Under the pieces are notes generated by a model that saw only the letters and a list, made by a program, of their open reading frames with translations, made no database searches and was not told the origin of the DNA. A stretch of DNA of 64,000 nucleotides from an uncultured Flavobacteriaceae bacterium (GTDB lineage Bacteria; Bacteroidota; Bacteroidia; Flavobacteriales; Flavobacteriaceae): assembly GCA_937959395.1 (NCBI GenBank), contig CALGLR010000035.1:1-64000 (forward strand). Reading direction: 5' to 3'. Shown piece after piece: positions 1-64,000 of this stretch (its first letter is position 1; every line of letters begins with the position of its first letter). Made by a program: the position numbers and the translations under genes.

Positions 1-306
1 ACCCCAATATTTCTGTTTCAATTCTGGAAACTCTTGTTGTAGTTTTCTTGAACTTCTTCCTTTTAATTTCTTAACTAAATCACTCACTTTTTGAGATGGA
101 CGATACTCTAAATGCATATGCACATGATCTTTCGAAATCACTCCTTTTAATATTTGAACATCCTCGGCATCGCATATTTGTACCAAAAGAGAACGACATC
201 GTGTTTGAATATCTCCTTTTAAAACATGATAACGATACTTGGTGCTCCAAACTATATGAACACTTAACCTAGATACGCTATGTCCATTCGTCCTTTGTTC
301 TGGCAT
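1..306 (-). CDS. tnpA: IS200/IS605-family transposase (TnpA), cut off by window edge
   Basis: The visible 102 codons are the N-terminal two thirds of a Y1 transposase, the single-strand transposase of IS200/IS605 elements. The HUH metal-binding motif is seen as DHVHMH at residues 60-65, followed by KLKGRSSRKL at 80-89, both typical of the family. The catalytic tyrosine should lie about 25 residues further on, outside the window, so intactness cannot be judged. The start is the ATG at 304-306. A perfect 20-bp inverted repeat lies about 85 bp upstream and may be the element's left end. The start and motifs look undamaged. Confidence 0.9.
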   Translation of the reverse strand, partial: MPEQRTNGHSVSRLSVHIVWSTKYRYHVLKGDIQTRCRSLLVQICDAEDVQILKGVISKDHVHMHLEYRPSQKVSDLVKKLKGRSSRKLQQEFPELKQKYWG

Positions 307-390
307 AAATCAAAGGTAAGTTTTTTAGAAGCTAAAGCGAAATGCACTAAAGTACATAGTTTTAACTATTTTTGAGACCAATAAACCATT

Positions 391-440
391 AAACAATAAA
401 GCCATTACACAATACTATGAGTGTAATGGCTTTATTGTTT
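391..440. repeat. Perfect 20-bp inverted repeat, likely IS200 end hairpin
   Basis: Arms 391-410 and 421-440 are exact reverse complements around a 10-nt loop. The repeat lies between two divergently starting genes, where an ordinary terminator for either gene would be out of place. IS200-type elements carry end hairpins upstream of tnpA that are recognised for cleavage and block incoming transcription, so this fits best as the left-end structure of the neighbouring element. A stand-alone terminator is the alternative. Confidence 0.55.
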
Positions 441-464
441 TTATAATAATCATTGTAAAATATC

Positions 465-504
465 AAAAAATGATTCAATCCATAAAGCAAATCAATCATT
501 TTTT
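465..504. repeat. 11-bp inverted repeat upstream of oxyR
   Basis: AAAAAATGATT at 465-475 is perfectly complementary to AATCATTTTTT at 494-504, with an 18-nt loop. It ends in a T run on the plus strand, just before the presumed oxyR promoter. It could end transcription coming from the left or bind a regulator; the sequence does not decide. Confidence 0.35.
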
Positions 505-512
505 GTATTTTT

Positions 513-527
513 ATAGTCCAAAACTAT
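513..527 (+). promoter_or_regulatory. OxyR-type operator before oxyR
   Basis: ATAGTCCAAAACTAT has the form ATAG-N7-CTAT, the dyad that OxyR dimers recognise in enterobacteria, extended to a 7-bp inverted repeat at 511-517 and 523-529. It ends 5 bp before the oxyR ATG, so bound OxyR would cover the start region. This suggests negative autoregulation, as is common for LysR-type genes. Only one dimer site is visible; no second ATAG-N7-CTAT lies at the usual spacing. Confidence 0.6.
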
Positions 528-532
528 AACTC

Positions 533-1471
533 ATGACAATCACCCAACTTTCTTATGTCTTGGCAGTAGCTGAAAATCAAAATTTCACTAAAGCAGCCGA
601 GAAATGTTTTGTTACGCAACCTACATTGAGTATGCAAATACAAAAACTCGAAGATCAATTAGATATTCAAATTTTTGATCGAAGTAAAAAGCCTATAGAA
701 TTAACAGAAATAGGAAAAAAAATAGTAAAACAAGCAAGAAATATTGTCAATGAATCTAACCGTATACAAGATATCGTAGATCAACAAAAAGGATATATTG
801 GAGGTGAATTTAGACTTGGTATAATTCCTACAGTAATGCCTACTTTACTACCAATGTTTTTAAAAAACTTCACTAAAAAATATCCAAAAGTAAAATTAAA
901 AATAGAAGAATTAACTACCGAAGAAATAATTATAAGAATAAACGAAGGTCATTTAGATGCAGCCATAGCTGCTACTCCATTAGAAAACGAAACGGTTAAA
1001 GAACGTGTACTTTATTACGAGCCTTTTGTTGCCTATATACCACAAGATCACAGATTAAGTAGTAAGAAAAAATTAAATGTAGAAGATCTAGATATTGATG
1101 ATATGCTTTTACTTGAAGATGGACATTGTTTTAGAGATGGCGTTATTAATTTATGTAAAGCATTTAAATCTCAAAACGATGAAAAGTTTCAGTTAGAAAG
1201 TGGTAGTATCGAAACGTTACTAAAACTTTCTAATGAAGGATTAGGAATGACATTACTTCCTTATTTACATACGTTAGATGTTATTGATAAAAATAAAGTA
1301 AACTTACATTCATTTAATGAACCATCTCCTGCTAGAGAAGTTAGTTTAATCTATCATAAAAGTGAATTGAAAATGCAAATAATTGAAGCGCTACAAGATA
1401 CAATAGCTGGCGTTGTTAGAGGTTCTATAGCATTTCAAAATGTAGAAATAATTAGTCCTTTACCTAAATAA
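533..1471 (+). CDS. oxyR: Hydrogen peroxide-inducible genes activator OxyR
   Basis: This is a LysR-type regulator of 312 residues. An N-terminal winged helix-turn-helix occupies about residues 1-60 (NFTKAAEKCFVTQPTLSMQI) and a periplasmic-binding-protein-like sensor domain about 90-300. The two redox cysteines of OxyR are present at exactly 199 and 208 (HCFRDGVINLC), the numbering of the E. coli protein, where peroxide forms a disulphide between them and activates catalase and peroxiredoxin genes. It stands alone, divergent from the IS200 fragment, and is followed by a terminator. The ATAG-N7-CTAT dyad next to the start codon points to autoregulation. The length is normal. Confidence 0.93.
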   Translation: MTITQLSYVLAVAENQNFTKAAEKCFVTQPTLSMQIQKLEDQLDIQIFDRSKKPIELTEIGKKIVKQARNIVNESNRIQDIVDQQKGYIGGEFRLGIIPTVMPTLLPMFLKNFTKKYPKVKLKIEELTTEEIIIRINEGHLDAAIAATPLENETVKERVLYYEPFVAYIPQDHRLSSKKKLNVEDLDIDDMLLLEDGHCFRDGVINLCKAFKSQNDEKFQLESGSIETLLKLSNEGLGMTLLPYLHTLDVIDKNKVNLHSFNEPSPAREVSLIYHKSELKMQIIEALQDTIAGVVRGSIAFQNVEIISPLPK

Positions 1472-1494
1472 AAAAGCAGCTAATTATCAAAGAA

Positions 1495-1526
1495 AAGAGG
1501 TTACCCTTTTTAGATAACCTCTTTAT
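1495..1526 (+). terminator. Intrinsic terminator of oxyR
   Basis: AGAGGTTA at 1496-1503 pairs with TAACCTCT at 1515-1522, 24 bp after the oxyR stop codon. An A run precedes the stem, so it may also work on the minus strand. Confidence 0.6.
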
Positions 1527-1853
1527 AAAAATACTTTTTTGATTCTATAAATTCTATTGCCTTACTAAAATCTTTCTTTTTGATAGGAGAGAAAGTTGTG
1601 TGCATTAACAAAAGACTTTGTTCTTAAAGGTTTAATTTATACATAATCAAATACATACAAATATTACGACATTTTAATTCAAAAATATGCTTAAATACAA
1701 ATAATGAAAAATCACTGTAAACAATATCTACTGTTAGTAAAGGGCTAAAACCCTTTCAAATTATAGAACTAATTAATCAAAATAATATGATTTTTCGTAA
1801 AGACATGCTTTTAATCTTATAATTGTAGTTTTAAGCTTACAAAAATAATACCA
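1527..1853. other. Intergenic stretch, no clear gene
   Basis: Between the oxyR terminator and the next promoter no convincing gene is visible. The only coding-like segment is a 31-codon minus-strand frame (ATG at 1605, stop at 1510) whose 3' end overlaps the terminator. It has no recognisable family and an in-frame stop shortly upstream, so it may be a gene remnant or chance. Confidence 0.4.
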
Positions 1854-1907
1854 TTTATCGATTAAATACGTTTTTATTAGCTTAATTGCATATTTATATT
1901 ATATTTG
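1854..1907 (+). promoter_or_regulatory. Shared promoter-operator of the 8-TM family, copy A
   Basis: A 54-bp element begins TTTATCGATTAAA and ends in the -7 box TATATTTG (1900-1907). The first box ATCGATTA is at positions 4-11 of the element and a degenerate second box TTAGCTTA at 24-31, where a -33 element would normally sit. The same arrangement, without any gap, is found before two operons of the paralogous cluster about 48 kb away. A 7-bp hairpin (CCATTAC/GTAATGG, 1921-1938) follows in the presumed leader. Confidence 0.7.
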
Positions 1908-1944
1908 CCCTTGTGTAAATCCATTACAATAGTAATGGTTAGAA

Positions 1945-2691
1945 ATGTGTCCCGAATACATGAAAAATTTTAAAATAATATTAATTATTACAAGTATTAT
2001 CTGTCTTTTAATCTTCGAGATTAGTTGTAAAAGTATAGGTCTTTTTCACATTGCAGATGATGTGCTCCCTATTCCTTCTATAATTCTTTTTCTATATTAC
2101 ACATTAGTTTTAAAAGGAAAAAACTTGTTCTTTCTTACTTTTATATTATTAGATACTATATCACTTTCTTTTAACTTTCTTAGTGAGAATAATAATATTA
2201 CTTTTTATGCGTCAATGTGGTTTTCAATTATCTCTTTCATTTGTTTTTTTATTTATATTATAAAAAAGATAGATTCTAAAATACTAATCAAGAAACATTT
2301 ACCGTATGCAATGATACTTAGTGTTTTGGCTATTTACATTGTCTATTCACTTAATAATTCTATTTTTGATAATGAAGAAGAATGGAGTCTACCTATTATT
2401 TTAACTGAAGTATTGTACAATATCACACTTACATCTCTTTTAATCGTTTCTTTTATAAACTATGCTTACAATGATTCAACAAAACAATTGCTTTTACTTC
2501 TATTTTGTATAGGACTTGTTTTTAGCGAAATTATATATGCAGTAATTAATCTTTATGATGCTACCAAATTTATAAATAGTTTTGATGTTATTGTTTCAAT
2601 TCTGTTTTTTGCAAGTTATATTTCATTGACTTTCTATTTAAATTCTGGTTCAGATAAAACAAACGAAACATTAAATTCAGTTCAGAATTAA
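1945..2691 (+). CDS. 8-TM membrane protein, orphan member of expanded family
   Basis: This is an almost wholly hydrophobic protein of 248 residues with about eight predicted transmembrane helices and a short polar tail. It belongs to the same family as the six genes at 47.8-53.0 kb. Shared marks are the acidic residue in the third helix (LLDTISLSFNF), the FINYAYNDSTKQLLLLLF segment and the late GLVFSEIIYAV motif. No enzyme motif is obvious; the two acidic helix positions resemble those of YhhN/TMEM86 lysoplasmalogenases, a tentative link. Translation starts at 1945 or, equally likely, at the ATG at 1960 (MKNFKIIL). It is transcribed alone from a promoter shared with its distant paralogs. Confidence 0.75.
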   Translation: MCPEYMKNFKIILIITSIICLLIFEISCKSIGLFHIADDVLPIPSIILFLYYTLVLKGKNLFFLTFILLDTISLSFNFLSENNNITFYASMWFSIISFICFFIYIIKKIDSKILIKKHLPYAMILSVLAIYIVYSLNNSIFDNEEEWSLPIILTEVLYNITLTSLLIVSFINYAYNDSTKQLLLLLFCIGLVFSEIIYAVINLYDATKFINSFDVIVSILFFASYISLTFYLNSGSDKTNETLNSVQN

Positions 2692-2955
2692 AAAACTAAC
2701 CGTATTATTTTTTTACTTTATATAATGAAGTCATTTAAACTTTTTACATTTGCTAAAAAATTGCTCTTTTAGGCCCATTTTTGTCTTTTTTTATTTCCGT
2801 AGCGATGCTATGCAACTCAAAAAAGCCTTCAAATGAACAATAAAAGTTCTAATTTTCGCTTAAATGCTAAAAGTTTAAATCACTTCAATTACTTAAAGAT
2901 GTAACTCTATCTAAAAAAGCTTGTATTTGTAAAGCCTAATTTTAAAAAAAGACAT

Positions 2956-3099
2956 AAAAAAAGAGCGTGTCTGAAAAGTATTTATAATCGTCATTCTGAA
3001 TTTATTTCAGAATCTCATAGTGTTATGTGTTAGCATTTTGTGAGAACCTGAATCAAGTTCAGGTTGACGAAATAAGCCTTTTTAGACAGCCTCTTTTTT
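2956..3099. repeat. Compound palindromic intergenic repeat, also acting as terminator
   Basis: Outer arms at 2956-2978 and 3078-3099 pair almost perfectly (AGAG..TGTCT.AAAAG against CTTTTTAGACA..CTCT) with A/T runs outside. Inside are two smaller hairpins: TTCTGAA with TTCAGAA near 2994-3012, and CCTGAA with TTCAGG near 3047-3063. It lies between convergent genes and can end transcription from both sides. The composite build suggests a dispersed MITE/REP-like element rather than a simple terminator. Confidence 0.65.
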
Positions 3100-3113
3100 A
3101 TACGTAAGAAATT

Positions 3114-5474
3114 TTAGTTCTTTACTTTGTTTTTAAATTTATCAAAATTACTTTGACCCACTTTTCTAGGCCAAGAATTGTTTGATGTATCAATATCTGC
3201 AGTTTCCATATTTGGATCTAGTTTAATAGACACTATTTCTTTTTCTGAAGCTATAGATTTATTAACCTCTTTATCATTTAATCTCCATATTTGAGCTGGG
3301 TAAGTTTCCGTTTTACTGGTACCATCTGCATAAGTATATTCAACAATTATAGGCATTACTAAACCTCCAGGTTTTTCAAAAGTAATATTATAAAAATACT
3401 TAGGTTCTTTAAGTGCTGCTCTTTCTTCAGCTGAAAAATTATCCATTAAATACTCTTTTAAAGTAGGAGAACTATCCATTAGAGAAGAATTTTTCATTTC
3501 TGGTTTAAAATCCTCACTACCTTCTTCAACCATAAACACCATAGGTGGTATTTGTCTCGCACTTAAACCTCTTGCTTTAGCCATACGTTTAGCTTCTGCA
3601 CCTGGTTCTTTAGATATATAAAACTTTTTAATACCTTTAATCCCAATATCTACGTAGTCTGTTGTATAAAACCAACCTCTCCAAAACCAATCTAAATCGA
3701 AGGCAGATGCATCTTCCATTGTTCTAAAGAAATCTTCTGGTGTTGGGTGTTTAAACATCCAACGTTGCGAATATTCTCTAAAAGCATAATCAAACAACTC
3801 CTCTCCCATTACAGTTTCACGAAGAATATTTAATGCCGTTCCCGGTTTTCCATAAGCATTATTTCCAAACTGATAGGTATTTAAACCTTTAGTCATAATT
3901 GGTGCTATATAATTTTGATCACCTCCCATATAACGTACAATATTTTTAGCTGGACCACGACGTGAAGGGTATTTTGTTTGCCCTGGCGATAATGCTGCTG
4001 GATACCACTTAGCAAAATCTTGTTCTGCTACATATTGCACAAATGTATTTAATCCTTCATCCATCCATGTCCACTGGCGTTCATCACTATTTACAATCAT
4101 TGGAAAAAAGTTATGACCTACTTCGTGAATAATAACACTCATCATCCCAAACTTAACACGATCACTATATTTTCCGCTTTTATCTGGGCGACCATAGTTC
4201 CAACAAATCATTGGATATTCCATTCCTTGATTTTTAGCATGAACAGAAATCGCTTTATGATAAGGATAATCAAACGTCATTCTTGAATACGACTTTAAAG
4301 TACTTGCTACTGCTTTTGTAGACCATTCTTCCCAAAGTGGATTTCCTTCTTTTGGATACATCGATACTGCCATAATATCTTTACCTCCTACTTTTACAGC
4401 CATCATATCTAAAATAAACCGTCTTGATGTTGCAAATCCAAAATCGCGAACATTTTCAGCATAAAGCTTCCAAGTTTTCTTATTTCTTACTTTTGTCTTT
4501 TCTGCAGCTTCAGCTTCAGATTGTGTTACTATTACTACTGGTTCATCAAATGATTTTTTAGCTTTCTCATAACGTTTCATCATTTGTTTTGAGTAGACTT
4601 CTTTTCTATTTGTTAATCTCCCTGTACCATCTAATATATGATCTCCAGGAACGGTAATATTCACTTCAAAGTTTCCGAAAGGCAATGCAAATTCATCACG
4701 ACCCCAGAATTGAGAATTTTGCCAGCCTTCAATATCACTATAAACTGCCATTCTTGGGTAAAACTGAGCAATAACATAAGCTCTATTACCTTCTTCAAAT
4801 TCTTCATAACCTGAACGACCTCGACCATTTACGTGATCATTAATATTGTACCACCATTTAATTGAAAATGAAAACTTCTCGCCAGATTTCAATATTTTTG
4901 GTAAGTCTATACGCATCATAGTGCGATTAATCATGTGTTTTAAAGCATTTCCGTTAGTATCTTTTACTTCTTGAATTTTAAAACCACCATCAAAACCATC
5001 ACTCATATAATTACTAGCAAAAGCTTCTACTTGAACAGCTGCTGGGACTCCATTTCCTTGAATTAAAGGCGTTTTAGAGTCTCTAGCTCTCATATTTTGA
5101 TCTAATTGCACCCAAAGGTATTTTAAATCATCAGGAGAGTTATTGGTATAAGTAATTGTTTCGTTACCATCTAACCTTGCTTTTTCATCATCTATTTCTA
5201 GATCCATTTTATAATCGGCCTGTTGTTGATAATAAGCTGGTCCTGGTGCTCCAGAAGCAGACCTAAACATATTAGGACTAGAAAATTCTTCGTAAAGCTG
5301 TTTAAACTTATTATTATTTTGGTGACCTTGCTGTTTCTCACCTTTTGTTTGGCTACTTTGTTGTGCGAACGCACTTATAGATACAAATAAAGCTGAGAAA
5401 AAATAATACTTTAATGTTTTACTCATTGAATTCGTATTTGATTTCAATGGGTATTCGTGAATCTTTGATTTCAT
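3114..5474 (-). CDS. Secreted M1-family metallopeptidase
   Basis: This zinc metallopeptidase of the aminopeptidase N (M1) type is 786 residues long. The zinc site HEVGH is at 450-454, with the third ligand in MDEGLNTF (E473). The exopeptidase-type motif appears as GMEYP (417-421) in place of GAMEN. An N-terminal beta-sandwich precedes the catalytic part. A signal peptide starts at Met17 (MSKTLKYYFFSALFVSISAFAQ), so translation may begin at 5426 instead of 5474. It probably acts in the periplasm or outside the cell on peptides. A DUF6702 gene lies directly upstream on the same strand, 143 bp away. Confidence 0.9.
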   Translation of the reverse strand: MKSKIHEYPLKSNTNSMSKTLKYYFFSALFVSISAFAQQSSQTKGEKQQGHQNNNKFKQLYEEFSSPNMFRSASGAPGPAYYQQQADYKMDLEIDDEKARLDGNETITYTNNSPDDLKYLWVQLDQNMRARDSKTPLIQGNGVPAAVQVEAFASNYMSDGFDGGFKIQEVKDTNGNALKHMINRTMMRIDLPKILKSGEKFSFSIKWWYNINDHVNGRGRSGYEEFEEGNRAYVIAQFYPRMAVYSDIEGWQNSQFWGRDEFALPFGNFEVNITVPGDHILDGTGRLTNRKEVYSKQMMKRYEKAKKSFDEPVVIVTQSEAEAAEKTKVRNKKTWKLYAENVRDFGFATSRRFILDMMAVKVGGKDIMAVSMYPKEGNPLWEEWSTKAVASTLKSYSRMTFDYPYHKAISVHAKNQGMEYPMICWNYGRPDKSGKYSDRVKFGMMSVIIHEVGHNFFPMIVNSDERQWTWMDEGLNTFVQYVAEQDFAKWYPAALSPGQTKYPSRRGPAKNIVRYMGGDQNYIAPIMTKGLNTYQFGNNAYGKPGTALNILRETVMGEELFDYAFREYSQRWMFKHPTPEDFFRTMEDASAFDLDWFWRGWFYTTDYVDIGIKGIKKFYISKEPGAEAKRMAKARGLSARQIPPMVFMVEEGSEDFKPEMKNSSLMDSSPTLKEYLMDNFSAEERAALKEPKYFYNITFEKPGGLVMPIIVEYTYADGTSKTETYPAQIWRLNDKEVNKSIASEKEIVSIKLDPNMETADIDTSNNSWPRKVGQSNFDKFKNKVKN

Positions 5475-5616
5475 TTTTGTTAGTTAAGTTGTACGCTTGT
5501 TTATTATCTTAATTAACAAACGCATAGAATTTTGTTAAAAAGATGGAATAATTAATTTATTTTACTAAAAAATAAAGCCTGAATTTAGGAAAAAATAAGG
5601 TTTAAAGAGAGATTCT

Positions 5617-6117
5617 TTAAAAGTTTAACACTCCTTTTTTATTCTCAGGTATGAGTATGAAGGTTTTATACTTTTCATTAATATTAGTTCTTACTATGTT
5701 TTTTTGCTCCTCAAAAAGATCAAACAGTAAAGTGTTAGAAATTTCCATAGTATTAATCGCTTCTATATTTTCAATTTCTAAGTAACAATATATTATATCT
5801 TCTTCGTATTCTTTCCCAATAAACACAAGGTCTTGTTTTTTTGTATCTATTATAACTTCTAATTTAGCAAGTAAATACTTTTCTATATATGCATCTATAA
5901 GCGCTTCATCTTGATTATCATTTAAAACAATAGTATCATCATAACGCTCTTTAAGTAGTTTTTCAAAATCATCCACAAATATACCGCTCGTTATTTGTAT
6001 CGCTTTTTGGTCTTTAACATAATCTACCTGCGTGTTACTAACATAATACTTATGGAGTGAAGTAAATCCTAATAAAGGAATTATAGCTATAATTAAAAGT
6101 AATTTTATTCTTTGCAT
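5617..6117 (-). CDS. DUF6702 family protein
   Basis: This 166-residue protein has a hydrophobic N-terminal signal or anchor (MQRIKLLLIIAIIPLLGF). The body matches what I recall of the flavobacterial DUF6702 family: HKYYVSNTQVDYV, IFVDDFEKLLKERYD, FIGKEYEEDIIYCYLE and a final LLFDLFEEQKNIVRTNI. The function is unknown. The gene regularly sits beside an M1 metallopeptidase, as here, so a shared envelope role is possible. The start is taken as the ATG at 6117; the reading frame extends ten codons further to a TTG, but that would put charged residues before the signal sequence. Confidence 0.75.
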   Translation of the reverse strand: MQRIKLLLIIAIIPLLGFTSLHKYYVSNTQVDYVKDQKAIQITSGIFVDDFEKLLKERYDDTIVLNDNQDEALIDAYIEKYLLAKLEVIIDTKKQDLVFIGKEYEEDIIYCYLEIENIEAINTMEISNTLLFDLFEEQKNIVRTNINEKYKTFILIPENKKGVLNF

Positions 6118-6176
6118 CTCTTGTTTTTTCGTCTGTAAAGCTAACAAATTGGCTCAAAAAGCATTCCAAAAACAGA

Positions 6177-6974
6177 TTAATCTTTTCCTTTTCGATTTTT
6201 TAGGTAGTGTTCGTATTTTTCTTTAAAAAAAACGAGTGCTTCTAAATCACTATCCCTACATCGTTCAACAAAATTTGGATCATCAGAACAAAAATAGAAG
6301 AAATCTAGTCTAGAGCTCTCATCTAAGGGGTTTTCCTTGAAAAAACCAAGCTCTAAACGCGATTTTAAACTAAATAATAGTTGTTCTTCTTTCTCTAATT
6401 TTACTCTTTGCTTCAACATTTTTGTACGTCCAGAAATACCATTAAGTATAGGATTTATAGGTACACTCCCCATTAAAAGCCCCAGCAACATTTTTGGTTT
6501 AAACTCACCAGCTTCATATAATAGTCGTTCATTCTGAGTTTTAGGTTTACCAACATATCCTGGAATACCCACATCGTAAAAATTAATTGTAGGTTTAGCG
6601 TCTGAATTTTTAAGATCTGATAATAAATCGCCTGTTAAGACCTTACCTACGACGACTTCTTTTAGCTCGTTAACATTAGATTCTAAGGTAACTGCTATTT
6701 TTTTTGTTAATATATCTTCTTCAGAAACGATTATAGATTCTATTTTGTATTGCACTGAAGAAAACACTAAGGTATCATTAAAAAAAGCCTTTATATTAAA
6801 CTCTCCTCTAACATTACTAACGGCATATTTTTTTTGAGATTTATTAATAACATGAATATTTTCAACATCATCTGAGCCTAATATTTTTCCTGAAATTTCG
6901 ATATTTTGACAAAAACACAATTGAAACCACAAGAACACAAAGCAGAAAATTAAAAAGTTAATCTTTAGGCTCAT
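6177..6974 (-). CDS. Carboxypeptidase-regulatory-like domain protein (third of three)
   Basis: This 265-residue exported protein has a signal peptide (about 1-22, ending LCFCQ). A CarboxypepD_reg-like beta-sandwich follows at about 23-105 (ISGKILGSDDVENIHVINKS), and then an unassigned C-terminal half rich in charged helices. It is closely related to the gene just upstream: GDLLSDLKNS, INFYDVGIPGYVGKPKTQ and FFYFCSDDP recur nearly unchanged. The start ATG lies inside the upstream gene (17-bp overlap), so the two are translationally coupled. The family is common in Flavobacteriia, but its function is unknown. Confidence 0.8.
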   Translation of the reverse strand: MSLKINFLIFCFVFLWFQLCFCQNIEISGKILGSDDVENIHVINKSQKKYAVSNVRGEFNIKAFFNDTLVFSSVQYKIESIIVSEEDILTKKIAVTLESNVNELKEVVVGKVLTGDLLSDLKNSDAKPTINFYDVGIPGYVGKPKTQNERLLYEAGEFKPKMLLGLLMGSVPINPILNGISGRTKMLKQRVKLEKEEQLLFSLKSRLELGFFKENPLDESSRLDFFYFCSDDPNFVERCRDSDLEALVFFKEKYEHYLKNRKGKD

Positions 6975-7776
6975 TTTTATTATTCTGATTTTTTAGATAC
7001 TGCTCATATTTTTCTTTGAAAAAAACTAAAGCTTCTAAGTCACTATTATTGCATCGCTTAACAAAACTTGGATCATCAGAACAAAAATAAAAGAAGTCCA
7101 TTCTATACGCTTCACTTAATGGGTTTTCCTTAAAAAAATTAAGTCCCAAACGCGATTTTAAACGAAATAAAAGACTTTCTTCTGCCTCTAGTTTAACTCT
7201 TGCTTTAAGCATCTTTGTACGCCCGCTAATCTTATTTAGAATTTTAGTAAAGTTTAAGCCTACACCTCCCCCGTTTATTCCTCCTCCAGCCGAGCTAATA
7301 ATACTTCCTCCATCTGCCTCATGTAAGAGACGTTCACTTTGTGTTTTTGGTTTACCTACATAACCAGGAATACCAACATCATAAAAGTTAATTTTTGGTT
7401 TAGCCTCAGAGTTTTTAAGGTCAGACAACAAATCTCCTGTCAATACTTTTCCAACAACAACCTCTTCTAATTCATTAACATTAGGTTCTAGTGTTACATT
7501 TAATCTTTTTGCTATGATATCTTCTGCTGAAATAATTATAGATTCCAATTTATATTGTACTGAAGAAAACACAACGGTATCACTTAAAGCAACATTAATT
7601 TCAAACTCACCTTTATTATTACTAACTGCGTATTTTTTCTGAGATTTGTTTATAACATGAATATTTTCCACACTTCCAGAACCAAGTATTTGTCCTGAAA
7701 TTTCTACATTTTGAGAAAACCCCAAGCCAGACATAATTAATAATAGGCCTAAAACGATATGTTTAATTTTCAGCAC
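6958..7776 (-). CDS. Carboxypeptidase-regulatory-like domain protein (second of three)
   Basis: This protein has 272 residues with a signal peptide (MLKIKHIVLGLLLIMSGLGFSQ) and a carboxypeptidase-regulatory-like domain at about 24-105. The C-terminal part is shared with the downstream paralog. It differs by a glycine-rich insertion at about 160-175 (SSAGGGINGGGVGLN) that the paralog lacks. Translation starts with GTG directly after the TAA of the preceding gene (TAAGTG), supporting one transcript for all three genes. The pair clearly arose by duplication. Confidence 0.78.
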   Translation of the reverse strand: MLKIKHIVLGLLLIMSGLGFSQNVEISGQILGSGSVENIHVINKSQKKYAVSNNKGEFEINVALSDTVVFSSVQYKLESIIISAEDIIAKRLNVTLEPNVNELEEVVVGKVLTGDLLSDLKNSEAKPKINFYDVGIPGYVGKPKTQSERLLHEADGGSIISSAGGGINGGGVGLNFTKILNKISGRTKMLKARVKLEAEESLLFRLKSRLGLNFFKENPLSEAYRMDFFYFCSDDPSFVKRCNNSDLEALVFFKEKYEQYLKNQNNKNEPKD

Positions 7777-8565
7777 TTAATCCTGTTCTGAAAGGTATAA
7801 TTTACTTTTTTCATGAAGAAATGCAATTAGTCTCATCTCATTACCTTCTTTGAGTAATTCATCTGTTAAACCATTGTTTTCAACATATGCGACAAACAAA
7901 CCTGTTTTTTCTTCAGGAATGCTAAAGCTTTTAGAAAGAAAATGAACCGTATATTTATTAGATAAACTTTTAACAGCACTTTCTGTTAGTCCATTCGTTT
8001 TCTTTTCATGTTTGTGCTCATTCTTAAGAAGCGGCATTAATAGCTGACTAAAAATATTAACGAAATTTAAACCATTGTTGTATACCACATTATTCATCGC
8101 GATATTCTCAACTTCGGTTTTATAATCGGCACTAAAATCGTAATCTTCATAACTTCCAAAAGAAAATGCTAACGGTTCAATAACTTCTGAATCATTGATA
8201 TCGACATCAATATTCCCAGTAAGTTCATAAGGTAAAACAACAACCTCATCCAAAGTATTAATAGCTTCAACCATTAAAATTTTGAAACTCTTATTTTTTA
8301 GAATTCTAGAATTTATAATAATCGTTTTTTTCTTGAATTGCAAAGCTGAAACTTCTAATTTATCTCCTAAACCTGCTTCAACAGTGAAACTACCCTGTTT
8401 GTTTGTAATTGTTCCTTCATGGGTTGATGTATTGAAAATATTAATTCCTTCTACATCGTTACCACTCACAATCACTTGTCCGCTAATAATTTGTCGTTTA
8501 ATATCTTGCGACCATGAAGACTGTATTATAAAAAGAAACAGGAAAAGATTTAAGTAATTTTTCAT
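7777..8565 (-). CDS. Carboxypeptidase-regulatory-like domain protein (first of three)
   Basis: This 262-residue protein begins with a signal peptide (MKNYLNLFLFLFIIQSSWSQ) followed by a carboxypeptidase-regulatory-like domain (about 25-105: ISGQVIVSGNDVEGINIFN). The rest is divergent from the two downstream copies but of the same length and layout (EVVVLPYELTGNI against EVVVGKVLTGDLL). It is the promoter-proximal gene of a three-gene unit. Similar domains form the plug-side extension of SusC-type receptors, but no beta barrel follows here, so these are stand-alone periplasmic or surface proteins of unknown role. Confidence 0.75.
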   Translation of the reverse strand: MKNYLNLFLFLFIIQSSWSQDIKRQIISGQVIVSGNDVEGINIFNTSTHEGTITNKQGSFTVEAGLGDKLEVSALQFKKKTIIINSRILKNKSFKILMVEAINTLDEVVVLPYELTGNIDVDINDSEVIEPLAFSFGSYEDYDFSADYKTEVENIAMNNVVYNNGLNFVNIFSQLLMPLLKNEHKHEKKTNGLTESAVKSLSNKYTVHFLSKSFSIPEEKTGLFVAYVENNGLTDELLKEGNEMRLIAFLHEKSKLYLSEQD

Positions 8566-8751
8566 TGCTGGTTTAGTTTAGTTTGTTTTGTAAAGAACGC
8601 GTCAATCTTCTTAATAAAATGATAATAGCCGTTTAAACTTTTGTTAAAACAAGCGATATTCTACTGTTCATTTATACGTTAACTCTTTTACAAAATTTAC
8701 ACATTGAAAAACTAAACGTATTACTTAAATTTACAATAAATTATTTTTCTA

Positions 8752-9462
8752 ATGCAAAATCTTATTATTGCCAGCACATCAACAGTACACAACAGTGATT
8801 ATTTAGAATATATTTTAGATGAATTAAATCTATTATATAAAGAAGTTAACACCATCTTATTTATACCCTATGCCAGACCTAGCGGAATTTCTTATGAGGA
8901 GTATACCTCTAAAGCTAAAATTGCTTTTTCTAAAATAAATAAAAATGTAATAGGTATTCACGAGTTCGAAAACCCAATTGAAGCCATTAAAAAAGCTGAA
9001 GGTATTTTTGTAGGAGGTGGTAATACTTTTGTATTGGTAAATACGCTTTATGAAAATAATATAATAGACGTCTTAAAAAAATCTATTAACTCAGGCACTC
9101 CATATTTAGGAACAAGTGCGGGCAGTAATATTTGCGGAGTGAATATGAAAACAACAAATGACATGCCTATTATTTATCCTCCTAGCTTTGAAACATTAGG
9201 TCTAATTCCTTTTAATATTAATCCTCATTATTTAGATCCAGACCCAACTAGTGCTCATATGGGAGAAACTAGAGAGACTAGAATAAAAGAGTTTCATAAA
9301 TTTAATAACATACCAGTTATAGGCCTAAGAGAAGGAAGCTGGATTAGAGTAATAAACAACACCCTACAACTTAAAGGCAAATTAACTGCAAGAGTTTTTA
9401 CAAATAACGAAAAAGCTTACGAAATAGAAACAGAAAGCGACTTAAACAATCTTAAGCATTAA
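8752..9462 (+). CDS. pepE: Peptidase E (alpha-aspartyl dipeptidase)
   Basis: This is a cytoplasmic serine dipeptidase of family S51 that cleaves Asp-X dipeptides. The nucleophile motif GTSAGSN is at 120-126 (Ser122), with Asp137 (TNDMP) and His159 (NPHYLD) in the expected order for the triad. The glycine-rich VGGGNTF (88-94) is the family hallmark. The length of 236 residues is close to the Salmonella enzyme. It is transcribed alone, divergent from the carboxypeptidase-domain operon. There is no signal peptide, in keeping with a role in recycling internal peptides. Confidence 0.9.
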   Translation: MQNLIIASTSTVHNSDYLEYILDELNLLYKEVNTILFIPYARPSGISYEEYTSKAKIAFSKINKNVIGIHEFENPIEAIKKAEGIFVGGGNTFVLVNTLYENNIIDVLKKSINSGTPYLGTSAGSNICGVNMKTTNDMPIIYPPSFETLGLIPFNINPHYLDPDPTSAHMGETRETRIKEFHKFNNIPVIGLREGSWIRVINNTLQLKGKLTARVFTNNEKAYEIETESDLNNLKH

Positions 9463-9522
9463 TCTACTTAAACGATTTTACAAATAAAAACAACCTTATT
9501 ATCAGTTTGTTATTTAAAAAAA

Positions 9523-9577
9523 GCAGCTTCAATAAATGAAGCTGCAATTAGTAACCAAGTTAATTATTTAGTTGGTT
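9523..9577 (-). ncRNA. Possible small RNA 3' end with terminator on minus strand
   Basis: A perfect stem (GCAGCTTC at 9523-9530, GAAGCTGC at 9538-9545) is followed on the minus strand by a run of T, the form of an intrinsic terminator. Beside it lies a second stem (AACCAA 9553-9558, TTGGTT 9572-9577). No minus-strand gene lies upstream to use it. Either it ends an unannotated small transcript, or it weakly terminates pepE from the other side. No TAnnTTTG box was found on that strand nearby. Confidence 0.35.
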
Positions 9578-9703
9578 GGTTGATCCAATATCGAAGTAAA
9601 CCTTATACTCCAATTATTCTGTTATTTCACTTAAAATTAACGCATAGCATAAAGTAGCTTTACTTTTAAAAAATATTATATATTTTATTTACTTGTATAC
9701 ACC

Positions 9704-9815
9704 AGTATTGGGATTTAATACTAATGATATTTATTTAACCTAAGTATTGGGGTTTATACTTATATTCGGCTTATCACTATCTCATCTATTTAATACTATT
9801 AAATTAATAGTATTA
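9704..9815. promoter_or_regulatory. Three AATACT/AGTATT dyads in the 9.5-9.9 kb gap
   Basis: The long gap before the phosphatase gene holds AGTATT-N7-AATACT (9704-9722), AAGTAT-N8-ATACTT (9742-9761) and a perfect 10-bp dyad TAATACTATT-N5-AATAGTATTA (9791-9815). The first two share the core GTATTGGGnTTTA.TACT and are about 38 bp apart. The repeated half-site suggests operator sites or a remnant of a repeat. The regulator and target are unknown. Confidence 0.4.
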
Positions 9816-9922
9816 ATGCGGAATAAATTTAATGCTATTTTTTGAGCAATTCTAACATTATTACTAATAAAAAAATAAAATGTAGAGTACTTTAACATAA
9901 ATTATCATATTATATTTACCTT

Positions 9923-10426
9923 ATGAAAAGATTATCCTTACTTATTTTACTTATGCTTTTTAGTATAACTACTAAAGCGCAAATTGAACAAGAAAATACT
10001 ACTTATTATTTTATTCGACATGCAGAGAAAAACCGTAGTGATAAAACGAATAAAAATCCGAAATTGATTAAAAAAGGACGAAAAAGAGCCAAGAAATGGT
10101 CGGAAACCTTAAAAAATATCAATTTTGACGCTGTTTATTCAACGAATTATAATCGTACTAAAGAAACTGCTCAACCTACTGCGGCCAAAAATAATTTAGA
10201 GATAACATTATATAACCCAAGAGATATAGACTACAAACTATTCAAAAAACAAACGAAAGGTAAAAAAGTCTTAATTGTTGGGCATAGTAATACGACTCCT
10301 AAATTTGTAAATGCCATTTTAGGCAAAGAAAAATATAACGATATAAAAGATAACAATAATGCTAATTTATATATCGTCACTATTATAGATAATAAGACTA
10401 GTGATCAATTATTATATATTAAATAA
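9923..10426 (+). CDS. Exported histidine phosphatase (phosphoglycerate mutase-like)
   Basis: This 167-residue protein has a signal peptide (MKRLSLLILLMLFSITTKAQ) and a histidine-phosphatase fold. The phosphohistidine motif RHAEK is at 33-37, and the second active-site histidine is in GHSNTT. The conserved arginine follows in YSTNYNRTKETA. Members resemble SixA or small periplasmic phosphatases; the substrate is not evident. It ends 3 bp from the convergent lipoprotein gene. A -7-like TATATTTA lies about 10 bp before the start codon. Confidence 0.85.
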   Translation: MKRLSLLILLMLFSITTKAQIEQENTTYYFIRHAEKNRSDKTNKNPKLIKKGRKRAKKWSETLKNINFDAVYSTNYNRTKETAQPTAAKNNLEITLYNPRDIDYKLFKKQTKGKKVLIVGHSNTTPKFVNAILGKEKYNDIKDNNNANLYIVTIIDNKTSDQLLYIK

Positions 10427-10429
10427 TGA

Positions 10430-11176
10430 CTATTTTACTTCTATAGAATCGAGTTCTATCTTTGATAACAATTTTAGCTGTTTTGCTTCAAATAATTGGT
10501 CTAAAGAATGCAAAGAAGCTTCTTTATCTATTGGCTTAAAGTTATTATAGTCCACAAAACGAATACTATCTATAATGCGTTCGTTATATGCTTCTCGAAA
10601 ACGTTTACCGCCTTCGTTTACATGATATTCATAAGCTAGATAATCTACTTTATGTGTTTCTGTATTTATCCAGTAAATAAAAACATCATCAAAGTCGTCT
10701 CCTCCATTTTGTTTATTAAAAGTAACTTCTATCTTATGATATTTTTTTCCTTTAATACGTATGGTATCAATATATTTTTTATTAACAGCTTCTGCATTTA
10801 AACCATATGGCAATACCGAAAAATAATGAACGGAATTAACGGCGTTACTGTATTTGATTCTCGTAGAATCTGCTAATTCTACTTTTTCATAATTCACAAA
10901 GCGTTCAAACTTATTATTATCTAAAATATCTATAATTGTATCTTCTTCCTCAATAAATGAACGTTCAAATTGAAAATTTCCAAATCGCCTAAAAGCTTTG
11001 TACTTTTTATCTCTAAACTTAAATATTAAAGTAGAGTTATTAATCTTATTACCTCCAGAAATAGTTATGGATTTATTAACGATATCTTGAGCATTAAAAA
11101 TGACGTCAGATGATCGCTTTTGGCAACTTACTACAACAATTAATAGAAAAATTAAATATTTATACATAAGGTTCAT
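10430..11176 (-). CDS. Lipoprotein, probable DUF6503 family
   Basis: This 248-residue lipoprotein has the lipobox VVSC near residue 18. The body carries KYHKIEVTF, VFIYWINTETHKVDYLAYEY and GGKRFREAYNERI, which fit a family of Bacteroidota proteins (DUF6503 as I recall it) that fold much like outer-membrane lipoprotein carriers. The function is unknown. It is convergent with the histidine phosphatase and divergent from smpB. The assignment rests on remembered pattern only. Confidence 0.6.
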   Translation of the reverse strand: MNLMYKYLIFLLIVVVSCQKRSSDVIFNAQDIVNKSITISGGNKINNSTLIFKFRDKKYKAFRRFGNFQFERSFIEEEDTIIDILDNNKFERFVNYEKVELADSTRIKYSNAVNSVHYFSVLPYGLNAEAVNKKYIDTIRIKGKKYHKIEVTFNKQNGGDDFDDVFIYWINTETHKVDYLAYEYHVNEGGKRFREAYNERIIDSIRFVDYNNFKPIDKEASLHSLDQLFEAKQLKLLSKIELDSIEVK

Positions 11177-11275
11177 TTATTCATTTTCTTGACTTAGTCG
11201 TAAAAATAGAAAATACATTAACTTTTAACACATTATAATATTTAATTTTTAAATGCATTAACAATCTAAATTATT

Positions 11276-11283
11276 TACCTTTG
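11276..11283 (+). promoter_or_regulatory. -7 promoter element of smpB
   Basis: TACCTTTG fits the Bacteroidota -7 consensus TAnnTTTG exactly. It ends 6 bp before the smpB ATG at 11290, so the mRNA would have almost no leader. The TTG at 11281 lies inside the element and therefore cannot be the start codon. No good -33 TTTG is seen. Confidence 0.6.
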
Positions 11284-11289
11284 CTTTCA

Positions 11290-11745
11290 ATGCAAAAGAA
11301 GATAAACATACTTAACAAAAAGGCACGATTTCAATACGAAATTTTAGACAAATACACTGCTGGAATTGTTTTAACCGGAACAGAGATAAAATCAATTCGT
11401 TCAAGCCACGCTTCTATTGCAGAAAGTTTTTGTGAATTTAACGAGCAAGGTGAGTTGTTTGTAATAAACATGACCATTGAAGAATATTTATATGGTACAT
11501 ATTACAACCACAAACCTAAAGCAGAGCGTAAATTACTACTTAACAGAAAAGAACTAAAGAAATTAGAAAAAGAAGTTCAAAATACTGGCCTTACTATTAT
11601 ACCACTTCGCTTATTTATTAATGAAAATGGTTATGCAAAATTAGATATTGCTATAGCTAAAGGTAAAAAGCTATACGACAAAAGGGAAACAATGAAAGAT
11701 CGTGATAACAAAAGAGATCTTGCTCGTATTAAGAAAAATTTCTAA
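11290..11745 (+). CDS. smpB: SsrA-binding protein SmpB
   Basis: SmpB binds tmRNA and brings it to stalled ribosomes for trans-translation. The 151-residue protein shows the family core NKKARFQYEIL, VLTGTEIKSIR and the basic tail KLYDKRETMKDRDNKRDL, which mimics the missing mRNA-tRNA helix in the decoding centre. The start is the ATG at 11290. It is a single gene, with its promoter overlapping the divergent lipoprotein's upstream region. Length and motifs are normal. The tmRNA gene itself is not in the window. Confidence 0.96.
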   Translation: MQKKINILNKKARFQYEILDKYTAGIVLTGTEIKSIRSSHASIAESFCEFNEQGELFVINMTIEEYLYGTYYNHKPKAERKLLLNRKELKKLEKEVQNTGLTIIPLRLFINENGYAKLDIAIAKGKKLYDKRETMKDRDNKRDLARIKKNF

Positions 11746-11860
11746 TAAATTTGTGAATCTTCTAACAAACATAAAGTTCTTTTATCTTTATGTTTGAAAC
11801 CTATAAGCAACCTTTTTAGCAAAAATTGCGTTTATACAACTATAGACTAAAAAATACCTA

Positions 11861-14323
11861 ATGATAAAATCATTACTAACTTTTGCAAGCTTGTTAAGTT
11901 GCATATTTTCTTTTTCGCAAATTCAAGGCACCGTTACTTCTTCTAAAAACGAACCACTTCCAGTTGTAAATATATTTATTGAAAACACTTACATAGGAAC
12001 CACTAGTAATAACGACGGTAAGTATGAATTAAACATTAACAAAATTGGAAGCTATACTGTTGTTTTTCAATATTTAGGTTATAAGACATTAAAGAAAACA
12101 GTAGACATTAAACAGTTTCCTTTTATTGTAGATGCTCAATTAAATGAAGAAGAAATATCACTAAATGAAGTCGTTATAAATTCTAAAGAAAATCCAGCAA
12201 ATCAAATTATTAGAAATGTAATTGCAACTAAAAAAGAACTACAAAATAAAATAGATGGTTTTAAAGCTAATTTTTATTCTCGCGGATTAATACGAATAGA
12301 AAATGCTCCTGAAAAAATATTAGGGCAAGAAGTTGGAGACCTTGGTGGCGGATTAGATTCTACAAGAAGTGGTGTGGTCTATTTATCTGAAACAATTTCA
12401 AAAATAGAATACAAAAAACCAGACAAACTTAAAGAGCGAGTATTAGCAAGCAAGATTAGTGGTGATGATAATGGTTTCTCTTTTAATAGCGCAAGTGATA
12501 TTGATTTTGATTTTTATAATAACACTGTCGAACTCGGAAATCAAATCATTTCCCCATTGTCTAATAGCGCTTTTAACTACTATCGTTATAAATTAGAAGG
12601 TGTTTTTTACGACGATAAAGGAAATTTAATCAATAAAATTAAAGCCACTCCAAAACGAGAAAATGATCGTGTCTTTTCAGGATACGTTTACATTGTTGAA
12701 GACCAGTGGGCAATTTATGCTATAGAATTGAATATTACAGGAAAGCAAGCACAAATGCCTGCCGCAGATGTTATTACTATAAAACAAAACTTCTCCTATT
12801 CTGAAAAAGATAAAATCTGGGCATTAATATCTCAATCTTTTGACTTTAAATACGGAATATTTGGAATCACTGGAAGTGGACGCTTTAATGCAGTCTACAG
12901 CGATTATCTATTTAACCCCAAATTTGATAAAAAGAACTTTACAAGAGAGGTCTTATCTTTTGAAGACGAAGCAAATAAAAAGGATTCTTTATTTTGGAAT
13001 AAAAAAAGACCTATTCCTTTAACAACAGAAGAGATTACAGATTATATAAAAAAAGACAGTATACAATTAGTAAAAAAATCTAAACCCTATTTAGATTCTA
13101 TAGATCGTGAAAACAACACATTTAAATTAGGAACTTTAATTGGTGGTTTTAGCCATCAAAACTCTCATAAGAACACCCGTTTTAGTATCTCATCTCCCAT
13201 TTCAAAAACAAGCTTTAATACTGTTCAAGGCTGGAACAGCAACATGGATATAAGCTATACCAAAAGTTTTGATGAGTTTAAACGTTACTTTAGAACAAAT
13301 GTAAATATTGACTATGGCCTCTCTGAAGACAAACTAAGAGCTACAGCCTCCATTACTTATAAATTTAATAATATATCTAAACCTTTTTTAACACTTTCTG
13401 GTGGCGTAAAAAGTATGCAGTTTAATGATTCAAATCCTATTTCAAGAATCGCAAACATGATTAGTTCTTTATTTTTTGAAGATAATTATGCAAAATTCTA
13501 TGAAAAAGGTTTTATAAAATTAAATTATAGTGAAGAGCTATTTAACGGTTTTCGTTTCTCATCTAATATAGCTTATGAAGAACGCAAACCTCTATTTAAC
13601 ACCTCGAATTATGTTACTTTACCAGAAGATAATGATCGTTACACGAGTAACAATCCAATAGATGAATCTACCTATGGTATCGCTCCGTTTACAAATCATA
13701 ATATTATTAAGTTCAATGCATCTGTAAGAATTAGGTTCGCTCAAAAATATATGACTTATCCTGATAGTAAATTCAATTTTTTTAGTAGTAAATACCCAAC
13801 CCTAACATTAGGATATGAAAAAGGAATAAATGCGTCAGACGAAAATTTAAACTTTGATCAATTTAAAATGCGTTTATCTCAAAATTTCAATATTGGTAAT
13901 AAAGGCAACCTTACCTATAATTTAAAAGCTGGGACTTTTTTAAATGCTGAAAATATTGCTTTTATGGATTACCAGCATTTTAATGGCAACCAAACTCATG
14001 TAGGATCTGGAGCTTATACCAATGTATTTAATAACTTGCCTTATTATAATTTAAGCACCAATGCTACTTATTTTGAAGCTCATGCTGAACATGATTTTAA
14101 AGGCTATATCTTAGGAAAAATTCCATTATTAAATAAGCTAAACTATAACTTAGTAGTTGGAGCTCACAAGTTAAACACAAAAAACAGCACTCCTTATAAT
14201 GAATTTTCTATAGGGATTAATAACTTAGGTTGGGGTAAATTTAGATTCCTAAGGGTTGATTATTTACGTTCTTACCAAAGTGGTTTTATTAATGATGCTA
14301 TTATTTTTGGATTAAAATTCTAA
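11861..14323 (+). CDS. DUF5686 outer-membrane protein with carboxypeptidase-regulatory domain
   Basis: This 820-residue protein has a signal peptide (ending SCIFSFSQ) and an N-terminal carboxypeptidase-regulatory-like domain at about 20-105 (VTSSKNEPLPVVNIFIENTYIGTTSNND region). A large DUF5686 region follows, whose C-terminal half consists of alternating strands ending in FGLKF, typical of outer-membrane beta barrels. The layout resembles TonB-dependent receptors without a plug TonB box. The function is unknown. A -7-like TATGTTTG lies at 11789-11796. It stands alone between smpB and the G8 protein gene. Confidence 0.85.
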   Translation: MIKSLLTFASLLSCIFSFSQIQGTVTSSKNEPLPVVNIFIENTYIGTTSNNDGKYELNINKIGSYTVVFQYLGYKTLKKTVDIKQFPFIVDAQLNEEEISLNEVVINSKENPANQIIRNVIATKKELQNKIDGFKANFYSRGLIRIENAPEKILGQEVGDLGGGLDSTRSGVVYLSETISKIEYKKPDKLKERVLASKISGDDNGFSFNSASDIDFDFYNNTVELGNQIISPLSNSAFNYYRYKLEGVFYDDKGNLINKIKATPKRENDRVFSGYVYIVEDQWAIYAIELNITGKQAQMPAADVITIKQNFSYSEKDKIWALISQSFDFKYGIFGITGSGRFNAVYSDYLFNPKFDKKNFTREVLSFEDEANKKDSLFWNKKRPIPLTTEEITDYIKKDSIQLVKKSKPYLDSIDRENNTFKLGTLIGGFSHQNSHKNTRFSISSPISKTSFNTVQGWNSNMDISYTKSFDEFKRYFRTNVNIDYGLSEDKLRATASITYKFNNISKPFLTLSGGVKSMQFNDSNPISRIANMISSLFFEDNYAKFYEKGFIKLNYSEELFNGFRFSSNIAYEERKPLFNTSNYVTLPEDNDRYTSNNPIDESTYGIAPFTNHNIIKFNASVRIRFAQKYMTYPDSKFNFFSSKYPTLTLGYEKGINASDENLNFDQFKMRLSQNFNIGNKGNLTYNLKAGTFLNAENIAFMDYQHFNGNQTHVGSGAYTNVFNNLPYYNLSTNATYFEAHAEHDFKGYILGKIPLLNKLNYNLVVGAHKLNTKNSTPYNEFSIGINNLGWGKFRFLRVDYLRSYQSGFINDAIIFGLKF

Positions 14324-14566
14324 ATCTATTATTTTTCCATACTAAGCATTTGAACGATAAAATGTGTAATACCTCCCTAATCAATTAGAAATCAAATAAT
14401 TTAATATAAAAAAAAGATAATATAATACCATTTAATAAAAATTAGTTTCTTTATTTTTACTCACCTCTTTAATTAAACGTACAACACACGCTTAATAATC
14501 TACCTATTCTATTACCTTTATTTATGAAGTGGTAATACTAAAACCAATTAATAAATATTATCGGCT

Positions 14567-17203
14567 ATGATAAAAGAATTATTTTTTCAAAAAGTAATGA
14601 TGCTTCTATTAGTATTATTATTTCCATTAGTTACTAATGCCCATTTTCAGGGTTTAATCCCAGACAACACAGCAACACACAAAGCTGTACAATCAGGAGA
14701 TTGGTCCAACCCATCAACATGGAATACTGGAACAATTCCAGAATTATCTTCCATCGTAATAATCCCTGCCGGGCTTACTGTAAACTATAATGTTAACAGC
14801 AACGCTCACATTTTTGCAATTAGGAATGATGGAAGGCTTAATTTTTTAGCTAACAGCAACAATATTAATAGAAAACTTGTAGTTGATACTTTTGTAAATG
14901 GCGTAGACTCGTTTTTGAATATGAAAGCAGAAAATAGCCTAACTGGTAGAATTGAAATTATAATAAAAGCCTTTAATATCGAAAGTAAAAAATCAGGAAA
15001 CATTGGTGGTTCTACTTGGAACAATAATGCTAAAAATCATTATAAAGATGGTAATACTGTTTTTGATCATTTTGGTAATGCTTTAAACAATGATGGCCCA
15101 GGTGTTCTTGGAAGATATAGTTGGGATCCTGAGCAATTAACATTAGGATTATTGACTATGGGTAAAGTGAGAATTACAGGATATGATGTAAAAGATTTTA
15201 TGAAAACCTCACAAAATGCACTTAAAAATTCTAATAGCATCAATTTAGCATCAACACCAGAAGGTTGGAGAGTTGGAGACGATGTAATGATAACAGGTAC
15301 CGAGAACATTACTCATAGCGAGGTTGCAAAAATTACAGCAATTAATGGCGATCGAATTGTTTTAAATAAAAATTTATCTAAAGATCACAAAGGTTACAGA
15401 AATAGAAATTGGTTTCCATATGTAGCTAACTTATCAAGAACTATTACTGTAAAATCTTTCGAAAAGGAAAAAATTACACATAGAGGGCATAGTATGTTTA
15501 TGTTCAATCCAGATGTTATTGTAAAAAACGCTGCATTTGTTAATCTTGGAAGAACTAACAAAATGAATATTATAGATGATTTTAAATTTAATTTCTCATA
15601 CACAGGAAATGGTAATCAAACTGATATAAGAATTACTGGTTTAGATTATTCTATGGCTCAACCAAAAAATATTGAAAATCAAAGAGGACGCTACGGTATG
15701 CACTTTCATAGAACTGGCGCATTATTAGAATCTAAACTGGCAATAGCTCAAGGCTGTGTCGTTTGGGGAACACCTGGATGGGGAATGGTGCATCATGATA
15801 GTAATGCTTCTTTTACAGAAAATGTTGTTTTTGATGTCCTTGGCGGTGGTATGGTTGCTGAAAGTGGCTCTGAAACTGGAATATGGAAAGACAATCTGGT
15901 CGCTGGAGTATTGAAAGGGCCAATTTCTAATTCTCCTTTAAGAAATGGAATGACTGCTCCTATAAAAAGAAATGTAAGAGAAAAACTGGATGATGATTTC
16001 AAAACGGGTAGTGCTTATGCTCTTCAAGGAAGAACAGTAAGAATGGTAGATAACGTGGCAGCTTCTTCTACGATAGCATACAGCTACCAATCTAGCGGTC
16101 AAATAACTCCAATATCAGATAAAATAGATACAAGAACTCTAGCATTAGATATGTTTCCTCTTGAAGATTATATAGATAGAGACCTTCCAGCAATAATTGA
16201 ATTTAAAGGTAATGAATCTGCGGCGTGTAGAAACTCATTTAAATCTCAAATAAGACAAAAAGGATTTCATAGAGTACAATCTATAATCGAAGATTTAGAA
16301 GGTTGGAATAATAGCCAATTCACGGTATATCTAAGTACAAATATGGCCTATACTTTTAAAAACTGTAGATTTCAAACTAGAGAGCCTAACAGAACCGTTG
16401 CTGCTTTAATTATCCCAGATTTAGATAATGTAAACTGGAGTAATGTCGTATACGACGGTTACACAGATATAGGTATAAACGGCCAGGGTAATGCATTTCA
16501 CCCTAAATCTAAATTTTTATTTCACAATGTAACATGGTTGAACTCTACATCAAATCCTTTTCAAAACCTTAATGCTCAATTTAGAAGAATTCTAGATGAT
16601 GGTGATTTAAGAAACGGACCAATACGTTTTACACCAAATAACAATATGGATACACAATTGAACCTTAATGCTGGTGATTTTCGCGTAGTGGTTGATGGGA
16701 TGGTAAATGATAGTGCTGGTGAATATGAATTTGGACATTTTTTAAAAAATAATACTGAAGCAAATCTTAAACGTGTTTACAACTTTAAAAACAGACAAAA
16801 AGTAGAAAAATATATTGATGAATACGGGCTTTTTAGTGATGCAAATGGATTATATACGATATTGACAGAGTATATCTCGGATCGTCTTTCTGGAAAAATA
16901 GAAACTTTTGAGTTTAAAATAAGACTAAACGGCGTTGGCACTTTAGATGTTCGTTCTTATGATATATTAGATGGGTCTTCATATATTAAAATAATGAAAA
17001 ACCCAATATCTAATGGTGTTTTACATCTTATGCAAAAAGGAAATACTCAATTGAGAATAATTAATCTAGCAGGAAAAATAATAAAAGAAATTGAAATTAA
17101 TCCAGAAAATTCAAATATAGATATTAATGTATCTGGACTTCAATCTGGTTTATATCTTTTGAGTAGTGATAATAATTCTACTTCAAAATTTATTATCAAA
17201 TAG
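14567..17203 (+). CDS. T9SS-exported G8-domain / parallel beta-helix protein
   Basis: This 878-residue secreted protein has a signal peptide (to about 25) and a G8 domain at about 40-160 (SGDWSNPSTWNTGTIPE), which is found in CEMIP/TMEM2 hyaluronan-binding proteins. A right-handed beta-helix region follows, with GRYGMHFHRTGA, GWGMVHHDSN and the VAESGSETGIW segment also seen in that group. A C-terminal T9SS type A sorting domain spans about 800-878 (MKNPISNGVLHL to SKFIIK). It probably acts on or binds an extracellular polysaccharide. A terminator follows directly. Confidence 0.85.
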   Translation: MIKELFFQKVMMLLLVLLFPLVTNAHFQGLIPDNTATHKAVQSGDWSNPSTWNTGTIPELSSIVIIPAGLTVNYNVNSNAHIFAIRNDGRLNFLANSNNINRKLVVDTFVNGVDSFLNMKAENSLTGRIEIIIKAFNIESKKSGNIGGSTWNNNAKNHYKDGNTVFDHFGNALNNDGPGVLGRYSWDPEQLTLGLLTMGKVRITGYDVKDFMKTSQNALKNSNSINLASTPEGWRVGDDVMITGTENITHSEVAKITAINGDRIVLNKNLSKDHKGYRNRNWFPYVANLSRTITVKSFEKEKITHRGHSMFMFNPDVIVKNAAFVNLGRTNKMNIIDDFKFNFSYTGNGNQTDIRITGLDYSMAQPKNIENQRGRYGMHFHRTGALLESKLAIAQGCVVWGTPGWGMVHHDSNASFTENVVFDVLGGGMVAESGSETGIWKDNLVAGVLKGPISNSPLRNGMTAPIKRNVREKLDDDFKTGSAYALQGRTVRMVDNVAASSTIAYSYQSSGQITPISDKIDTRTLALDMFPLEDYIDRDLPAIIEFKGNESAACRNSFKSQIRQKGFHRVQSIIEDLEGWNNSQFTVYLSTNMAYTFKNCRFQTREPNRTVAALIIPDLDNVNWSNVVYDGYTDIGINGQGNAFHPKSKFLFHNVTWLNSTSNPFQNLNAQFRRILDDGDLRNGPIRFTPNNNMDTQLNLNAGDFRVVVDGMVNDSAGEYEFGHFLKNNTEANLKRVYNFKNRQKVEKYIDEYGLFSDANGLYTILTEYISDRLSGKIETFEFKIRLNGVGTLDVRSYDILDGSSYIKIMKNPISNGVLHLMQKGNTQLRIINLAGKIIKEIEINPENSNIDINVSGLQSGLYLLSSDNNSTSKFIIK

Positions 17204-17226
17204 TAAATATTTTATCAAAATATTTT

Positions 17227-17266
17227 AAAGCGGGATTTTCTTGAAAAAGAATTTCCCGCTTTTATT
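17227..17266 (+). terminator. Terminator between G8 gene and pcm
   Basis: AAAGCGGGA (17227-17235) pairs with TCCCGCTTT (17254-17262), with T-rich flank after and A-rich flank before. It can serve the plus-strand G8 gene and the convergent pcm. Confidence 0.75.
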
Positions 17267-17293
17267 ATTTATATACTCATTTTGATATAAACA

Positions 17294-17935
17294 CTAATTT
17301 TTATCTTCTAGCAATGGTACAAAACGAAATTCTCCAAATTCTGTCTTTTCAAATTCCTTTTCGCCTTTCCTAATAAAAAGCGTCATGGTTTGAACGTTAT
17401 CTCCAACAGGAATTACTAAACGACCACCTATAGTTAATTGCGCAAGGAGTGGTTTAGGAACAAAAGGCGCTCCTGCTGTAACGATAATACTTTTAAAAGG
17501 TGCTTCCTCTACCAACCCTTTATAACCATCTCCAAAAACAAGTTTCTTAGCTCTGTATCCTAGTTTTGGTAAAAACTTACTCGTTTTTTTAAAAAGCTCT
17601 TGTTGTCTTTCTATGCTATACACTTTAGCTCCTAATTCACATAAAACTGCAGTTTGATAACCACTTCCTGTTCCAATTTCTAAAACTTTATCATTTTTAT
17701 TTATCTGTAATAATTCACTCTGAAAAGCCACTGTATAAGGTTGCGATATCGTTTGATCTGCTGCGATAGGAAATGCTTTATCTTGGTATGCATGGTCTAA
17801 AAAGCTAGAATCCATGAACAAATGTCTGGGTATTTTACCAATAGCATTAAGAACTGCTTCATTAGTAATACCCTTAGATTTAACAGTTGAAACCAACTGT
17901 TGCCTCATTCCTTTATGTTTAAAATTGTCAATCAA
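17294..17935 (-). CDS. pcm: Protein-L-isoaspartate O-methyltransferase
   Basis: This enzyme methylates L-isoaspartyl residues using SAM, starting repair of aged proteins. It has 213 residues. SAM-binding motif I is VLEIGTGSGYQ (84-94) and the family motif QTISQPY is at 61-67. It starts with TTG (MIDNFKHKGMRQQL); the internal ATG at residue 10 would cut off conserved KHKG, so TTG is preferred. It is divergent from the Gfo/Idh/MocA gene downstream of its start. Confidence 0.92.
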   Translation of the reverse strand: MIDNFKHKGMRQQLVSTVKSKGITNEAVLNAIGKIPRHLFMDSSFLDHAYQDKAFPIAADQTISQPYTVAFQSELLQINKNDKVLEIGTGSGYQTAVLCELGAKVYSIERQQELFKKTSKFLPKLGYRAKKLVFGDGYKGLVEEAPFKSIIVTAGAPFVPKPLLAQLTIGGRLVIPVGDNVQTMTLFIRKGEKEFEKTEFGEFRFVPLLEDKN

Positions 17936-18093
17936 AATTAGGGTTGTTTAGTCTGCTAAAATTAAGGAAAGATTTTCAGCTTGAAAACGATTTTTAATTG
18001 ATTTTTTAAAAAGCTATTTTTTGTAGTGTTTTATTGAAGATTTGATATTAATAACTTACCAAAAATACTTAGTTTTGCTGAAAATATAAACTA

Positions 18094-19053
18094 ATGTTAA
18101 ATGCTGGTGTATTAGGTGCAGGTCACTTAGGAAAAATTCATTTAAGACTTCTTAACGAATCCAACAAATATAATCTTGTTGGTTTTTATGATGCAAATGA
18201 AGAAAATGCAAAAAAAGTTGAAGCAGAGTTTGGTTACAAATATTTTGATTCTATCGATGCATTAATAGATGCTGTAGATATGGTCGATATTGTAACACCA
18301 ACCTTATCTCACTATGATTGTGCTAGACAAGCAATCTCTAAAGGCAAACATATATTTATAGAAAAGCCAATTACCAACACCGTAGAAGAAGCTGAAATTT
18401 TACGAACGTTAGTTGCCGAAAAAGGAGTTAAAGGCCAAGTGGGACATGTCGAACGCTATAACCCTGCTTTTAAAGCCATAAAAGGTCAACTAGAAAACCC
18501 AATGTTTATAGAAACACATCGTTTAGCAGAGTTTAATCCAAGAGGTACAGATGTACCTGTAGTTTTAGACTTAATGATTCATGATATAGATGTTATACTT
18601 AGTGTAGTAAACTCAAAAGTGAAACACGTAAGTGCAAGTGGTGTTTCTGTTATAAGTGACACGCCAGACATTGCCAATGCTCGCATTGAATTTAAAAATG
18701 GTTGTGTTGCTAACCTAACTGCTAGCCGTATTTCTTTAAAAAACATGAGAAAAACACGCTTCTTTCAAAAAGACGCTTATATCTCGGTTGATTTTCTAGA
18801 GAAAAAATGTGAAGTTGTTAAAATGAAAGATGCTCCAAAAGATCCTGGTGATTTTGATATGATATTGCAGAATGCTGAAGGATTAAAAAAACAGATCTAC
18901 TTCGATAACCCGCAAATAGAAAATAATAATGCCATTTTGGAAGAGCTAGAAACTTTTGCTGATGCCATAACGAATAATACAACACCAATAGTGACTTTAC
19001 ACGATGGTACAGAAGCACTAAGAGTCGCTACTATGATTATTGATCAGTTTTAA
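18094..19053 (+). CDS. Gfo/Idh/MocA-family oxidoreductase
   Basis: This NAD(P)-dependent oxidoreductase has 319 residues. The Rossmann motif GAGHLG is at 8-13, the EKP motif appears in HIFIEKPITN, and the C-terminal alpha/beta domain contains NPRGTDVPVVLDLMIHDID with the likely catalytic histidine. The sugar or cyclitol substrate cannot be told from sequence. A -7-like TAGTTTTG (18070-18077) lies 16 bp before the start. The following lipoprotein gene begins 11 bp after the stop codon, suggesting co-transcription. Confidence 0.85.
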   Translation: MLNAGVLGAGHLGKIHLRLLNESNKYNLVGFYDANEENAKKVEAEFGYKYFDSIDALIDAVDMVDIVTPTLSHYDCARQAISKGKHIFIEKPITNTVEEAEILRTLVAEKGVKGQVGHVERYNPAFKAIKGQLENPMFIETHRLAEFNPRGTDVPVVLDLMIHDIDVILSVVNSKVKHVSASGVSVISDTPDIANARIEFKNGCVANLTASRISLKNMRKTRFFQKDAYISVDFLEKKCEVVKMKDAPKDPGDFDMILQNAEGLKKQIYFDNPQIENNNAILEELETFADAITNNTTPIVTLHDGTEALRVATMIIDQF

Positions 19054-19063
19054 ACAACTAAAA

Positions 19064-19750
19064 ATGAATAAGTTTAATCTTTTAATTTTATTTTTAGCTT
19101 TAAGTTTACTATTTACTTGCAATAGAGCAAAACCTTTTAGTATTGATAAAGAAAATTACTCACTTGAATTTGGTAAAGTTCTTAATTCGAAAAAACACTC
19201 AAACCATATTCAAACCTATCCTTTAAATATAAATGCAGAAAGAATAAGTTTAAAAAATCTTTTAGCATATGTTGCCAAAGTTGATACAAGTGCTATTAAA
19301 TTTAAAGACAAAGAGATAGGTGATAAGAAATACAGTGTTAAGATTGTTCAAAAAAATAAGGACGTTAAAATTAACACCTCTATTATCCAAGACATTATTA
19401 AAAATCTAAATTTAGATTTAATAAAAAAACAAATTAAGTCTTATGAAATGACAATTTCAGATACTCTTAGGTTTAATAGTAATCTAAGTAAATTAGATAA
19501 CAAACATACAATAATCAAGATCTCTACAGATTCTATTTCTGTTAAAAACATAAAATTATCTAAATTTATAGATGTAATAAATAAGGAGTATTCTGATTAT
19601 ATATTCTGTACAAACAATCCTCTAAGAATAGATTATAAATGGCATAAATCAACTTTAGTAAACTTAAAACAAAATTTACTGAAGGATTTAGGTCTAATAA
19701 TGTCTGATACAAAAAATGATAAGTTTATTTATAACTTTAAGGAAAAATAA
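19064..19750 (+). CDS. Hypothetical lipoprotein
   Basis: I do not recognise this 228-residue protein with certainty. It begins MNKFNLLILFLALSLLFTC, a lipoprotein signal with the cysteine at about 19. The frame extends eight codons upstream into the preceding gene, but the ATG at 19064 gives the proper signal. The body looks like two alternating alpha/beta units (RISLKNLLAYVAKVD, SISVKNIKLSKFIDVINKEY), reminiscent of TIGR03435/DUF3738-type or secretin N-terminal-like domains. It lies between an oxidoreductase and a 3-hydroxyacyl-CoA dehydrogenase. Confidence 0.65.
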   Translation: MNKFNLLILFLALSLLFTCNRAKPFSIDKENYSLEFGKVLNSKKHSNHIQTYPLNINAERISLKNLLAYVAKVDTSAIKFKDKEIGDKKYSVKIVQKNKDVKINTSIIQDIIKNLNLDLIKKQIKSYEMTISDTLRFNSNLSKLDNKHTIIKISTDSISVKNIKLSKFIDVINKEYSDYIFCTNNPLRIDYKWHKSTLVNLKQNLLKDLGLIMSDTKNDKFIYNFKEK

Positions 19751-19809
19751 TAACTAACATAAAAGCTTCCTCTTTATAACTATTGAGGTTAATAAAAAAT
19801 AAAAATTGC

Positions 19810-20700
19810 ATGAAAAATATAGCAATAATTGGAGCTGGAACAATGGGTAATGGCATTGCGCATACTTTTGCTCAATCAGGATTTAAAGTACAACTTATAG
19901 ATATTAGTGACGCGTCTTTAGAACGTGGAATGGCAACGATTACCAAAAACTTGGATCGTATGATTGCTAAAGAACGAATTTCTGAAGCAGATAAATTAGA
20001 AACTTTAAGTAACATTACGACTTTTACATCTATTCCAGAAGGCGTAAAAGCAGCCGATTTAGTCGTAGAAGCTGCAACAGAAAATATTGATTTAAAATTA
20101 AAAATATTTAAACAATTAGATGAAGCTTGTCATAAAAACACTGTGCTCGCAACAAATACGTCTTCAATTTCTATTACTCAAATTGCTGCCGTAACGTCTA
20201 GACCAGATATGGTAATTGGAATGCACTTTATGAATCCTGTGCCCATCATGAAACTCGTTGAGATTATTCGTGGATACACGACTAGCGACTCGGTTACTAA
20301 AATCATTATGGAGCTCTCAAAAAAACTAGGAAAAACACCAACTGAGGTTAATGATTACCCTGGTTTTGTAGCAAATAGAATTTTGATGCCTATGCTTAAT
20401 GAATCTATTGAAACACTGTATAATGGTGTTGCAGGCGTTCAAGAAATAGATACGGTTATGAAACTAGGTATGGCACATCCAATGGGCCCATTACAATTAG
20501 CCGATTTTATAGGTTTAGATGTTTGTTTATCTATTTTAAATGTCATGTATGATGGTTTTAAAAATCCAAAATACGCGCCTTGCCCATTACTAGTTAATAT
20601 GGTACAGGCAGGAAAATTAGGTGTAAAATCTGGAGAAGGTTTTTATGATTATTCAGAAAGTAGAAAAGCAGAAAAAGTCGCAAAACAATTTTTAAAGTAA
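19810..20700 (+). CDS. 3-hydroxybutyryl-CoA dehydrogenase family protein
   Basis: This 296-residue NAD-dependent 3-hydroxyacyl-CoA dehydrogenase interconverts 3-hydroxyacyl-CoA and 3-oxoacyl-CoA. The Rossmann motif GAGTMG is at 8-13. The catalytic residues lie in ATNTSSISITQ and GMHFMNPVPIMKLVEI (His-Glu pair), and the C-terminal dimerisation domain in HPMGPLQLADFIGLD. It is the single-domain (Hbd/PaaH-like) form, not fused to a hydratase. The start is the ATG at 19810; nine upstream in-frame codons lack family similarity. Confidence 0.9.
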   Translation: MKNIAIIGAGTMGNGIAHTFAQSGFKVQLIDISDASLERGMATITKNLDRMIAKERISEADKLETLSNITTFTSIPEGVKAADLVVEAATENIDLKLKIFKQLDEACHKNTVLATNTSSISITQIAAVTSRPDMVIGMHFMNPVPIMKLVEIIRGYTTSDSVTKIIMELSKKLGKTPTEVNDYPGFVANRILMPMLNESIETLYNGVAGVQEIDTVMKLGMAHPMGPLQLADFIGLDVCLSILNVMYDGFKNPKYAPCPLLVNMVQAGKLGVKSGEGFYDYSESRKAEKVAKQFLK

Positions 20701-20750
20701 TAACTATAAGATAATTAAATGGTATAGATAAAAAATTAATAATGTACCTG

Positions 20751-20842
20751 AATGTCAGTCTCAGTGCAGTCGAAGACGATTCTTATTCAGAAAATATATT
20801 ATTTAGTTTAATAGCACTTCAACTGCGCTCTGTCTGACATTA
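20751..20842. repeat. REP-like palindromic repeat (GCAGTCGAAG type)
   Basis: Imperfect 28-bp arms (20751-20778 and about 20815-20842) share TGTCAG, GCAGT and GAAG and enclose a 36-nt loop. A related unit occurs at 22228-22307. Sequences of the form GAGCGCAGTCGAGA are scattered as intergenic palindromes in flavobacterial genomes. The element may be mobilised by tyrosine transposases such as the one at the window start. Confidence 0.55.
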
Positions 20843-20897
20843 AATTACAAAACTATCTATTGCACTAGACTGTAGACTAATAACTAGATACTAAAAA

Positions 20898-22136
20898 ATG
20901 GCAAAAATAATTCCATTTAAATCAGTTAGACCAACAAGAGACAAGGTGAGTTTAGTTGCTTCGCGATCTTATCAAAGCTATACTCAAGATGAACGTGAAT
21001 CGAGAATGGATTATAATCCTTATTCTTTTCTTCATATTGTAAATCCTGGTTATAAATATGCTAAAGAAATATCTGGAGAGGCACGTTACAAATTGGTAAA
21101 AAACCGCTATTTAGAATTCAAGGAAGATACTATTTTTGTACAAGATAAAACACCTTGTTATTATCTCTACAAAATCATTGACAGAGATAACCAAGAGTTT
21201 AATGGTATTGTTGCTGCTGCTAGTGTAGACAATTACGAAAGTAATATTATTAAGAAACATGAAGATACTATAGCATCTCGCGAAACCGTTTTTAAAGATT
21301 ATCTTAAAACAGTAGGATTTAATGCAGAACCTGTATTATTAACCTACCCAGACAACAATGCCATTTCATCAGTAATTAAAAAAACACAAGAAGAAAGAGC
21401 AGAATTTGAGTTTACAACAACTTATAGAGACACGCATTATTTATGGCTAATTGAAACAGAAAAAGATATTAGAATAATTTCTGATGCTTTTAGTAAAATG
21501 GAAACACTTTACATCGCAGATGGCCACCATCGCTCCTCTTCTTCTTATTTACTTAGAAACGATTTAAAAAACAGTAATGCGAACCATAAAGGAGACGAAA
21601 GTTATAATTTCTTTATGAGTTATTTAATTCCCGAATCTGAATTACGAATTCATGAATTTAACAGACTTGTAAAAGACCTCAACGGACTCACCAAAGAAGA
21701 GTTTTTAATTCAGTTAGACACCTTATTTAGAATTGAAAACAGAGGTATTCTCCCCTACAAACCAACTAAAAAACACCATTTTAGTATGTATTTAGATGGC
21801 GAATTTTATTCTTTATATCTTAGAAAAACCAATTACGAATTCGAATCTTCATTAGAAGAGCTCGATGCCCAATTATTATATAGAACTATTTTAAATCCTA
21901 TTTTAGGAATTAAAGACTTACGTAATGATAATCGTATTGAATATATTAGTGGCAAGAAAGATATTATTAATTTAAAGACAAAAATAGATAAAAAAGAGTT
22001 TGCTGTAGGCTTTGGAATGATTCCTGCTACTGTTGAAGAATTAAAACAAATTGCAGACGACGGCTTGAAAATGCCACCAAAAAGCACTTACATAGAACCA
22101 AAAATTAGAAGCGGTGTCACTATTTATGAGTTTTAA
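20898..22136 (+). CDS. DUF1015 family protein
   Basis: This 412-residue cytoplasmic protein belongs to the DUF1015 family. Recognisable blocks are MAKIIPFKSVRP at the start, NPYSFLHIVNPG, CYYLYKI, IADGHHRSSSS around 215 and VTIYEF at the end. The conserved DGHHR motif suggests a metal or phosphate site, but no activity is established. Orthologs often sit near serine biosynthesis genes; here it lies between two palindromic repeats and ahead of the YggS-type gene. Length is normal. Confidence 0.85.
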   Translation: MAKIIPFKSVRPTRDKVSLVASRSYQSYTQDERESRMDYNPYSFLHIVNPGYKYAKEISGEARYKLVKNRYLEFKEDTIFVQDKTPCYYLYKIIDRDNQEFNGIVAAASVDNYESNIIKKHEDTIASRETVFKDYLKTVGFNAEPVLLTYPDNNAISSVIKKTQEERAEFEFTTTYRDTHYLWLIETEKDIRIISDAFSKMETLYIADGHHRSSSSYLLRNDLKNSNANHKGDESYNFFMSYLIPESELRIHEFNRLVKDLNGLTKEEFLIQLDTLFRIENRGILPYKPTKKHHFSMYLDGEFYSLYLRKTNYEFESSLEELDAQLLYRTILNPILGIKDLRNDNRIEYISGKKDIINLKTKIDKKEFAVGFGMIPATVEELKQIADDGLKMPPKSTYIEPKIRSGVTIYEF

Positions 22137-22140
22137 ATAA

Positions 22141-22160
22141 ATCCCTTTGAAAAAAGGGAT
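22141..22160 (+). terminator. Terminator after DUF1015 gene
   Basis: ATCCCTTT (22141-22148) pairs with AAAGGGAT (22153-22160) immediately after the stop codon. The T run is weak, so termination may be partial. Confidence 0.5.
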
Positions 22161-22227
22161 CTTATAACTTACCTTTTTCAAACTAAGTCAAAAATTTAAG
22201 TCATGACAGAAAAAAAATGAATCAACT

Positions 22228-22307
22228 CTGTCCTATTGAGTGCAATCGAGAGGTCTTTATGTACCAAATTTATAACTAACAAGGTCTCGACTGCGCTCGA
22301 CCTGACA
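22228..22307. repeat. REP-like palindromic repeat (GCAGTCGAGA type)
   Basis: Arms near 22228-22256 and 22281-22307 pair imperfectly through TGTC, GAG.GCA.TCGAGA. The right arm carries the clean form GGTCTCGACTGCGCTCGACC. It is related to the unit at 20751-20842, so the DUF1015 gene is flanked by two copies of one repeat family. Confidence 0.55.
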
Positions 22308-22379
22308 TTTATAGTACATTAATAATTTTTGTTATGTACTAATTAAAAAGGTTCCTGGCTTAGTATTAACAACAAAACA

Positions 22380-23045
22380 ATGAGTATACAAAAAAACTTA
22401 AATAAAATAAAATCACAGCTTCCAGAACACGTAACGTTAGTTGCCGTTTCTAAAACAAAACCAGTAAGTGATTTAATGGAAGCATACGATGCTGGGCAAC
22501 GCATTTTTGGTGAAAACAAAATCCAAGAAATGGCCAATAAGTATGAACAAATGCCGAAAGATATAGAATGGCATATGATTGGTCATGTACAATCTAATAA
22601 AGTAAAGTACATGGCATCTTTTGTGAGTTTAATTCATGGTGCAGATAGCATCAAATTACTTAAAGAGATTAATAAACAAGCGAAGAAGCACGATCGTATT
22701 ATAAATTGTTTACTTCAAATTAAAATTGCTTCAGAAGATTCTAAATTTGGACTTTCGACAGAAGTTGCTTCGACTTTAATTAATTCAGAACCATTTTCAG
22801 CTTTAAAAAACATCAAAGTTATAGGACTGATGGGAATGGCAACTTTTACTAACGATAAAAATCAAGTAAAACAGGAATTCGACATACTAAAATCTTCATT
22901 TAATGAGTTAAAGGCTTTTGAATCTTCTAATCTAAAACTTGAAACCATAAGTATGGGAATGAGCGGAGATTTTGAACTAGCAATTAACTCTGGTAGTACA
23001 ATGGTTCGCGTTGGAAGTAGTATATTTGGTTTGAGAAATTATTAA
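22380..23045 (+). CDS. YggS-type PLP homeostasis protein (PLPBP)
   Basis: This 221-residue pyridoxal-phosphate-binding protein of the YggS/PROSC family keeps free PLP and amino-acid pools balanced; it has no known catalysis. The PLP lysine is in VAVSKTKP (Lys25). Further family blocks are RIFGENKIQE, WHMIGHVQSNK, GLMGMATF and SMGMSGDFELAI near the end. Length and start are normal. It lies after a palindromic repeat and just ahead of the exonuclease/GIY-YIG gene. Confidence 0.92.
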   Translation: MSIQKNLNKIKSQLPEHVTLVAVSKTKPVSDLMEAYDAGQRIFGENKIQEMANKYEQMPKDIEWHMIGHVQSNKVKYMASFVSLIHGADSIKLLKEINKQAKKHDRIINCLLQIKIASEDSKFGLSTEVASTLINSEPFSALKNIKVIGLMGMATFTNDKNQVKQEFDILKSSFNELKAFESSNLKLETISMGMSGDFELAINSGSTMVRVGSSIFGLRNY

Positions 23046-23100
23046 ACAACTTACAACCCTTTAGACTTTATCCTTATTATAAACTAAAATATATAGACGC

Positions 23101-24474
23101 ATTTATACAATAATTGACATAGAAACTACTGGAGGCAAGTATAATGAAGAAGGTATTACAGAAATCGCTATTTACAAATATAATGGTCATGAAGTTGTAG
23201 ATCAGTTTATAAGCTTAGTTAATCCAGAAAGAGATATTCAACCTTTCGTAGTTAATCTTACAGGCATAAATAGTAATATGCTTAAAAATGCGCCTAAATT
23301 TTACGAAATCGCAAAACGTGTCGTTGAAATTACTGAAGACACTATTATTGTTGCTCACAATGCACAGTTTGACTTTCGCATTTTACAAACAGAATTTAGA
23401 CGATTAGGTTTTCCGTTTGATCGCAAAACACTATGTACTGTAGAATTATCTAAAAAATTAATACCAGATTTACCTTCTTACAGCTTAGGTAAGCTTGTGA
23501 GATCTTTAGGTATCCCAGTAACCGATAGACATAGAGCTTCTGGAGATGCTTTAGCAACTGTAAAACTCTTTAAACTGCTATTAAATAAAGATTCTGAAAA
23601 AACAATTATTCAAGAGGCTTTAAATAAAAAACCGAAAAAACAATTAGAACCCAAATTAGTAGATATTGTTAGTGATTTACCTTCTTCGACAGGAGTCTAC
23701 TACATTCGTAATGTTAACAATACTATTATTTATATTGGTAAAAGTAAAAATATACGTAAACGTGTTAATCAACATTTTACTGGCACTTCTCCTAAAGCAA
23801 AAAAAATACAAATGCAAGTGACTTCTGTAACTCATGAAGCTACAGGAAGTGAACTCGTTGCTTTATTAAAAGAGAGTGAGGAAATTAAGAGAAATAAACC
23901 TATTCTTAATCGTGCATTAAGAAGAAGCAGCTTTACCCACGCATTATATAGTTTTATAGATAATGAAGGCTATATGAATCTAAAATTAGACAAGGCAGAT
24001 GGTCGTAAAAAATCTATTACAACATTTACTAATAGACAAAGTGGTAAGGACTTTTTATTTAATACTGTAGATAAATTCAATTTATGCCAAAAACTAGCTG
24101 GAATTTATAAAACAAAAGCTAGTTGCTTTAATTACGATGTAAAAAAATGTAATGGAGCATGTATTAGTAAAGAAACTCCTGAAAGTTATAATAAACGCGT
24201 CTCAGAATTAATCGATAAATATAGCTATCGTAATCAAAACATGGTTATTGTAGATCGCGGGCGAGAAATTGATGAAAGGAGTGCAATACTAATTAAAGAT
24301 GGTGTTTTTCAAGGGTTAGGATTCTATAACTTAAACTATCAAATAAATAATATTGAGATTTTAGAGTCTATAATTACACCAATGGAAAACAATAGAGATA
24401 ATCAACATATTATTCAAAGTTACTTAAGACGAAACAAACGTTTAAAAGTTATCCAGTTAAATAAAAATAACTAA
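23101..24474 (+). CDS. DnaQ-like exonuclease fused to GIY-YIG nuclease, ATT start
   Basis: This fusion of about 457 residues has a DEDDh 3'-5' exonuclease at 1-165 (DIETTGG near residue 6, AHNAQFDF near 85, HRASGDA near 144). A UvrC/Cho-like GIY-YIG domain follows (GVYYI 198-202, YIGKSKNIRKR from 211), with a cysteine-containing C-terminal part. Such fusions are typical of Bacteroidota and resemble repair nucleases related to the UvrC N-terminus. The frame opens at 23083 and holds no ATG, GTG or TTG before the essential exonuclease motif. Initiation is inferred at ATT 23101 (or ATA 23089). Beginning at the ATG at 23278 would delete catalytic residues. Confidence 0.85.
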   Translation: MYTIIDIETTGGKYNEEGITEIAIYKYNGHEVVDQFISLVNPERDIQPFVVNLTGINSNMLKNAPKFYEIAKRVVEITEDTIIVAHNAQFDFRILQTEFRRLGFPFDRKTLCTVELSKKLIPDLPSYSLGKLVRSLGIPVTDRHRASGDALATVKLFKLLLNKDSEKTIIQEALNKKPKKQLEPKLVDIVSDLPSSTGVYYIRNVNNTIIYIGKSKNIRKRVNQHFTGTSPKAKKIQMQVTSVTHEATGSELVALLKESEEIKRNKPILNRALRRSSFTHALYSFIDNEGYMNLKLDKADGRKKSITTFTNRQSGKDFLFNTVDKFNLCQKLAGIYKTKASCFNYDVKKCNGACISKETPESYNKRVSELIDKYSYRNQNMVIVDRGREIDERSAILIKDGVFQGLGFYNLNYQINNIEILESIITPMENNRDNQHIIQSYLRRNKRLKVIQLNKNN

Positions 24475-24494
24475 TCTTTTATTACTTTTAAAAA

Positions 24495-25346
24495 ATGAAA
24501 GATAAAAAACCAAAGCATTGGCGTACTAAACTTCATGAAATCATTTATGAAGCAGATACTCCTGGAGGAAAGTTATTTGATATCGTATTGCTTGTTTTCA
24601 TATTAGCAAGTATCGTTTTGGTTATGCTTGAAAGTGTAAAAAGTATTGATGCTAAATACCATAACCTCTTGAATATTGGAGAATGGGGGGTTACTATTCT
24701 GTTTACTTTAGAATATGTAGCAAGATTAATTGTTGTTAAAAAACCAATGAAATACGTTACCAGTTTTTATGGTATCATTGATTTACTATCAACAATCCCC
24801 AAATATTTATCTTTAATTTTTGTGGGCACACATGCTTTAGTTGCTTTAAGAGCCCTTCGCCTATTAAGAGTATTTAGAATATTAAAATTAGCACGTTATT
24901 TAGGAGCATCTAATACCTTAGTAAGTGCAATTAAAGCAAGTCGAGCAAAAATTTTTATTTTCTTATTCGCAGTAGTCATATTATCCATTATTTTGGGAAC
25001 AATAATGTATATGGTTGAAGGTGAAGAAAATGGTTTTACTAACATTCCAAAAAGTGTATACTGGTGTATTGTAACCTTAACGACTGTGGGTTATGGCGAC
25101 ATAGCACCACAAACACCTTTAGGTCAGCTAATTGCGTCTGTAATTATGATAATGGGTTATGGTATAATAGCTGTTCCTACAGGAATTGTATCAGCTGAAT
25201 ATACTAAAAGTTCTAACGAAGAAGATGGAAAAAACAAAACAGACAAAAAGATTGATCTTAATTCGCAATCTTGTTCTAACTGTTTAACCGAAAACCACAA
25301 AGATAATGCAGAATTTTGTTACAATTGTGGAGAGAATCTACATTAA
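24495..25346 (+). CDS. Voltage-gated-type potassium channel with C-terminal zinc ribbon
   Basis: This 283-residue ion transporter has six transmembrane helices. The voltage-sensor S4 helix is arginine-rich (RALRLLRVFRILKLARYL, about 119-136), and the selectivity filter TTVGYGD at 196-202 marks potassium selectivity. After the pore, a linker leads to a small zinc ribbon with two cysteine pairs (CSNC at 260-263, CYNC at 275-278), unusual for the family and perhaps a regulatory or assembly module. It starts 20 bp after the nuclease gene, so the two may be co-transcribed. Confidence 0.9.
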   Translation: MKDKKPKHWRTKLHEIIYEADTPGGKLFDIVLLVFILASIVLVMLESVKSIDAKYHNLLNIGEWGVTILFTLEYVARLIVVKKPMKYVTSFYGIIDLLSTIPKYLSLIFVGTHALVALRALRLLRVFRILKLARYLGASNTLVSAIKASRAKIFIFLFAVVILSIILGTIMYMVEGEENGFTNIPKSVYWCIVTLTTVGYGDIAPQTPLGQLIASVIMIMGYGIIAVPTGIVSAEYTKSSNEEDGKNKTDKKIDLNSQSCSNCLTENHKDNAEFCYNCGENLH

Positions 25347-25395
25347 CAAATTCTTACAAAAACACTCAATTTACTAACAAAATAAGCTTTAAAAA

Positions 25396-26310
25396 ATTAC
25401 AACTTCTAATAAATACTTAATTTCTATTGTTGGCCCAACTGCCATTGGAAAAACGGCGTTAAGTATAAAGCTAGCCAATCATTTTAATACAGAAATAATT
25501 TCAGCCGACTCAAGACAGTTTTATAAAGAAATGCAAATAGGAACAGCTGCTCCTAATAAAGAAGAACTTGCTGCAGCCCCTCATCATTTTGTCCACAATA
25601 AATTTATTACAGATGATTATAATGTGGGGGCTTTCGAAAAAGAAGCCCTAGAAAAAATAACTCAATTACATAAAACTAAAAACGTAATTGTTTTAGTTGG
25701 AGGTTCTGGACTTTATGTTAATGCGGTTACTAAAGGTTTAGATCATTTTCCTGAAGTTGATAAAAGCATTCGTGAAAAATTAAATAAACAATTAGAAAGT
25801 GAAGGTTTAACACCCTTACAAGAACAACTTTTTAAGTTAGATCCTGAAACTCACAAAACAATTGCCTTAAAGAATCCGCATCGAGTTATTCGTGCTTTAG
25901 AAATTTGTATTGGTACTGGTCTTCCCTACTCTTCTTTTTTAAATAAAGAAAAAAACAAACGTCATTTTAAAACAATTTCTATAGGATTAACAGCAGATCG
26001 TGAAATAATATATAATCGCATTAACCAACGTGTAGATATAATGATTAAAGAAGGTTTGCTAGAAGAGGTAAAGCAACTTACAAACCATCAACATCTAAAC
26101 TCATTGAATACTGTTGGTTATAAAGAGTTGTTTAATTATTTAAATGGGGAATGGGCTTTAGACTTTGCCATTTCAGAAATAAAAAAAAATTCTAGACGCT
26201 TTGCTAAAAGACAACTTACTTGGTTTAAAAAACAAGAAGACACTATTTGGTTTGATTATAATAGTAATATAACCGAAATTGTTAAAAACCTTGAAAAGCA
26301 ATTGCTGTAA
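25396..26310 (+). CDS. miaA: tRNA dimethylallyltransferase MiaA, ATT start
   Basis: MiaA transfers dimethylallyl to A37 of tRNAs reading UNN codons. Counting from ATT 25396 gives 304 residues, the normal family length. The P-loop GPTAIGKT (about 13-20) and SADSRQFYKEM, where Asp acts as catalytic base, lie before the first ATG (25531), so that ATG cannot be the start. The frame opens at 25393 after a TAA and contains no ATG, GTG or TTG upstream of the P-loop, leaving ATT (I-T-T-S-N-K-Y-L) as the likely initiator. The rest (GGSGLYVNAV, RRFAKRQLTWF) is intact. Confidence 0.92.
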   Translation: MTTSNKYLISIVGPTAIGKTALSIKLANHFNTEIISADSRQFYKEMQIGTAAPNKEELAAAPHHFVHNKFITDDYNVGAFEKEALEKITQLHKTKNVIVLVGGSGLYVNAVTKGLDHFPEVDKSIREKLNKQLESEGLTPLQEQLFKLDPETHKTIALKNPHRVIRALEICIGTGLPYSSFLNKEKNKRHFKTISIGLTADREIIYNRINQRVDIMIKEGLLEEVKQLTNHQHLNSLNTVGYKELFNYLNGEWALDFAISEIKKNSRRFAKRQLTWFKKQEDTIWFDYNSNITEIVKNLEKQLL

Positions 26311-26457
26311 TAAGGTAGGTCTCCAATCATAGACTTTATTTTTTCTAAAACTCATCTTCATCTTCCTTATAAATCTGAAAAACAGACCATTTAGCCTTAC
26401 AATACGTATATATTTTAAATAAGTATAAATTACTTCCTTCAAATAAAAAAAATAATT

Positions 26458-27621
26458 ATGAATTTAAAAATTACTTTTCAAAGAAAAGCTAATAAGCACT
26501 TCGCTTTGATTGCTATTGTTCTTTTATATGCTATATCTATAGAAGCACAACAAACAATAAATGGTACTTTAATGCATAATGGCATAGAAAGAAGCTACAT
26601 ATTATATGTTCCTGAAACTTATAACCCTTCTGTAGAAGCTCCAGTAGTATTTAATTTCCATGGTTATACTTCAAACGCAATACAACAACTAAATTATGGT
26701 GATTTTAGACCAATGGCAAACGAAGATGGTTTTTTAATTGTTGTGCCTGAAGGTACAGTAGATTCTCAAGGAAATACGCATTTTAATGTAGGATGGGGAA
26801 ATAGCAATATAGACGATGTTGGTTATACTGAAGCTTTGTTAGACGAATTATCTACTGAATATAATATTAACCAAAAAAGAGTATATAGTACAGGAATGTC
26901 TAATGGCGGATTTATGAGTTATAGACTAGCTTGTGAACTTAGTAATCGAATAGCAGCCATAGCCTCAGTAACTGGATCTATGACAACTGGAACAACGAAT
27001 TCTTGCTCTCCTTCTCATCCTACTCCAATATTAGAAATACATGGAACTGCAGATCCTACTGTAGATTATAACGGAAGCCCTATTGCAACGTCTATACCTG
27101 ATGTTTTAAATTATTGGACTAATTATAACAATACTAATTCTACAGCTTCTAGCAATAATATACCAGATATAGATCCTAACGATGGTTCAACTGTTGAACA
27201 TATCGTCTATACAGATGGTGATAATGGAGTTAATGTTGAACATTTTAAAGTTATTGGTGGAGATCATACATGGCCAGGAAATAATTTTATTCCTGCAAAC
27301 CAAGATATTGATGCTTCCAAAGAAATATGGGAATTCTTAAAAAAATATGATATTGATGGTTTAATAGAACCACTTTCTGTTGATACATTCGACAGAACCA
27401 GTGTTTCTATTTATCCTAATCCTGCAAAGTCTGAGATCATAATTAATAATACAAACTTTAGAAAAATAACTCAATATAATATTATTACAATTTCTGGACA
27501 GGTTATAATGACTGGTGAAATTAGTTCTAAAAATCATCAAATAGATATTTCTAATTTAAGTTCTAGTATGTATTTCTTAAACATTGGAGATGCAAATTTT
27601 AAAATTATAAAAGCAGACTAA
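26458..27621 (+). CDS. Secreted CE1/PHB-depolymerase-like esterase with T9SS tail
   Basis: This 387-residue alpha/beta hydrolase belongs to the esterase PHB depolymerase/LpqC (CE1) group. A signal peptide runs to about 31. The oxyanion region is FNFHGYTS (65-72), the nucleophile GMSNGG (Ser148), with Asp199 in HGTADP and His270 in GGDHTWPG. A T9SS type A sorting domain occupies about 317-387 (SIYPNPAKSEI to FKIIKAD). It is expected to be exported to the surface and act on polyester or feruloyl/acetyl ester substrates. A strong terminator follows, separating it from the two PETase-like genes. Confidence 0.88.
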   Translation: MNLKITFQRKANKHFALIAIVLLYAISIEAQQTINGTLMHNGIERSYILYVPETYNPSVEAPVVFNFHGYTSNAIQQLNYGDFRPMANEDGFLIVVPEGTVDSQGNTHFNVGWGNSNIDDVGYTEALLDELSTEYNINQKRVYSTGMSNGGFMSYRLACELSNRIAAIASVTGSMTTGTTNSCSPSHPTPILEIHGTADPTVDYNGSPIATSIPDVLNYWTNYNNTNSTASSNNIPDIDPNDGSTVEHIVYTDGDNGVNVEHFKVIGGDHTWPGNNFIPANQDIDASKEIWEFLKKYDIDGLIEPLSVDTFDRTSVSIYPNPAKSEIIINNTNFRKITQYNIITISGQVIMTGEISSKNHQIDISNLSSSMYFLNIGDANFKIIKAD

Positions 27622-27648
27622 ATTTTTCAATTCTATACTATCTATTTT

Positions 27649-27684
27649 AAGGCCTTAATTAAGAAATTAATTAAGGCCTTTTTA
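27649..27684 (+). terminator. Terminator after CE1-like esterase
   Basis: AAGGCCTTAATT (27649-27660) pairs perfectly with AATTAAGGCCTT (27669-27680), followed by TTTATT. The core stem is nearly the same as the one at 28946-28981. Confidence 0.85.
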
Positions 27685-27793
27685 TTAAACAAAGCTATTT
27701 TAACCTAAAAACTCAACAGATTAACAATTTTAATTTATTATGCACGCATATTAATATACATTGCAAGTATTCTAATTCTAAAAATTCATTAAA

Positions 27794-28921
27794 ATGAAAA
27801 CTAAAATTACTTTTATTAAAAAGACCCTCTTTCTTTTTACGATTGCATTATTCTTCAACAATACAATTTACGCTCAATGCAGTGAAGATGACTTAGGACT
27901 TGTTGGTCCTTATGATTATGATACTCTAACTGAATCTGATGGTATCAGAAACGGTCCTGACTACAGACAAGCTACCGTTTATTACCCAACAAATGCTACA
28001 GGACCTTATGCAAGTGTTGTTCTTGTACCAGGTTGGACAAATTCCTCATCGGCTATAGCAAGTTGGGGGCCATTTTATGCGTCTCACGGTATTGTAGCTT
28101 TTATTGTTAATGTAAATAATTCAGGAGACTTTCCTGACAAGAGAGCAGATGCACTTTTAGACGCTATAGAAACATTAAAACAGGAAAACACAAGATCAGG
28201 TTCTCCATTACGACAAAAATTAGATACTTCAAAATTTGCAGTAAGTGGATATTCTATGGGTGGCGGTGGCGCTCAAATAGCTGCTGATAGAGATTCTAGT
28301 ATAAAAGCAGTAGTTGGCTTAGCGCCTTGGTTGCCTAATGCTAATAGTGGTACTTTTGCTGATAACGTGAGTGCTACTTTACTAATTAGTGCACAAGGTG
28401 ATGGTACGGCATCTCCAAGTGCCCATGCAAATCGCCATTATGCTAGTACGCCAAATTCTACAGAAAAAGCACTTTTTGAATTAAGAGGTGGAAGTCACTC
28501 TACGCCACAGTTACCACAAAATGTAAGTGGTAATGTTGGTAAAGTTGCTCTAGCTTGGCTAAAAGTTCATTTAGAAGAAACGGCCTGTTTTTGTAGTGTA
28601 TTAACTGATGATGTTTTAGTTGACTCTTCTATCACCAACGATGTACAAACAAGCTTTAATTGTACATCACTTAGTACTGATGATTTTGAAACAAATAACG
28701 TTACAAAGATATATCCTAATCCTGCTAGCTCAGAGATTTTTGTTAAAAATTCAAACTTTACTAATAATGTAAATTATAACATTACTAATGTTTCCGGTCA
28801 ATTATTAATGTCTGGTAATATTACTTCTAGTAAGCAAAAAATAGATATTTCTAGCTTAGCTTCTAGTGTTTATTTTTTAAACATTGGAGACTCAACTTTT
28901 AAAGTCGTGAAAACAAACTAG
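27794..28921 (+). CDS. PETase-like (polyester hydrolase) alpha/beta hydrolase, T9SS tail, copy 1
   Basis: This 375-residue secreted hydrolase has a signal peptide to about 28. The catalytic domain (about 45-270) strongly recalls bacterial PET hydrolases and cutinases: TVYYPTNATG, VLVPGWT, nucleophile GYSMGGGG (Ser154), LAPW (Trp179, matching the substrate-stacking Trp), Asp203 in QGDGTASP and His235 in GGSHS. The oxyanion/aromatic position is Trp81. The T9SS sorting domain spans about 300-375. PET27 and PET30 of Bacteroidota have the same build. Activity on synthetic polyester is inference; natural polyesters such as cutin-like material or storage polyester are alternatives. Confidence 0.85.
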   Translation: MKTKITFIKKTLFLFTIALFFNNTIYAQCSEDDLGLVGPYDYDTLTESDGIRNGPDYRQATVYYPTNATGPYASVVLVPGWTNSSSAIASWGPFYASHGIVAFIVNVNNSGDFPDKRADALLDAIETLKQENTRSGSPLRQKLDTSKFAVSGYSMGGGGAQIAADRDSSIKAVVGLAPWLPNANSGTFADNVSATLLISAQGDGTASPSAHANRHYASTPNSTEKALFELRGGSHSTPQLPQNVSGNVGKVALAWLKVHLEETACFCSVLTDDVLVDSSITNDVQTSFNCTSLSTDDFETNNVTKIYPNPASSEIFVKNSNFTNNVNYNITNVSGQLLMSGNITSSKQKIDISSLASSVYFLNIGDSTFKVVKTN

Positions 28922-28945
28922 AAAAAATTACATAATATTCAATTT

Positions 28946-28981
28946 AAAGCCTTAATTAAGAAATTAATTAAGGCTTTCTTA
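28946..28981 (+). terminator. Terminator after PETase-like copy 1
   Basis: AAAGCCTTAATT (28946-28957) pairs with AATTAAGGCTTT (28966-28977). It has the same stem core as the terminator after the preceding esterase, suggesting the genes spread together with their terminators. Confidence 0.85.
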
Positions 28982-29104
28982 TTCAAACACACCCATTAAG
29001 CGTTAAAATTTAACAGGTTAACAATTTTAACAATTCTGGAGATACTATGCATGCATATTATTTTAAATTGCACCATAATTAATAATCTAATAATTCAACT
29101 TAAG

Positions 29105-30235
29105 ATGAAAACTAAAATTACTTTTATTAAAAGAGCCCTTACTCTTTTAACCATTACATTATTACTCAATAATACTATTCACGCTCAATGTGATGACATA
29201 AGTGTAAGTAATTTAACAAGAAATGGAGCTTATAATGTTGCTAGACTAACTGAATCTGATGGTCTTAGAAACGGTCCTGATTATACTGATGCCACTCTTT
29301 TTTACCCTACAAATGCAACAGGAACTTATAGTACTATTGTTATTGTACCAGGGTTTAATACTCAATCAGCTTGGATGCAGAGATGGGGAACATTTTATGC
29401 GTCTCATGGTATTGTAACTTTTATTATTAATACAAATTCAACATCTGACTCCCCTAGCAAGAGAGCTGATGCACTCTTAGATGCTATAGAAACAGTTAAA
29501 AGAGAAAACACAAGATCAAATTCTCCTTTAGAAGGAAAAATAGATACAGAAAGTTTTGCAGTAAGCGGCCATTCTTTGGGTGGTGGCGGTTCTCTATTGG
29601 CAGCTACTAGAGATACTAGTATTAAAGCAATAATCCCTTTAAACCCCTTTTTAAGGAATACTAGTAATATTTTACGAGGAAATGAGAGTGCTACTTTAAT
29701 TTTAAGTGGAGAAAGTGATACTACTGCTGGTGTAAATCAGCATGCAATTCCTCATTATAATAATACTCCTAATTCAACAGAGAAAGCAATGTTTGAAGTA
29801 GATAATGGAAATCATCAATCTGCATTTAGCCCAACCGCATCTGGAGGTATGATGGGTGCACTAGCCGTAGCTTGGTTAAAAGTTTATTTAGAAGAAGATG
29901 GATGCTATTGTAATGTATTAACAAATGATCTTTTAACTTCATCAATTGCATCTAATGTAGAGACAAGCTTTTCTTGTTCATCACTTAGTGCTAATGACTT
30001 TGAAGACAGAAGTGCTGTTACTATTTATCCAAACCCTACAAATTCTAGCATTACTATTAAGAATGTTAATTTTACAAATAATGTAGATTATAACATTACT
30101 AATCTTTCTGGTCAATTAATACTATCTGGAGATATTACTTCTAATAAGCAAAAAATAGATATTTCTAGTTTAGGATCTAGCGTTTACTTTTTAAATATTG
30201 GAGACGCTACTTTTAAAGTAGTAAAGACGAATTAA
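29105..30235 (+). CDS. PETase-like alpha/beta hydrolase, T9SS tail, copy 2
   Basis: This 376-residue tandem paralog has the same architecture: signal peptide to about 28, TLFYPTNATG, VPGFNTQ, nucleophile GHSLGGGG (Ser157), Asp205 in SGESDTTAG, His237 in GNHQS and a T9SS tail at about 302-376. The two aromatic subsite positions differ from copy 1: Phe84 after PG and Phe182 in LNPFLRN instead of Trp. This suggests altered substrate preference. The start is the ATG at 29105 (MKTKITFIKR, as in copy 1); the frame runs 18 codons further upstream without signal-peptide logic. Confidence 0.83.
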   Translation: MKTKITFIKRALTLLTITLLLNNTIHAQCDDISVSNLTRNGAYNVARLTESDGLRNGPDYTDATLFYPTNATGTYSTIVIVPGFNTQSAWMQRWGTFYASHGIVTFIINTNSTSDSPSKRADALLDAIETVKRENTRSNSPLEGKIDTESFAVSGHSLGGGGSLLAATRDTSIKAIIPLNPFLRNTSNILRGNESATLILSGESDTTAGVNQHAIPHYNNTPNSTEKAMFEVDNGNHQSAFSPTASGGMMGALAVAWLKVYLEEDGCYCNVLTNDLLTSSIASNVETSFSCSSLSANDFEDRSAVTIYPNPTNSSITIKNVNFTNNVDYNITNLSGQLILSGDITSNKQKIDISSLGSSVYFLNIGDATFKVVKTN

Positions 30236-30255
30236 TTTATTTTACAAACATATAT

Positions 30256-30292
30256 AAATCCCTTGCTATTAAGATAGCAAGGGATTTTTTAT
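30256..30292 (+). terminator. Terminator after PETase-like copy 2
   Basis: AAATCCCTTGCTAT (30256-30269) pairs with ATAGCAAGGGATTT (30274-30287) and is followed by T residues. The stem is different from those after the other two esterases. Confidence 0.85.
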
Positions 30293-30325
30293 TTAATATA
30301 TTTAATCAAGATATAAATCGATTAT

Positions 30326-30787
30326 ATGTCTATTGATAAAAAACTTTCAGAAATAGAAAACTTTATAAAACACTATAATAAAACGAATAGAAAGGTTTCA
30401 GCTAAAGGGGTAGATTGGCATTTAGACCATATTCTAAAAGTAATAAATACTGTTTCTCTATATACAGTAAAGAGTAACCCTAAGGATTATAAAAGGTCTT
30501 TTAATGCTATAAGAGCATTAGTCTTTACTATGAATCATATTCCTCGAGGAAAAGGCAAAGCACCTAAGCCTGTTAATAATATTGACACCATAAAATTAGA
30601 AGATATTAAATCTCAGTTTGAAAAAGCTAAACAGATTACAATCAATTTAGCGAGTTTGTCTAAAAATCATAATTTTAAACACCCAATATTTGGTCTTTTA
30701 AACTTAAAACAGGTAAATACCTTTTTAAATGTTCATACACAACATCATTTAAAAATTATAAAAGACATTATAAAATACAATGATTAA
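30326..30787 (+). CDS. DinB-like / DUF1569 family protein
   Basis: This 153-residue protein resembles the four-helix DinB/DUF1569 group, whose members bind a metal through three histidines. Candidate ligands are in DWHLDHILKV (near 32-41), HPIFG and the C-terminal HTQHHLKII. No signal peptide is present. Bacillithiol- or metal-dependent transferases occur in the wider family, but no activity can be assigned. It ends in a terminator shared with the convergent rprY. Confidence 0.65.
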   Translation: MSIDKKLSEIENFIKHYNKTNRKVSAKGVDWHLDHILKVINTVSLYTVKSNPKDYKRSFNAIRALVFTMNHIPRGKGKAPKPVNNIDTIKLEDIKSQFEKAKQITINLASLSKNHNFKHPIFGLLNLKQVNTFLNVHTQHHLKIIKDIIKYND

Positions 30788-30823
30788 AGGTAAATCTGAT
30801 TATAAAAAGAAACTCATAGAATA

Positions 30824-30861
30824 AAAAAACCACTTAGATTTAATAATCCAAGTGGTTTTTT
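30824..30861. terminator. Bidirectional terminator between DUF1569 gene and rprY
   Basis: AAAAAACCACTT (30824-30835) pairs with AAGTGGTTTTTT (30850-30861), giving T runs on both strands between two converging genes. Confidence 0.85.
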
Positions 30862-30881
30862 ATGAGACATATACTTTAATA

Positions 30882-31592
30882 TTAAGCGTCTTGATTAACA
30901 ACTAATCTAAAACCTTCTCCATGTATATTTAATATTTCTACTTTATCATCTACTTTTAAGTATTTACGAAGCTTAGCGATATAAACATCCATACTTCTAG
31001 AGGTAAAATAATTATCATCTCTCCATATTTTAGTTAAAGCAAGCTCTCTTGGCATTAAATCATTTTCATGCAAAGCTAATAAACGAAGAAGCTCATTTTC
31101 TTTTGGTGATAATTTTGTAGGTTCTCCTCCTTTATAACGTAAGAAACGTAGTTTAGAATTTAAATCAAAATTACCTATTTTAAACTCAAACTGTTTACTA
31201 TCTGCTACTGTCTCTGTAGCTTTTCGTTGCATGATAGCTTTTATTTTCATTAATAGCACTTCGCTATCAAATGGCTTATTTAAATAATCATCAGCTCCAA
31301 CTTTATAACCTTTAAGAACATCTTCTTTCATGGCCTTAGCGGTTAAGAAAATAATTGGAATATCTGTATTTTTTTCACGAATCTCTTTTGCTAATGTAAA
31401 ACCATCTTTATATGGCATCATAACATCTAGTATGCATAAATCGAAATCGTCTTTTTTGAATTTTTCAAAACCTTCCATACCATTTTTTGCATGTACTACG
31501 TCATAATCATTCATCATTAAATAATCCTTTAAAACAGTTCCAAAATTTGGATCGTCTTCTACTAATAGTATTTTCTTAAGTTGTTCATCCAT
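30882..31592 (-). CDS. rprY: Response regulator RprY (OmpR family)
   Basis: This 236-residue two-component regulator has a receiver domain at 1-125 with acidic pocket Asp13/Asp14, phospho-acceptor Asp56 (CILDVMMPYKDG), Thr84 and Lys106. A winged-helix DNA-binding domain follows at about 140-232 (LSPKENELLRLLALHEN, SMDVYIAKLRKYL). It pairs with the histidine kinase gene ending 4 bp upstream of its start, the conserved RprX-RprY pair of Bacteroidota, linked to envelope and stress control. The order here is kinase first, regulator second. Confidence 0.9.
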   Translation of the reverse strand: MDEQLKKILLVEDDPNFGTVLKDYLMMNDYDVVHAKNGMEGFEKFKKDDFDLCILDVMMPYKDGFTLAKEIREKNTDIPIIFLTAKAMKEDVLKGYKVGADDYLNKPFDSEVLLMKIKAIMQRKATETVADSKQFEFKIGNFDLNSKLRFLRYKGGEPTKLSPKENELLRLLALHENDLMPRELALTKIWRDDNYFTSRSMDVYIAKLRKYLKVDDKVEILNIHGEGFRLVVNQDA

Positions 31593-31596
31593 AATG

Positions 31597-33165
31597 TTAA
31601 GATATTAAGGGAAGTCTAATTGTAAATTCACTTCCTTTCTCTTTTTCGCTTTCTACTGATATATGACCATGATGGTCATCTATTATTTGTTTAACATATG
31701 CTAAGCCTAAACCATGGCCTTTTACATTGTGTATATTTCCCGTATGCTCTCTATAAAACTTTTCAAAAACTCTCTTTTGAGCTGTTTTACTCATACCACT
31801 TCCATTATCTTTAATTTTAATAATACAATTATTACCTATTCGCTCTGTTTTTACATTAATTTTAGGCTCATTAGGCGAATATTTAATGGCATTATCTAAT
31901 ATATTAACTAATACATTTATAAAATGTGTCTCATTTGCTAAGACCGATAGCTTATCTGTTGTTAAATCTGTTTTTATTCTACCTTTTCTATCTTCTACTA
32001 TTAATTCAATGTGAGATATAGCATCTTCAATTAGGTCGTTAACTTCTACCCTATCCTTACTAATGTTTAGTTCATTTTTTTCAAGTTTAGATATCCTTAG
32101 AACGTTTTCTACTTGCGCATGCATACGTTTATTCTCTTCTTTAATCATCATTAAATAACGCTTTACCTTTTCTTTATCGTCAATAATTTTAGGATTACGT
32201 ATAGCATCCAATGCTAAATTTATTGTTGCTATAGGCGTTTTAAATTCGTGCGTCATGTTATTAATAAAATCTGTTTTTATTTCTGAAATTTGACGTTGTT
32301 TTAATAACTGAAATAATGCACTTCCATAAGCTAATACTATAATAAGCGTAAAAACGATTGACAATAATAACATTCCAATAATTGAAGAAAATATGTAACT
32401 CTTTCTTTCAGGAAAATTGACAAATAACTTGTAATTATTTTTATCTTTTTTATTGTAAAAAATCGGGATATTCCATGTATTCTTTGGTATGATCTCAAAA
32501 TCTTCAGTTTTCACTTTGGTTGCTAAACCATTACTATATATAGCAAACTCAAAATCTATGTCTATATTATCTTTTTTTAACTGTAATTGTAAAAGACGAT
32601 TAATTTCTTCTTTTTTAACGCGTTTATGAATTGGAGTTCTAATGACATTGTCTTTATAAGTTGTTTCCCATAGAATCTTATCTACTTCTGTTATCGTTCC
32701 AATTTGAGATAACATCGCATTTAAGTTTTTATTTTCATCTAATCCTTGATTTCCAATAATCTGTGTTTCACGTTCGTTTAAAATACGTTTAACATTTATA
32801 CTATCTAAACCTGCAATGTCAAAGAGCGCAGAAGACAATTTGTAATTCTCTTCTAAAATATCATTTCTGTACAACAATGTTTTATTTGAGTTACCTCCAC
32901 TTTCTTTTAAATAAAAGTTAATAATTGCTGTAGTATCTACATTTTTACCTTCTTTAATTAGTCCCTGAAGTTTGAAAAGAAACTCTCTAGATTCATTATC
33001 CTCAACTTGGCCAGAAACATAACTAAGTGCCTTTTTAACATTAAAGGCAAATTGTTGTTCTTTATTGTTAAAAGAATTATTAATATAATACGCTTGAACA
33101 AATATGATCCCTAATAGAGACAAGCTCATTAAAACAATTAAAAAAAGAAACAACTTTTTATTCAC
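31597..33165 (-). CDS. rprX: Sensor histidine kinase RprX
   Basis: This 522-residue membrane histidine kinase has helix 1 at about 5-25, a periplasmic sensor region at 26-258 and helix 2 at about 259-282. The dimerisation domain carries the phospho-accepting His306 in NNMTHEFKTPIA, and the ATPase domain shows NILDNAIKYSPN, KDNGSGM and GHGLGLAYV. The periplasmic part has no recognised ligand-binding fold. It starts with GTG (MNKKLFLFL). It forms an operon with rprY. Confidence 0.88.
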   Translation of the reverse strand: MNKKLFLFLIVLMSLSLLGIIFVQAYYINNSFNNKEQQFAFNVKKALSYVSGQVEDNESREFLFKLQGLIKEGKNVDTTAIINFYLKESGGNSNKTLLYRNDILEENYKLSSALFDIAGLDSINVKRILNERETQIIGNQGLDENKNLNAMLSQIGTITEVDKILWETTYKDNVIRTPIHKRVKKEEINRLLQLQLKKDNIDIDFEFAIYSNGLATKVKTEDFEIIPKNTWNIPIFYNKKDKNNYKLFVNFPERKSYIFSSIIGMLLLSIVFTLIIVLAYGSALFQLLKQRQISEIKTDFINNMTHEFKTPIATINLALDAIRNPKIIDDKEKVKRYLMMIKEENKRMHAQVENVLRISKLEKNELNISKDRVEVNDLIEDAISHIELIVEDRKGRIKTDLTTDKLSVLANETHFINVLVNILDNAIKYSPNEPKINVKTERIGNNCIIKIKDNGSGMSKTAQKRVFEKFYREHTGNIHNVKGHGLGLAYVKQIIDDHHGHISVESEKEKGSEFTIRLPLIS

Positions 33166-33241
33166 TAGTCAAAATTAACCTATTAGGAGGTATTGCTATA
33201 CTGCTTTAACCTTACATTAACAAAAATGTTAAAATTTCTCT

Positions 33242-33829
33242 TTAAGAATTGGATTTTATGAGCTTTTCATGGATTTTTAAGACTTGCTCTTTGGTAGAAT
33301 CGAGGGTAATATTATCTATAACGAAATGAGACAATTTAATCTTATCTGTATCATTCCATTGATTTCTCATAATCGCTTCAACTTTTTCTTTTGTAGCATT
33401 ATCTCTCTTAAGAACACGTTCTAAACGAACTTCTTTTGGAGCTGTAACTGTAATTACAACATCATAATTTTTATAAGTACCATTTTCAAAAACAATAGCT
33501 GCTTCTTTAATAGTATAAGAAGTATCCTCTTTTAATAACCATTTTTGATAATGCTTACCTACTCTAGGATGAACTATGGCATTCATTTTTTGTAATAATG
33601 ATTTATCATTAAAAATGGCTTTAGATAAATAAGGCTTGTTTAACCCTTCTTTTGTATAAGCTTGTTCTCCAAATAAATTCGTTAATTTTCTTCTTATTAC
33701 TTTAGAGCGTATCATTAACTTCTTAGCTTCATCATCTGCTATATATATAGGCACACCTAGCTCTTTAAATAGTTTTGCAACTGTGGTTTTACCACTACCT
33801 ATTCCTCCTGTTAATACAACCTTTATCAT
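33242..33829 (-). CDS. coaE: Dephospho-CoA kinase
   Basis: This enzyme performs the last step of coenzyme A synthesis, phosphorylating the ribose 3'-OH of dephospho-CoA. It has 195 residues with P-loop GGIGSGKT (8-15), DDEAKKLM and NDKSLLQKMNAIVHPRV, as expected for CoaE. Its ATG overlaps the stop codon of the YbbR gene by 4 bp. The gene pair with YbbR and the glycosyltransferase is usual in Flavobacteriia; coaBC lies further on in this window. Confidence 0.95.
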   Translation of the reverse strand: MIKVVLTGGIGSGKTTVAKLFKELGVPIYIADDEAKKLMIRSKVIRRKLTNLFGEQAYTKEGLNKPYLSKAIFNDKSLLQKMNAIVHPRVGKHYQKWLLKEDTSYTIKEAAIVFENGTYKNYDVVITVTAPKEVRLERVLKRDNATKEKVEAIMRNQWNDTDKIKLSHFVIDNITLDSTKEQVLKIHEKLIKSNS

Positions 33830-34788
33830 TTCGTTATTATAAATTCCACATTTTGTTGTTGCATTCTAACTCGTTTTATACTAACGGGCTTCTTTATTAA
33901 TTTAGGTGTTAAATACGCACTATTATTCGATAATTCATTATAGTCGCAAACCACTTTAAAGTCGCTCATTTTTATATCTTTAAATGCTTTTAAACTCGTA
34001 AAATAATAAACATTAATTGTTTTAGGAAAATGCGTTAAAGTTATAGTATTAGGTACATTAATAATTTCTATAGGAATACTCAAAGTCCCTTCAGTAAATT
34101 TTTCCACATTAGATTTAAAACTTATTTTCTTTCTGGTAACATTAATAGCTTTATCTATACTATCGAGATCTAACTCTAAGGTTTCAGAAATTGGAACTCT
34201 TACATCTTCAGCATTAAAGGCTTTTGTAGACAAGTAATTTATTTTATCCAACAAACTACTAGGACCTAGTATTTTAACAGAATCTGGTTCAGTTATTTTT
34301 TCTTCTAATGCATTAAATCCTGGGCTATAATTAATAGTAACGTTAGCAATAACAGGAACTAATTTTACTGAGTTCTCATCATATTTAAACCTTAAGGTAT
34401 CTGGATTTATACTTATAACTTTTTCCGTTTTATCAAATTGATTATTTATAGTTGAAAACCCTTTAGCTGTACTCCAAATATAAACTGAATCGGTTTTAGT
34501 AACGTCGTTAACAAAATCGATCTCTAAATTAGGTTTTATTATATAATATTTAAGCCATTTAAAACCATAAGTGCTAAATGTTACTTTTAATTTATGAGAT
34601 GGGTCTTTTAAAATAACAGCTTCTTCCGGAGCATTTTTAGAAATAACATTAAAGATAATTGTATTGGTGTAATCTCTTGATAGTTTGCTTAATAAAAGAA
34701 TAATAAAAGCCAAAAGCACAAACAGTAAAAAAACATTAATTTTTTTAGTTTTTATAGCTCTTAATAATTTAGATTTTAATGCTATCAT
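33826..34788 (-). CDS. YbbR-like domain protein
   Basis: This 320-residue protein has one N-terminal transmembrane helix (about 17-36) followed by YbbR-like beta domains facing the periplasm. In Firmicutes the YbbR protein CdaR regulates the cyclic-di-AMP cyclase CdaA; no cyclase gene is adjacent here, so that link is not supported locally. It overlaps its neighbours on both sides (TAATG with the glycosyltransferase, ATGA with coaE), so the three genes form one translationally coupled operon. Confidence 0.82.
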   Translation of the reverse strand: MIALKSKLLRAIKTKKINVFLLFVLLAFIILLLSKLSRDYTNTIIFNVISKNAPEEAVILKDPSHKLKVTFSTYGFKWLKYYIIKPNLEIDFVNDVTKTDSVYIWSTAKGFSTINNQFDKTEKVISINPDTLRFKYDENSVKLVPVIANVTINYSPGFNALEEKITEPDSVKILGPSSLLDKINYLSTKAFNAEDVRVPISETLELDLDSIDKAINVTRKKISFKSNVEKFTEGTLSIPIEIINVPNTITLTHFPKTINVYYFTSLKAFKDIKMSDFKVVCDYNELSNNSAYLTPKLIKKPVSIKRVRMQQQNVEFIITK

Positions 34789-35792
34789 TAGGTCTTAAAG
34801 AATAATTTAGGAAACGCTTCTTCTGGTTCTTTTTTCAAAATTTTTAACATAAATGTAGATTTCAAAAAACCAACACCATAACTATAAAATTGTATTGTTA
34901 ATGCAATTAATGATTGGAAACTAACACTAAAGCTTTTAGTTTCTACTAATGCTAAAATAAACACAATACTATAATAAGCTAATACAAAATATAATGGTAA
35001 AAACATCTTGAAGAAAGCAACTACAATAGAAACACATAAACAAATAACAAAAATTGATGGAAACCAATACGTTATTTTCTTGGTTGCTGGATGCCATTGA
35101 TTTAAGATAGGCCTTACCTTGCCAAATTTATTTACTTGAGTATGAAATTTAGACCATGAAATGCGGCGTTTATGATAAACAAACGCTTTAGATATTAATT
35201 TGGTTCTATATCCTTTTTTCCAAAGTCTAATGGTTAAGTCTGGGTCTTCTCCTGGATGCACCCTACCAAATCCATTCGATATTTCAAAAGCTTCTTTAGA
35301 AAGCCCCATATTAAAACTTCTAGGTTGAAATTTATTAACACTTTTCTCATGACCTCTAATACCTCCAGTAGTAATAAACGAAGTCATACTATAATTTATA
35401 GCTTTCTGTAAATTTGTAAACGATTCGTGAGCAGCATCTGGCCCTCCATAACAATCTACATAATCATCTTTTAAAGACATTACAACTTCTTTTAGATATT
35501 GTTTAGGCAATACGCAATCGCTATCTAATATAATATAATAATTACCTTTTGCTTTCTCCATACCATAATTGCGCGAATCGCCAGGTCCAGTGTTTTCTTT
35601 AAAGTAGTAACTAATGTTTAGTTTGGATTTATACTTTTCAATATTTTTTTTTGAAGTAATAGTTGATCCATCTTCTACAATTACAATTTCAAATTTAGTA
35701 TCGCCCTCAAGTAAAATAAAGCTCTCTAAAAGCTCTTCTATTTCATCTGGACGATTATAAACAGGAATAATAAATGAAAAATCTAATTGCAT
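34788..35792 (-). CDS. Glycosyltransferase family 2 protein
   Basis: This 334-residue GT-A fold glycosyltransferase has FIIPVYNRPDE at the N-terminus, the DXD-type metal site in LDSDC, an acceptor region GFGRVHPGEDPDL and hydrophobic C-terminal segments (about 240-300) that anchor it in the membrane. The acceptor is unknown. The ATG at 35792 is preferred: the TTG six codons upstream would lie before the -7 promoter box TACATTTG (35797-35804), which ends 4 bp before the ATG and implies a leaderless mRNA. Confidence 0.82.
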   Translation of the reverse strand: MQLDFSFIIPVYNRPDEIEELLESFILLEGDTKFEIVIVEDGSTITSKKNIEKYKSKLNISYYFKENTGPGDSRNYGMEKAKGNYYIILDSDCVLPKQYLKEVVMSLKDDYVDCYGGPDAAHESFTNLQKAINYSMTSFITTGGIRGHEKSVNKFQPRSFNMGLSKEAFEISNGFGRVHPGEDPDLTIRLWKKGYRTKLISKAFVYHKRRISWSKFHTQVNKFGKVRPILNQWHPATKKITYWFPSIFVICLCVSIVVAFFKMFLPLYFVLAYYSIVFILALVETKSFSVSFQSLIALTIQFYSYGVGFLKSTFMLKILKKEPEEAFPKLFFKT

Positions 35793-35833
35793 ATCACAAA
35801 TGTAAGTCAATCCTTTTTAAATGTAAGGTAAAA

Positions 35834-35869
35834 AAAAACTCTACAACTAAAATTAGTTGTAGAGTTTTT
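35834..35869 (-). terminator. Terminator of fabI
   Basis: Seventeen-base arms at 35834-35850 and 35853-35869 (AACTCTACAACTAA/TTAGTTGTAGAGTT core) pair perfectly, with T runs outside. It lies just after the fabI stop on the minus strand. Confidence 0.88.
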
Positions 35870-35885
35870 CACTATAATTTTGTTA

Positions 35886-36722
35886 TTATTTAGCTGTCTC
35901 AACTTCTTCTTGAGAAGCGACAAAAGCATCCATAACGGCATCACTAACTCCTACATTACTAAATCCTCCATCATTATATAAATTTTGCAAAGTTACTCGT
36001 TTTGTTAAATCACTAAATAATGTTACTGTATAGTTAGCACAATCTAATGCTGTAGCATTACCTAAAGGCGACATTTTTTCGGCATAAGAAATAAAACCAT
36101 CAAAACCTTTTACACCTTGACCTGCAGTTGTTGGTGTAGGCGATTGAGAAATTGTATTTACACGTACCTTTTTATCTCTTCCGAAGAAATAACCAAAACT
36201 ACGCGCTATACTTTCTAAATATGCTTTGTTATCTGCCATATCATTATAATCTGGGAATACACGTTGTGCTGCCATATAAGTTAAAGCAACAATACTTCCC
36301 CATTCGTTCATAGCATCTGCTTTATAAAGGGTTTGCATCACTTTATGAAAAGACATTGCAGAAACATCTATTCCTTTTTGTGTCCAATCGTATTTTTGAT
36401 CGATATAAGAACGTCCTTTACGAACATTTACAGACATGCCAATTGAATGTAAAACAAAATCTATTTTACCTCCTAAAATTTCCATAGATTGCTCTACAAG
36501 ATTTGTTAAGTCTTCTTCAGAAGTTGCATCGGCAGCTATTACTTGAGAACCTGTTTGTTCTGCTAATTTATCTATTTGTCCCATTCGTAAAGCTATAGGT
36601 GCATTTGATAATACAAATTGCCCTCCTTCTTCATGAACGCGTTCTGCTGTTTTCCAAGCAATAGAATTAGGATCTAAAGCTCCAAATATGATTCCCTTCT
36701 TTCCTTTTAATAAATTATACAT
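35886..36722 (-). CDS. fabI: Enoyl-[acyl-carrier-protein] reductase (FabI)
   Basis: This NADH-dependent SDR-type enoyl-ACP reductase performs the last step of each fatty-acid elongation round. It has 278 residues with cofactor region GIIFGALDPNSIAWKTA, the active-site set TYMAAQRVFPDYN and the lysine in ADNKAYLES, and a substrate loop before GFDGFISYAEKMSPLGN. It is monocistronic with a strong terminator. A 258-bp AT-rich gap without recognised features separates it from recN. Confidence 0.92.
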   Translation of the reverse strand: MYNLLKGKKGIIFGALDPNSIAWKTAERVHEEGGQFVLSNAPIALRMGQIDKLAEQTGSQVIAADATSEEDLTNLVEQSMEILGGKIDFVLHSIGMSVNVRKGRSYIDQKYDWTQKGIDVSAMSFHKVMQTLYKADAMNEWGSIVALTYMAAQRVFPDYNDMADNKAYLESIARSFGYFFGRDKKVRVNTISQSPTPTTAGQGVKGFDGFISYAEKMSPLGNATALDCANYTVTLFSDLTKRVTLQNLYNDGGFSNVGVSDAVMDAFVASQEEVETAK

Positions 36723-36980
36723 TTGTAGTTTATGTTTTTAAAAGTTTATCAGGTTATATGTTCGTAGTTTACAGGGCTATTTACTTATATTTCATGAGAT
36801 TATATATAATTACATCTCACATAGTTCTCAATTAAAAAATCACTCTTTTTCTTTAATTATATTAAATATGGATTTTTTAATTGTTATTCCTAATCATTTA
36901 TAAATTTAATAAGTTGTAAAGTTATGAAACTTTTAAAAGCTAGGCTCATAAACCCATAAACTTTTAAACTCATAATCTTT

Positions 36981-38633
36981 TTAATTTAATAATTGTTTGG
37001 CATGAGCAATAGCAGAATTAGAGACTTCAATCCCTCCTAACATTTGTGCTATTTCTATAATGCGCTCATCATAATTCAATTGTATTAAATTAGTAGTTGT
37101 TACTTCATCTACATCTTTTTTGTAAACTTTAAAATGAGAGTTTCCTTTTGCTGCAATTTGCGGTAAATGCGTAATACTATAAACTTGCATTCTTTTACTC
37201 ATTTGTAACATAATTTCTCCCATTTTATTTGAAACTTCGCCAGAAACACCTGTATCTATTTCATCAAACATAATTGTTGGTAGTTTTATATATGTTGACA
37301 ATATTGACTTTATAGCTAGCATAATTCGAGATAATTCTCCTCCAGATGCGGCCTTTTTTAATCCTTTAAATTGCCCACCTTTATTCGCCGAAAACAAAAA
37401 TGACAACTCTTCTTTTCCATTTAAAAAATAATTATCGCTAAGTTTTAAATTAATATCAAATTGAGCATTTGGCATGCCCAGATTTGATAGTATTGTTTCT
37501 AATTGCTTTTTTAATTCTGGGATGGCTGCGGTACGTTTTTTATGAATTTTATTAGCAAGACCATCTAATTTTGAAGCTATTAGATTTATTTCTTCTTGTT
37601 TCTTTATAATATCTTCATCTACAGACTCTGTTGCTGCTACTTTTTGAGAAAGCGATTCTTTAATAGTAATTAATTCAGGTATAGATTGTACCACATGCTT
37701 TTGCATTAGGTTATTAATTGCAGTTAACTTTGCATTTACCGTTTCTAACCGATTAGGATTGGCTTCCAAACCATCATGCAGATCTTCTAAAGAGCCAAAG
37801 ACATCGTTTAAATCGATTAAATTACTATTTACCTGAACATATAAAGCTTCATATTTTGGAGAGAAAGAAACTAGCTTTTGAATCGTGTTTTTTATTAGTG
37901 TTAAGTTCGATAGGATACCTATTTGATCTTCACTTAGTAATTTGTTAGAAATTGATAGACTCTCTTTTATATCTTCTATATTATTAAGTGTTTCGTATTC
38001 TTCTTCTAATAAAGAAAGCTCATTATTTGCCAACTCAGCTTCTTTTAATTCATTTAATAAAAACGAATTGTAATCGTGTTCTTTAATCGATTCTGCTTGA
38101 AAAGTTATAAGTGTTTTTAATTCTTTTTGAAGTGTTTTATATGTTGTTAATTTAAATTGATAGGCTTTAATATCTTCATCAGTTTCTGCCAAAGCATCAA
38201 TAACTTGAAACTGAAATGCATCATCAACTAATTGCATCGTTTCATGCTGCGAATGGATGTCGATTAAACGCGCACCCAATACTTGTAAACTATTTAAATT
38301 TACTGGCGAGTCATTTACAAAAGCCCTTGATTTTCCTGAAGGTAATATTTCTCTTCGAATTATAGTTTGCGGTTCATAATCGAGATCATTTTCCGTAAAG
38401 AGTGTTTCTAAGTTATAATTGGTAATTGTAAATGTCGCTTCGATTATACACTTTTTACTGGCATCTCTAAGACTACTTAAATCGGCCCGCTTACCAAGAA
38501 TAAGAGATAATCCACCAAGAAGTATAGATTTTCCAGCTCCTGTTTCTCCAGTAATAATTGTAAAACCATTATTAAAATCGACTTGAAGGTGATCTATTAA
38601 TGCAAAGTTTTTAATGGATAGTGCAGTAAGCAT
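36981..38633 (-). CDS. recN: DNA repair protein RecN
   Basis: This 550-residue SMC-like ATPase acts in double-strand break repair. The Walker A motif GETGAGKS is at 29-36. A long coiled coil (about 150-360) follows, and the C-terminal half carries ASGGELSRIMLAIKS (ABC signature) and TIMFDEIDTGVSGE (Walker B). All motifs are intact. It heads a long minus-strand block of core genes. No LexA-type operator could be recognised upstream. Confidence 0.95.
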   Translation of the reverse strand: MLTALSIKNFALIDHLQVDFNNGFTIITGETGAGKSILLGGLSLILGKRADLSSLRDASKKCIIEATFTITNYNLETLFTENDLDYEPQTIIRREILPSGKSRAFVNDSPVNLNSLQVLGARLIDIHSQHETMQLVDDAFQFQVIDALAETDEDIKAYQFKLTTYKTLQKELKTLITFQAESIKEHDYNSFLLNELKEAELANNELSLLEEEYETLNNIEDIKESLSISNKLLSEDQIGILSNLTLIKNTIQKLVSFSPKYEALYVQVNSNLIDLNDVFGSLEDLHDGLEANPNRLETVNAKLTAINNLMQKHVVQSIPELITIKESLSQKVAATESVDEDIIKKQEEINLIASKLDGLANKIHKKRTAAIPELKKQLETILSNLGMPNAQFDINLKLSDNYFLNGKEELSFLFSANKGGQFKGLKKAASGGELSRIMLAIKSILSTYIKLPTIMFDEIDTGVSGEVSNKMGEIMLQMSKRMQVYSITHLPQIAAKGNSHFKVYKKDVDEVTTTNLIQLNYDERIIEIAQMLGGIEVSNSAIAHAKQLLN

Positions 38634-38769
38634 ATATTTAGTTAAAAAGTGTCATGTTATAAGGTACGAAGTTAGACTTTAGACCTTAGAAGTGCAAAGT
38701 TAAAAAGCGAAAACTAATAACGCTTATTCATAATGTATTTTGACTTACTACTAAAAATTAATTTACGTC

Positions 38770-40212
38770 TTAATTTAAAGTAGATAATAGTTTTTTTAGC
38801 TCTTTAGATTCACTTGGCCTAGGAGCGTCTTTTTCAACAATATTACCATTCTCGTCTACAATCAAATATTGAGGAATTGTAAAATAACCCTTATCCCTTG
38901 TATACTTTTTAGCAAAATCATCTTTAAAGTTTTTATTAAACAAAAAATGAAATCCATTTAATTCATAATACTTTATCATATCTAACCATTTCTGTTTTCG
39001 ATCTGGTTCATCAATAGAAATATATAATTTCTTATAACTATTATCTTCTAATATTTTTTGCAAAGCAACATTATATTTAAACTCTCTTTTGCAGGGTCCA
39101 CACCAAGTCGCCATTAAGTCTATGTATAATTTTTGCCCCTTAAACTGCTTTAATAACTCCGAAAAAGAATTAATATTATCATTCTTAATGATCTTGACTG
39201 AAGTTGATAGATCTCCTTTGATTTTTTTGTGATAACCTTTTATTTCTTCAATTTCTGGTTCTAAATATTGAGTATAAACACTATTAGGATATGACGATTT
39301 AAAATTATCTAACAAAAGAACTAAACTCTTATTATATTCCTTTTGCTTTGCATTAAATATAATATTTTGCGCTAATAACTTTTCTCGATATTTTCCAGCG
39401 AATTTCATTGTGATAAGGCTATCTATAAACTCAAAGTATTCATCATTTTTATATAATTTATCTCTTTCGCCTTGAGTTAATAAACTATCAACAGTTCTAT
39501 ATATTACGGTATCAGCGTAATCCGTCCAATAGAGGTTTAAAACATCAGCTTCAATGGGATACTTTTCTAAAGTTGAATTTGATAAAGTTCTAAAACCTTT
39601 TGAAGACGACATAGAATTATCTATTTTACGAGGAATTGCATTTAAGGTTTTATCTGCATAGTAGTAATTGATTTCATTTTGAAAGACGTCATAAAATTCT
39701 TGATCGATATCATTTGAAACTAATAAAGCACTTAATGCCTCTGTTTCGATTTTTTTTAATGAATCTATTTTTTTCGAGAGCAAGAATGCAGTGGTATCAT
39801 TTCTGAACATTCTTTCAACTTCATAAGTCCCGTTATAAGGTCTTTTTACTTCATTTAACAGCGTATTTCCCTTTGCATTATCTAGACTGAATTTTGGTAT
39901 AGAATCTGTAAGATCTATTTCATAAGTTTGATTTTCTTGAACAATCATTTCTAAAAAATTTTCTCCAGCCCAAACGCGAATAACTTCTGGTGCAGATAAA
40001 TTAAACTGGTATTTAATAATCCCCATTTCATCTACATTTACAGTATCTGCTTTATTCTTCCAAAGAATAAAACCATCAATTGGTCTTATTATTTTTGCTA
40101 ATTTTATTTTACTACTATTTGTTTTAATTCTTAACTCAGATCTATTGCTTTTTTCTTTTTCACAAGACATTACTATGACCAGAAGAAAATATATAAAATT
40201 GATTCTTTTCAT
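38770..40212 (-). CDS. Thioredoxin-like (TlpA/ResA-type) lipoprotein
   Basis: This 480-residue lipoprotein has a lipobox cysteine at about 17 (VIVMSC). A long helical N-terminal region of about 340 residues precedes a C-terminal thioredoxin fold with redox motif WCGPC (Cys371, Cys374) and the conserved cis-proline side (FTIPQYLIVDENGNI). It is expected to face the periplasm as a thiol-disulphide reductase. DUF4369-type N-terminal domains are common in such proteins; the N-terminal part here could be one. Confidence 0.85.
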   Translation of the reverse strand: MKRINFIYFLLVIVMSCEKEKSNRSELRIKTNSSKIKLAKIIRPIDGFILWKNKADTVNVDEMGIIKYQFNLSAPEVIRVWAGENFLEMIVQENQTYEIDLTDSIPKFSLDNAKGNTLLNEVKRPYNGTYEVERMFRNDTTAFLLSKKIDSLKKIETEALSALLVSNDIDQEFYDVFQNEINYYYADKTLNAIPRKIDNSMSSSKGFRTLSNSTLEKYPIEADVLNLYWTDYADTVIYRTVDSLLTQGERDKLYKNDEYFEFIDSLITMKFAGKYREKLLAQNIIFNAKQKEYNKSLVLLLDNFKSSYPNSVYTQYLEPEIEEIKGYHKKIKGDLSTSVKIIKNDNINSFSELLKQFKGQKLYIDLMATWCGPCKREFKYNVALQKILEDNSYKKLYISIDEPDRKQKWLDMIKYYELNGFHFLFNKNFKDDFAKKYTRDKGYFTIPQYLIVDENGNIVEKDAPRPSESKELKKLLSTLN

Positions 40213-40349
40213 ATGCTAAGATTTAATTAATAATATATAAAACTTCTAATTTCATGTTTTATTGAAATCAATTAAAAAGTAATTACTATTTGTATTGAAA
40301 TAATAGTATTTATTTTATGAAATATTTTTAATCACGAATTCAAAAGAGA

Positions 40350-41240
40350 CTAATATTTAATATTACGCCATTTAGAAGAATGTGTAGGCGCTACTCTATT
40401 TAATGTTTCTATTAAAGTTGCAATATCTACATTTGGCCCTCCAGAAAAAACTTGTTCAATCTCATCGGCTTTAGCATCGAAAAATATTCTAGCCAAATAA
40501 GAGTTTGGCCTCACTTTATTCATTTCTTTAAAAAGATTGAGTGATAATGAGATTTCACTTTTACCATCTTTAATATTCTCACTCATCGTATCCATTCCCT
40601 TTCTGTGATAATTGTATAGTATGCTTCTGTACTCCTTGTAAGAATTAGATAAAATACTATTAATAAGTGCAAAACGACTTTGTAAACCATCTTCTAGTTT
40701 CCATCCTTTACCACCTTCTTGTTGTGAAAAACTTGTAATTCTTTCTGCTATTTTATAATAATCTTCTCCTCCTTTTAATTCGAAAGTATCTGCATCTAAA
40801 CCTAAAAGCATGTATACATGGAAAGCAATAACTGAAACTAAATTAGATTCAAATTGATTTGGATTAAATATTATATTTTGAAACTCTAAATAAGTGAAAT
40901 TAAAATCTTGATCATTTATATTATAGATAGGTGAAGAATAAGAAGAATCAAAAACAGGTCTTGATGATTGCACTTGTATCGAAGCTTCAAACCGGTCTCC
41001 ATCAAATTTATTAATAATAATAACCATGTTACAATCAACCTTTTCTTGAGGTTCATAAACTTGATTCGTCCATTTTGTAGTCGTAAGAAATTCTGTAAGT
41101 TGTTTTTCTAGCGTTTTAAATACTTGGGCATTTGCATTTCCAGTAGTTTGTGCGTTAACAACTACAGATCCTCTAAGTTCCTGCGAATAAATTAAACTGG
41201 AAACAAATAATAGTGTTAATAGGAATAAAAATTTACGCAT
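40350..41240 (-). CDS. porD: DUF4835 / PorD-type protein of type IX secretion
   Basis: This 296-residue exported protein has a signal peptide (to about 19). Family blocks are ELRGSVVVNAQTTGNAN, QVFKTLEKQLTEFLTTTKW, CNMVIII and NLVSVIAFHVYMLLGLDADTF. DUF4835 corresponds to PorD, needed for type IX secretion or gliding in Porphyromonas and Flavobacterium relatives. It overlaps coaBC by 8 bp. Its presence agrees with the several T9SS-tailed proteins in this window. Confidence 0.82.
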   Translation of the reverse strand: MRKFLFLLTLLFVSSLIYSQELRGSVVVNAQTTGNANAQVFKTLEKQLTEFLTTTKWTNQVYEPQEKVDCNMVIIINKFDGDRFEASIQVQSSRPVFDSSYSSPIYNINDQDFNFTYLEFQNIIFNPNQFESNLVSVIAFHVYMLLGLDADTFELKGGEDYYKIAERITSFSQQEGGKGWKLEDGLQSRFALINSILSNSYKEYRSILYNYHRKGMDTMSENIKDGKSEISLSLNLFKEMNKVRPNSYLARIFFDAKADEIEQVFSGGPNVDIATLIETLNRVAPTHSSKWRNIKY

Positions 41241-42444
41241 TTAGTTTATTTATTATAACGTTTAATAAATCTTTAGCGACTTCCGCTTTAGATTTTAACT
41301 CGTAATTAATAATCTTTTCTTTACTATCAATAATTGTAATTTTGTTAGTATCACCTTTAAATCCAGCTCCCTTGTCTTGTAACGAATTTAGTACAATTAA
41401 GTCTAAATTCTTCTTTTTTAGCTTTCCTTTTGCATTTTCTAACTCGTTATTAGTTTCTAATGCAAAACCAACTAATAATTGATTGGATTTAATTTCTCCC
41501 AATGATGCTAAAATGTCTTTTGTTTTTTCTAACTCTAGTGTTAACGTAGAATCTTTCTTTTTTATTTTTTGATTAGCAATTTCTTTTGGTCTATAATCTG
41601 CTACGGCTGCAGATAATATAGCAATATTTACCGAATTAAAATACTTATGAGCTTCGTCATACATCTCTTGAGCACTTGTAACAGGTATTACTTGTATTAA
41701 ACTATGAGTAACTTTTTGATGCGTGGGTCCAGAAATTAAAATAACCTCAGCACCTAAATTAGCTGCCGCTTTGGCTATTTCAAAACCCATTTTACCACTA
41801 GAGTGATTACCTATAAACCGAACTGGGTCTATGGCTTCATAAGTTGGTCCTGCTGTGAGTAATACTTTTTTACCGTGTAATGGAAGATTCTTTAAAATAT
41901 CGGTTTCCATAAAACGAACAATATCTTCAGGTTCAGCTAATCTTCCTAACCCAACTAATCCGCTAGCTAATTCTCCTGATGTTGCAGGAATCATAACATT
42001 ACCATACGTTTTAAGCGTTTCAAAACTCTTAATACTCGAAGGGTGTTTGTACATATCTAAATCCATTGCTGGAGCAAAATAAACAGGACATTTTGCTGAT
42101 AAGTAAGTTGCCAATAGTAAATTATCGCAAGTTCCGTTAGCCATTTTAGATAATGTATTTGCTGTAGCTGGAGCTATAATAAAATAGTTAGCCCATAAAC
42201 CGAGTTCTACATGGTTATTCCATATAGCATTCTCGTCTTCTTCATTATAAAAAGTAGAATGAACTGGGTTTTTTGAAAGTGTAGAAAGTGTAAGAGGTGT
42301 TACAAAATCTTTAGAAGCAGGTGTCATAACAACTTTTACGTTTGCACCTGCTTTTATGAATGCTCTTACTAAAAATGCTGTTTTATAAGCAGCTATACCA
42401 GCACTAATGCCTAAGAGTACATTTTTACCGCTTAATACAGACAT
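41233..42444 (-). CDS. coaBC: CoaBC: phosphopantothenoylcysteine decarboxylase / phosphopantothenate-cysteine ligase
   Basis: This bifunctional enzyme performs two middle steps of CoA synthesis. The flavin-dependent CoaC half (1-185) has His78 in NNHVELG, NGTCDNLL and PAMDLDM. The CoaB half has GPTYEAIDPVRFIGNHSSGKMG and AVADYRP. One oddity stands out: where E. coli CoaC has its reductive Cys158 (GSQACG), this protein reads GELASG, a serine at 161. It lies between porD and rpoZ in a tightly packed operon. Confidence 0.94.
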   Translation of the reverse strand: MSVLSGKNVLLGISAGIAAYKTAFLVRAFIKAGANVKVVMTPASKDFVTPLTLSTLSKNPVHSTFYNEEDENAIWNNHVELGLWANYFIIAPATANTLSKMANGTCDNLLLATYLSAKCPVYFAPAMDLDMYKHPSSIKSFETLKTYGNVMIPATSGELASGLVGLGRLAEPEDIVRFMETDILKNLPLHGKKVLLTAGPTYEAIDPVRFIGNHSSGKMGFEIAKAAANLGAEVILISGPTHQKVTHSLIQVIPVTSAQEMYDEAHKYFNSVNIAILSAAVADYRPKEIANQKIKKKDSTLTLELEKTKDILASLGEIKSNQLLVGFALETNNELENAKGKLKKKNLDLIVLNSLQDKGAGFKGDTNKITIIDSKEKIINYELKSKAEVAKDLLNVIINKLNA

Positions 42445-42460
42445 ATAGTTATAGTGTATA

Positions 42461-42787
42461 TTATTTATTCTCTTCTTCTGTTCTTCTATGGTAAATTTTA
42501 CTATCTAACCATTCTTGAACTGCTAAAGCATGAGGTTTAGGTAACTTTTCATAAAATTTAGAAACTTCAATCTGCTCCTTATTTTCAAAAATCTCTTCTA
42601 AACTATCATTGTAAGTTGCAAATTCTTCTAACTTTTCAATAAGTTCTTTTTTAATTTCTGAATTGATTTGTTCTGCTCTTCTAGAAATAATAGAAATCGC
42701 TTCATAAATATTTCCAGTTTCTGCATCAACCTGATTTCTATTATAAGTAGTCGTACTTAAAGGCGCATCAATCTTTTTTAAATCCAT
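42461..42787 (-). CDS. rpoZ: DNA-directed RNA polymerase omega subunit
   Basis: This 108-residue protein of the RpoZ type is found in Bacteroidota. NIYEAISIISRRAEQINSEI corresponds to the conserved omega helix. The C-terminal part KFYEKLPKPHALAVQEWL is specific to this phylum. Omega helps assemble and stabilise the polymerase around the beta-prime subunit. It sits between bamD (7 bp away) and coaBC (17 bp away), an order kept in many flavobacteria. Confidence 0.88.
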   Translation of the reverse strand: MDLKKIDAPLSTTTYNRNQVDAETGNIYEAISIISRRAEQINSEIKKELIEKLEEFATYNDSLEEIFENKEQIEVSKFYEKLPKPHALAVQEWLDSKIYHRRTEEENK

Positions 42788-42793
42788 AGTATA

Positions 42794-43594
42794 TTAACTT
42801 TTTGTACTGTATTGTTCTAATTGTTTTTCTATATCCTTTGATAAATCATCCGAATCTTTTAAAAATTCAGAGTCTGGATACGCTTTTTTAAAAGCATTAA
42901 AATAAGACTTAGCCGTTTCAAGACGTTCTTTCTTTTTTCGTTCAACACTTTTTGTTCCTAATAAATGAGCCGAATTATATCTGTAATATAATGCTTCTTC
43001 TCTAAAAGAAGACCCAGGAAAGTCTATTATAAAATTATCGAAAGAAGAAATTGATGCCTGATAATCTCCTATAGTATTATATTGTTTGGCTGTACTAAAC
43101 GCTTTCTTTTCTAATTTAGTCTGTAATTCCTTAACCAAAGCGTTAGCTTGTTCTAAATATTCAGAATCTGGATAAACATTAATAAACGTTTGCAACTTAG
43201 CTAACGCATCATTTGTTTCGGTTTGATCTTTAGAGTATACTCTAGATAAGAATGAATAACTTTCTGCACTTTTAAATAGCGCTTCTTCTACTTTTTCACT
43301 TTTAGGATAAGATGTCGCAAAACGATCAAACTGATAACCCGCTACATAATGGTCTTCCATTTTATAAAATGTATTAGCATATAAATACATTAGTTTTTCT
43401 GCTTGTGGTTTCCCTCTATAATTAGGTACTATTTGAACAAATAATTTATTTGCTTTAGAGAACTTCCCTTCATTATATAACGCCTCTCCTAGTTTAAACT
43501 TTGTAGAAATATCTTCAGATTTCAAAGCCTTTTGATATTCATTACAAGCGCTTAAACTTATAAATAATAATAAAATGTAAAAAATGTTCTTCAT
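42794..43594 (-). CDS. bamD: Outer-membrane assembly lipoprotein BamD
   Basis: This 266-residue lipoprotein has a lipobox in SLSAC (Cys17 from the ATG at 43594). Tetratricopeptide-like repeats fill the rest (KLGEALYNEGKFSKANKLF, GDYQASISSFDNFI). BamD is the essential lipoprotein of the BAM complex that folds beta barrels into the outer membrane. An upstream in-frame TTG exists at 43606, but the ATG gives a standard lipoprotein signal. It starts the bamD-rpoZ-coaBC-porD operon. Confidence 0.92.
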   Translation of the reverse strand: MKNIFYILLLFISLSACNEYQKALKSEDISTKFKLGEALYNEGKFSKANKLFVQIVPNYRGKPQAEKLMYLYANTFYKMEDHYVAGYQFDRFATSYPKSEKVEEALFKSAESYSFLSRVYSKDQTETNDALAKLQTFINVYPDSEYLEQANALVKELQTKLEKKAFSTAKQYNTIGDYQASISSFDNFIIDFPGSSFREEALYYRYNSAHLLGTKSVERKKKERLETAKSYFNAFKKAYPDSEFLKDSDDLSKDIEKQLEQYSTKS

Positions 43595-43701
43595 AATTTT
43601 TAACAAGATGCAAAAATAAGTTATTAAAATGGATTTTAAAAATATAATTTATCGCTAAAATAAGCCTTACAACATGGTATACATTAGAGATTTGGTATTC
43701 T

Positions 43702-44625
43702 TTAACTTTTTATTTGTTCTATTTTATCAAAAAGATCATAATCTAATACCATCTTACCGTCATTATCATAAAAGTAAGCTGGTATAAATTTGCAATCTAC
43801 TTTTAGTTCTTTTAGCTCATAAGAATGCATTTGATGCACTTCTTGACTAAACGATTCATCATAATAACTCACCATTGATAAAAGTTCTCCGTTTAGATTA
43901 GCTAACTCTTCTTTATCAATCTCAAACAAAGGGCTTTCTTCTGTTATTTCATGAACCACTGTCCATGTGGTTGGCAAATAAGTTATTGTGTCCCTTTCTA
44001 AATTAAGTGTAAAAAAAGATCGTGTATAATCACCAGCATTATTAAGCTTATTAAGTGACAGTGTTACAGAGATCTTAGGTTTAATCATCACTGTAGATCG
44101 ATTATTAACCAACCTAAACATAATGGCTTTTGTATGATTAAAATCTCTTAAAACAATGTTTTTACTAAATCTTATAGATGCTTTCGGTTTTGAAAACCGC
44201 CCATAAATTAAACCTGTTAAAAAAGAAAACATTACTAAACCAAGAAAAGCTTCAAAAGAAGAAACAATTCCACTCCAAACACTATTTGGAGCCATAGCTC
44301 CATAACCCAATGTTGTTAATGTTTGCGATGAGAAAAAAAACGCATTCAAAAAATCATTAAACAAACTATTTGAGACGGAAGTAATTTCTTCCACCCCAAT
44401 TAATAAATAGATTAAAGCAAATAATGTATTTATAGTTAAAAAACCAATGGCTGCAAGGCTAAAAAAAGAAAGCCAAGAACTATTTAGCAAATAATGATAG
44501 GTTTCTAAAAATTTCTTAGAACTATTAATACGTTTAATATTAAAAGTACCATCATTATTAACCATTCTTGTGGCATCTTTATTAGAGGACGCTCCAAAAC
44601 CAGGGTCTTTAATTTTTCTTGCCAA
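43702..44625 (-). CDS. KirBac-type inward-rectifier potassium channel
   Basis: This 307-residue two-helix channel has the N-terminal slide-helix segment DPGFG, TM1 about 50-77, a pore helix and filter TLTTLGYGAM (102-111), TM2 about 118-142 and a C-terminal immunoglobulin-like cytoplasmic domain of the Kir type. The start is TTG (MARKIKDPGFG), as no ATG occurs before residue 21 and the DPGFG segment is conserved. It starts 1 bp after the dapA frame ends, so it probably shares its transcript. Confidence 0.9.
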   Translation of the reverse strand: MARKIKDPGFGASSNKDATRMVNNDGTFNIKRINSSKKFLETYHYLLNSSWLSFFSLAAIGFLTINTLFALIYLLIGVEEITSVSNSLFNDFLNAFFFSSQTLTTLGYGAMAPNSVWSGIVSSFEAFLGLVMFSFLTGLIYGRFSKPKASIRFSKNIVLRDFNHTKAIMFRLVNNRSTVMIKPKISVTLSLNKLNNAGDYTRSFFTLNLERDTITYLPTTWTVVHEITEESPLFEIDKEELANLNGELLSMVSYYDESFSQEVHQMHSYELKELKVDCKFIPAYFYDNDGKMVLDYDLFDKIEQIKS

Positions 44626-44626
44626 A

Positions 44627-45505
44627 TTATATCGTTGCTACAATTCTTTTAATTTTATTTTTTAATTCTTGAGTTGCTTCCACTAAAGGCAGTCTAACCG
44701 TATCTTCACATAAGTTTAAAGCTTCCAATACCGCTTTTATTCCTGCTGGATTGTTTTCAGAAAAAATTAAACCAATAGACTCCATAACCTTATAGTATAT
44801 CTCGTAGGCCTCTTTGCTTTTCCCTTCTAGTCCTAAACTAATCATTTTTGAAAATTGCTTAGGAAGACCTTGGCCTATAACCGAAATAACTCCTGCTCCA
44901 CCTGCTAAAACAACCCCTAACGCTAAATCGTCATCTCCAGATATAATTAAAAAATCGTCTGGCTTGTCTCTTAATAGCTTCATGTATTGTCCCATATTAT
45001 TTCCCGCTTCCTTTACGGCAACAATATTTTCAAAATCATTAGCTAATCTTATCGTTGTTTCTGGCAACATATTAGACGCTGTTCGACCTGGTACATTATA
45101 TAAAATTATAGGAACTGGACTTGCCGCAGATATAGCTTTAAAATGCTGATATATTCCTTCTTGAGTTGGCTTACTATATGCTGGCGAAACTGATAATATT
45201 CCAGAAAACTCAGAAAGATCAGTGCTTTTAATTTCATCTATTACTGCCTGTGTATTATTCCCCCCTATTCCTAAAACTAGAGGTAAACGCCCTTTATTAG
45301 CTGCACTAATTGTTTTAATAATCTCTTGTTTCTCAGTTTTAGAAACAGTAACACTTTCGCCTGTTGTTCCACTAATTACAATATAATTTATACCGTTATC
45401 TATAGTATAGTTTACGATAGCTGCTAAGGCTTCATGATCGACACTTAAGTCTGATTTAAAAGGTGTTACAATAGCAATACCTGTGCCTAAAAAAGGTGCA
45501 TTCAT
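44627..45505 (-). CDS. dapA: 4-hydroxy-tetrahydrodipicolinate synthase
   Basis: This enzyme condenses pyruvate with aspartate semialdehyde, the entry to the lysine/diaminopimelate pathway. The 292-residue TIM barrel shows GTTGES (46-51), Tyr136 in ILYNVPGRT and the Schiff-base lysine Lys165 in IVAVKEA. All are intact. It is preceded by a DUF6913 gene 2 bp upstream and followed by the potassium channel gene; the three look like one operon. Confidence 0.96.
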
Positions 45506-45507
45506 TT

Positions 45508-46026
45508 TTAAAATTTGTTAAGTATTTTTAAATATTTGATAAGTTCGTTAGTAAAGGTTTTAATGTCTTTAATATCTGTTTTTATTATTAAATCATTAAA
45601 ACGTTCGTCCGTTTGCAAAACTCCAACTTTTAATTTTGCATTAGACGCAGCAGTAATAAGCTTTAACTCTGTATTCTCTTTTGTGTAGTAACTTATTAAT
45701 AAATCAAAATCGGCATCAATAAATTGTTTCAAATCTTGGTTTTTAATGACATCTTTCCAACCAAAATCTTTAGGGTTATATATAGCATCCCACATTCCAC
45801 TCTCACTATTTACATCTTCAGTAAAAGCTATAATATTAATTTTATTTGATTTAATTTCTATATCTGAAGCCAGTACTTTGAATCGATCGAAATCATCTTT
45901 TTCATCAAAACTAAAAACCACACCTAAGCTTTGAACTTTTCCTTTAGAGGAATGCACAACACGATTTTTGAGCCTTTTCTCAATATACTTTTTATTAGAT
46001 TTTTCTTTAAACCCTTTTAAAATCAT
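45508..46026 (-). CDS. DUF6913 family protein
   Basis: This soluble protein of 172 residues has no signal peptide. The pattern ([59 protein letters not shown]) agrees with the flavobacterial family DUF6913 found just ahead of dapA; its role is unknown. The family name is from memory. Its start region overlaps the promoter zone of the divergent nucleotidase genes. Confidence 0.68.
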
Positions 46027-46066
46027 TTATCTTTACAATCTTTCGCACAAAAGTAGCAAAACAACT

Positions 46067-46074
46067 TATATTTG
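46067..46074 (+). promoter_or_regulatory. -7 promoter element of the split 5'-nucleotidase genes
   Basis: TATATTTG matches the Bacteroidota -7 consensus and lies 25 bp before the ATG at 46100. A weak -33-like TTTC lies about 22 bp upstream. Confidence 0.55.
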
Positions 46075-46099
46075 TTTGCTTAAATATTCAGGTTTAACA

Positions 46100-46858
46100 A
46101 TGAATTTCAAATTATTTGCATTTATTTTCACTTTACTAAGTTTTTTTAGCTGTAAACAAGACTCTTACCAGCTTACAAAAATAGAAGGAAAACAATTATC
46201 TATTTCAGATAAAATCCCTGTTGATTCTGTTATAGAAAACTTTATTAAACCTTATCGGGAGCATGTAAACATAGATATGGACAGCGTTTTAGCCTATGCA
46301 CCTGAAACCTATTCGAAAAAAGATGGACTATACAATACAGCTTTAGGAAACTTAATGGCCGATATTGTTTTTAAACAATCTAATCCTGTTTTTAATAAAA
46401 GAACAAAAAAAAACATTGATGCCGTTTTATTAAATCATGGAGGCATACGATCTATTATTTCTAAAGGAAAAATCACAACTAGGACTGCTTACGAAATTAT
46501 GCCTTTCGAAAACAGTATTGTTGTAGTTGCACTTAAAGGGAACCAAGTTATAGACATGGTTACTTTTTTAAGCAAAGCGAAAACAGCGCACCCAATAAAT
46601 GGGATACGTCTAGTTTTAGACAAAAACAACAAAATAGAAACCGCTCTAATTGGAAACAAACCCATAGAAGCGTCTAAAACATATTACATTGCAACTAATG
46701 ATTATTTATATAATGGCGGTGATAAAATGAATTTCTTCAAACCTAATGATAGCGTCTACAAACTAAATTATAAAATTAGGAATGCCATGATTGATTTTTT
46801 CAAAAAAACTGATACTATTAGACCAAAAAGAGATAATCGTTTTATACAATTAAATTAA
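46100..46858 (+). CDS. 5'-nucleotidase C-terminal domain lipoprotein
   Basis: This 252-residue lipoprotein has the lipobox FFSC at about residue 18 from the ATG at 46100. It is the substrate-binding half of a 5'-nucleotidase: YNTALGNLMADI, LNHGGIRSII, FENSIVVVALKG and YYIATNDYLYNGGD, where the ring of the nucleoside is stacked. The catalytic metallophosphatase half is the next gene, starting 1 bp after the stop. The frame extends upstream to 45968 in antisense of the neighbour, without similarity, so that start is rejected. Confidence 0.88.
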   Translation: MNFKLFAFIFTLLSFFSCKQDSYQLTKIEGKQLSISDKIPVDSVIENFIKPYREHVNIDMDSVLAYAPETYSKKDGLYNTALGNLMADIVFKQSNPVFNKRTKKNIDAVLLNHGGIRSIISKGKITTRTAYEIMPFENSIVVVALKGNQVIDMVTFLSKAKTAHPINGIRLVLDKNNKIETALIGNKPIEASKTYYIATNDYLYNGGDKMNFFKPNDSVYKLNYKIRNAMIDFFKKTDTIRPKRDNRFIQLN

Positions 46859-46859
46859 G

Positions 46860-47774
46860 ATGAAAAGACGTCAATTTATTCAAAAAACATCTGCGGCTCT
46901 AACTCTAGCTACTGTTGCTAATTTTGGATTGCAATCATTTTCAACTGTTTCGAAAACAAAACACATTACTATACTTCACACCAATGATGTTCATAGCCAT
47001 ATTGATGCATTTGCTTCTAACGCAGCAAAAAACGCAAATCTTGGAGGTATAGCTAGACGCGCTACACTTATAGATCAAATAAGAAAAGAAAACCCTAATA
47101 CATTATTATTAGATGCTGGTGACATTTTTCAAGGCACACCTTATTTTAATTATTATGGTGGTGAATTAGAGTTTAAGTTAATGAGTAAATTAAAATATGA
47201 TGCCGCGACTATTGGCAATCATGATTTTGACAATGGCATTGATGGTTTATATGCACAGTTACCTCATGCTAACTTTAGTTTTCTATCTGCAAATTACAAT
47301 TTTGAAAACACCATTTTAAACACTCACGTTAAGCCTTACAAAGTATTCATAAAAGACGGATTAAAAATAGGCGTTTTTGGAATTGGCATTAGATTAGAAG
47401 GTCTTGTAAACTACGAACTTTATAAAGAAACCCAATATCTTGACCCTATAGAGATTACTCAAGATATGACTAGAATACTTAAAACAGAAGAGAAATGCGA
47501 TCTCATTATTTGTTTATCTCATTTAGGATATTATTATAAAAATTCAAAAAAAATTAGTGATATAAAACTAGCTGAAGCCACAAAGGATATTGATTTAATA
47601 ATTGGAGGACACACGCATACTTTCCTACCCAAACCAACAGTTGTTAAAAATAGTGATGAAAAAAATGTATTGGTAAACCAAGTAGGATGTTATGGAATTA
47701 ATCTAGGGAGAATTGATTTCTTTTTAGATAATAATAAAGATAAAACAACAAATGGCACTTCTATAATCGTATAG
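46860..47774 (+). CDS. 5'-nucleotidase metallophosphatase domain, Tat-exported
   Basis: This 304-residue protein begins with a twin-arginine-like signal (MKRRQFIQKTSAALTLAT). The calcineurin-type metallophosphatase domain follows: HTNDVHSH, DAGDIFQGTP, GNHDFDNG, LSHLGYYYK and GGHTHTF supply the two-metal site. It lacks the C-terminal substrate-binding domain, which is encoded by the preceding gene, so the two probably work as a pair in the periplasm on nucleotides or other phosphoesters. The last 14 bp overlap the convergent membrane protein gene. Confidence 0.9.
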   Translation: MKRRQFIQKTSAALTLATVANFGLQSFSTVSKTKHITILHTNDVHSHIDAFASNAAKNANLGGIARRATLIDQIRKENPNTLLLDAGDIFQGTPYFNYYGGELEFKLMSKLKYDAATIGNHDFDNGIDGLYAQLPHANFSFLSANYNFENTILNTHVKPYKVFIKDGLKIGVFGIGIRLEGLVNYELYKETQYLDPIEITQDMTRILKTEEKCDLIICLSHLGYYYKNSKKISDIKLAEATKDIDLIIGGHTHTFLPKPTVVKNSDEKNVLVNQVGCYGINLGRIDFFLDNNKDKTTNGTSIIV

Positions 47775-48558
47775 CAAAATCTTGCATTGCTGCCTTTTGT
47801 TTCTCCACTTCTAATAATCTTTTTTTCTCCAATTCTAAATCTTCGGCTACCAATTGCTTTTGATAGATAAAGCTGAACATAAAATACAATCCTAGAGTTG
47901 TTAATATTACATCCCCTATTTCAAAAATTATACTGGACATAAAAAAATGATTCAAAGTGTATTGCGTATCAGAAAAAATAAAACTTAATGCCATAGCTGT
48001 AAACAAAAAAGATTCTTTTAACCCATCTTGATTAAAAGCTGCAAATGATGTAAAACCTAAAATAATAGATATAAAACAGTACACATAAATTATATATTCT
48101 TGTAAGACTTCATTTATATTACCAATAATTATATTAACAAACACTACTGTAAGAACAATATTTATAAGCAATACAATCATTAAATAAAGATTTGTAATCT
48201 CTTTAAACTTAAATCGTTTTAACCTTAAAAGGCTATAGTAAATTAATCCAAAATAAGCGAACAATAAAAGAAACTGAGGTAAATATTTAAAAAATTGATT
48301 AACTATATATAAATTAGATTCATTAAATGCATTAGCAAATGAAGAAGCAAAAAAGAAAAACACAACAACTTTAAAGAAAGTAGAAATTTTCACTTTGAGG
48401 TAGTAAAAAAAATAAACAAAAAGAGCAACAACTATAAAGCTATCTGTTAAAGTAGCTATAAAATTAGATTGATTTAGTTTTCCAAAAAAACTTATACCAA
48501 CCAACACTAATAGCAATACAAATAAAACCTCTTGCTTTGTTGTTTTTATTAATTTCAT
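47761..48558 (-). CDS. 8-TM family membrane protein, cluster member 1
   Basis: This 265-residue polytopic protein, last of a three-gene operon, is a divergent family member. Motif 2 reads ALSFIFSDTQYTLNHFF: aspartate where most siblings have glutamate, and the nearest match to the SD segment of YhhN/TMEM86 proteins. Motif 1 (SSFANAFNES) lacks an equivalent acid in the same place. It carries an extra charged, helical C-terminal tail of about 25 residues (LELEKKRLLEVEKQK). It starts with ATG, 9 bp from its upstream neighbour. Confidence 0.75.
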   Translation of the reverse strand: MKLIKTTKQEVLFVLLLVLVGISFFGKLNQSNFIATLTDSFIVVALFVYFFYYLKVKISTFFKVVVFFFFASSFANAFNESNLYIVNQFFKYLPQFLLLFAYFGLIYYSLLRLKRFKFKEITNLYLMIVLLINIVLTVVFVNIIIGNINEVLQEYIIYVYCFISIILGFTSFAAFNQDGLKESFLFTAMALSFIFSDTQYTLNHFFMSSIIFEIGDVILTTLGLYFMFSFIYQKQLVAEDLELEKKRLLEVEKQKAAMQDFAIRL

Positions 48559-48567
48559 GATTTATAA

Positions 48568-49317
48568 TTACGATACAAAGACCAACTCTTTATTAGAACT
48601 CTTTTTATCCTTTTTTACTTCAATTATATATTGAAACATAAAATATAGTCCAATACCATTTAAAACCTTAGCCATTAAATTAAACGAAAATTCTGGCAAA
48701 TAATAAGTGTTTATATAATACATAACCTCAGAAAACATAAAACTAAAAGCTACAAAAAGAAAAAGTATAGATTCTTTTTTTCCTTCTTCTATAAAAGTAG
48801 CAAAAGACACAAATCCTAATATAAGCAATACACAAAATTTAACCACAAAAAACACAATTTCAAACTGATCAATCATATTGCCTTTTAACGCGTTAAAAAG
48901 CACTACAACAAAACCAATATTTACCAAAAACACCAGTATTAAGCAAAACCCCATAACACTTCTATAATTAAATGTTTTAAAATTTTTAATTGCTATGCTT
49001 ACAAGTCCGATCATTCCTAAAAGCAAAGAAATAGCATATAATCGATTACACATAAAACCATCATTAAAAGCAGCAAAAAAGCTACTTAAAAAGAATAGTA
49101 ACACTATTAACTTATGAAGCAAAGAGAACTTAGCTCCTTTTATCATACTGTACAACAGAAATATAGGTATTAGAATTATGTTTGCCATTTTTACTGTAAA
49201 ATTAATAGATCCATATTGAGTTAAAAGACTAAAAAAAGCAAGCAAAATCAATGCGCTAACAAACATAATTTGTGGCATACTATTTAACTTGTGTAATTTA
49301 TTCTTTAATGTTTTCAT
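48568..49317 (-). CDS. 8-TM family membrane protein, cluster member 2
   Basis: This 249-residue protein has about eight transmembrane helices. Motif 2 is FSFMFSEVMYYINTYYL; the motif 1 region reads SSFFAAFNDG, like member 1, so members 1 and 2 form a subgroup apart from the other four. The positively charged loop after helix 1 or 2 and the short lysine-rich tail (KKDKKSSNK) suggest a cytoplasmic C-terminus. It lies 30 bp after member 3 and 9 bp before member 1, in one operon. Confidence 0.75.
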   Translation of the reverse strand: MKTLKNKLHKLNSMPQIMFVSALILLAFFSLLTQYGSINFTVKMANIILIPIFLLYSMIKGAKFSLLHKLIVLLFFLSSFFAAFNDGFMCNRLYAISLLLGMIGLVSIAIKNFKTFNYRSVMGFCLILVFLVNIGFVVVLFNALKGNMIDQFEIVFFVVKFCVLLILGFVSFATFIEEGKKESILFLFVAFSFMFSEVMYYINTYYLPEFSFNLMAKVLNGIGLYFMFQYIIEVKKDKKSSNKELVFVS

Positions 49318-49347
49318 GAATATTTTCCTTTTTACAAATTTTAATTA

Positions 49348-50130
49348 TTAAGCATCTTTAACATCTACGGTAGAAAAAAAACCTTTTTCTTTATTTATAG
49401 ATTTTGACATCGATTTTGATTTGTTTCCATATGCAACATATACGACAAGCATTAAAAAGCCTACAGATAGCAATACGGTATAAACCAAATCTAGCAATCC
49501 TTCTCTAGCCATAAAATAATAAGCTGTTTGCACCAATTCTGAAAACACGATACATAAACACGCTATAAATAACAGAAGTGATTTTCTAGTATCATGATAT
49601 AAATAACTTAAAAGAGAAAAAATTAAGACTAAAATTATCGCTAAATTATAAACTGTGGCCAATACATATTCCATCATTGGCATAGAAGCCAATCCATGGT
49701 GCTTTAGCATATTATCTAAAGCATAGATTAAATAAAAGCCAAAAAATATTAGAACAATGGAATGTAAAGAAAAGCGCTTAAATAACAATTTTAAATTTAT
49801 TTTAGAAACAATAAAATAAAGCAATCCGAAATATGATATTATATAAGACAATGTTCCTAAATATATTATAGTCATTCCAAATTTCTTGAGCAATCCATAA
49901 TTAATCGCTAAAAACAATAATACTTCTGCAACCAAAAAAAATAATAGAAAAACGATAAAAAATAAATTTTTATCTTTTATTTTAATGATATAGTACGTTA
50001 GCGACAGCGGAAAAATTAATACCCTTGCATAATCACCAAAAATACCAATATCTATTGTTGCACTAATTAGAAAAATAACACACAACAGCGCTATTATACC
50101 TAATAACAATCCCTCTTTTAAATGTTTCAT
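49348..50130 (-). CDS. 8-TM family membrane protein, cluster member 3
   Basis: This is the first gene of the promoter B operon: 260 residues, eight predicted helices. Motif 1 is FFLVAEVLLFLAIN and motif 2 ACLCIVFSELVQTAYYFM. The helix 6-7 connection reads LLSYLYHDTRKSLLLF, almost unchanged in its siblings. The start is the ATG at 50130. The frame continues to a TTG at 50160, but that TTG is part of the -7 box TATATTTG, so it cannot be translated from this promoter. Confidence 0.78.
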   Translation of the reverse strand: MKHLKEGLLLGIIALLCVIFLISATIDIGIFGDYARVLIFPLSLTYYIIKIKDKNLFFIVFLLFFLVAEVLLFLAINYGLLKKFGMTIIYLGTLSYIISYFGLLYFIVSKINLKLLFKRFSLHSIVLIFFGFYLIYALDNMLKHHGLASMPMMEYVLATVYNLAIILVLIFSLLSYLYHDTRKSLLLFIACLCIVFSELVQTAYYFMAREGLLDLVYTVLLSVGFLMLVVYVAYGNKSKSMSKSINKEKGFFSTVDVKDA

Positions 50131-50157
50131 AAAAGTGTTAATTACATTTACACAATA

Positions 50158-50211
50158 CAAATATACACATTTTATACAATTAAACGAATAAAAATGCTTT
50201 TAATCGATAAA
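50158..50211 (-). promoter_or_regulatory. Shared promoter-operator of the 8-TM family, copy B
   Basis: Read on the minus strand, the element starts TTTATCGATTAAAAG at 50211 and ends with TATATTTG (50165-50158). Box 1 is ATCGATTA and box 2 TTCGTTTA, 20 bp apart. Spacing to the -7 box is identical to copies A and C. TTGTGTAAAT follows the -7 box as in copy A. It drives members 3, 2 and 1. Confidence 0.75.
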
Positions 50212-50350
50212 ATACATGTATATTAAATATAATATCCTATGTGATTTCACAAACAATACACATTACAGAGAGATATAACTTAACAAAAGTTAAATAATTA
50301 AGATTTAAAAAGAAAAAACGCTCTAAGAGCACTATAGCATAGTAAGTAGA

Positions 50351-51106
50351 CTAATCGTCTAATAAATCGATCTCTCTTCGAAGACCGCTACCTTTATTTT
50401 TATACAAAATAAACATTAAGATAAAGAAATACCCCATAACCAAAAATATTGAATACATCTTATTTAACACTTCTAGTTTTTCTATATAATAGTAAGCCAC
50501 CTGTACCAATTCTGAGAAAACAATAAACATACAAGCTAAAAAAAGTAAAAGCGATTTTTTAGTGTCACGATATAGATAATACACAAAAGAAGTAATTAAC
50601 ACTAGAATAAACAATGTATTATATAAAATATCATACATCCAATAGACTAAATTAAAACCTCTTGTTTCCGGCCACAGCATCGAATATATAGAAATAAACA
50701 AGTAAGCTCCAAATGACAATAAAATAATTAAATGTATACGAAAACGCTTAATCACAGGTTTAAAATTCATCTTTTTAAATAAAAAGACAAGCAAACTTAA
50801 ATATGCCAAGCAATAAAAAGGAGTACCCGCATAATAAGCAAAGAACGGATATTTTTCCAAAGTAAAAAAAGCACATTCAGCTAAAGCATAAAAAATTAAA
50901 AATAAAGCAAAATACAATTTATCCTTCCTATTACCAACAATAAAAAAAGCGACTAATAACAATGGAAAAATTAAAACCCGAAGATAAGTAACCAACTTAG
51001 CATATGACATTAATGAGCCATAAACAAAACCAATTACTATTATTAAAAATAGCGTAAGAACAGTACCTTGTATGTATTTTTTATCTTTCACTAAACTATT
51101 AAGCAT
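50351..51106 (-). CDS. 8-TM family membrane protein, cluster member 4
   Basis: This 251-residue protein has eight predicted helices. Motif 1 is FYALAECAFFTLE (Glu77) in helix 3 and motif 2 ACMFIVFSELVQVAYYYIE (Glu199) in helix 7. The helix 6-7 joint is YYLYRDTKKSLLLF. The distance between the two acidic residues is about 120, comparable to the two acidic positions of YhhN-type proteins. Its ATG overlaps the end of member 5 by 8 bp, so the two are translationally coupled. Confidence 0.78.
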   Translation of the reverse strand: MLNSLVKDKKYIQGTVLTLFLIIVIGFVYGSLMSYAKLVTYLRVLIFPLLLVAFFIVGNRKDKLYFALFLIFYALAECAFFTLEKYPFFAYYAGTPFYCLAYLSLLVFLFKKMNFKPVIKRFRIHLIILLSFGAYLFISIYSMLWPETRGFNLVYWMYDILYNTLFILVLITSFVYYLYRDTKKSLLLFLACMFIVFSELVQVAYYYIEKLEVLNKMYSIFLVMGYFFILMFILYKNKGSGLRREIDLLDD

Positions 51107-51827
51107 TTATTAAATTTACTTCTAGATCTATTGATCTTGTTTTATCTCCATAATTAAAATAGAAGAATAAGAAACAAAACCCTACAGTTAACAAAAAAGA
51201 ATAAAGTACGTTAAACAATGACCTTATCTCTACCACATATGCAACTTGAACCAACTCTGACAAAACAATACACAAACAAGCCAAAAAAAGAATTAAAGCC
51301 TTTTTTATGTCATGATATAAATAATTTATTAAAGAAAAGACAAGCACTAAAATGAATAACACATTATACACACTATATAACACATAATCAACAAGTTTAT
51401 TATCACTTATTTCAGATTCAGGTAATTCATCTAAAGCAAACAATAAATACCCACCAAACAAAAACAATATTATTAAATGTATAGGAAATCGTTTCAAAAT
51501 TTTAGAAAACTGCATTTTAAAAAGAATAAAAGTCAACATAAACCCATAAGCAAAACTATAAGACACATTACCAACGTAATAAGATAAATCTGAATAATCT
51601 AGATAGAAAAATGTAGTTTCTGCTATTGAATAAAAAACCAAAAACAAAGCAATTAAAAGGCTCTTATTTGCCTTCCTAGTGTAATAATAAACTAACAACG
51701 AAGGCACCACGAAAGATCTAACATATTCAGAAATAGAATCATAACCAAACATGACACACCCTAAATACACCAAACAAGTGAGGAAAAATATTACTATTGT
51801 TATTTTGTTTAAATAAAGCTTCATCAT
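51099..51827 (-). CDS. 8-TM family membrane protein, cluster member 5
   Basis: This 242-residue protein has eight predicted helices. Motif 1 is FYSIAETTFFYLD and motif 2 ACLCIVLSELVQVAYVVE; the helix joint is NYLYHDIKKALILF. It begins with two ATG codons (MMKLYLNK); the first overlaps the stop of the small upstream ORF (TAATG). It is the second gene of the promoter C operon and most similar to members 3, 4 and 6. Confidence 0.78.
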   Translation of the reverse strand: MMKLYLNKITIVIFFLTCLVYLGCVMFGYDSISEYVRSFVVPSLLVYYYTRKANKSLLIALFLVFYSIAETTFFYLDYSDLSYYVGNVSYSFAYGFMLTFILFKMQFSKILKRFPIHLIILFLFGGYLLFALDELPESEISDNKLVDYVLYSVYNVLFILVLVFSLINYLYHDIKKALILFLACLCIVLSELVQVAYVVEIRSLFNVLYSFLLTVGFCFLFFYFNYGDKTRSIDLEVNLINA

Positions 51828-51994
51828 TAATCAAATTTTGCGATTTGAATAAATTTTACACTAGCCAGGATTAAAAAACAAAGAAACAGAACCATAACAA
51901 AACGTTCCTTTAACAAAAGAAACACATTAAACAAATACTGCATCACAAAAAGGAGCAGAAATAAAGTTATAACCGTTGTAAAAATCGTCTTCAT
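51827..51994 (-). CDS. 55-residue membrane mini-protein, first in operon
   Basis: This short gene starts with ATG at 51994 and stops at 51829-51827, sharing a base with the next start codon (TAATG). The protein has two hydrophobic stretches (about 5-27 and 32-50) joined by KERF, so it could be a two-helix hairpin in the inner membrane. It is not a fragment of the neighbouring family by eye. The position directly behind the shared promoter and the coupled stop/start support translation. Function unknown; it may also serve only as a translated leader. Confidence 0.6.
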   Translation of the reverse strand: MKTIFTTVITLFLLLFVMQYLFNVFLLLKERFVMVLFLCFLILASVKFIQIAKFD

Positions 51995-52022
51995 TGGGGC
52001 GTAGATTTAATATTTACAAAAG

Positions 52023-52076
52023 CAAATATACAATAAAATTACATATAATCGATAAAAATTACTTTTAATCGATAAA
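52023..52076 (-). promoter_or_regulatory. Shared promoter-operator of the 8-TM family, copy C
   Basis: On the minus strand the element starts TTTATCGATTAAAAG at 52076 and ends TATATTTG (52030-52023). Here both boxes are perfect: ATCGATTA at 52073-52066 and again at 52053-52046, exactly 20 bp apart, the second covering the usual -33 position. It precedes the 55-codon ORF and members 5 and 4. Confidence 0.78.
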
Positions 52077-52209
52077 ATCGTCGTGTTATGATATATTATC
52101 AGTAGAAGGTAAACATGATTTACTCAAATAAAACGCATTAAAGTATCCTAGGAAAGCAAAATTAATAAGATAGAAAGCTATTTAAAAATTAATTTAAAGC
52201 AGAATAATT

Positions 52210-52956
52210 TTATAATGACTTTATTTCTAATTCGGTTTTCATTCCCTCCGAAGAAGATATAGATTTTGTGTTTTTATCATGGTTTACATAAAGAAAAACA
52301 AACAAAAATCCTGAAAACAAAAATAAAGAACATATAACATTAACTATATCGTGTTGTTTCAAAAAATAATACGCGAGTTGAGTAAATTCAAAAAAAACGA
52401 TAAACAAACAAGCGATAAACAAAAGTAAGGCCTTTGTAATATCATGATACAAATAGTTCAAAAATGACACAATTAGAACTTTAATAATCAAAATGTTATA
52501 TAAATTTTCAAGAAAAAAATCTAGCAATGGCAACTCTCCAAAATTCTCATTAATTATATTATTCAATATATAAAAAGTATAACTACCAAACAATAATAGT
52601 ATTATTAAATGCGGCGTAAATCTTTTAAATAATTCTTTCATATTAATTTTCAAAAACATAAAAGCCAACAAACTTGAATAGGAAATAATATAACAAACTA
52701 AAGAAAATATATTAGCAAATTCTCGAAATTCTATGTAATAAAACACTGTAGTCTCTGCAAGCATATAACCCAAAAGAAACAAGAGAAATAAGGGATTAGT
52801 CTTTTTTCCTCTAAAAAGATAGTACGTACATAATACCAAAAAAGAGAACGCTCTAGAATATTTTGTATAGTCAGATTTAAATAGGATTCCAGATACCAAA
52901 TATCCTAAACCCAGAAGGAGTAATATTACCGCTATTATTCGTTTATTTGTTATCAT
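52210..52956 (-). CDS. 8-TM family membrane protein, cluster member 6
   Basis: This 248-residue protein has eight predicted helices. Motif 1 is GYMLAETTVFYYIEF and motif 2 ACLFIVFFEFTQLAYYFL, where the usual SE is FE. The joint NYLYHDITKALLLF is conserved. It is transcribed alone. Unlike its siblings it has no ATCGATTA promoter copy; instead an array of thirteen 8-bp repeats lies 67 bp upstream. A degenerate -7 sequence TGATTTTG may serve as its promoter. Confidence 0.76.
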   Translation of the reverse strand: MITNKRIIAVILLLLGLGYLVSGILFKSDYTKYSRAFSFLVLCTYYLFRGKKTNPLFLLFLLGYMLAETTVFYYIEFREFANIFSLVCYIISYSSLLAFMFLKINMKELFKRFTPHLIILLLFGSYTFYILNNIINENFGELPLLDFFLENLYNILIIKVLIVSFLNYLYHDITKALLLFIACLFIVFFEFTQLAYYFLKQHDIVNVICSLFLFSGFLFVFLYVNHDKNTKSISSSEGMKTELEIKSL

Positions 52957-53338
52957 GTCACTATTATTAAAAAATGGCCCAAAAAGCCAATTAACAAAAT
53001 CAATAGTTATTTAAGATAAAAAGCATAATCGCATAATCGCATAATCGCATAATCGCATAATCGCATAATGGAATAATCGCATAATGGAATAATCGCATAA
53101 TGGAATAATCGCATAATGGAATAATTAAAATCTGAAAACGTTTTATAAACAATAACTTCATTTAAAAACCCAATAAGACTAAAATTAGTTCTTTAATAAC
53201 TAATCTATCTATTTATGCTTAAAACAATCTTGCACAAATTAATACACATTACAAATGTAACAAAAAAATGTATTTAAACAAACAAAAAACACACTTTATC
53301 GTTATAAATTGAATTTTTTGTAAGAAAAAACTTTAATT
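52957..53338. other. Gap between member 6 and ligA
   Basis: This 382-bp stretch has no gene. It holds the 8-bp tandem array at 53023-53126. The rest is AT-rich sequence with no stable hairpin or clear terminator for ligA. Confidence 0.6.
53023..53126. repeat. 8-bp tandem repeat array (13 units)
   Basis: Thirteen head-to-tail octamers: five GCATAATC, then four alternating pairs of GCATAATG and GAATAATC (last unit GAATAATT). The change from a simple to a 16-bp higher-order pattern shows two rounds of expansion. On the strand of the downstream gene the simple units read GATTATGC, repeating CGATTATG, similar to the ATCGATTA operator box of the sibling promoters. Confidence 0.92.
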
Positions 53339-55917
<2,579 letters not shown>

Positions 55918-55943
55918 TTTATTTCCGCGAAAGCGGTAATTTT

Positions 55944-56852
55944 TTAAATTTTATTTTCTATTCTTCTTCCTTTTAATAGTCTATCTTTTCCAAAAATATC
56001 TTTTTTCAATTCTACATCTATAAAATTACGATCTTCCATAAGCTTCAATGTTTCCTTTCCTAAATACTCATTAATTTCAAAAAACAATTCACCACCATTA
56101 CATAGCTTCTCTTCTGCAAATTCTGTTATTTTTTTATAAAAAAGTAAAGGGTTTTCATTCTCAACAAACAATGCTAAGTGCGGCTCATTATTTAATACAT
56201 TAGCCTGCATTTCAACCTTTTCTCTATTTCTAACATATGGCGGATTAGAAACAATCACATCAAATTCTAAATTATTAAATTCTAAATACCTTTTTTCAGA
56301 CTCCAATATATCTGTTTCAACAAAATTGATACTTACATTATTCAATTCGGCATTTTGTTTTGCTACTGTCAATGCTTTGGAAGAAACATCTAAAGCATAA
56401 ACTCGAGCATTAGGCACATTTTTAGCTAATGAAATTGCAATGCAACCACTTCCTGTTCCTATATCTAAAATAGTTATAGCTTTATTTTTTTCTTTTATTT
56501 TTTCAAGGTTTTGAATTCTATTCTCCAAACTAGCAATAACCCATTCTACCAATTCTTCGGTTTCTGGCCTAGGTATTAATGTATTTTCATTAACCTTAAA
56601 AGGCAAACCATAAAACTCAGTTTCTCCTAATATGTATTGAATAGGTTTTTCAGCTTTCAAATGTTTTAACGCTTCAAAAAAAACAACTTGCTCTTCTTTA
56701 GTAATAGACATATTTGGCTCTAAGGCTAATTGCAAACGGGTAATTTTATAATAATGCTCAATTATTAACACAAAAAAACTAGATACCTCTTCTTTCCCAT
56801 AAAGTACATCTAAATCATTATGGAGTAAACTTTCTAAATCCTTAAGAGTCAT
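55944..56852 (-). CDS. prmC: Release factor glutamine methyltransferase PrmC
   Basis: This enzyme methylates the glutamine of the GGQ motif in peptide-chain release factors RF1 and RF2. The 302-residue protein has an N-terminal helical domain, a SAM site DIGTGSG (130-136) and the NPPY motif at 203-206 that binds the amide. IPRPETEELVEW before the SAM site is typical. It is followed by the LOG gene and preceded by the GNAT gene, all on the minus strand. Confidence 0.94.
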   Translation of the reverse strand: MTLKDLESLLHNDLDVLYGKEEVSSFFVLIIEHYYKITRLQLALEPNMSITKEEQVVFFEALKHLKAEKPIQYILGETEFYGLPFKVNENTLIPRPETEELVEWVIASLENRIQNLEKIKEKNKAITILDIGTGSGCIAISLAKNVPNARVYALDVSSKALTVAKQNAELNNVSINFVETDILESEKRYLEFNNLEFDVIVSNPPYVRNREKVEMQANVLNNEPHLALFVENENPLLFYKKITEFAEEKLCNGGELFFEINEYLGKETLKLMEDRNFIDVELKKDIFGKDRLLKGRRIENKI

Positions 56853-56891
56853 AAATTTTAATAGTTAACTTTTTGTATCGATAATTTAAAA

Positions 56892-57386
56892 TTATAATTC
56901 CTTAATCATCCATATCCCACAAGAATAGTGTCCTGTTTCACCTAATGCTCCTTCTAAATGCTTAAACCCAAAAGATTCATACATATTAATCGCTTCTTTA
57001 AGCTGGGAAGCACTTTCTAAATAACATTTCTTATAACCTAAACTTTCAGCCTCATCCAAACATTTCTGAAATAGTTTTCTCCCATAACCTTTACCACGAA
57101 CAATTGGAGAGAAATACATTTTTTGAAGCTCACATACTTTATCATCCTCAAAATTATTTAATTGTTTAATTCCAGCCCCTCCTTGAACTATTCCGTCTTG
57201 AACAACCACAAAATAAACCTCATTTTCTTTCTGGTAAGACTCATACATCCTTGGAGTTTCATTATCCTCATAGGCCGTCCCAACCATAGGTAGTTTATAC
57301 TCAGGAAATACGGCACGTATTACACGTTCTAATTGCTCATTGTCTTGAGGTTCAATTTCTCTAATATTTATAGTACTTTTACTCAC
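56892..57386 (-). CDS. GNAT-family N-acetyltransferase
   Basis: This 164-residue acetyl-CoA-dependent transferase has the acetyl-CoA binding motif in KMYFSPIVRGKGYGRKLFQKC (about 90-110) and the usual C-terminal MYESFGFKHLEG. The substrate is unknown. The start is GTG (MSKSTINIRE). It lies 39 bp upstream of prmC, and an operon is possible. Confidence 0.85.
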   Translation of the reverse strand: MSKSTINIREIEPQDNEQLERVIRAVFPEYKLPMVGTAYEDNETPRMYESYQKENEVYFVVVQDGIVQGGAGIKQLNNFEDDKVCELQKMYFSPIVRGKGYGRKLFQKCLDEAESLGYKKCYLESASQLKEAINMYESFGFKHLEGALGETGHYSCGIWMIKEL

Positions 57387-57450
57387 TTTATTATATTATT
57401 TTTATAACTATAATTTCTTATGAAGATACAGCAAATCTAAAAAAAAATTT

Positions 57451-57906
57451 ATGCATAAATTAATAATCTTATCAACACTAATACTTAGTTTTTTTAGTTG
57501 CTCTGTAAAAGAAAAACCAGAATTTTTAAAAGTAGAAAACATTAAAATCAAAGAGTCTAGCGATGAGTTCATTACCTTAACTGCAAACGCTTATTTTAAA
57601 AACCCTAATATTGTTGGTGGCAAATTGGCAACCGAAGGCATTTCTATTTTTGTTAATGATGTATTAATGGCACAAGTTGCTTCTGAAGAATTCAAAGTTC
57701 CTGCCAAGAAAGAATTTAGCGTGCCTCTTGAAGCAAAAATACCTACCGATCGCATATTGGACAAAAAAAACTTAGGCGGCTTATTAAATAGTCTACTTAA
57801 GCGCAAAATAAAAGTACAGTACAAAGGGATTATAAATTATAAAGTTTTAGGATTTTCTGACACCTATGATGTAGATCGAACTGAAGAAGTAAAAATTAAA
57901 CTCTAA
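57451..57906 (+). CDS. LEA14-like (LEA type 2) lipoprotein
   Basis: This 151-residue lipoprotein (lipobox LSFFSC, about 12-17) has one LEA type 2 / water-stress-hypersensitive beta-sandwich domain: LTANAYFKNPNIVGGKLATE, VPAKKEFSVPLEAKI. Such proteins sit at the inner face of the outer membrane or in the periplasm; their function is poorly known. ribD begins 3 bp after its stop. Confidence 0.8.
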   Translation: MHKLIILSTLILSFFSCSVKEKPEFLKVENIKIKESSDEFITLTANAYFKNPNIVGGKLATEGISIFVNDVLMAQVASEEFKVPAKKEFSVPLEAKIPTDRILDKKNLGGLLNSLLKRKIKVQYKGIINYKVLGFSDTYDVDRTEEVKIKL

Positions 57907-57909
57907 ACA

Positions 57910-58938
57910 TTGAAAAACCATGAAATCTACATAAGACGCTGTATCGCTATTGCAAAAAATGCATTAGGATCCGCGAGACCAAACCCAATGGTTGGTAGTG
58001 TAATTGTACATAATAATAGTATTATTGGAGAAGGCTATACAAGCCCTTATGGTCAAAGCCACGCAGAAGTAAACGCAATAAAATCTGTTAAAAACAAAAA
58101 ATTATTAAACGAATCCACTCTTTACGTTACTTTAGAACCTTGCTCTCATTACGGAAAAACCCCTCCATGTAGCGATCTTATAATTAAAAAGGGAATACCA
58201 AATGTTGTTATTGGCACAATTGATACCCATAGCAAAGTTTCTGGAAAAGGTATAGAAAAACTAAAAACTGCTGGTATAAATGTAATTACTGGTGTTTTAG
58301 AGAATGAATGCAAACAGCATCATAAACGTTTTTTTGCGTTTCATAATAAGCAACGACCATACATTATATTAAAATGGGCAGAAACAGCTAATGGATTCAT
58401 AGCTCCCGAAACTAAAAAAGACAAAAAACCAGTATGGATTACGAATAACATATCAAGACAACTGGTACATAAATGGAGAACCGAAGAACAAGCCATTCTA
58501 GTTGGCACAAATACAGCACTACAAGACAACCCAAGCCTAACCGCAAGAGATTGGACAGGAAACAATCCCATTCGTATTGTATTAGATAAAGACAATAAAT
58601 TATCCAAATCGCTTTCTATTTTTAATACTAAAGCAGAAACCATTGTTATATCTGCCATACTTGAAAATGATTCTAAAATAGATTTTACATCTTCAGACAC
58701 TATAGCAAAGCAAATTTGTAATATTCTGCATAATAAAAACATAAACTCGGTTATTATTGAAGGTGGGGCAAAAACACTACAAACTTTCATAAATGAAGGA
58801 TTGTGGGACGAAGCCAGAGTGTTTAAAGGAAAAGCACATTTTAATAAAGGCGTGAAAGCTCCAGAATTCTCAGGAACACTAGTTTCAGAAGAAACTATTT
58901 TTGAGGATACTCTTTCTATATATACTAACAATAATTAA
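57910..58938 (+). CDS. ribD: Bifunctional riboflavin deaminase/reductase RibD
   Basis: RibD deaminates and then reduces the pyrimidine intermediate of riboflavin synthesis. The N-terminal deaminase has zinc ligands in HAE (His51, Glu53 as base) and PCSHYGKTPPC (Cys78, Cys87). The reductase domain (about 146-342) shows RPYIILKWAETANGFIA and VIIEGGAKTLQTFI. It starts with TTG (MKNHEIYIRR). 342 residues is normal. It follows the LEA-like lipoprotein closely and leads into the HAD gene. Confidence 0.95.
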   Translation: MKNHEIYIRRCIAIAKNALGSARPNPMVGSVIVHNNSIIGEGYTSPYGQSHAEVNAIKSVKNKKLLNESTLYVTLEPCSHYGKTPPCSDLIIKKGIPNVVIGTIDTHSKVSGKGIEKLKTAGINVITGVLENECKQHHKRFFAFHNKQRPYIILKWAETANGFIAPETKKDKKPVWITNNISRQLVHKWRTEEQAILVGTNTALQDNPSLTARDWTGNNPIRIVLDKDNKLSKSLSIFNTKAETIVISAILENDSKIDFTSSDTIAKQICNILHNKNINSVIIEGGAKTLQTFINEGLWDEARVFKGKAHFNKGVKAPEFSGTLVSEETIFEDTLSIYTNNN

Positions 58939-58966
58939 AAATCTCGATAACTAATCGAGGAATACT

Positions 58967-59578
58967 ATGATTAAAACTTTAATATTCGATTTTGGAGATG
59001 TTTTTATAAACCTAGACAAAGAAGGCGCTATGGAAAATGCGCTAAACCTGTTTGAAACTGAAACGCTTTCAGAAGAGATACTTGCCATGAACAATCTATA
59101 CGAACAAGGACTTCTTTCTACAGAAGAGTTTATTGATTTCTATCTTGATAACTTTCCTAAACTCGAAAAAGAAGATATTATAGAAGCATGGAATTACATA
59201 TTGCTTGATTTCCCTAAAAAAAGACTTGATTTTATTAAAAAACTATCTAATAACAAAGCTTACAAATTAATACTATTAAGTAACACCAATGAGCTACATA
59301 TTAATTGGATTAAAGAAAACATTTCTTTTTACGAAGAATTTAAAAATTGTTTTGACGTCTTTTACCTCTCACATGAAATACAATTAAGAAAACCAGAACC
59401 TAACATTTTTGAATTTGTACTTAAAGAAAACAACTTAAAGGTTAAAGAATGCTTATTTATAGATGATACTAAAGAAAATATAGATACCGCCTCAGAATTA
59501 GGCATTCATACATGGAATAACAATCCTAAAATAGAAGATATAACAGATTTATTCACCATAAAAAAAGATCTGTTTTGA
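58967..59578 (+). CDS. HAD-family hydrolase
   Basis: This 203-residue HAD superfamily phosphatase of the IA type has motif I in IFDFGDVFINLD (nucleophile Asp8), motif II LLSNTNE, lysine in LRKPEPNIF and motif IV FIDDTKENI. The second residue pair DFGD in place of DxD is seen in several HAD branches. It is probably a sugar-phosphate or nucleotide phosphatase. It sits in a chain of overlapping genes: the next start codon TTG overlaps its TGA stop. Confidence 0.85.
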   Translation: MIKTLIFDFGDVFINLDKEGAMENALNLFETETLSEEILAMNNLYEQGLLSTEEFIDFYLDNFPKLEKEDIIEAWNYILLDFPKKRLDFIKKLSNNKAYKLILLSNTNELHINWIKENISFYEEFKNCFDVFYLSHEIQLRKPEPNIFEFVLKENNLKVKECLFIDDTKENIDTASELGIHTWNNNPKIEDITDLFTIKKDLF

Positions 59579-60429
59579 TAAACCTCATACTAAGTGTATT
59601 TTTCTCCAGTTCTCTTTATGTCATTTTTAAATATTTTGAGAAGTATAAAATTAACACACTTCAAGCCATAATAACTAATTATGTTATCGCTTGCACTTGC
59701 GGAGTTTTATTTTACAAAGGCAAAGTAGATGTTACAACTATTCATGAGCAACCCTGGTTTATTGGTGCCATTATTTTAGGATTTTTATTTATAGCCATTT
59801 TTAACCTCATGGCATTAACTTCACAGAAAAACGGACTTTCTGTAGCTTCTGTATCTGGAAAAATGGCAGTAGTTATACCCATTATATTTGCAGTTATTGT
59901 ATACAAAGAGCAATTAACACTACTAAACAGCTTAGGTATTTTAATAGCCTTATTTGCCGTATACTTTACCTCTGTTAAAGAAACTACAATCGCCTTTAAT
60001 AAAAAAACACTTATTTATCCTGTCTTACTATTCTTCGGTTCTGGAATTATAGATACTTTTATAAAGTATATGGAAACCAACTATGTAACCAATAGTGAAG
60101 TTCCTTTTTTCCTATCTATTGTTTTTGGTATAGCAGGACTAGCTGGGCTTGTTACATTATTAATTAAAGGAGATTTAAAAATTGAATTCAAAAATATTAT
60201 TGGAGGTATCATTTTAGGGGTTCCAAATTATTTTTCTATGGCATATTTAATAAAAGCATTACAAAACGAAAACTTAAATAGCTCCACAATATTTACAATT
60301 AACAATGTAGCAATAGTTGCATTAACAACTCTTTTTGCTATTGTGTTTTTTAAAGAAAAACTAAGTAAAAAGAACTGGCTTGGTATTGTTTTAGCCATAA
60401 TTAGTATATTATTTGTTGCAAACGCATAA
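59575..60429 (+). CDS. EamA-family (DMT) transporter
   Basis: This 284-residue integral membrane protein has ten predicted helices in two EamA repeats (LNSLGILIALFAVYFTS at the end of the first, KKNWLGIVLAIISILFVA at the end of the second). Members carry small metabolites across the inner membrane. It starts with TTG in the sequence TTTTGA, overlapping the stop of the HAD gene by 4 bp, so translation is coupled. Substrate unknown. Confidence 0.85.
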   Translation: MINLILSVFFSSSLYVIFKYFEKYKINTLQAIITNYVIACTCGVLFYKGKVDVTTIHEQPWFIGAIILGFLFIAIFNLMALTSQKNGLSVASVSGKMAVVIPIIFAVIVYKEQLTLLNSLGILIALFAVYFTSVKETTIAFNKKTLIYPVLLFFGSGIIDTFIKYMETNYVTNSEVPFFLSIVFGIAGLAGLVTLLIKGDLKIEFKNIIGGIILGVPNYFSMAYLIKALQNENLNSSTIFTINNVAIVALTTLFAIVFFKEKLSKKNWLGIVLAIISILFVANA

Positions 60430-60433
60430 AAAT

Positions 60434-61042
60434 TTGAACATTACAGATACTTATAGAACTATTTTAAAAGCTCCTGAAGAAACGCTTTTTAAAGACAAAA
60501 ACAGTAAGTTTTTTGGATACGCGTTTCCTATCTCGAAAGAAGAAGACGTTAAAAAACACATTGAAGTTTTAAAAAAGCAACACCATTCGGCAAGACATTG
60601 GTGTTACGCTTACCAACTAGGAACCGAAACTATTAAATATAGAGCCAATGACGATGGAGAACCAAGTAATAGTGCAGGAATGCCTATTTATGGACAGATA
60701 CAATCTTACAAAATAACCAATATACTAATTGTTGTTGTACGTTACTTTGGAGGCGTTAAATTAGGCGTTGGCGGTTTAATTAATGCTTACAAGACCAGCG
60801 CCCAACTCTCATTAGAGGCTTCAAAAATAGTAGAACGCACTATAAATATTAATTACCTAATTACTTTCGACTACAAGAACATGAACAAAGTAATGCGTGT
60901 TATAAAAGAACATCAATTAAATATTATTGATCAAAAACTCGAATTAAATTGTCAAATAAAAATTTTTGTTAGAAAAAAAGATGCTGAAAAAATAAAATCA
61001 ATTTTTGAATCAATTTACGAAGTATCTATTAAAATTATTTAA
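60434..61042 (+). CDS. YigZ/IMPACT-family protein
   Basis: This 202-residue protein of the YigZ/IMPACT group has an N-terminal UPF0029 domain (HHSARHWCYAYQLG, YRANDDGEPSNSAGMPIYGQI, VVVRYFGGVKLGVGGLINAY) and a C-terminal ferredoxin-like domain. In eukaryotes relatives control translation through GCN2; the bacterial role is not settled. The best start is the TTG at 60434 (MNITDTYRTI), 4 bp after the EamA stop; another TTG at 60413 inside the previous gene is less likely. Its end overlaps the convergent thioesterase by 8 bp. Confidence 0.87.
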   Translation: MNITDTYRTILKAPEETLFKDKNSKFFGYAFPISKEEDVKKHIEVLKKQHHSARHWCYAYQLGTETIKYRANDDGEPSNSAGMPIYGQIQSYKITNILIVVVRYFGGVKLGVGGLINAYKTSAQLSLEASKIVERTININYLITFDYKNMNKVMRVIKEHQLNIIDQKLELNCQIKIFVRKKDAEKIKSIFESIYEVSIKII

Positions 61043-61436
61043 AATTTAATTTATCGATAAAATATTTAGGTGGTCTTGTAGGGCGATTCCTATTTATATC
61101 AACAAAAGCTAAAACTGTATTTGCAGTTGATAGAATTTCTCCCAAATCATTCGAAATTTCATATTCGAATTCTACCATTGCAGTAGGTTTTTTTTTGAGT
61201 TGAGTTTTTACTTTAATAAGATCATCATAATAAGCTGATTTTTTGAAATTTATAGATAAAGAAACTACAGGAAGTGCAATTCCTTCTTTTTCCATTTCCT
61301 TATATGAAATTCCTAACTTTCTCAACCATTCAATTCTCGCCATCTCTAAATATAATGCGTAATTCCCGTGATGCACTACTCCCATTTGATCAGTTTCACC
61401 ATACCTCACTCTTATTTGTATTTCATCGAATTTCAT
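61035..61436 (-). CDS. Acyl-CoA thioesterase (YbgC/FadM type)
   Basis: This 133-residue single hot-dog domain has the active-site pattern YGETDQMGVVHHGNYALYLEMAR at about 12-34, where Asp16 is the catalytic acid of 4HBT-type thioesterases. It hydrolyses short or medium acyl-CoA esters. It lies between the YigZ gene and dnaA and is divergent from dnaA; its 3' end overlaps yigZ. Confidence 0.88.
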   Translation of the reverse strand: MKFDEIQIRVRYGETDQMGVVHHGNYALYLEMARIEWLRKLGISYKEMEKEGIALPVVSLSINFKKSAYYDDLIKVKTQLKKKPTAMVEFEYEISNDLGEILSTANTVLAFVDINRNRPTRPPKYFIDKLNFK

Positions 61437-61637
61437 GGGCTATATTTATTATTTTTTTGTAGTTTCGGATATCTGATTAAACATGGTGAAAAAAAACTAC
61501 AAATTCAATACAAATACATTTTTTTTTTAAAAATTTTGTTCACATATTTGCCCTATAACAAAATCAAGACACCCTCATCCTTCTTTTGTTTATTTTAATC
61601 AAAAACTAGTAATAAAAATTAATCCTCTATTATAACA

Positions 61638-63065
61638 ATGAGTAACACTGCGCAATCGGTATGGAATAACTGTCTGGAATTTATAAAGGATAACATACAA
61701 CCTCAAGCATACAAAACATGGTTTGAACCCATAATCGCAGTAAAACTCACAGATAATGCATTAAGCGTACAAGTTCCAAGTAAATTTTTCTATGAATGGC
61801 TTGAAGAACATTATGTAAAAATTTTAAAAGTTGCATTACATAAAGAGTTGGGAGAAACTGCCAAATTGGTTTACATCATTAAGATGGAAAACACATATGG
61901 AAACAAGCAACCCTTTACTGAAAGGATTCCAAGCTCAAATAGATCTGGAGTAAAAGCTCAAGACGTTGATGTTCCTTTAAACAATAAAAATCCTCAATTA
62001 CGTAACCCTTTTGTCATTCCTGGCATTAGAAATGTAAAAATTGAATCTCAACTAAATCCAAATTATAATTTTGATAATTTTTTAGAAGGAGATTCTAACC
62101 GTTTAGCAAGAAGTGCTGGATTAGCAGTGTCTTCTAAACCTGGTGGAACCTCTTTTAACCCTTTATTAATATTTGGAGGTGTTGGATTAGGAAAAACACA
62201 TTTAGCACATGCTATAGGTGTTGATATTAAAGATAAATATCCTGAAAAAACAGTTTTATATATTTCTGCTGAAAAATTTACACAGCAATATATAGATTCT
62301 GTCAAAAAAAATAACAGAAACGATTTTATTCACTTTTATCAGTTAATAGATGTTCTTGTTATAGATGATGTACAATTTTTGTCTGGTAAATCTGGAACTC
62401 AAGACGTATTCTTCCATATATTTAATCATTTACATCAAAATGGCAAGCAAGTTATCCTAACAAGTGATAAAGCTCCAGTAGACATGCAAGATATTGAGCA
62501 ACGCTTATTATCTCGATTTAAATGGGGATTATCAGCAGAATTACAAACACCAGATTTTGAAACTCGTGTTTCTATATTAAAAAATAAGCTATACAGAGAT
62601 GGTGTCGAAATACCAAACGATATTATTGAGTATGTTGCCAAAAACATAAAAACCAATATACGCGAATTAGAAGGCGCTATTATTTCTCTTATTGCTCAAT
62701 CTTCTTTTAATAAAAAAGAAGTAAACATTGATTTAGCGAAACAAGTGGTAGAGAAATTTGTAAAAAACACAAAACGCGAAGTTTCTATAGATTATATCCA
62801 AAAAGTAGTTTCAGATTATTTTCAAATGGATATAGACACCTTACAATCTAAAACAAGAAAACGTCATATTGTACAAGCTAGACAATTAGCTATGTTTTTT
62901 GCAAAGAAGTTTACAAAAGCTTCTTTAGCAAGCATAGGTTCACAAATAGGAAAAAGAGATCACGCAACAGTATTACACGCTTGCAAAACTGTAGATAATT
63001 TATCTTCTACAGATAAGCAATTCAGAAAATACGTTGAAGATCTAACTAAAAAACTTTCTGTATAA
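61638..63065 (+). CDS. dnaA: Chromosomal replication initiator DnaA
   Basis: DnaA binds origin boxes and opens the DNA duplex. The 475-residue protein has an N-terminal interaction domain (1-85), a short variable linker, an AAA+ domain with Walker A GGVGLGKT (180-187) and Walker B VLVIDDVQ (239-246), and the C-terminal DNA-binding domain with GKRDHATVLHACKTV. All parts are complete. The 200-bp upstream gap is very AT-rich but holds only one degenerate DnaA box (TTGTTCACA near 61548), so the origin is not proven to be here. Confidence 0.97.
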   Translation: MSNTAQSVWNNCLEFIKDNIQPQAYKTWFEPIIAVKLTDNALSVQVPSKFFYEWLEEHYVKILKVALHKELGETAKLVYIIKMENTYGNKQPFTERIPSSNRSGVKAQDVDVPLNNKNPQLRNPFVIPGIRNVKIESQLNPNYNFDNFLEGDSNRLARSAGLAVSSKPGGTSFNPLLIFGGVGLGKTHLAHAIGVDIKDKYPEKTVLYISAEKFTQQYIDSVKKNNRNDFIHFYQLIDVLVIDDVQFLSGKSGTQDVFFHIFNHLHQNGKQVILTSDKAPVDMQDIEQRLLSRFKWGLSAELQTPDFETRVSILKNKLYRDGVEIPNDIIEYVAKNIKTNIRELEGAIISLIAQSSFNKKEVNIDLAKQVVEKFVKNTKREVSIDYIQKVVSDYFQMDIDTLQSKTRKRHIVQARQLAMFFAKKFTKASLASIGSQIGKRDHATVLHACKTVDNLSSTDKQFRKYVEDLTKKLSV

Positions 63066-63098
63066 ATTTTAAACTCCGTTTTTTTAGGAAAATAAATT

Positions 63099-63554
63099 AT
63101 GATTAATATTCTTATGGTATGCTTAGGGAACATCTGTCGTTCTCCCTTAGCGGAAGGTATTCTTCAATCAAAGCTTCCTAAAGAAAAATTTTATGTGGAT
63201 TCTGCTGGAACTGCAAATTATCATACTGGCAATAAACCAGATATAAGATCAATTGAAGTTGCTATAAGGCATGGTTTAAATATATCATCTCTTAAAGCCA
63301 GACAATTCAAAGTTTCTGATTTTGATGCCTTTGATTTTATTTATGTTATGGACAAATCTAATTTAGAAAACGTATTAAAACTTTCTAGAAATAGTAAAGA
63401 TAAAACTAAGGTGAGTTTAATTCTAAATGAAATTACTCCTAACGAAAATCTAGAAGTTCCTGACCCTTACTATGGAGGCGATAATGGGTTTGAAAACGTA
63501 TATAAAATGCTGGATGAAGCATGTGATAAACTAGTAAAAAAACTAAACCCCTAA
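63099..63554 (+). CDS. Low-molecular-weight protein tyrosine phosphatase
   Basis: This 151-residue phosphatase has P-loop CLGNICRS (Cys8 nucleophile, Arg14) near the N-terminus and the general acid in VPDPYYGG. Bacterial members act with tyrosine kinases in polysaccharide export or on other phospho-proteins; no kinase gene is nearby. It lies 33 bp after dnaA and may read through from it. Confidence 0.92.
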   Translation: MINILMVCLGNICRSPLAEGILQSKLPKEKFYVDSAGTANYHTGNKPDIRSIEVAIRHGLNISSLKARQFKVSDFDAFDFIYVMDKSNLENVLKLSRNSKDKTKVSLILNEITPNENLEVPDPYYGGDNGFENVYKMLDEACDKLVKKLNP

Positions 63555-63603
63555 CTTTTACGTATATTTACCTCATACTAATCCATTTAACACCTAAAAA
63601 ATA

Positions 63604-64000
63604 ATGAAAAAACTGCTATTCCTTTCACTTGCCCTATTATTATCTATTACAAATTATTCGCAAACAGTATTCCTAGATCTGGTAGCTTCCAATTTTTCTA
63701 ATATTACTGAAATTGTAAACGCAGGAGATGATCGCCTTTTTGTTACTGAACAAGCTGGTAGAATACGAATTTTAAATACAGATGGTAGTAAATCCACTTT
63801 TCTTGATATTAGAAGCTTAGTTGGTTCTGGCGGTGAGCGTGGTTTATTAGGACTTGCTTTCGCTCCAGATTATGACACTACAGGTCGATTTTATGTAAAC
63901 TACACAGACCGGTCAAGTAACCCTCAACATACCGTAATTGCAAGATATACTGTGAGTTCTAATCCAGACGTAGCAAATACTAATGAAACCATTTTATTAA
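63604..64000 (+). CDS. Secreted PQQ-dependent sugar dehydrogenase-like protein, cut off
   Basis: The first 132 codons of a larger gene run out of the window. A signal peptide (MKKLLFLSLALLLSITNYSQ) precedes the beta-propeller start of the glucose/sorbosone dehydrogenase family: FSNITEIVNAGDDRLFVTEQ, GRIRIL, GERGLLGLAFAPDY and GRFYVNYTD. In flavobacteria such proteins usually end in a T9SS sorting domain, which cannot be checked here. Confidence 0.88.
   Translation, partial: MKKLLFLSLALLLSITNYSQTVFLDLVASNFSNITEIVNAGDDRLFVTEQAGRIRILNTDGSKSTFLDIRSLVGSGGERGLLGLAFAPDYDTTGRFYVNYTDRSSNPQHTVIARYTVSSNPDVANTNETILL

Follow-up and report, generated by a model that had tools for sequence, protein, structure and literature searches.

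Family Genes and Operator-Promoter Copies in the Window

The window is a 64,000-bp stretch of a contig from an uncultured Flavobacteriaceae bacterium. A profile search of the 4.32-Mb genome found seven members of one membrane-protein family, all of them inside the window: one on the plus strand (1960..2691, with its ATG at 1945 or 1960), the other six being encoded on the minus strand within 47761-52956. Judged from the gene order, these genes likely form four units, each headed by one operator copy. The first unit holds the plus-strand gene. The second contains three genes, of which the first (49348..50130, minus strand) has an AlphaFold model with a pLDDT of 90 and a lysoplasmalogenase fold, and the others (48568..49317 and 47761..48558, both minus) are of the FamB type. 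The third begins with a 55-codon hydrophobic ORF read from the sequence (51827..51994, minus), followed by the family genes 51099..51827 and 50351..51106 (both minus, from the profile search), the latter overlapping the end of the former. The stop codon of the ORF overlaps the next start codon (TAATG), which suggests translational coupling. The fourth unit carries the family gene 52210..52956 (minus), recovered by the profile search. The cluster adjoins ligA, encoding NAD-dependent DNA ligase (53339-55333, minus). In several relatives (e.g., loci L023, L025, and L026), the family gene likewise has a ligA-like sequence on its 5' side, so that the neighborhood looks ancestral.

A sequence-only reading of this DNA had proposed that a 54-bp promoter-operator occurs in three copies, and these copies indeed aligned without gaps over 54 bp, with pairwise identities of 41, 38, and 40 of 54 positions. 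Copy 1 (1854..1908, plus strand; sequence-model E-value 6e-8) has box 1 at 1857, box 2 at 1877, and the −7 element TATATTTG at 1900-1907. In copy 2 (50157..50212, minus; E-value 1.2e-11), box 1 starts from 50208 and box 2 from 50188, with TATATTTG at 50165-50158; the corresponding positions in copy 3 (52022..52077, minus; E-value 1.5e-10) are 52073, 52053, and 52030-52023. As the reading had described, ATCGATTA, the second box at +20 bp, and TATATTTG stand in the same register in copies 1-3. Some details were amended. The downstream sequence TTGTGTAAAT is common to copies 1 and 2 but shifted by one base, and of the three units called distant, one is (48 kb), whereas the other two are adjacent, their operators being 1.9 kb apart. 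Moreover, a fourth, weaker copy had been overlooked at 53251..53307 (minus; E-value 0.0014), 5' of 52210-52956, which reads AACGATAAAGTG ... TTTGTTTAAATAC ... TACATTTG. Between this degenerate copy and its gene lies a tandem array of ATAATCGCATAATGGA and 8-bp GCATAATC units (53023-53125), which stretches the leader of 52210-52956 to about 295 bp.

When the proposed pattern ATCGATTA-N12-WTMGNTTA-N15-TATATTTG was searched in the whole genome, three exact matches were obtained, all before family genes, together with one extra place with three mismatches; the reversed control of the full pattern gave no match in the same genome. Between the head proteins of the three units, identity is only about 24-40%, yet the boxes are kept.

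Conservation of the Box Pair in Flavobacteriaceae

To define the element more precisely, 84,980 species genomes were scanned with a family alignment built from a closer set of members, which yielded 80 homologous loci. Those with a genus in the title belong to Flavobacteriaceae, among others Winogradskyella, Psychroserpens, Gelidibacter, Mangrovimonas, Bizionia, Hanstruepera, Formosa, and Hyunsoonleella. In the homologous promoters the conserved box is TATCGATWAAATGY, and the element consists of two 9-bp boxes, ATCGWTWAA, arranged as a direct repeat with a pitch of 20 or 21 bp. The box pair was present upstream in 77 of the 80 loci, and one of the three others (L104) ends at a contig edge just inside the element. 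The 20-bp pitch reported before holds for the three window copies, but the homologs mostly have 21 bp (52 of 77, against 25 with 20 bp). Box 2 mostly starts 24-26 bp 5' of the −7 element TAnnTTTG.

The occurrence of the pair at the homologous loci was far above chance. At a score of 20 or more, the pairs located outside the query promoters in about 1 Mb of this DNA all read either as the promoter of a second member of the family or as reverse-strand matches, and the reverse-strand matches fell almost exclusively on the same site. Apart from two pairs at 31-32 bp, no other pitch occurred, and the reversed matrix found no pairs. An alternative reading as a palindromic operator around ATCGAT was abandoned, because conservation covers the direct repeat but not the upstream arm. 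The paired signal is kept before the same genes in dozens of marine bacteria, and because the boxes stay constant while the flanks differ across genera, common descent alone is not a sufficient explanation.

Promoter Architecture

The sequence TAnnTTTG is the −7 element of flavobacterial sigma-A promoters (PMC9723704), and it was present in 68 of the 80 upstream regions. As in the sigma-A promoter outlined there, it has a fixed position ahead of the start codon. The two differ further upstream: a TTG 17-23 bp from the −7 element was found in only 6 of the 68 family promoters, which is background level, given 12% when every TAnnTTTG of the same DNA is counted. The −33 element is thus missing, and its expected position is occupied by box 2. 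This layout is that of an activator substituting for a weak −35/−33 element, and the regulator would most likely activate sigma-A RNA polymerase.

LytTR-Like Features of the Operator and a Candidate Regulator

LytTR proteins bind 9-bp direct repeats that are mostly 12 bp apart, with a minority at 11 or 13 bp, and the published sites sit just upstream of the promoter, one example being ACCGCTTAT with a 12-bp spacer (as given in the excerpts of PMC6193735). Here the spacer between the boxes is 11 or 12 bp, within the rule of 11-13 bp, and the operator lies just upstream of or over the −35/−33 region, as in LytTR-type operators. The published box ACCGCTTAT and the box ATCGTTTAA of this study have CG and TTA in a common register (PMC6193735). 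In the operators of HdrR, BrsR, and related systems, as excerpted, the same two 9-bp direct repeats, 11-13-bp spacer, and nearness to the promoter are found (PMC6193735). The present system departs from those described there in that box 2 covers the −33 position of a Bacteroidota promoter, in its set of targets, and in its candidate regulator, a REC-LytTR protein that is unlinked and whose own promoter has no site.

The source genome gave 13 LytTR hits, none of them on the contig of the window, which led us to discard a local regulator near the family cluster. LytTR proteins were then compared among twelve genomes, some taken only in part. One group stood out, that of a REC-LytTR response regulator encoded beside rpsF and priA (G000:C9:43979-44671 in the source genome). 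Its members were 90-96% identical in the site-rich genomes of this comparison (91-100% in the genomes with the most sites) and 63-65% in two more, and no ortholog above 40% identity was present in the site-free genomes G022, G025, G027, and G035. None of the other LytTR groups of the source genome showed this pattern in the twelve genomes sampled. The gene adjoined rpsF and/or priA in all 27 genomes carrying the ortholog.

Among 60 genomes, at least four sites were found in 25 of the 27 with the ortholog (at least 59% identity) vs. 2 of the 33 without it (Fisher p 2e-12), in a test that ignores phylogeny and compares LytTR proteins as the only class, so that any gene distributed like the candidate would score equally. 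Within the same bacterial family, the counts were 25 of 27 and 1 of 10. The exceptions were G002 (81% complete; 19 sites) and G038 (eight sites), which have sites but no ortholog found, and G020 and G032, which have the ortholog but one site each. Autoregulation is common in LytTR regulatory systems, though not required of response regulators. In nearly all genomes with the ortholog, the promoter of the candidate gene itself had no good site (low scores). On the basis of its co-occurrence with the sites, the rpsF-priA REC-LytTR protein is the best candidate regulator.

Sites Before Genes Outside the Family

The sequence model of the site was also run beyond the family genes, and further sites appeared in most family-bearing genomes; the many weaker matches in the source genome are probably due to chance. 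Several non-family sites recur at orthologous genes in several genera. The gene gldK, first of the gldKLMN operon, belongs to the core of type IX secretion and gliding. It had a site in seven genomes, including the source genome, and the protein at L217 was confirmed by TIGR03525. A TPR hybrid histidine kinase with a receiver domain, encoded between gapA-like and lpxK-like genes, had a site in five genomes representing five genera (L295:1119-3350, minus, and L296-L299), 27-36 bp 5' of the start codon. A SixA-like histidine phosphatase gene, divergent from genes for secreted proteins, carried a recurrent site, and so did a 148-149-aa secreted protein, a small cysteine-rich protein, and an M15 dipeptidase region. 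The remaining targets include proteases, lipoproteins, and secreted proteins, a few with type IX sorting or SprB/PKD features.

These results indicated that the regulon is wider than the paralog family. The earlier proposal of one operator for unlinked paralogs fits the evidence, but its scope was too narrow, as recurring non-family genes carry the box pair too. At the kinase and SixA-like genes, the site is found 1-36 bp away from the start codon, in an orientation facing away from the gene; this fits poorly with simple activation, and the effect of the site there may differ. In genome G014, in which the family search found no member, strong sites were observed at L045 and L058; the genes that they precede encode a lipoprotein and a membrane protein whose C-terminal part is helix-turn-helix-like.

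Predicted Fold of the Family Proteins

The family had no accepted Pfam match, and 32 members gave no YhhN match at an E-value of 1. The proteins are predicted to have eight helices. For the model with a pLDDT of 90.2, the best structural match, obtained from a viral library, was a viral lysoplasmalogenase (E-value 2.9e-6, TM-score 0.66), and the model of the second subfamily, FamB (pLDDT 78.9), had the same top match, though weak (E-value 0.012). Among solved structures, fold searches retrieved nothing beyond weak rhodopsin/GPCR matches, and a sequence profile searched against the PDB gave only weak matches to the GABA-B receptor. The GD and SD motifs are required for the activity of TMEM86 (abstracted in PMC11994398). 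These catalytic aspartates are retained in L036 and L037, and FLGD and FSD motifs are kept in some FamB members. The likeness to YhhN/TMEM86 lysoplasmalogenases comprises the predicted 8-helix fold and, in some FamB members, the FLGD and FSD motifs; unlike those enzymes, the family lacks a Pfam assignment, and E stands in place of the catalytic aspartates in most members, mostly in FamA. Going by the models, the proteins are best called lysoplasmalogenase-fold proteins, with no activity assigned.

Proposed Regulatory Model and Alternative Explanations

The 54-bp element probably serves as operator-promoter in a LytTR-type regulon with surface and type IX secretion (T9SS) targets, and the likeliest regulator is the rpsF-priA REC-LytTR protein. 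The LytTR-type operator with same-direction boxes suggested by the sequence-only reading is supported by the conservation at 77 of 80 loci, the spacing, the missing −33 element, and the co-occurrence with a LytTR group. From these data we infer binding, activation, the identity of the regulator, and its physiology as follows. The response regulator would bind, probably as a dimer, to the two ATCGWTWAA direct repeats across their 11- or 12-bp spacer, with both boxes on one face of the helix. At the family promoters, the bound protein would most likely activate sigma-A RNA polymerase at TAnnTTTG. The regulon would comprise the 8-helix lysoplasmalogenase-fold family together with gldK, the TPR hybrid histidine kinase, the SixA-like phosphatase, and secreted proteins. 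Given such targets, its probable role is to tune type IX secretion/gliding and the cell surface.

The identity of the DNA-binding protein leaves room for two unlikely alternatives. The operator could be of LytTR type but bound by another, or by several, of the 13 LytTR hits of the genome; the box logic would be the same, and G002 and G038 have sites without the candidate. However, among the twelve genomes compared, the remaining LytTR groups of the source genome are also found in site-free genomes or are absent from site-rich ones. AraC-type sites are also built from two direct repeats, spaced by about two helical turns and with the one nearer the promoter over −33, a description that also covers the present boxes. 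A non-LytTR activator of 21-bp-pitch direct repeats over −35, of the AraC/XylS type or another response regulator, is nevertheless just as doubtful: published LytTR boxes are matched by the 9-bp box, in which CG and TTA stand in register, and in a comparison that covered LytTR proteins, one of their groups co-occurred with the sites.

The other two explanations are far less probable. The presence of gldK and secreted proteins among the targets would agree with a role in the PorX-PorY-SigP pathway, since PorX and SigP regulate type IX secretion genes in Porphyromonas (PMC11320123). We regard this as very improbable, because SigP is an ECF sigma factor whereas the promoters here retain the sigma-A element TAnnTTTG, an ECF-type CGT box being known instead from promoters of several T9SS genes of Flavobacterium psychrophilum (PMC9723704), and PorX has no classical DNA-binding domain according to the excerpted text (PMC11320123). 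The controls described for F. psychrophilum (sigma-54, SM5, and SM6 promoters) and Porphyromonas (PorXY-SigP) share gliding/T9SS targets with the present system but act via sigma factors and promoter boxes, and the excerpts of these sources mention no such direct-repeat operator. Duplication of the genes with their upstream DNA, without any regulator, might account for copies that precede paralogs, six of them clustered. We gave this hardly any credence and rejected it in view of the low identity of the unit-head proteins, the persistence of the boxes across many genera with differing flanks (77 of 80 loci), the pair scan over about 1 Mb, and the recurrent unrelated targets such as gldK.

The LytTR-type regulon therefore stays our preferred reading: one conserved LytTR-family protein most likely docks at the signal conserved before the family and gliding/secretion genes. 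We tentatively raise a broader possibility, rather unlikely as a whole, in which one highly conserved LytTR response regulator would be a master switch of Flavobacteriaceae over the T9SS/gliding core, secreted cargo, its own phosphorelay (the hybrid kinase and the SixA-like phosphatase), and the lineage-specific lysoplasmalogenase-fold family, whose members might be lipid or envelope sensors feeding back.

To our knowledge, little is known about transcription-factor regulons in Flavobacteriaceae. The titles and abstracts of the literature on LytTR proteins with gliding or type IX secretion named no LytTR operator of such genes; this type of control is known, and the regulon is apparently undescribed. 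The analysis provides one candidate regulator, a set of targets with gldK among them, and a defined operator, as well as a first lead on a membrane-protein family without a database name. With a single candidate, a one-gene test would address how surface secretion and gliding are switched.
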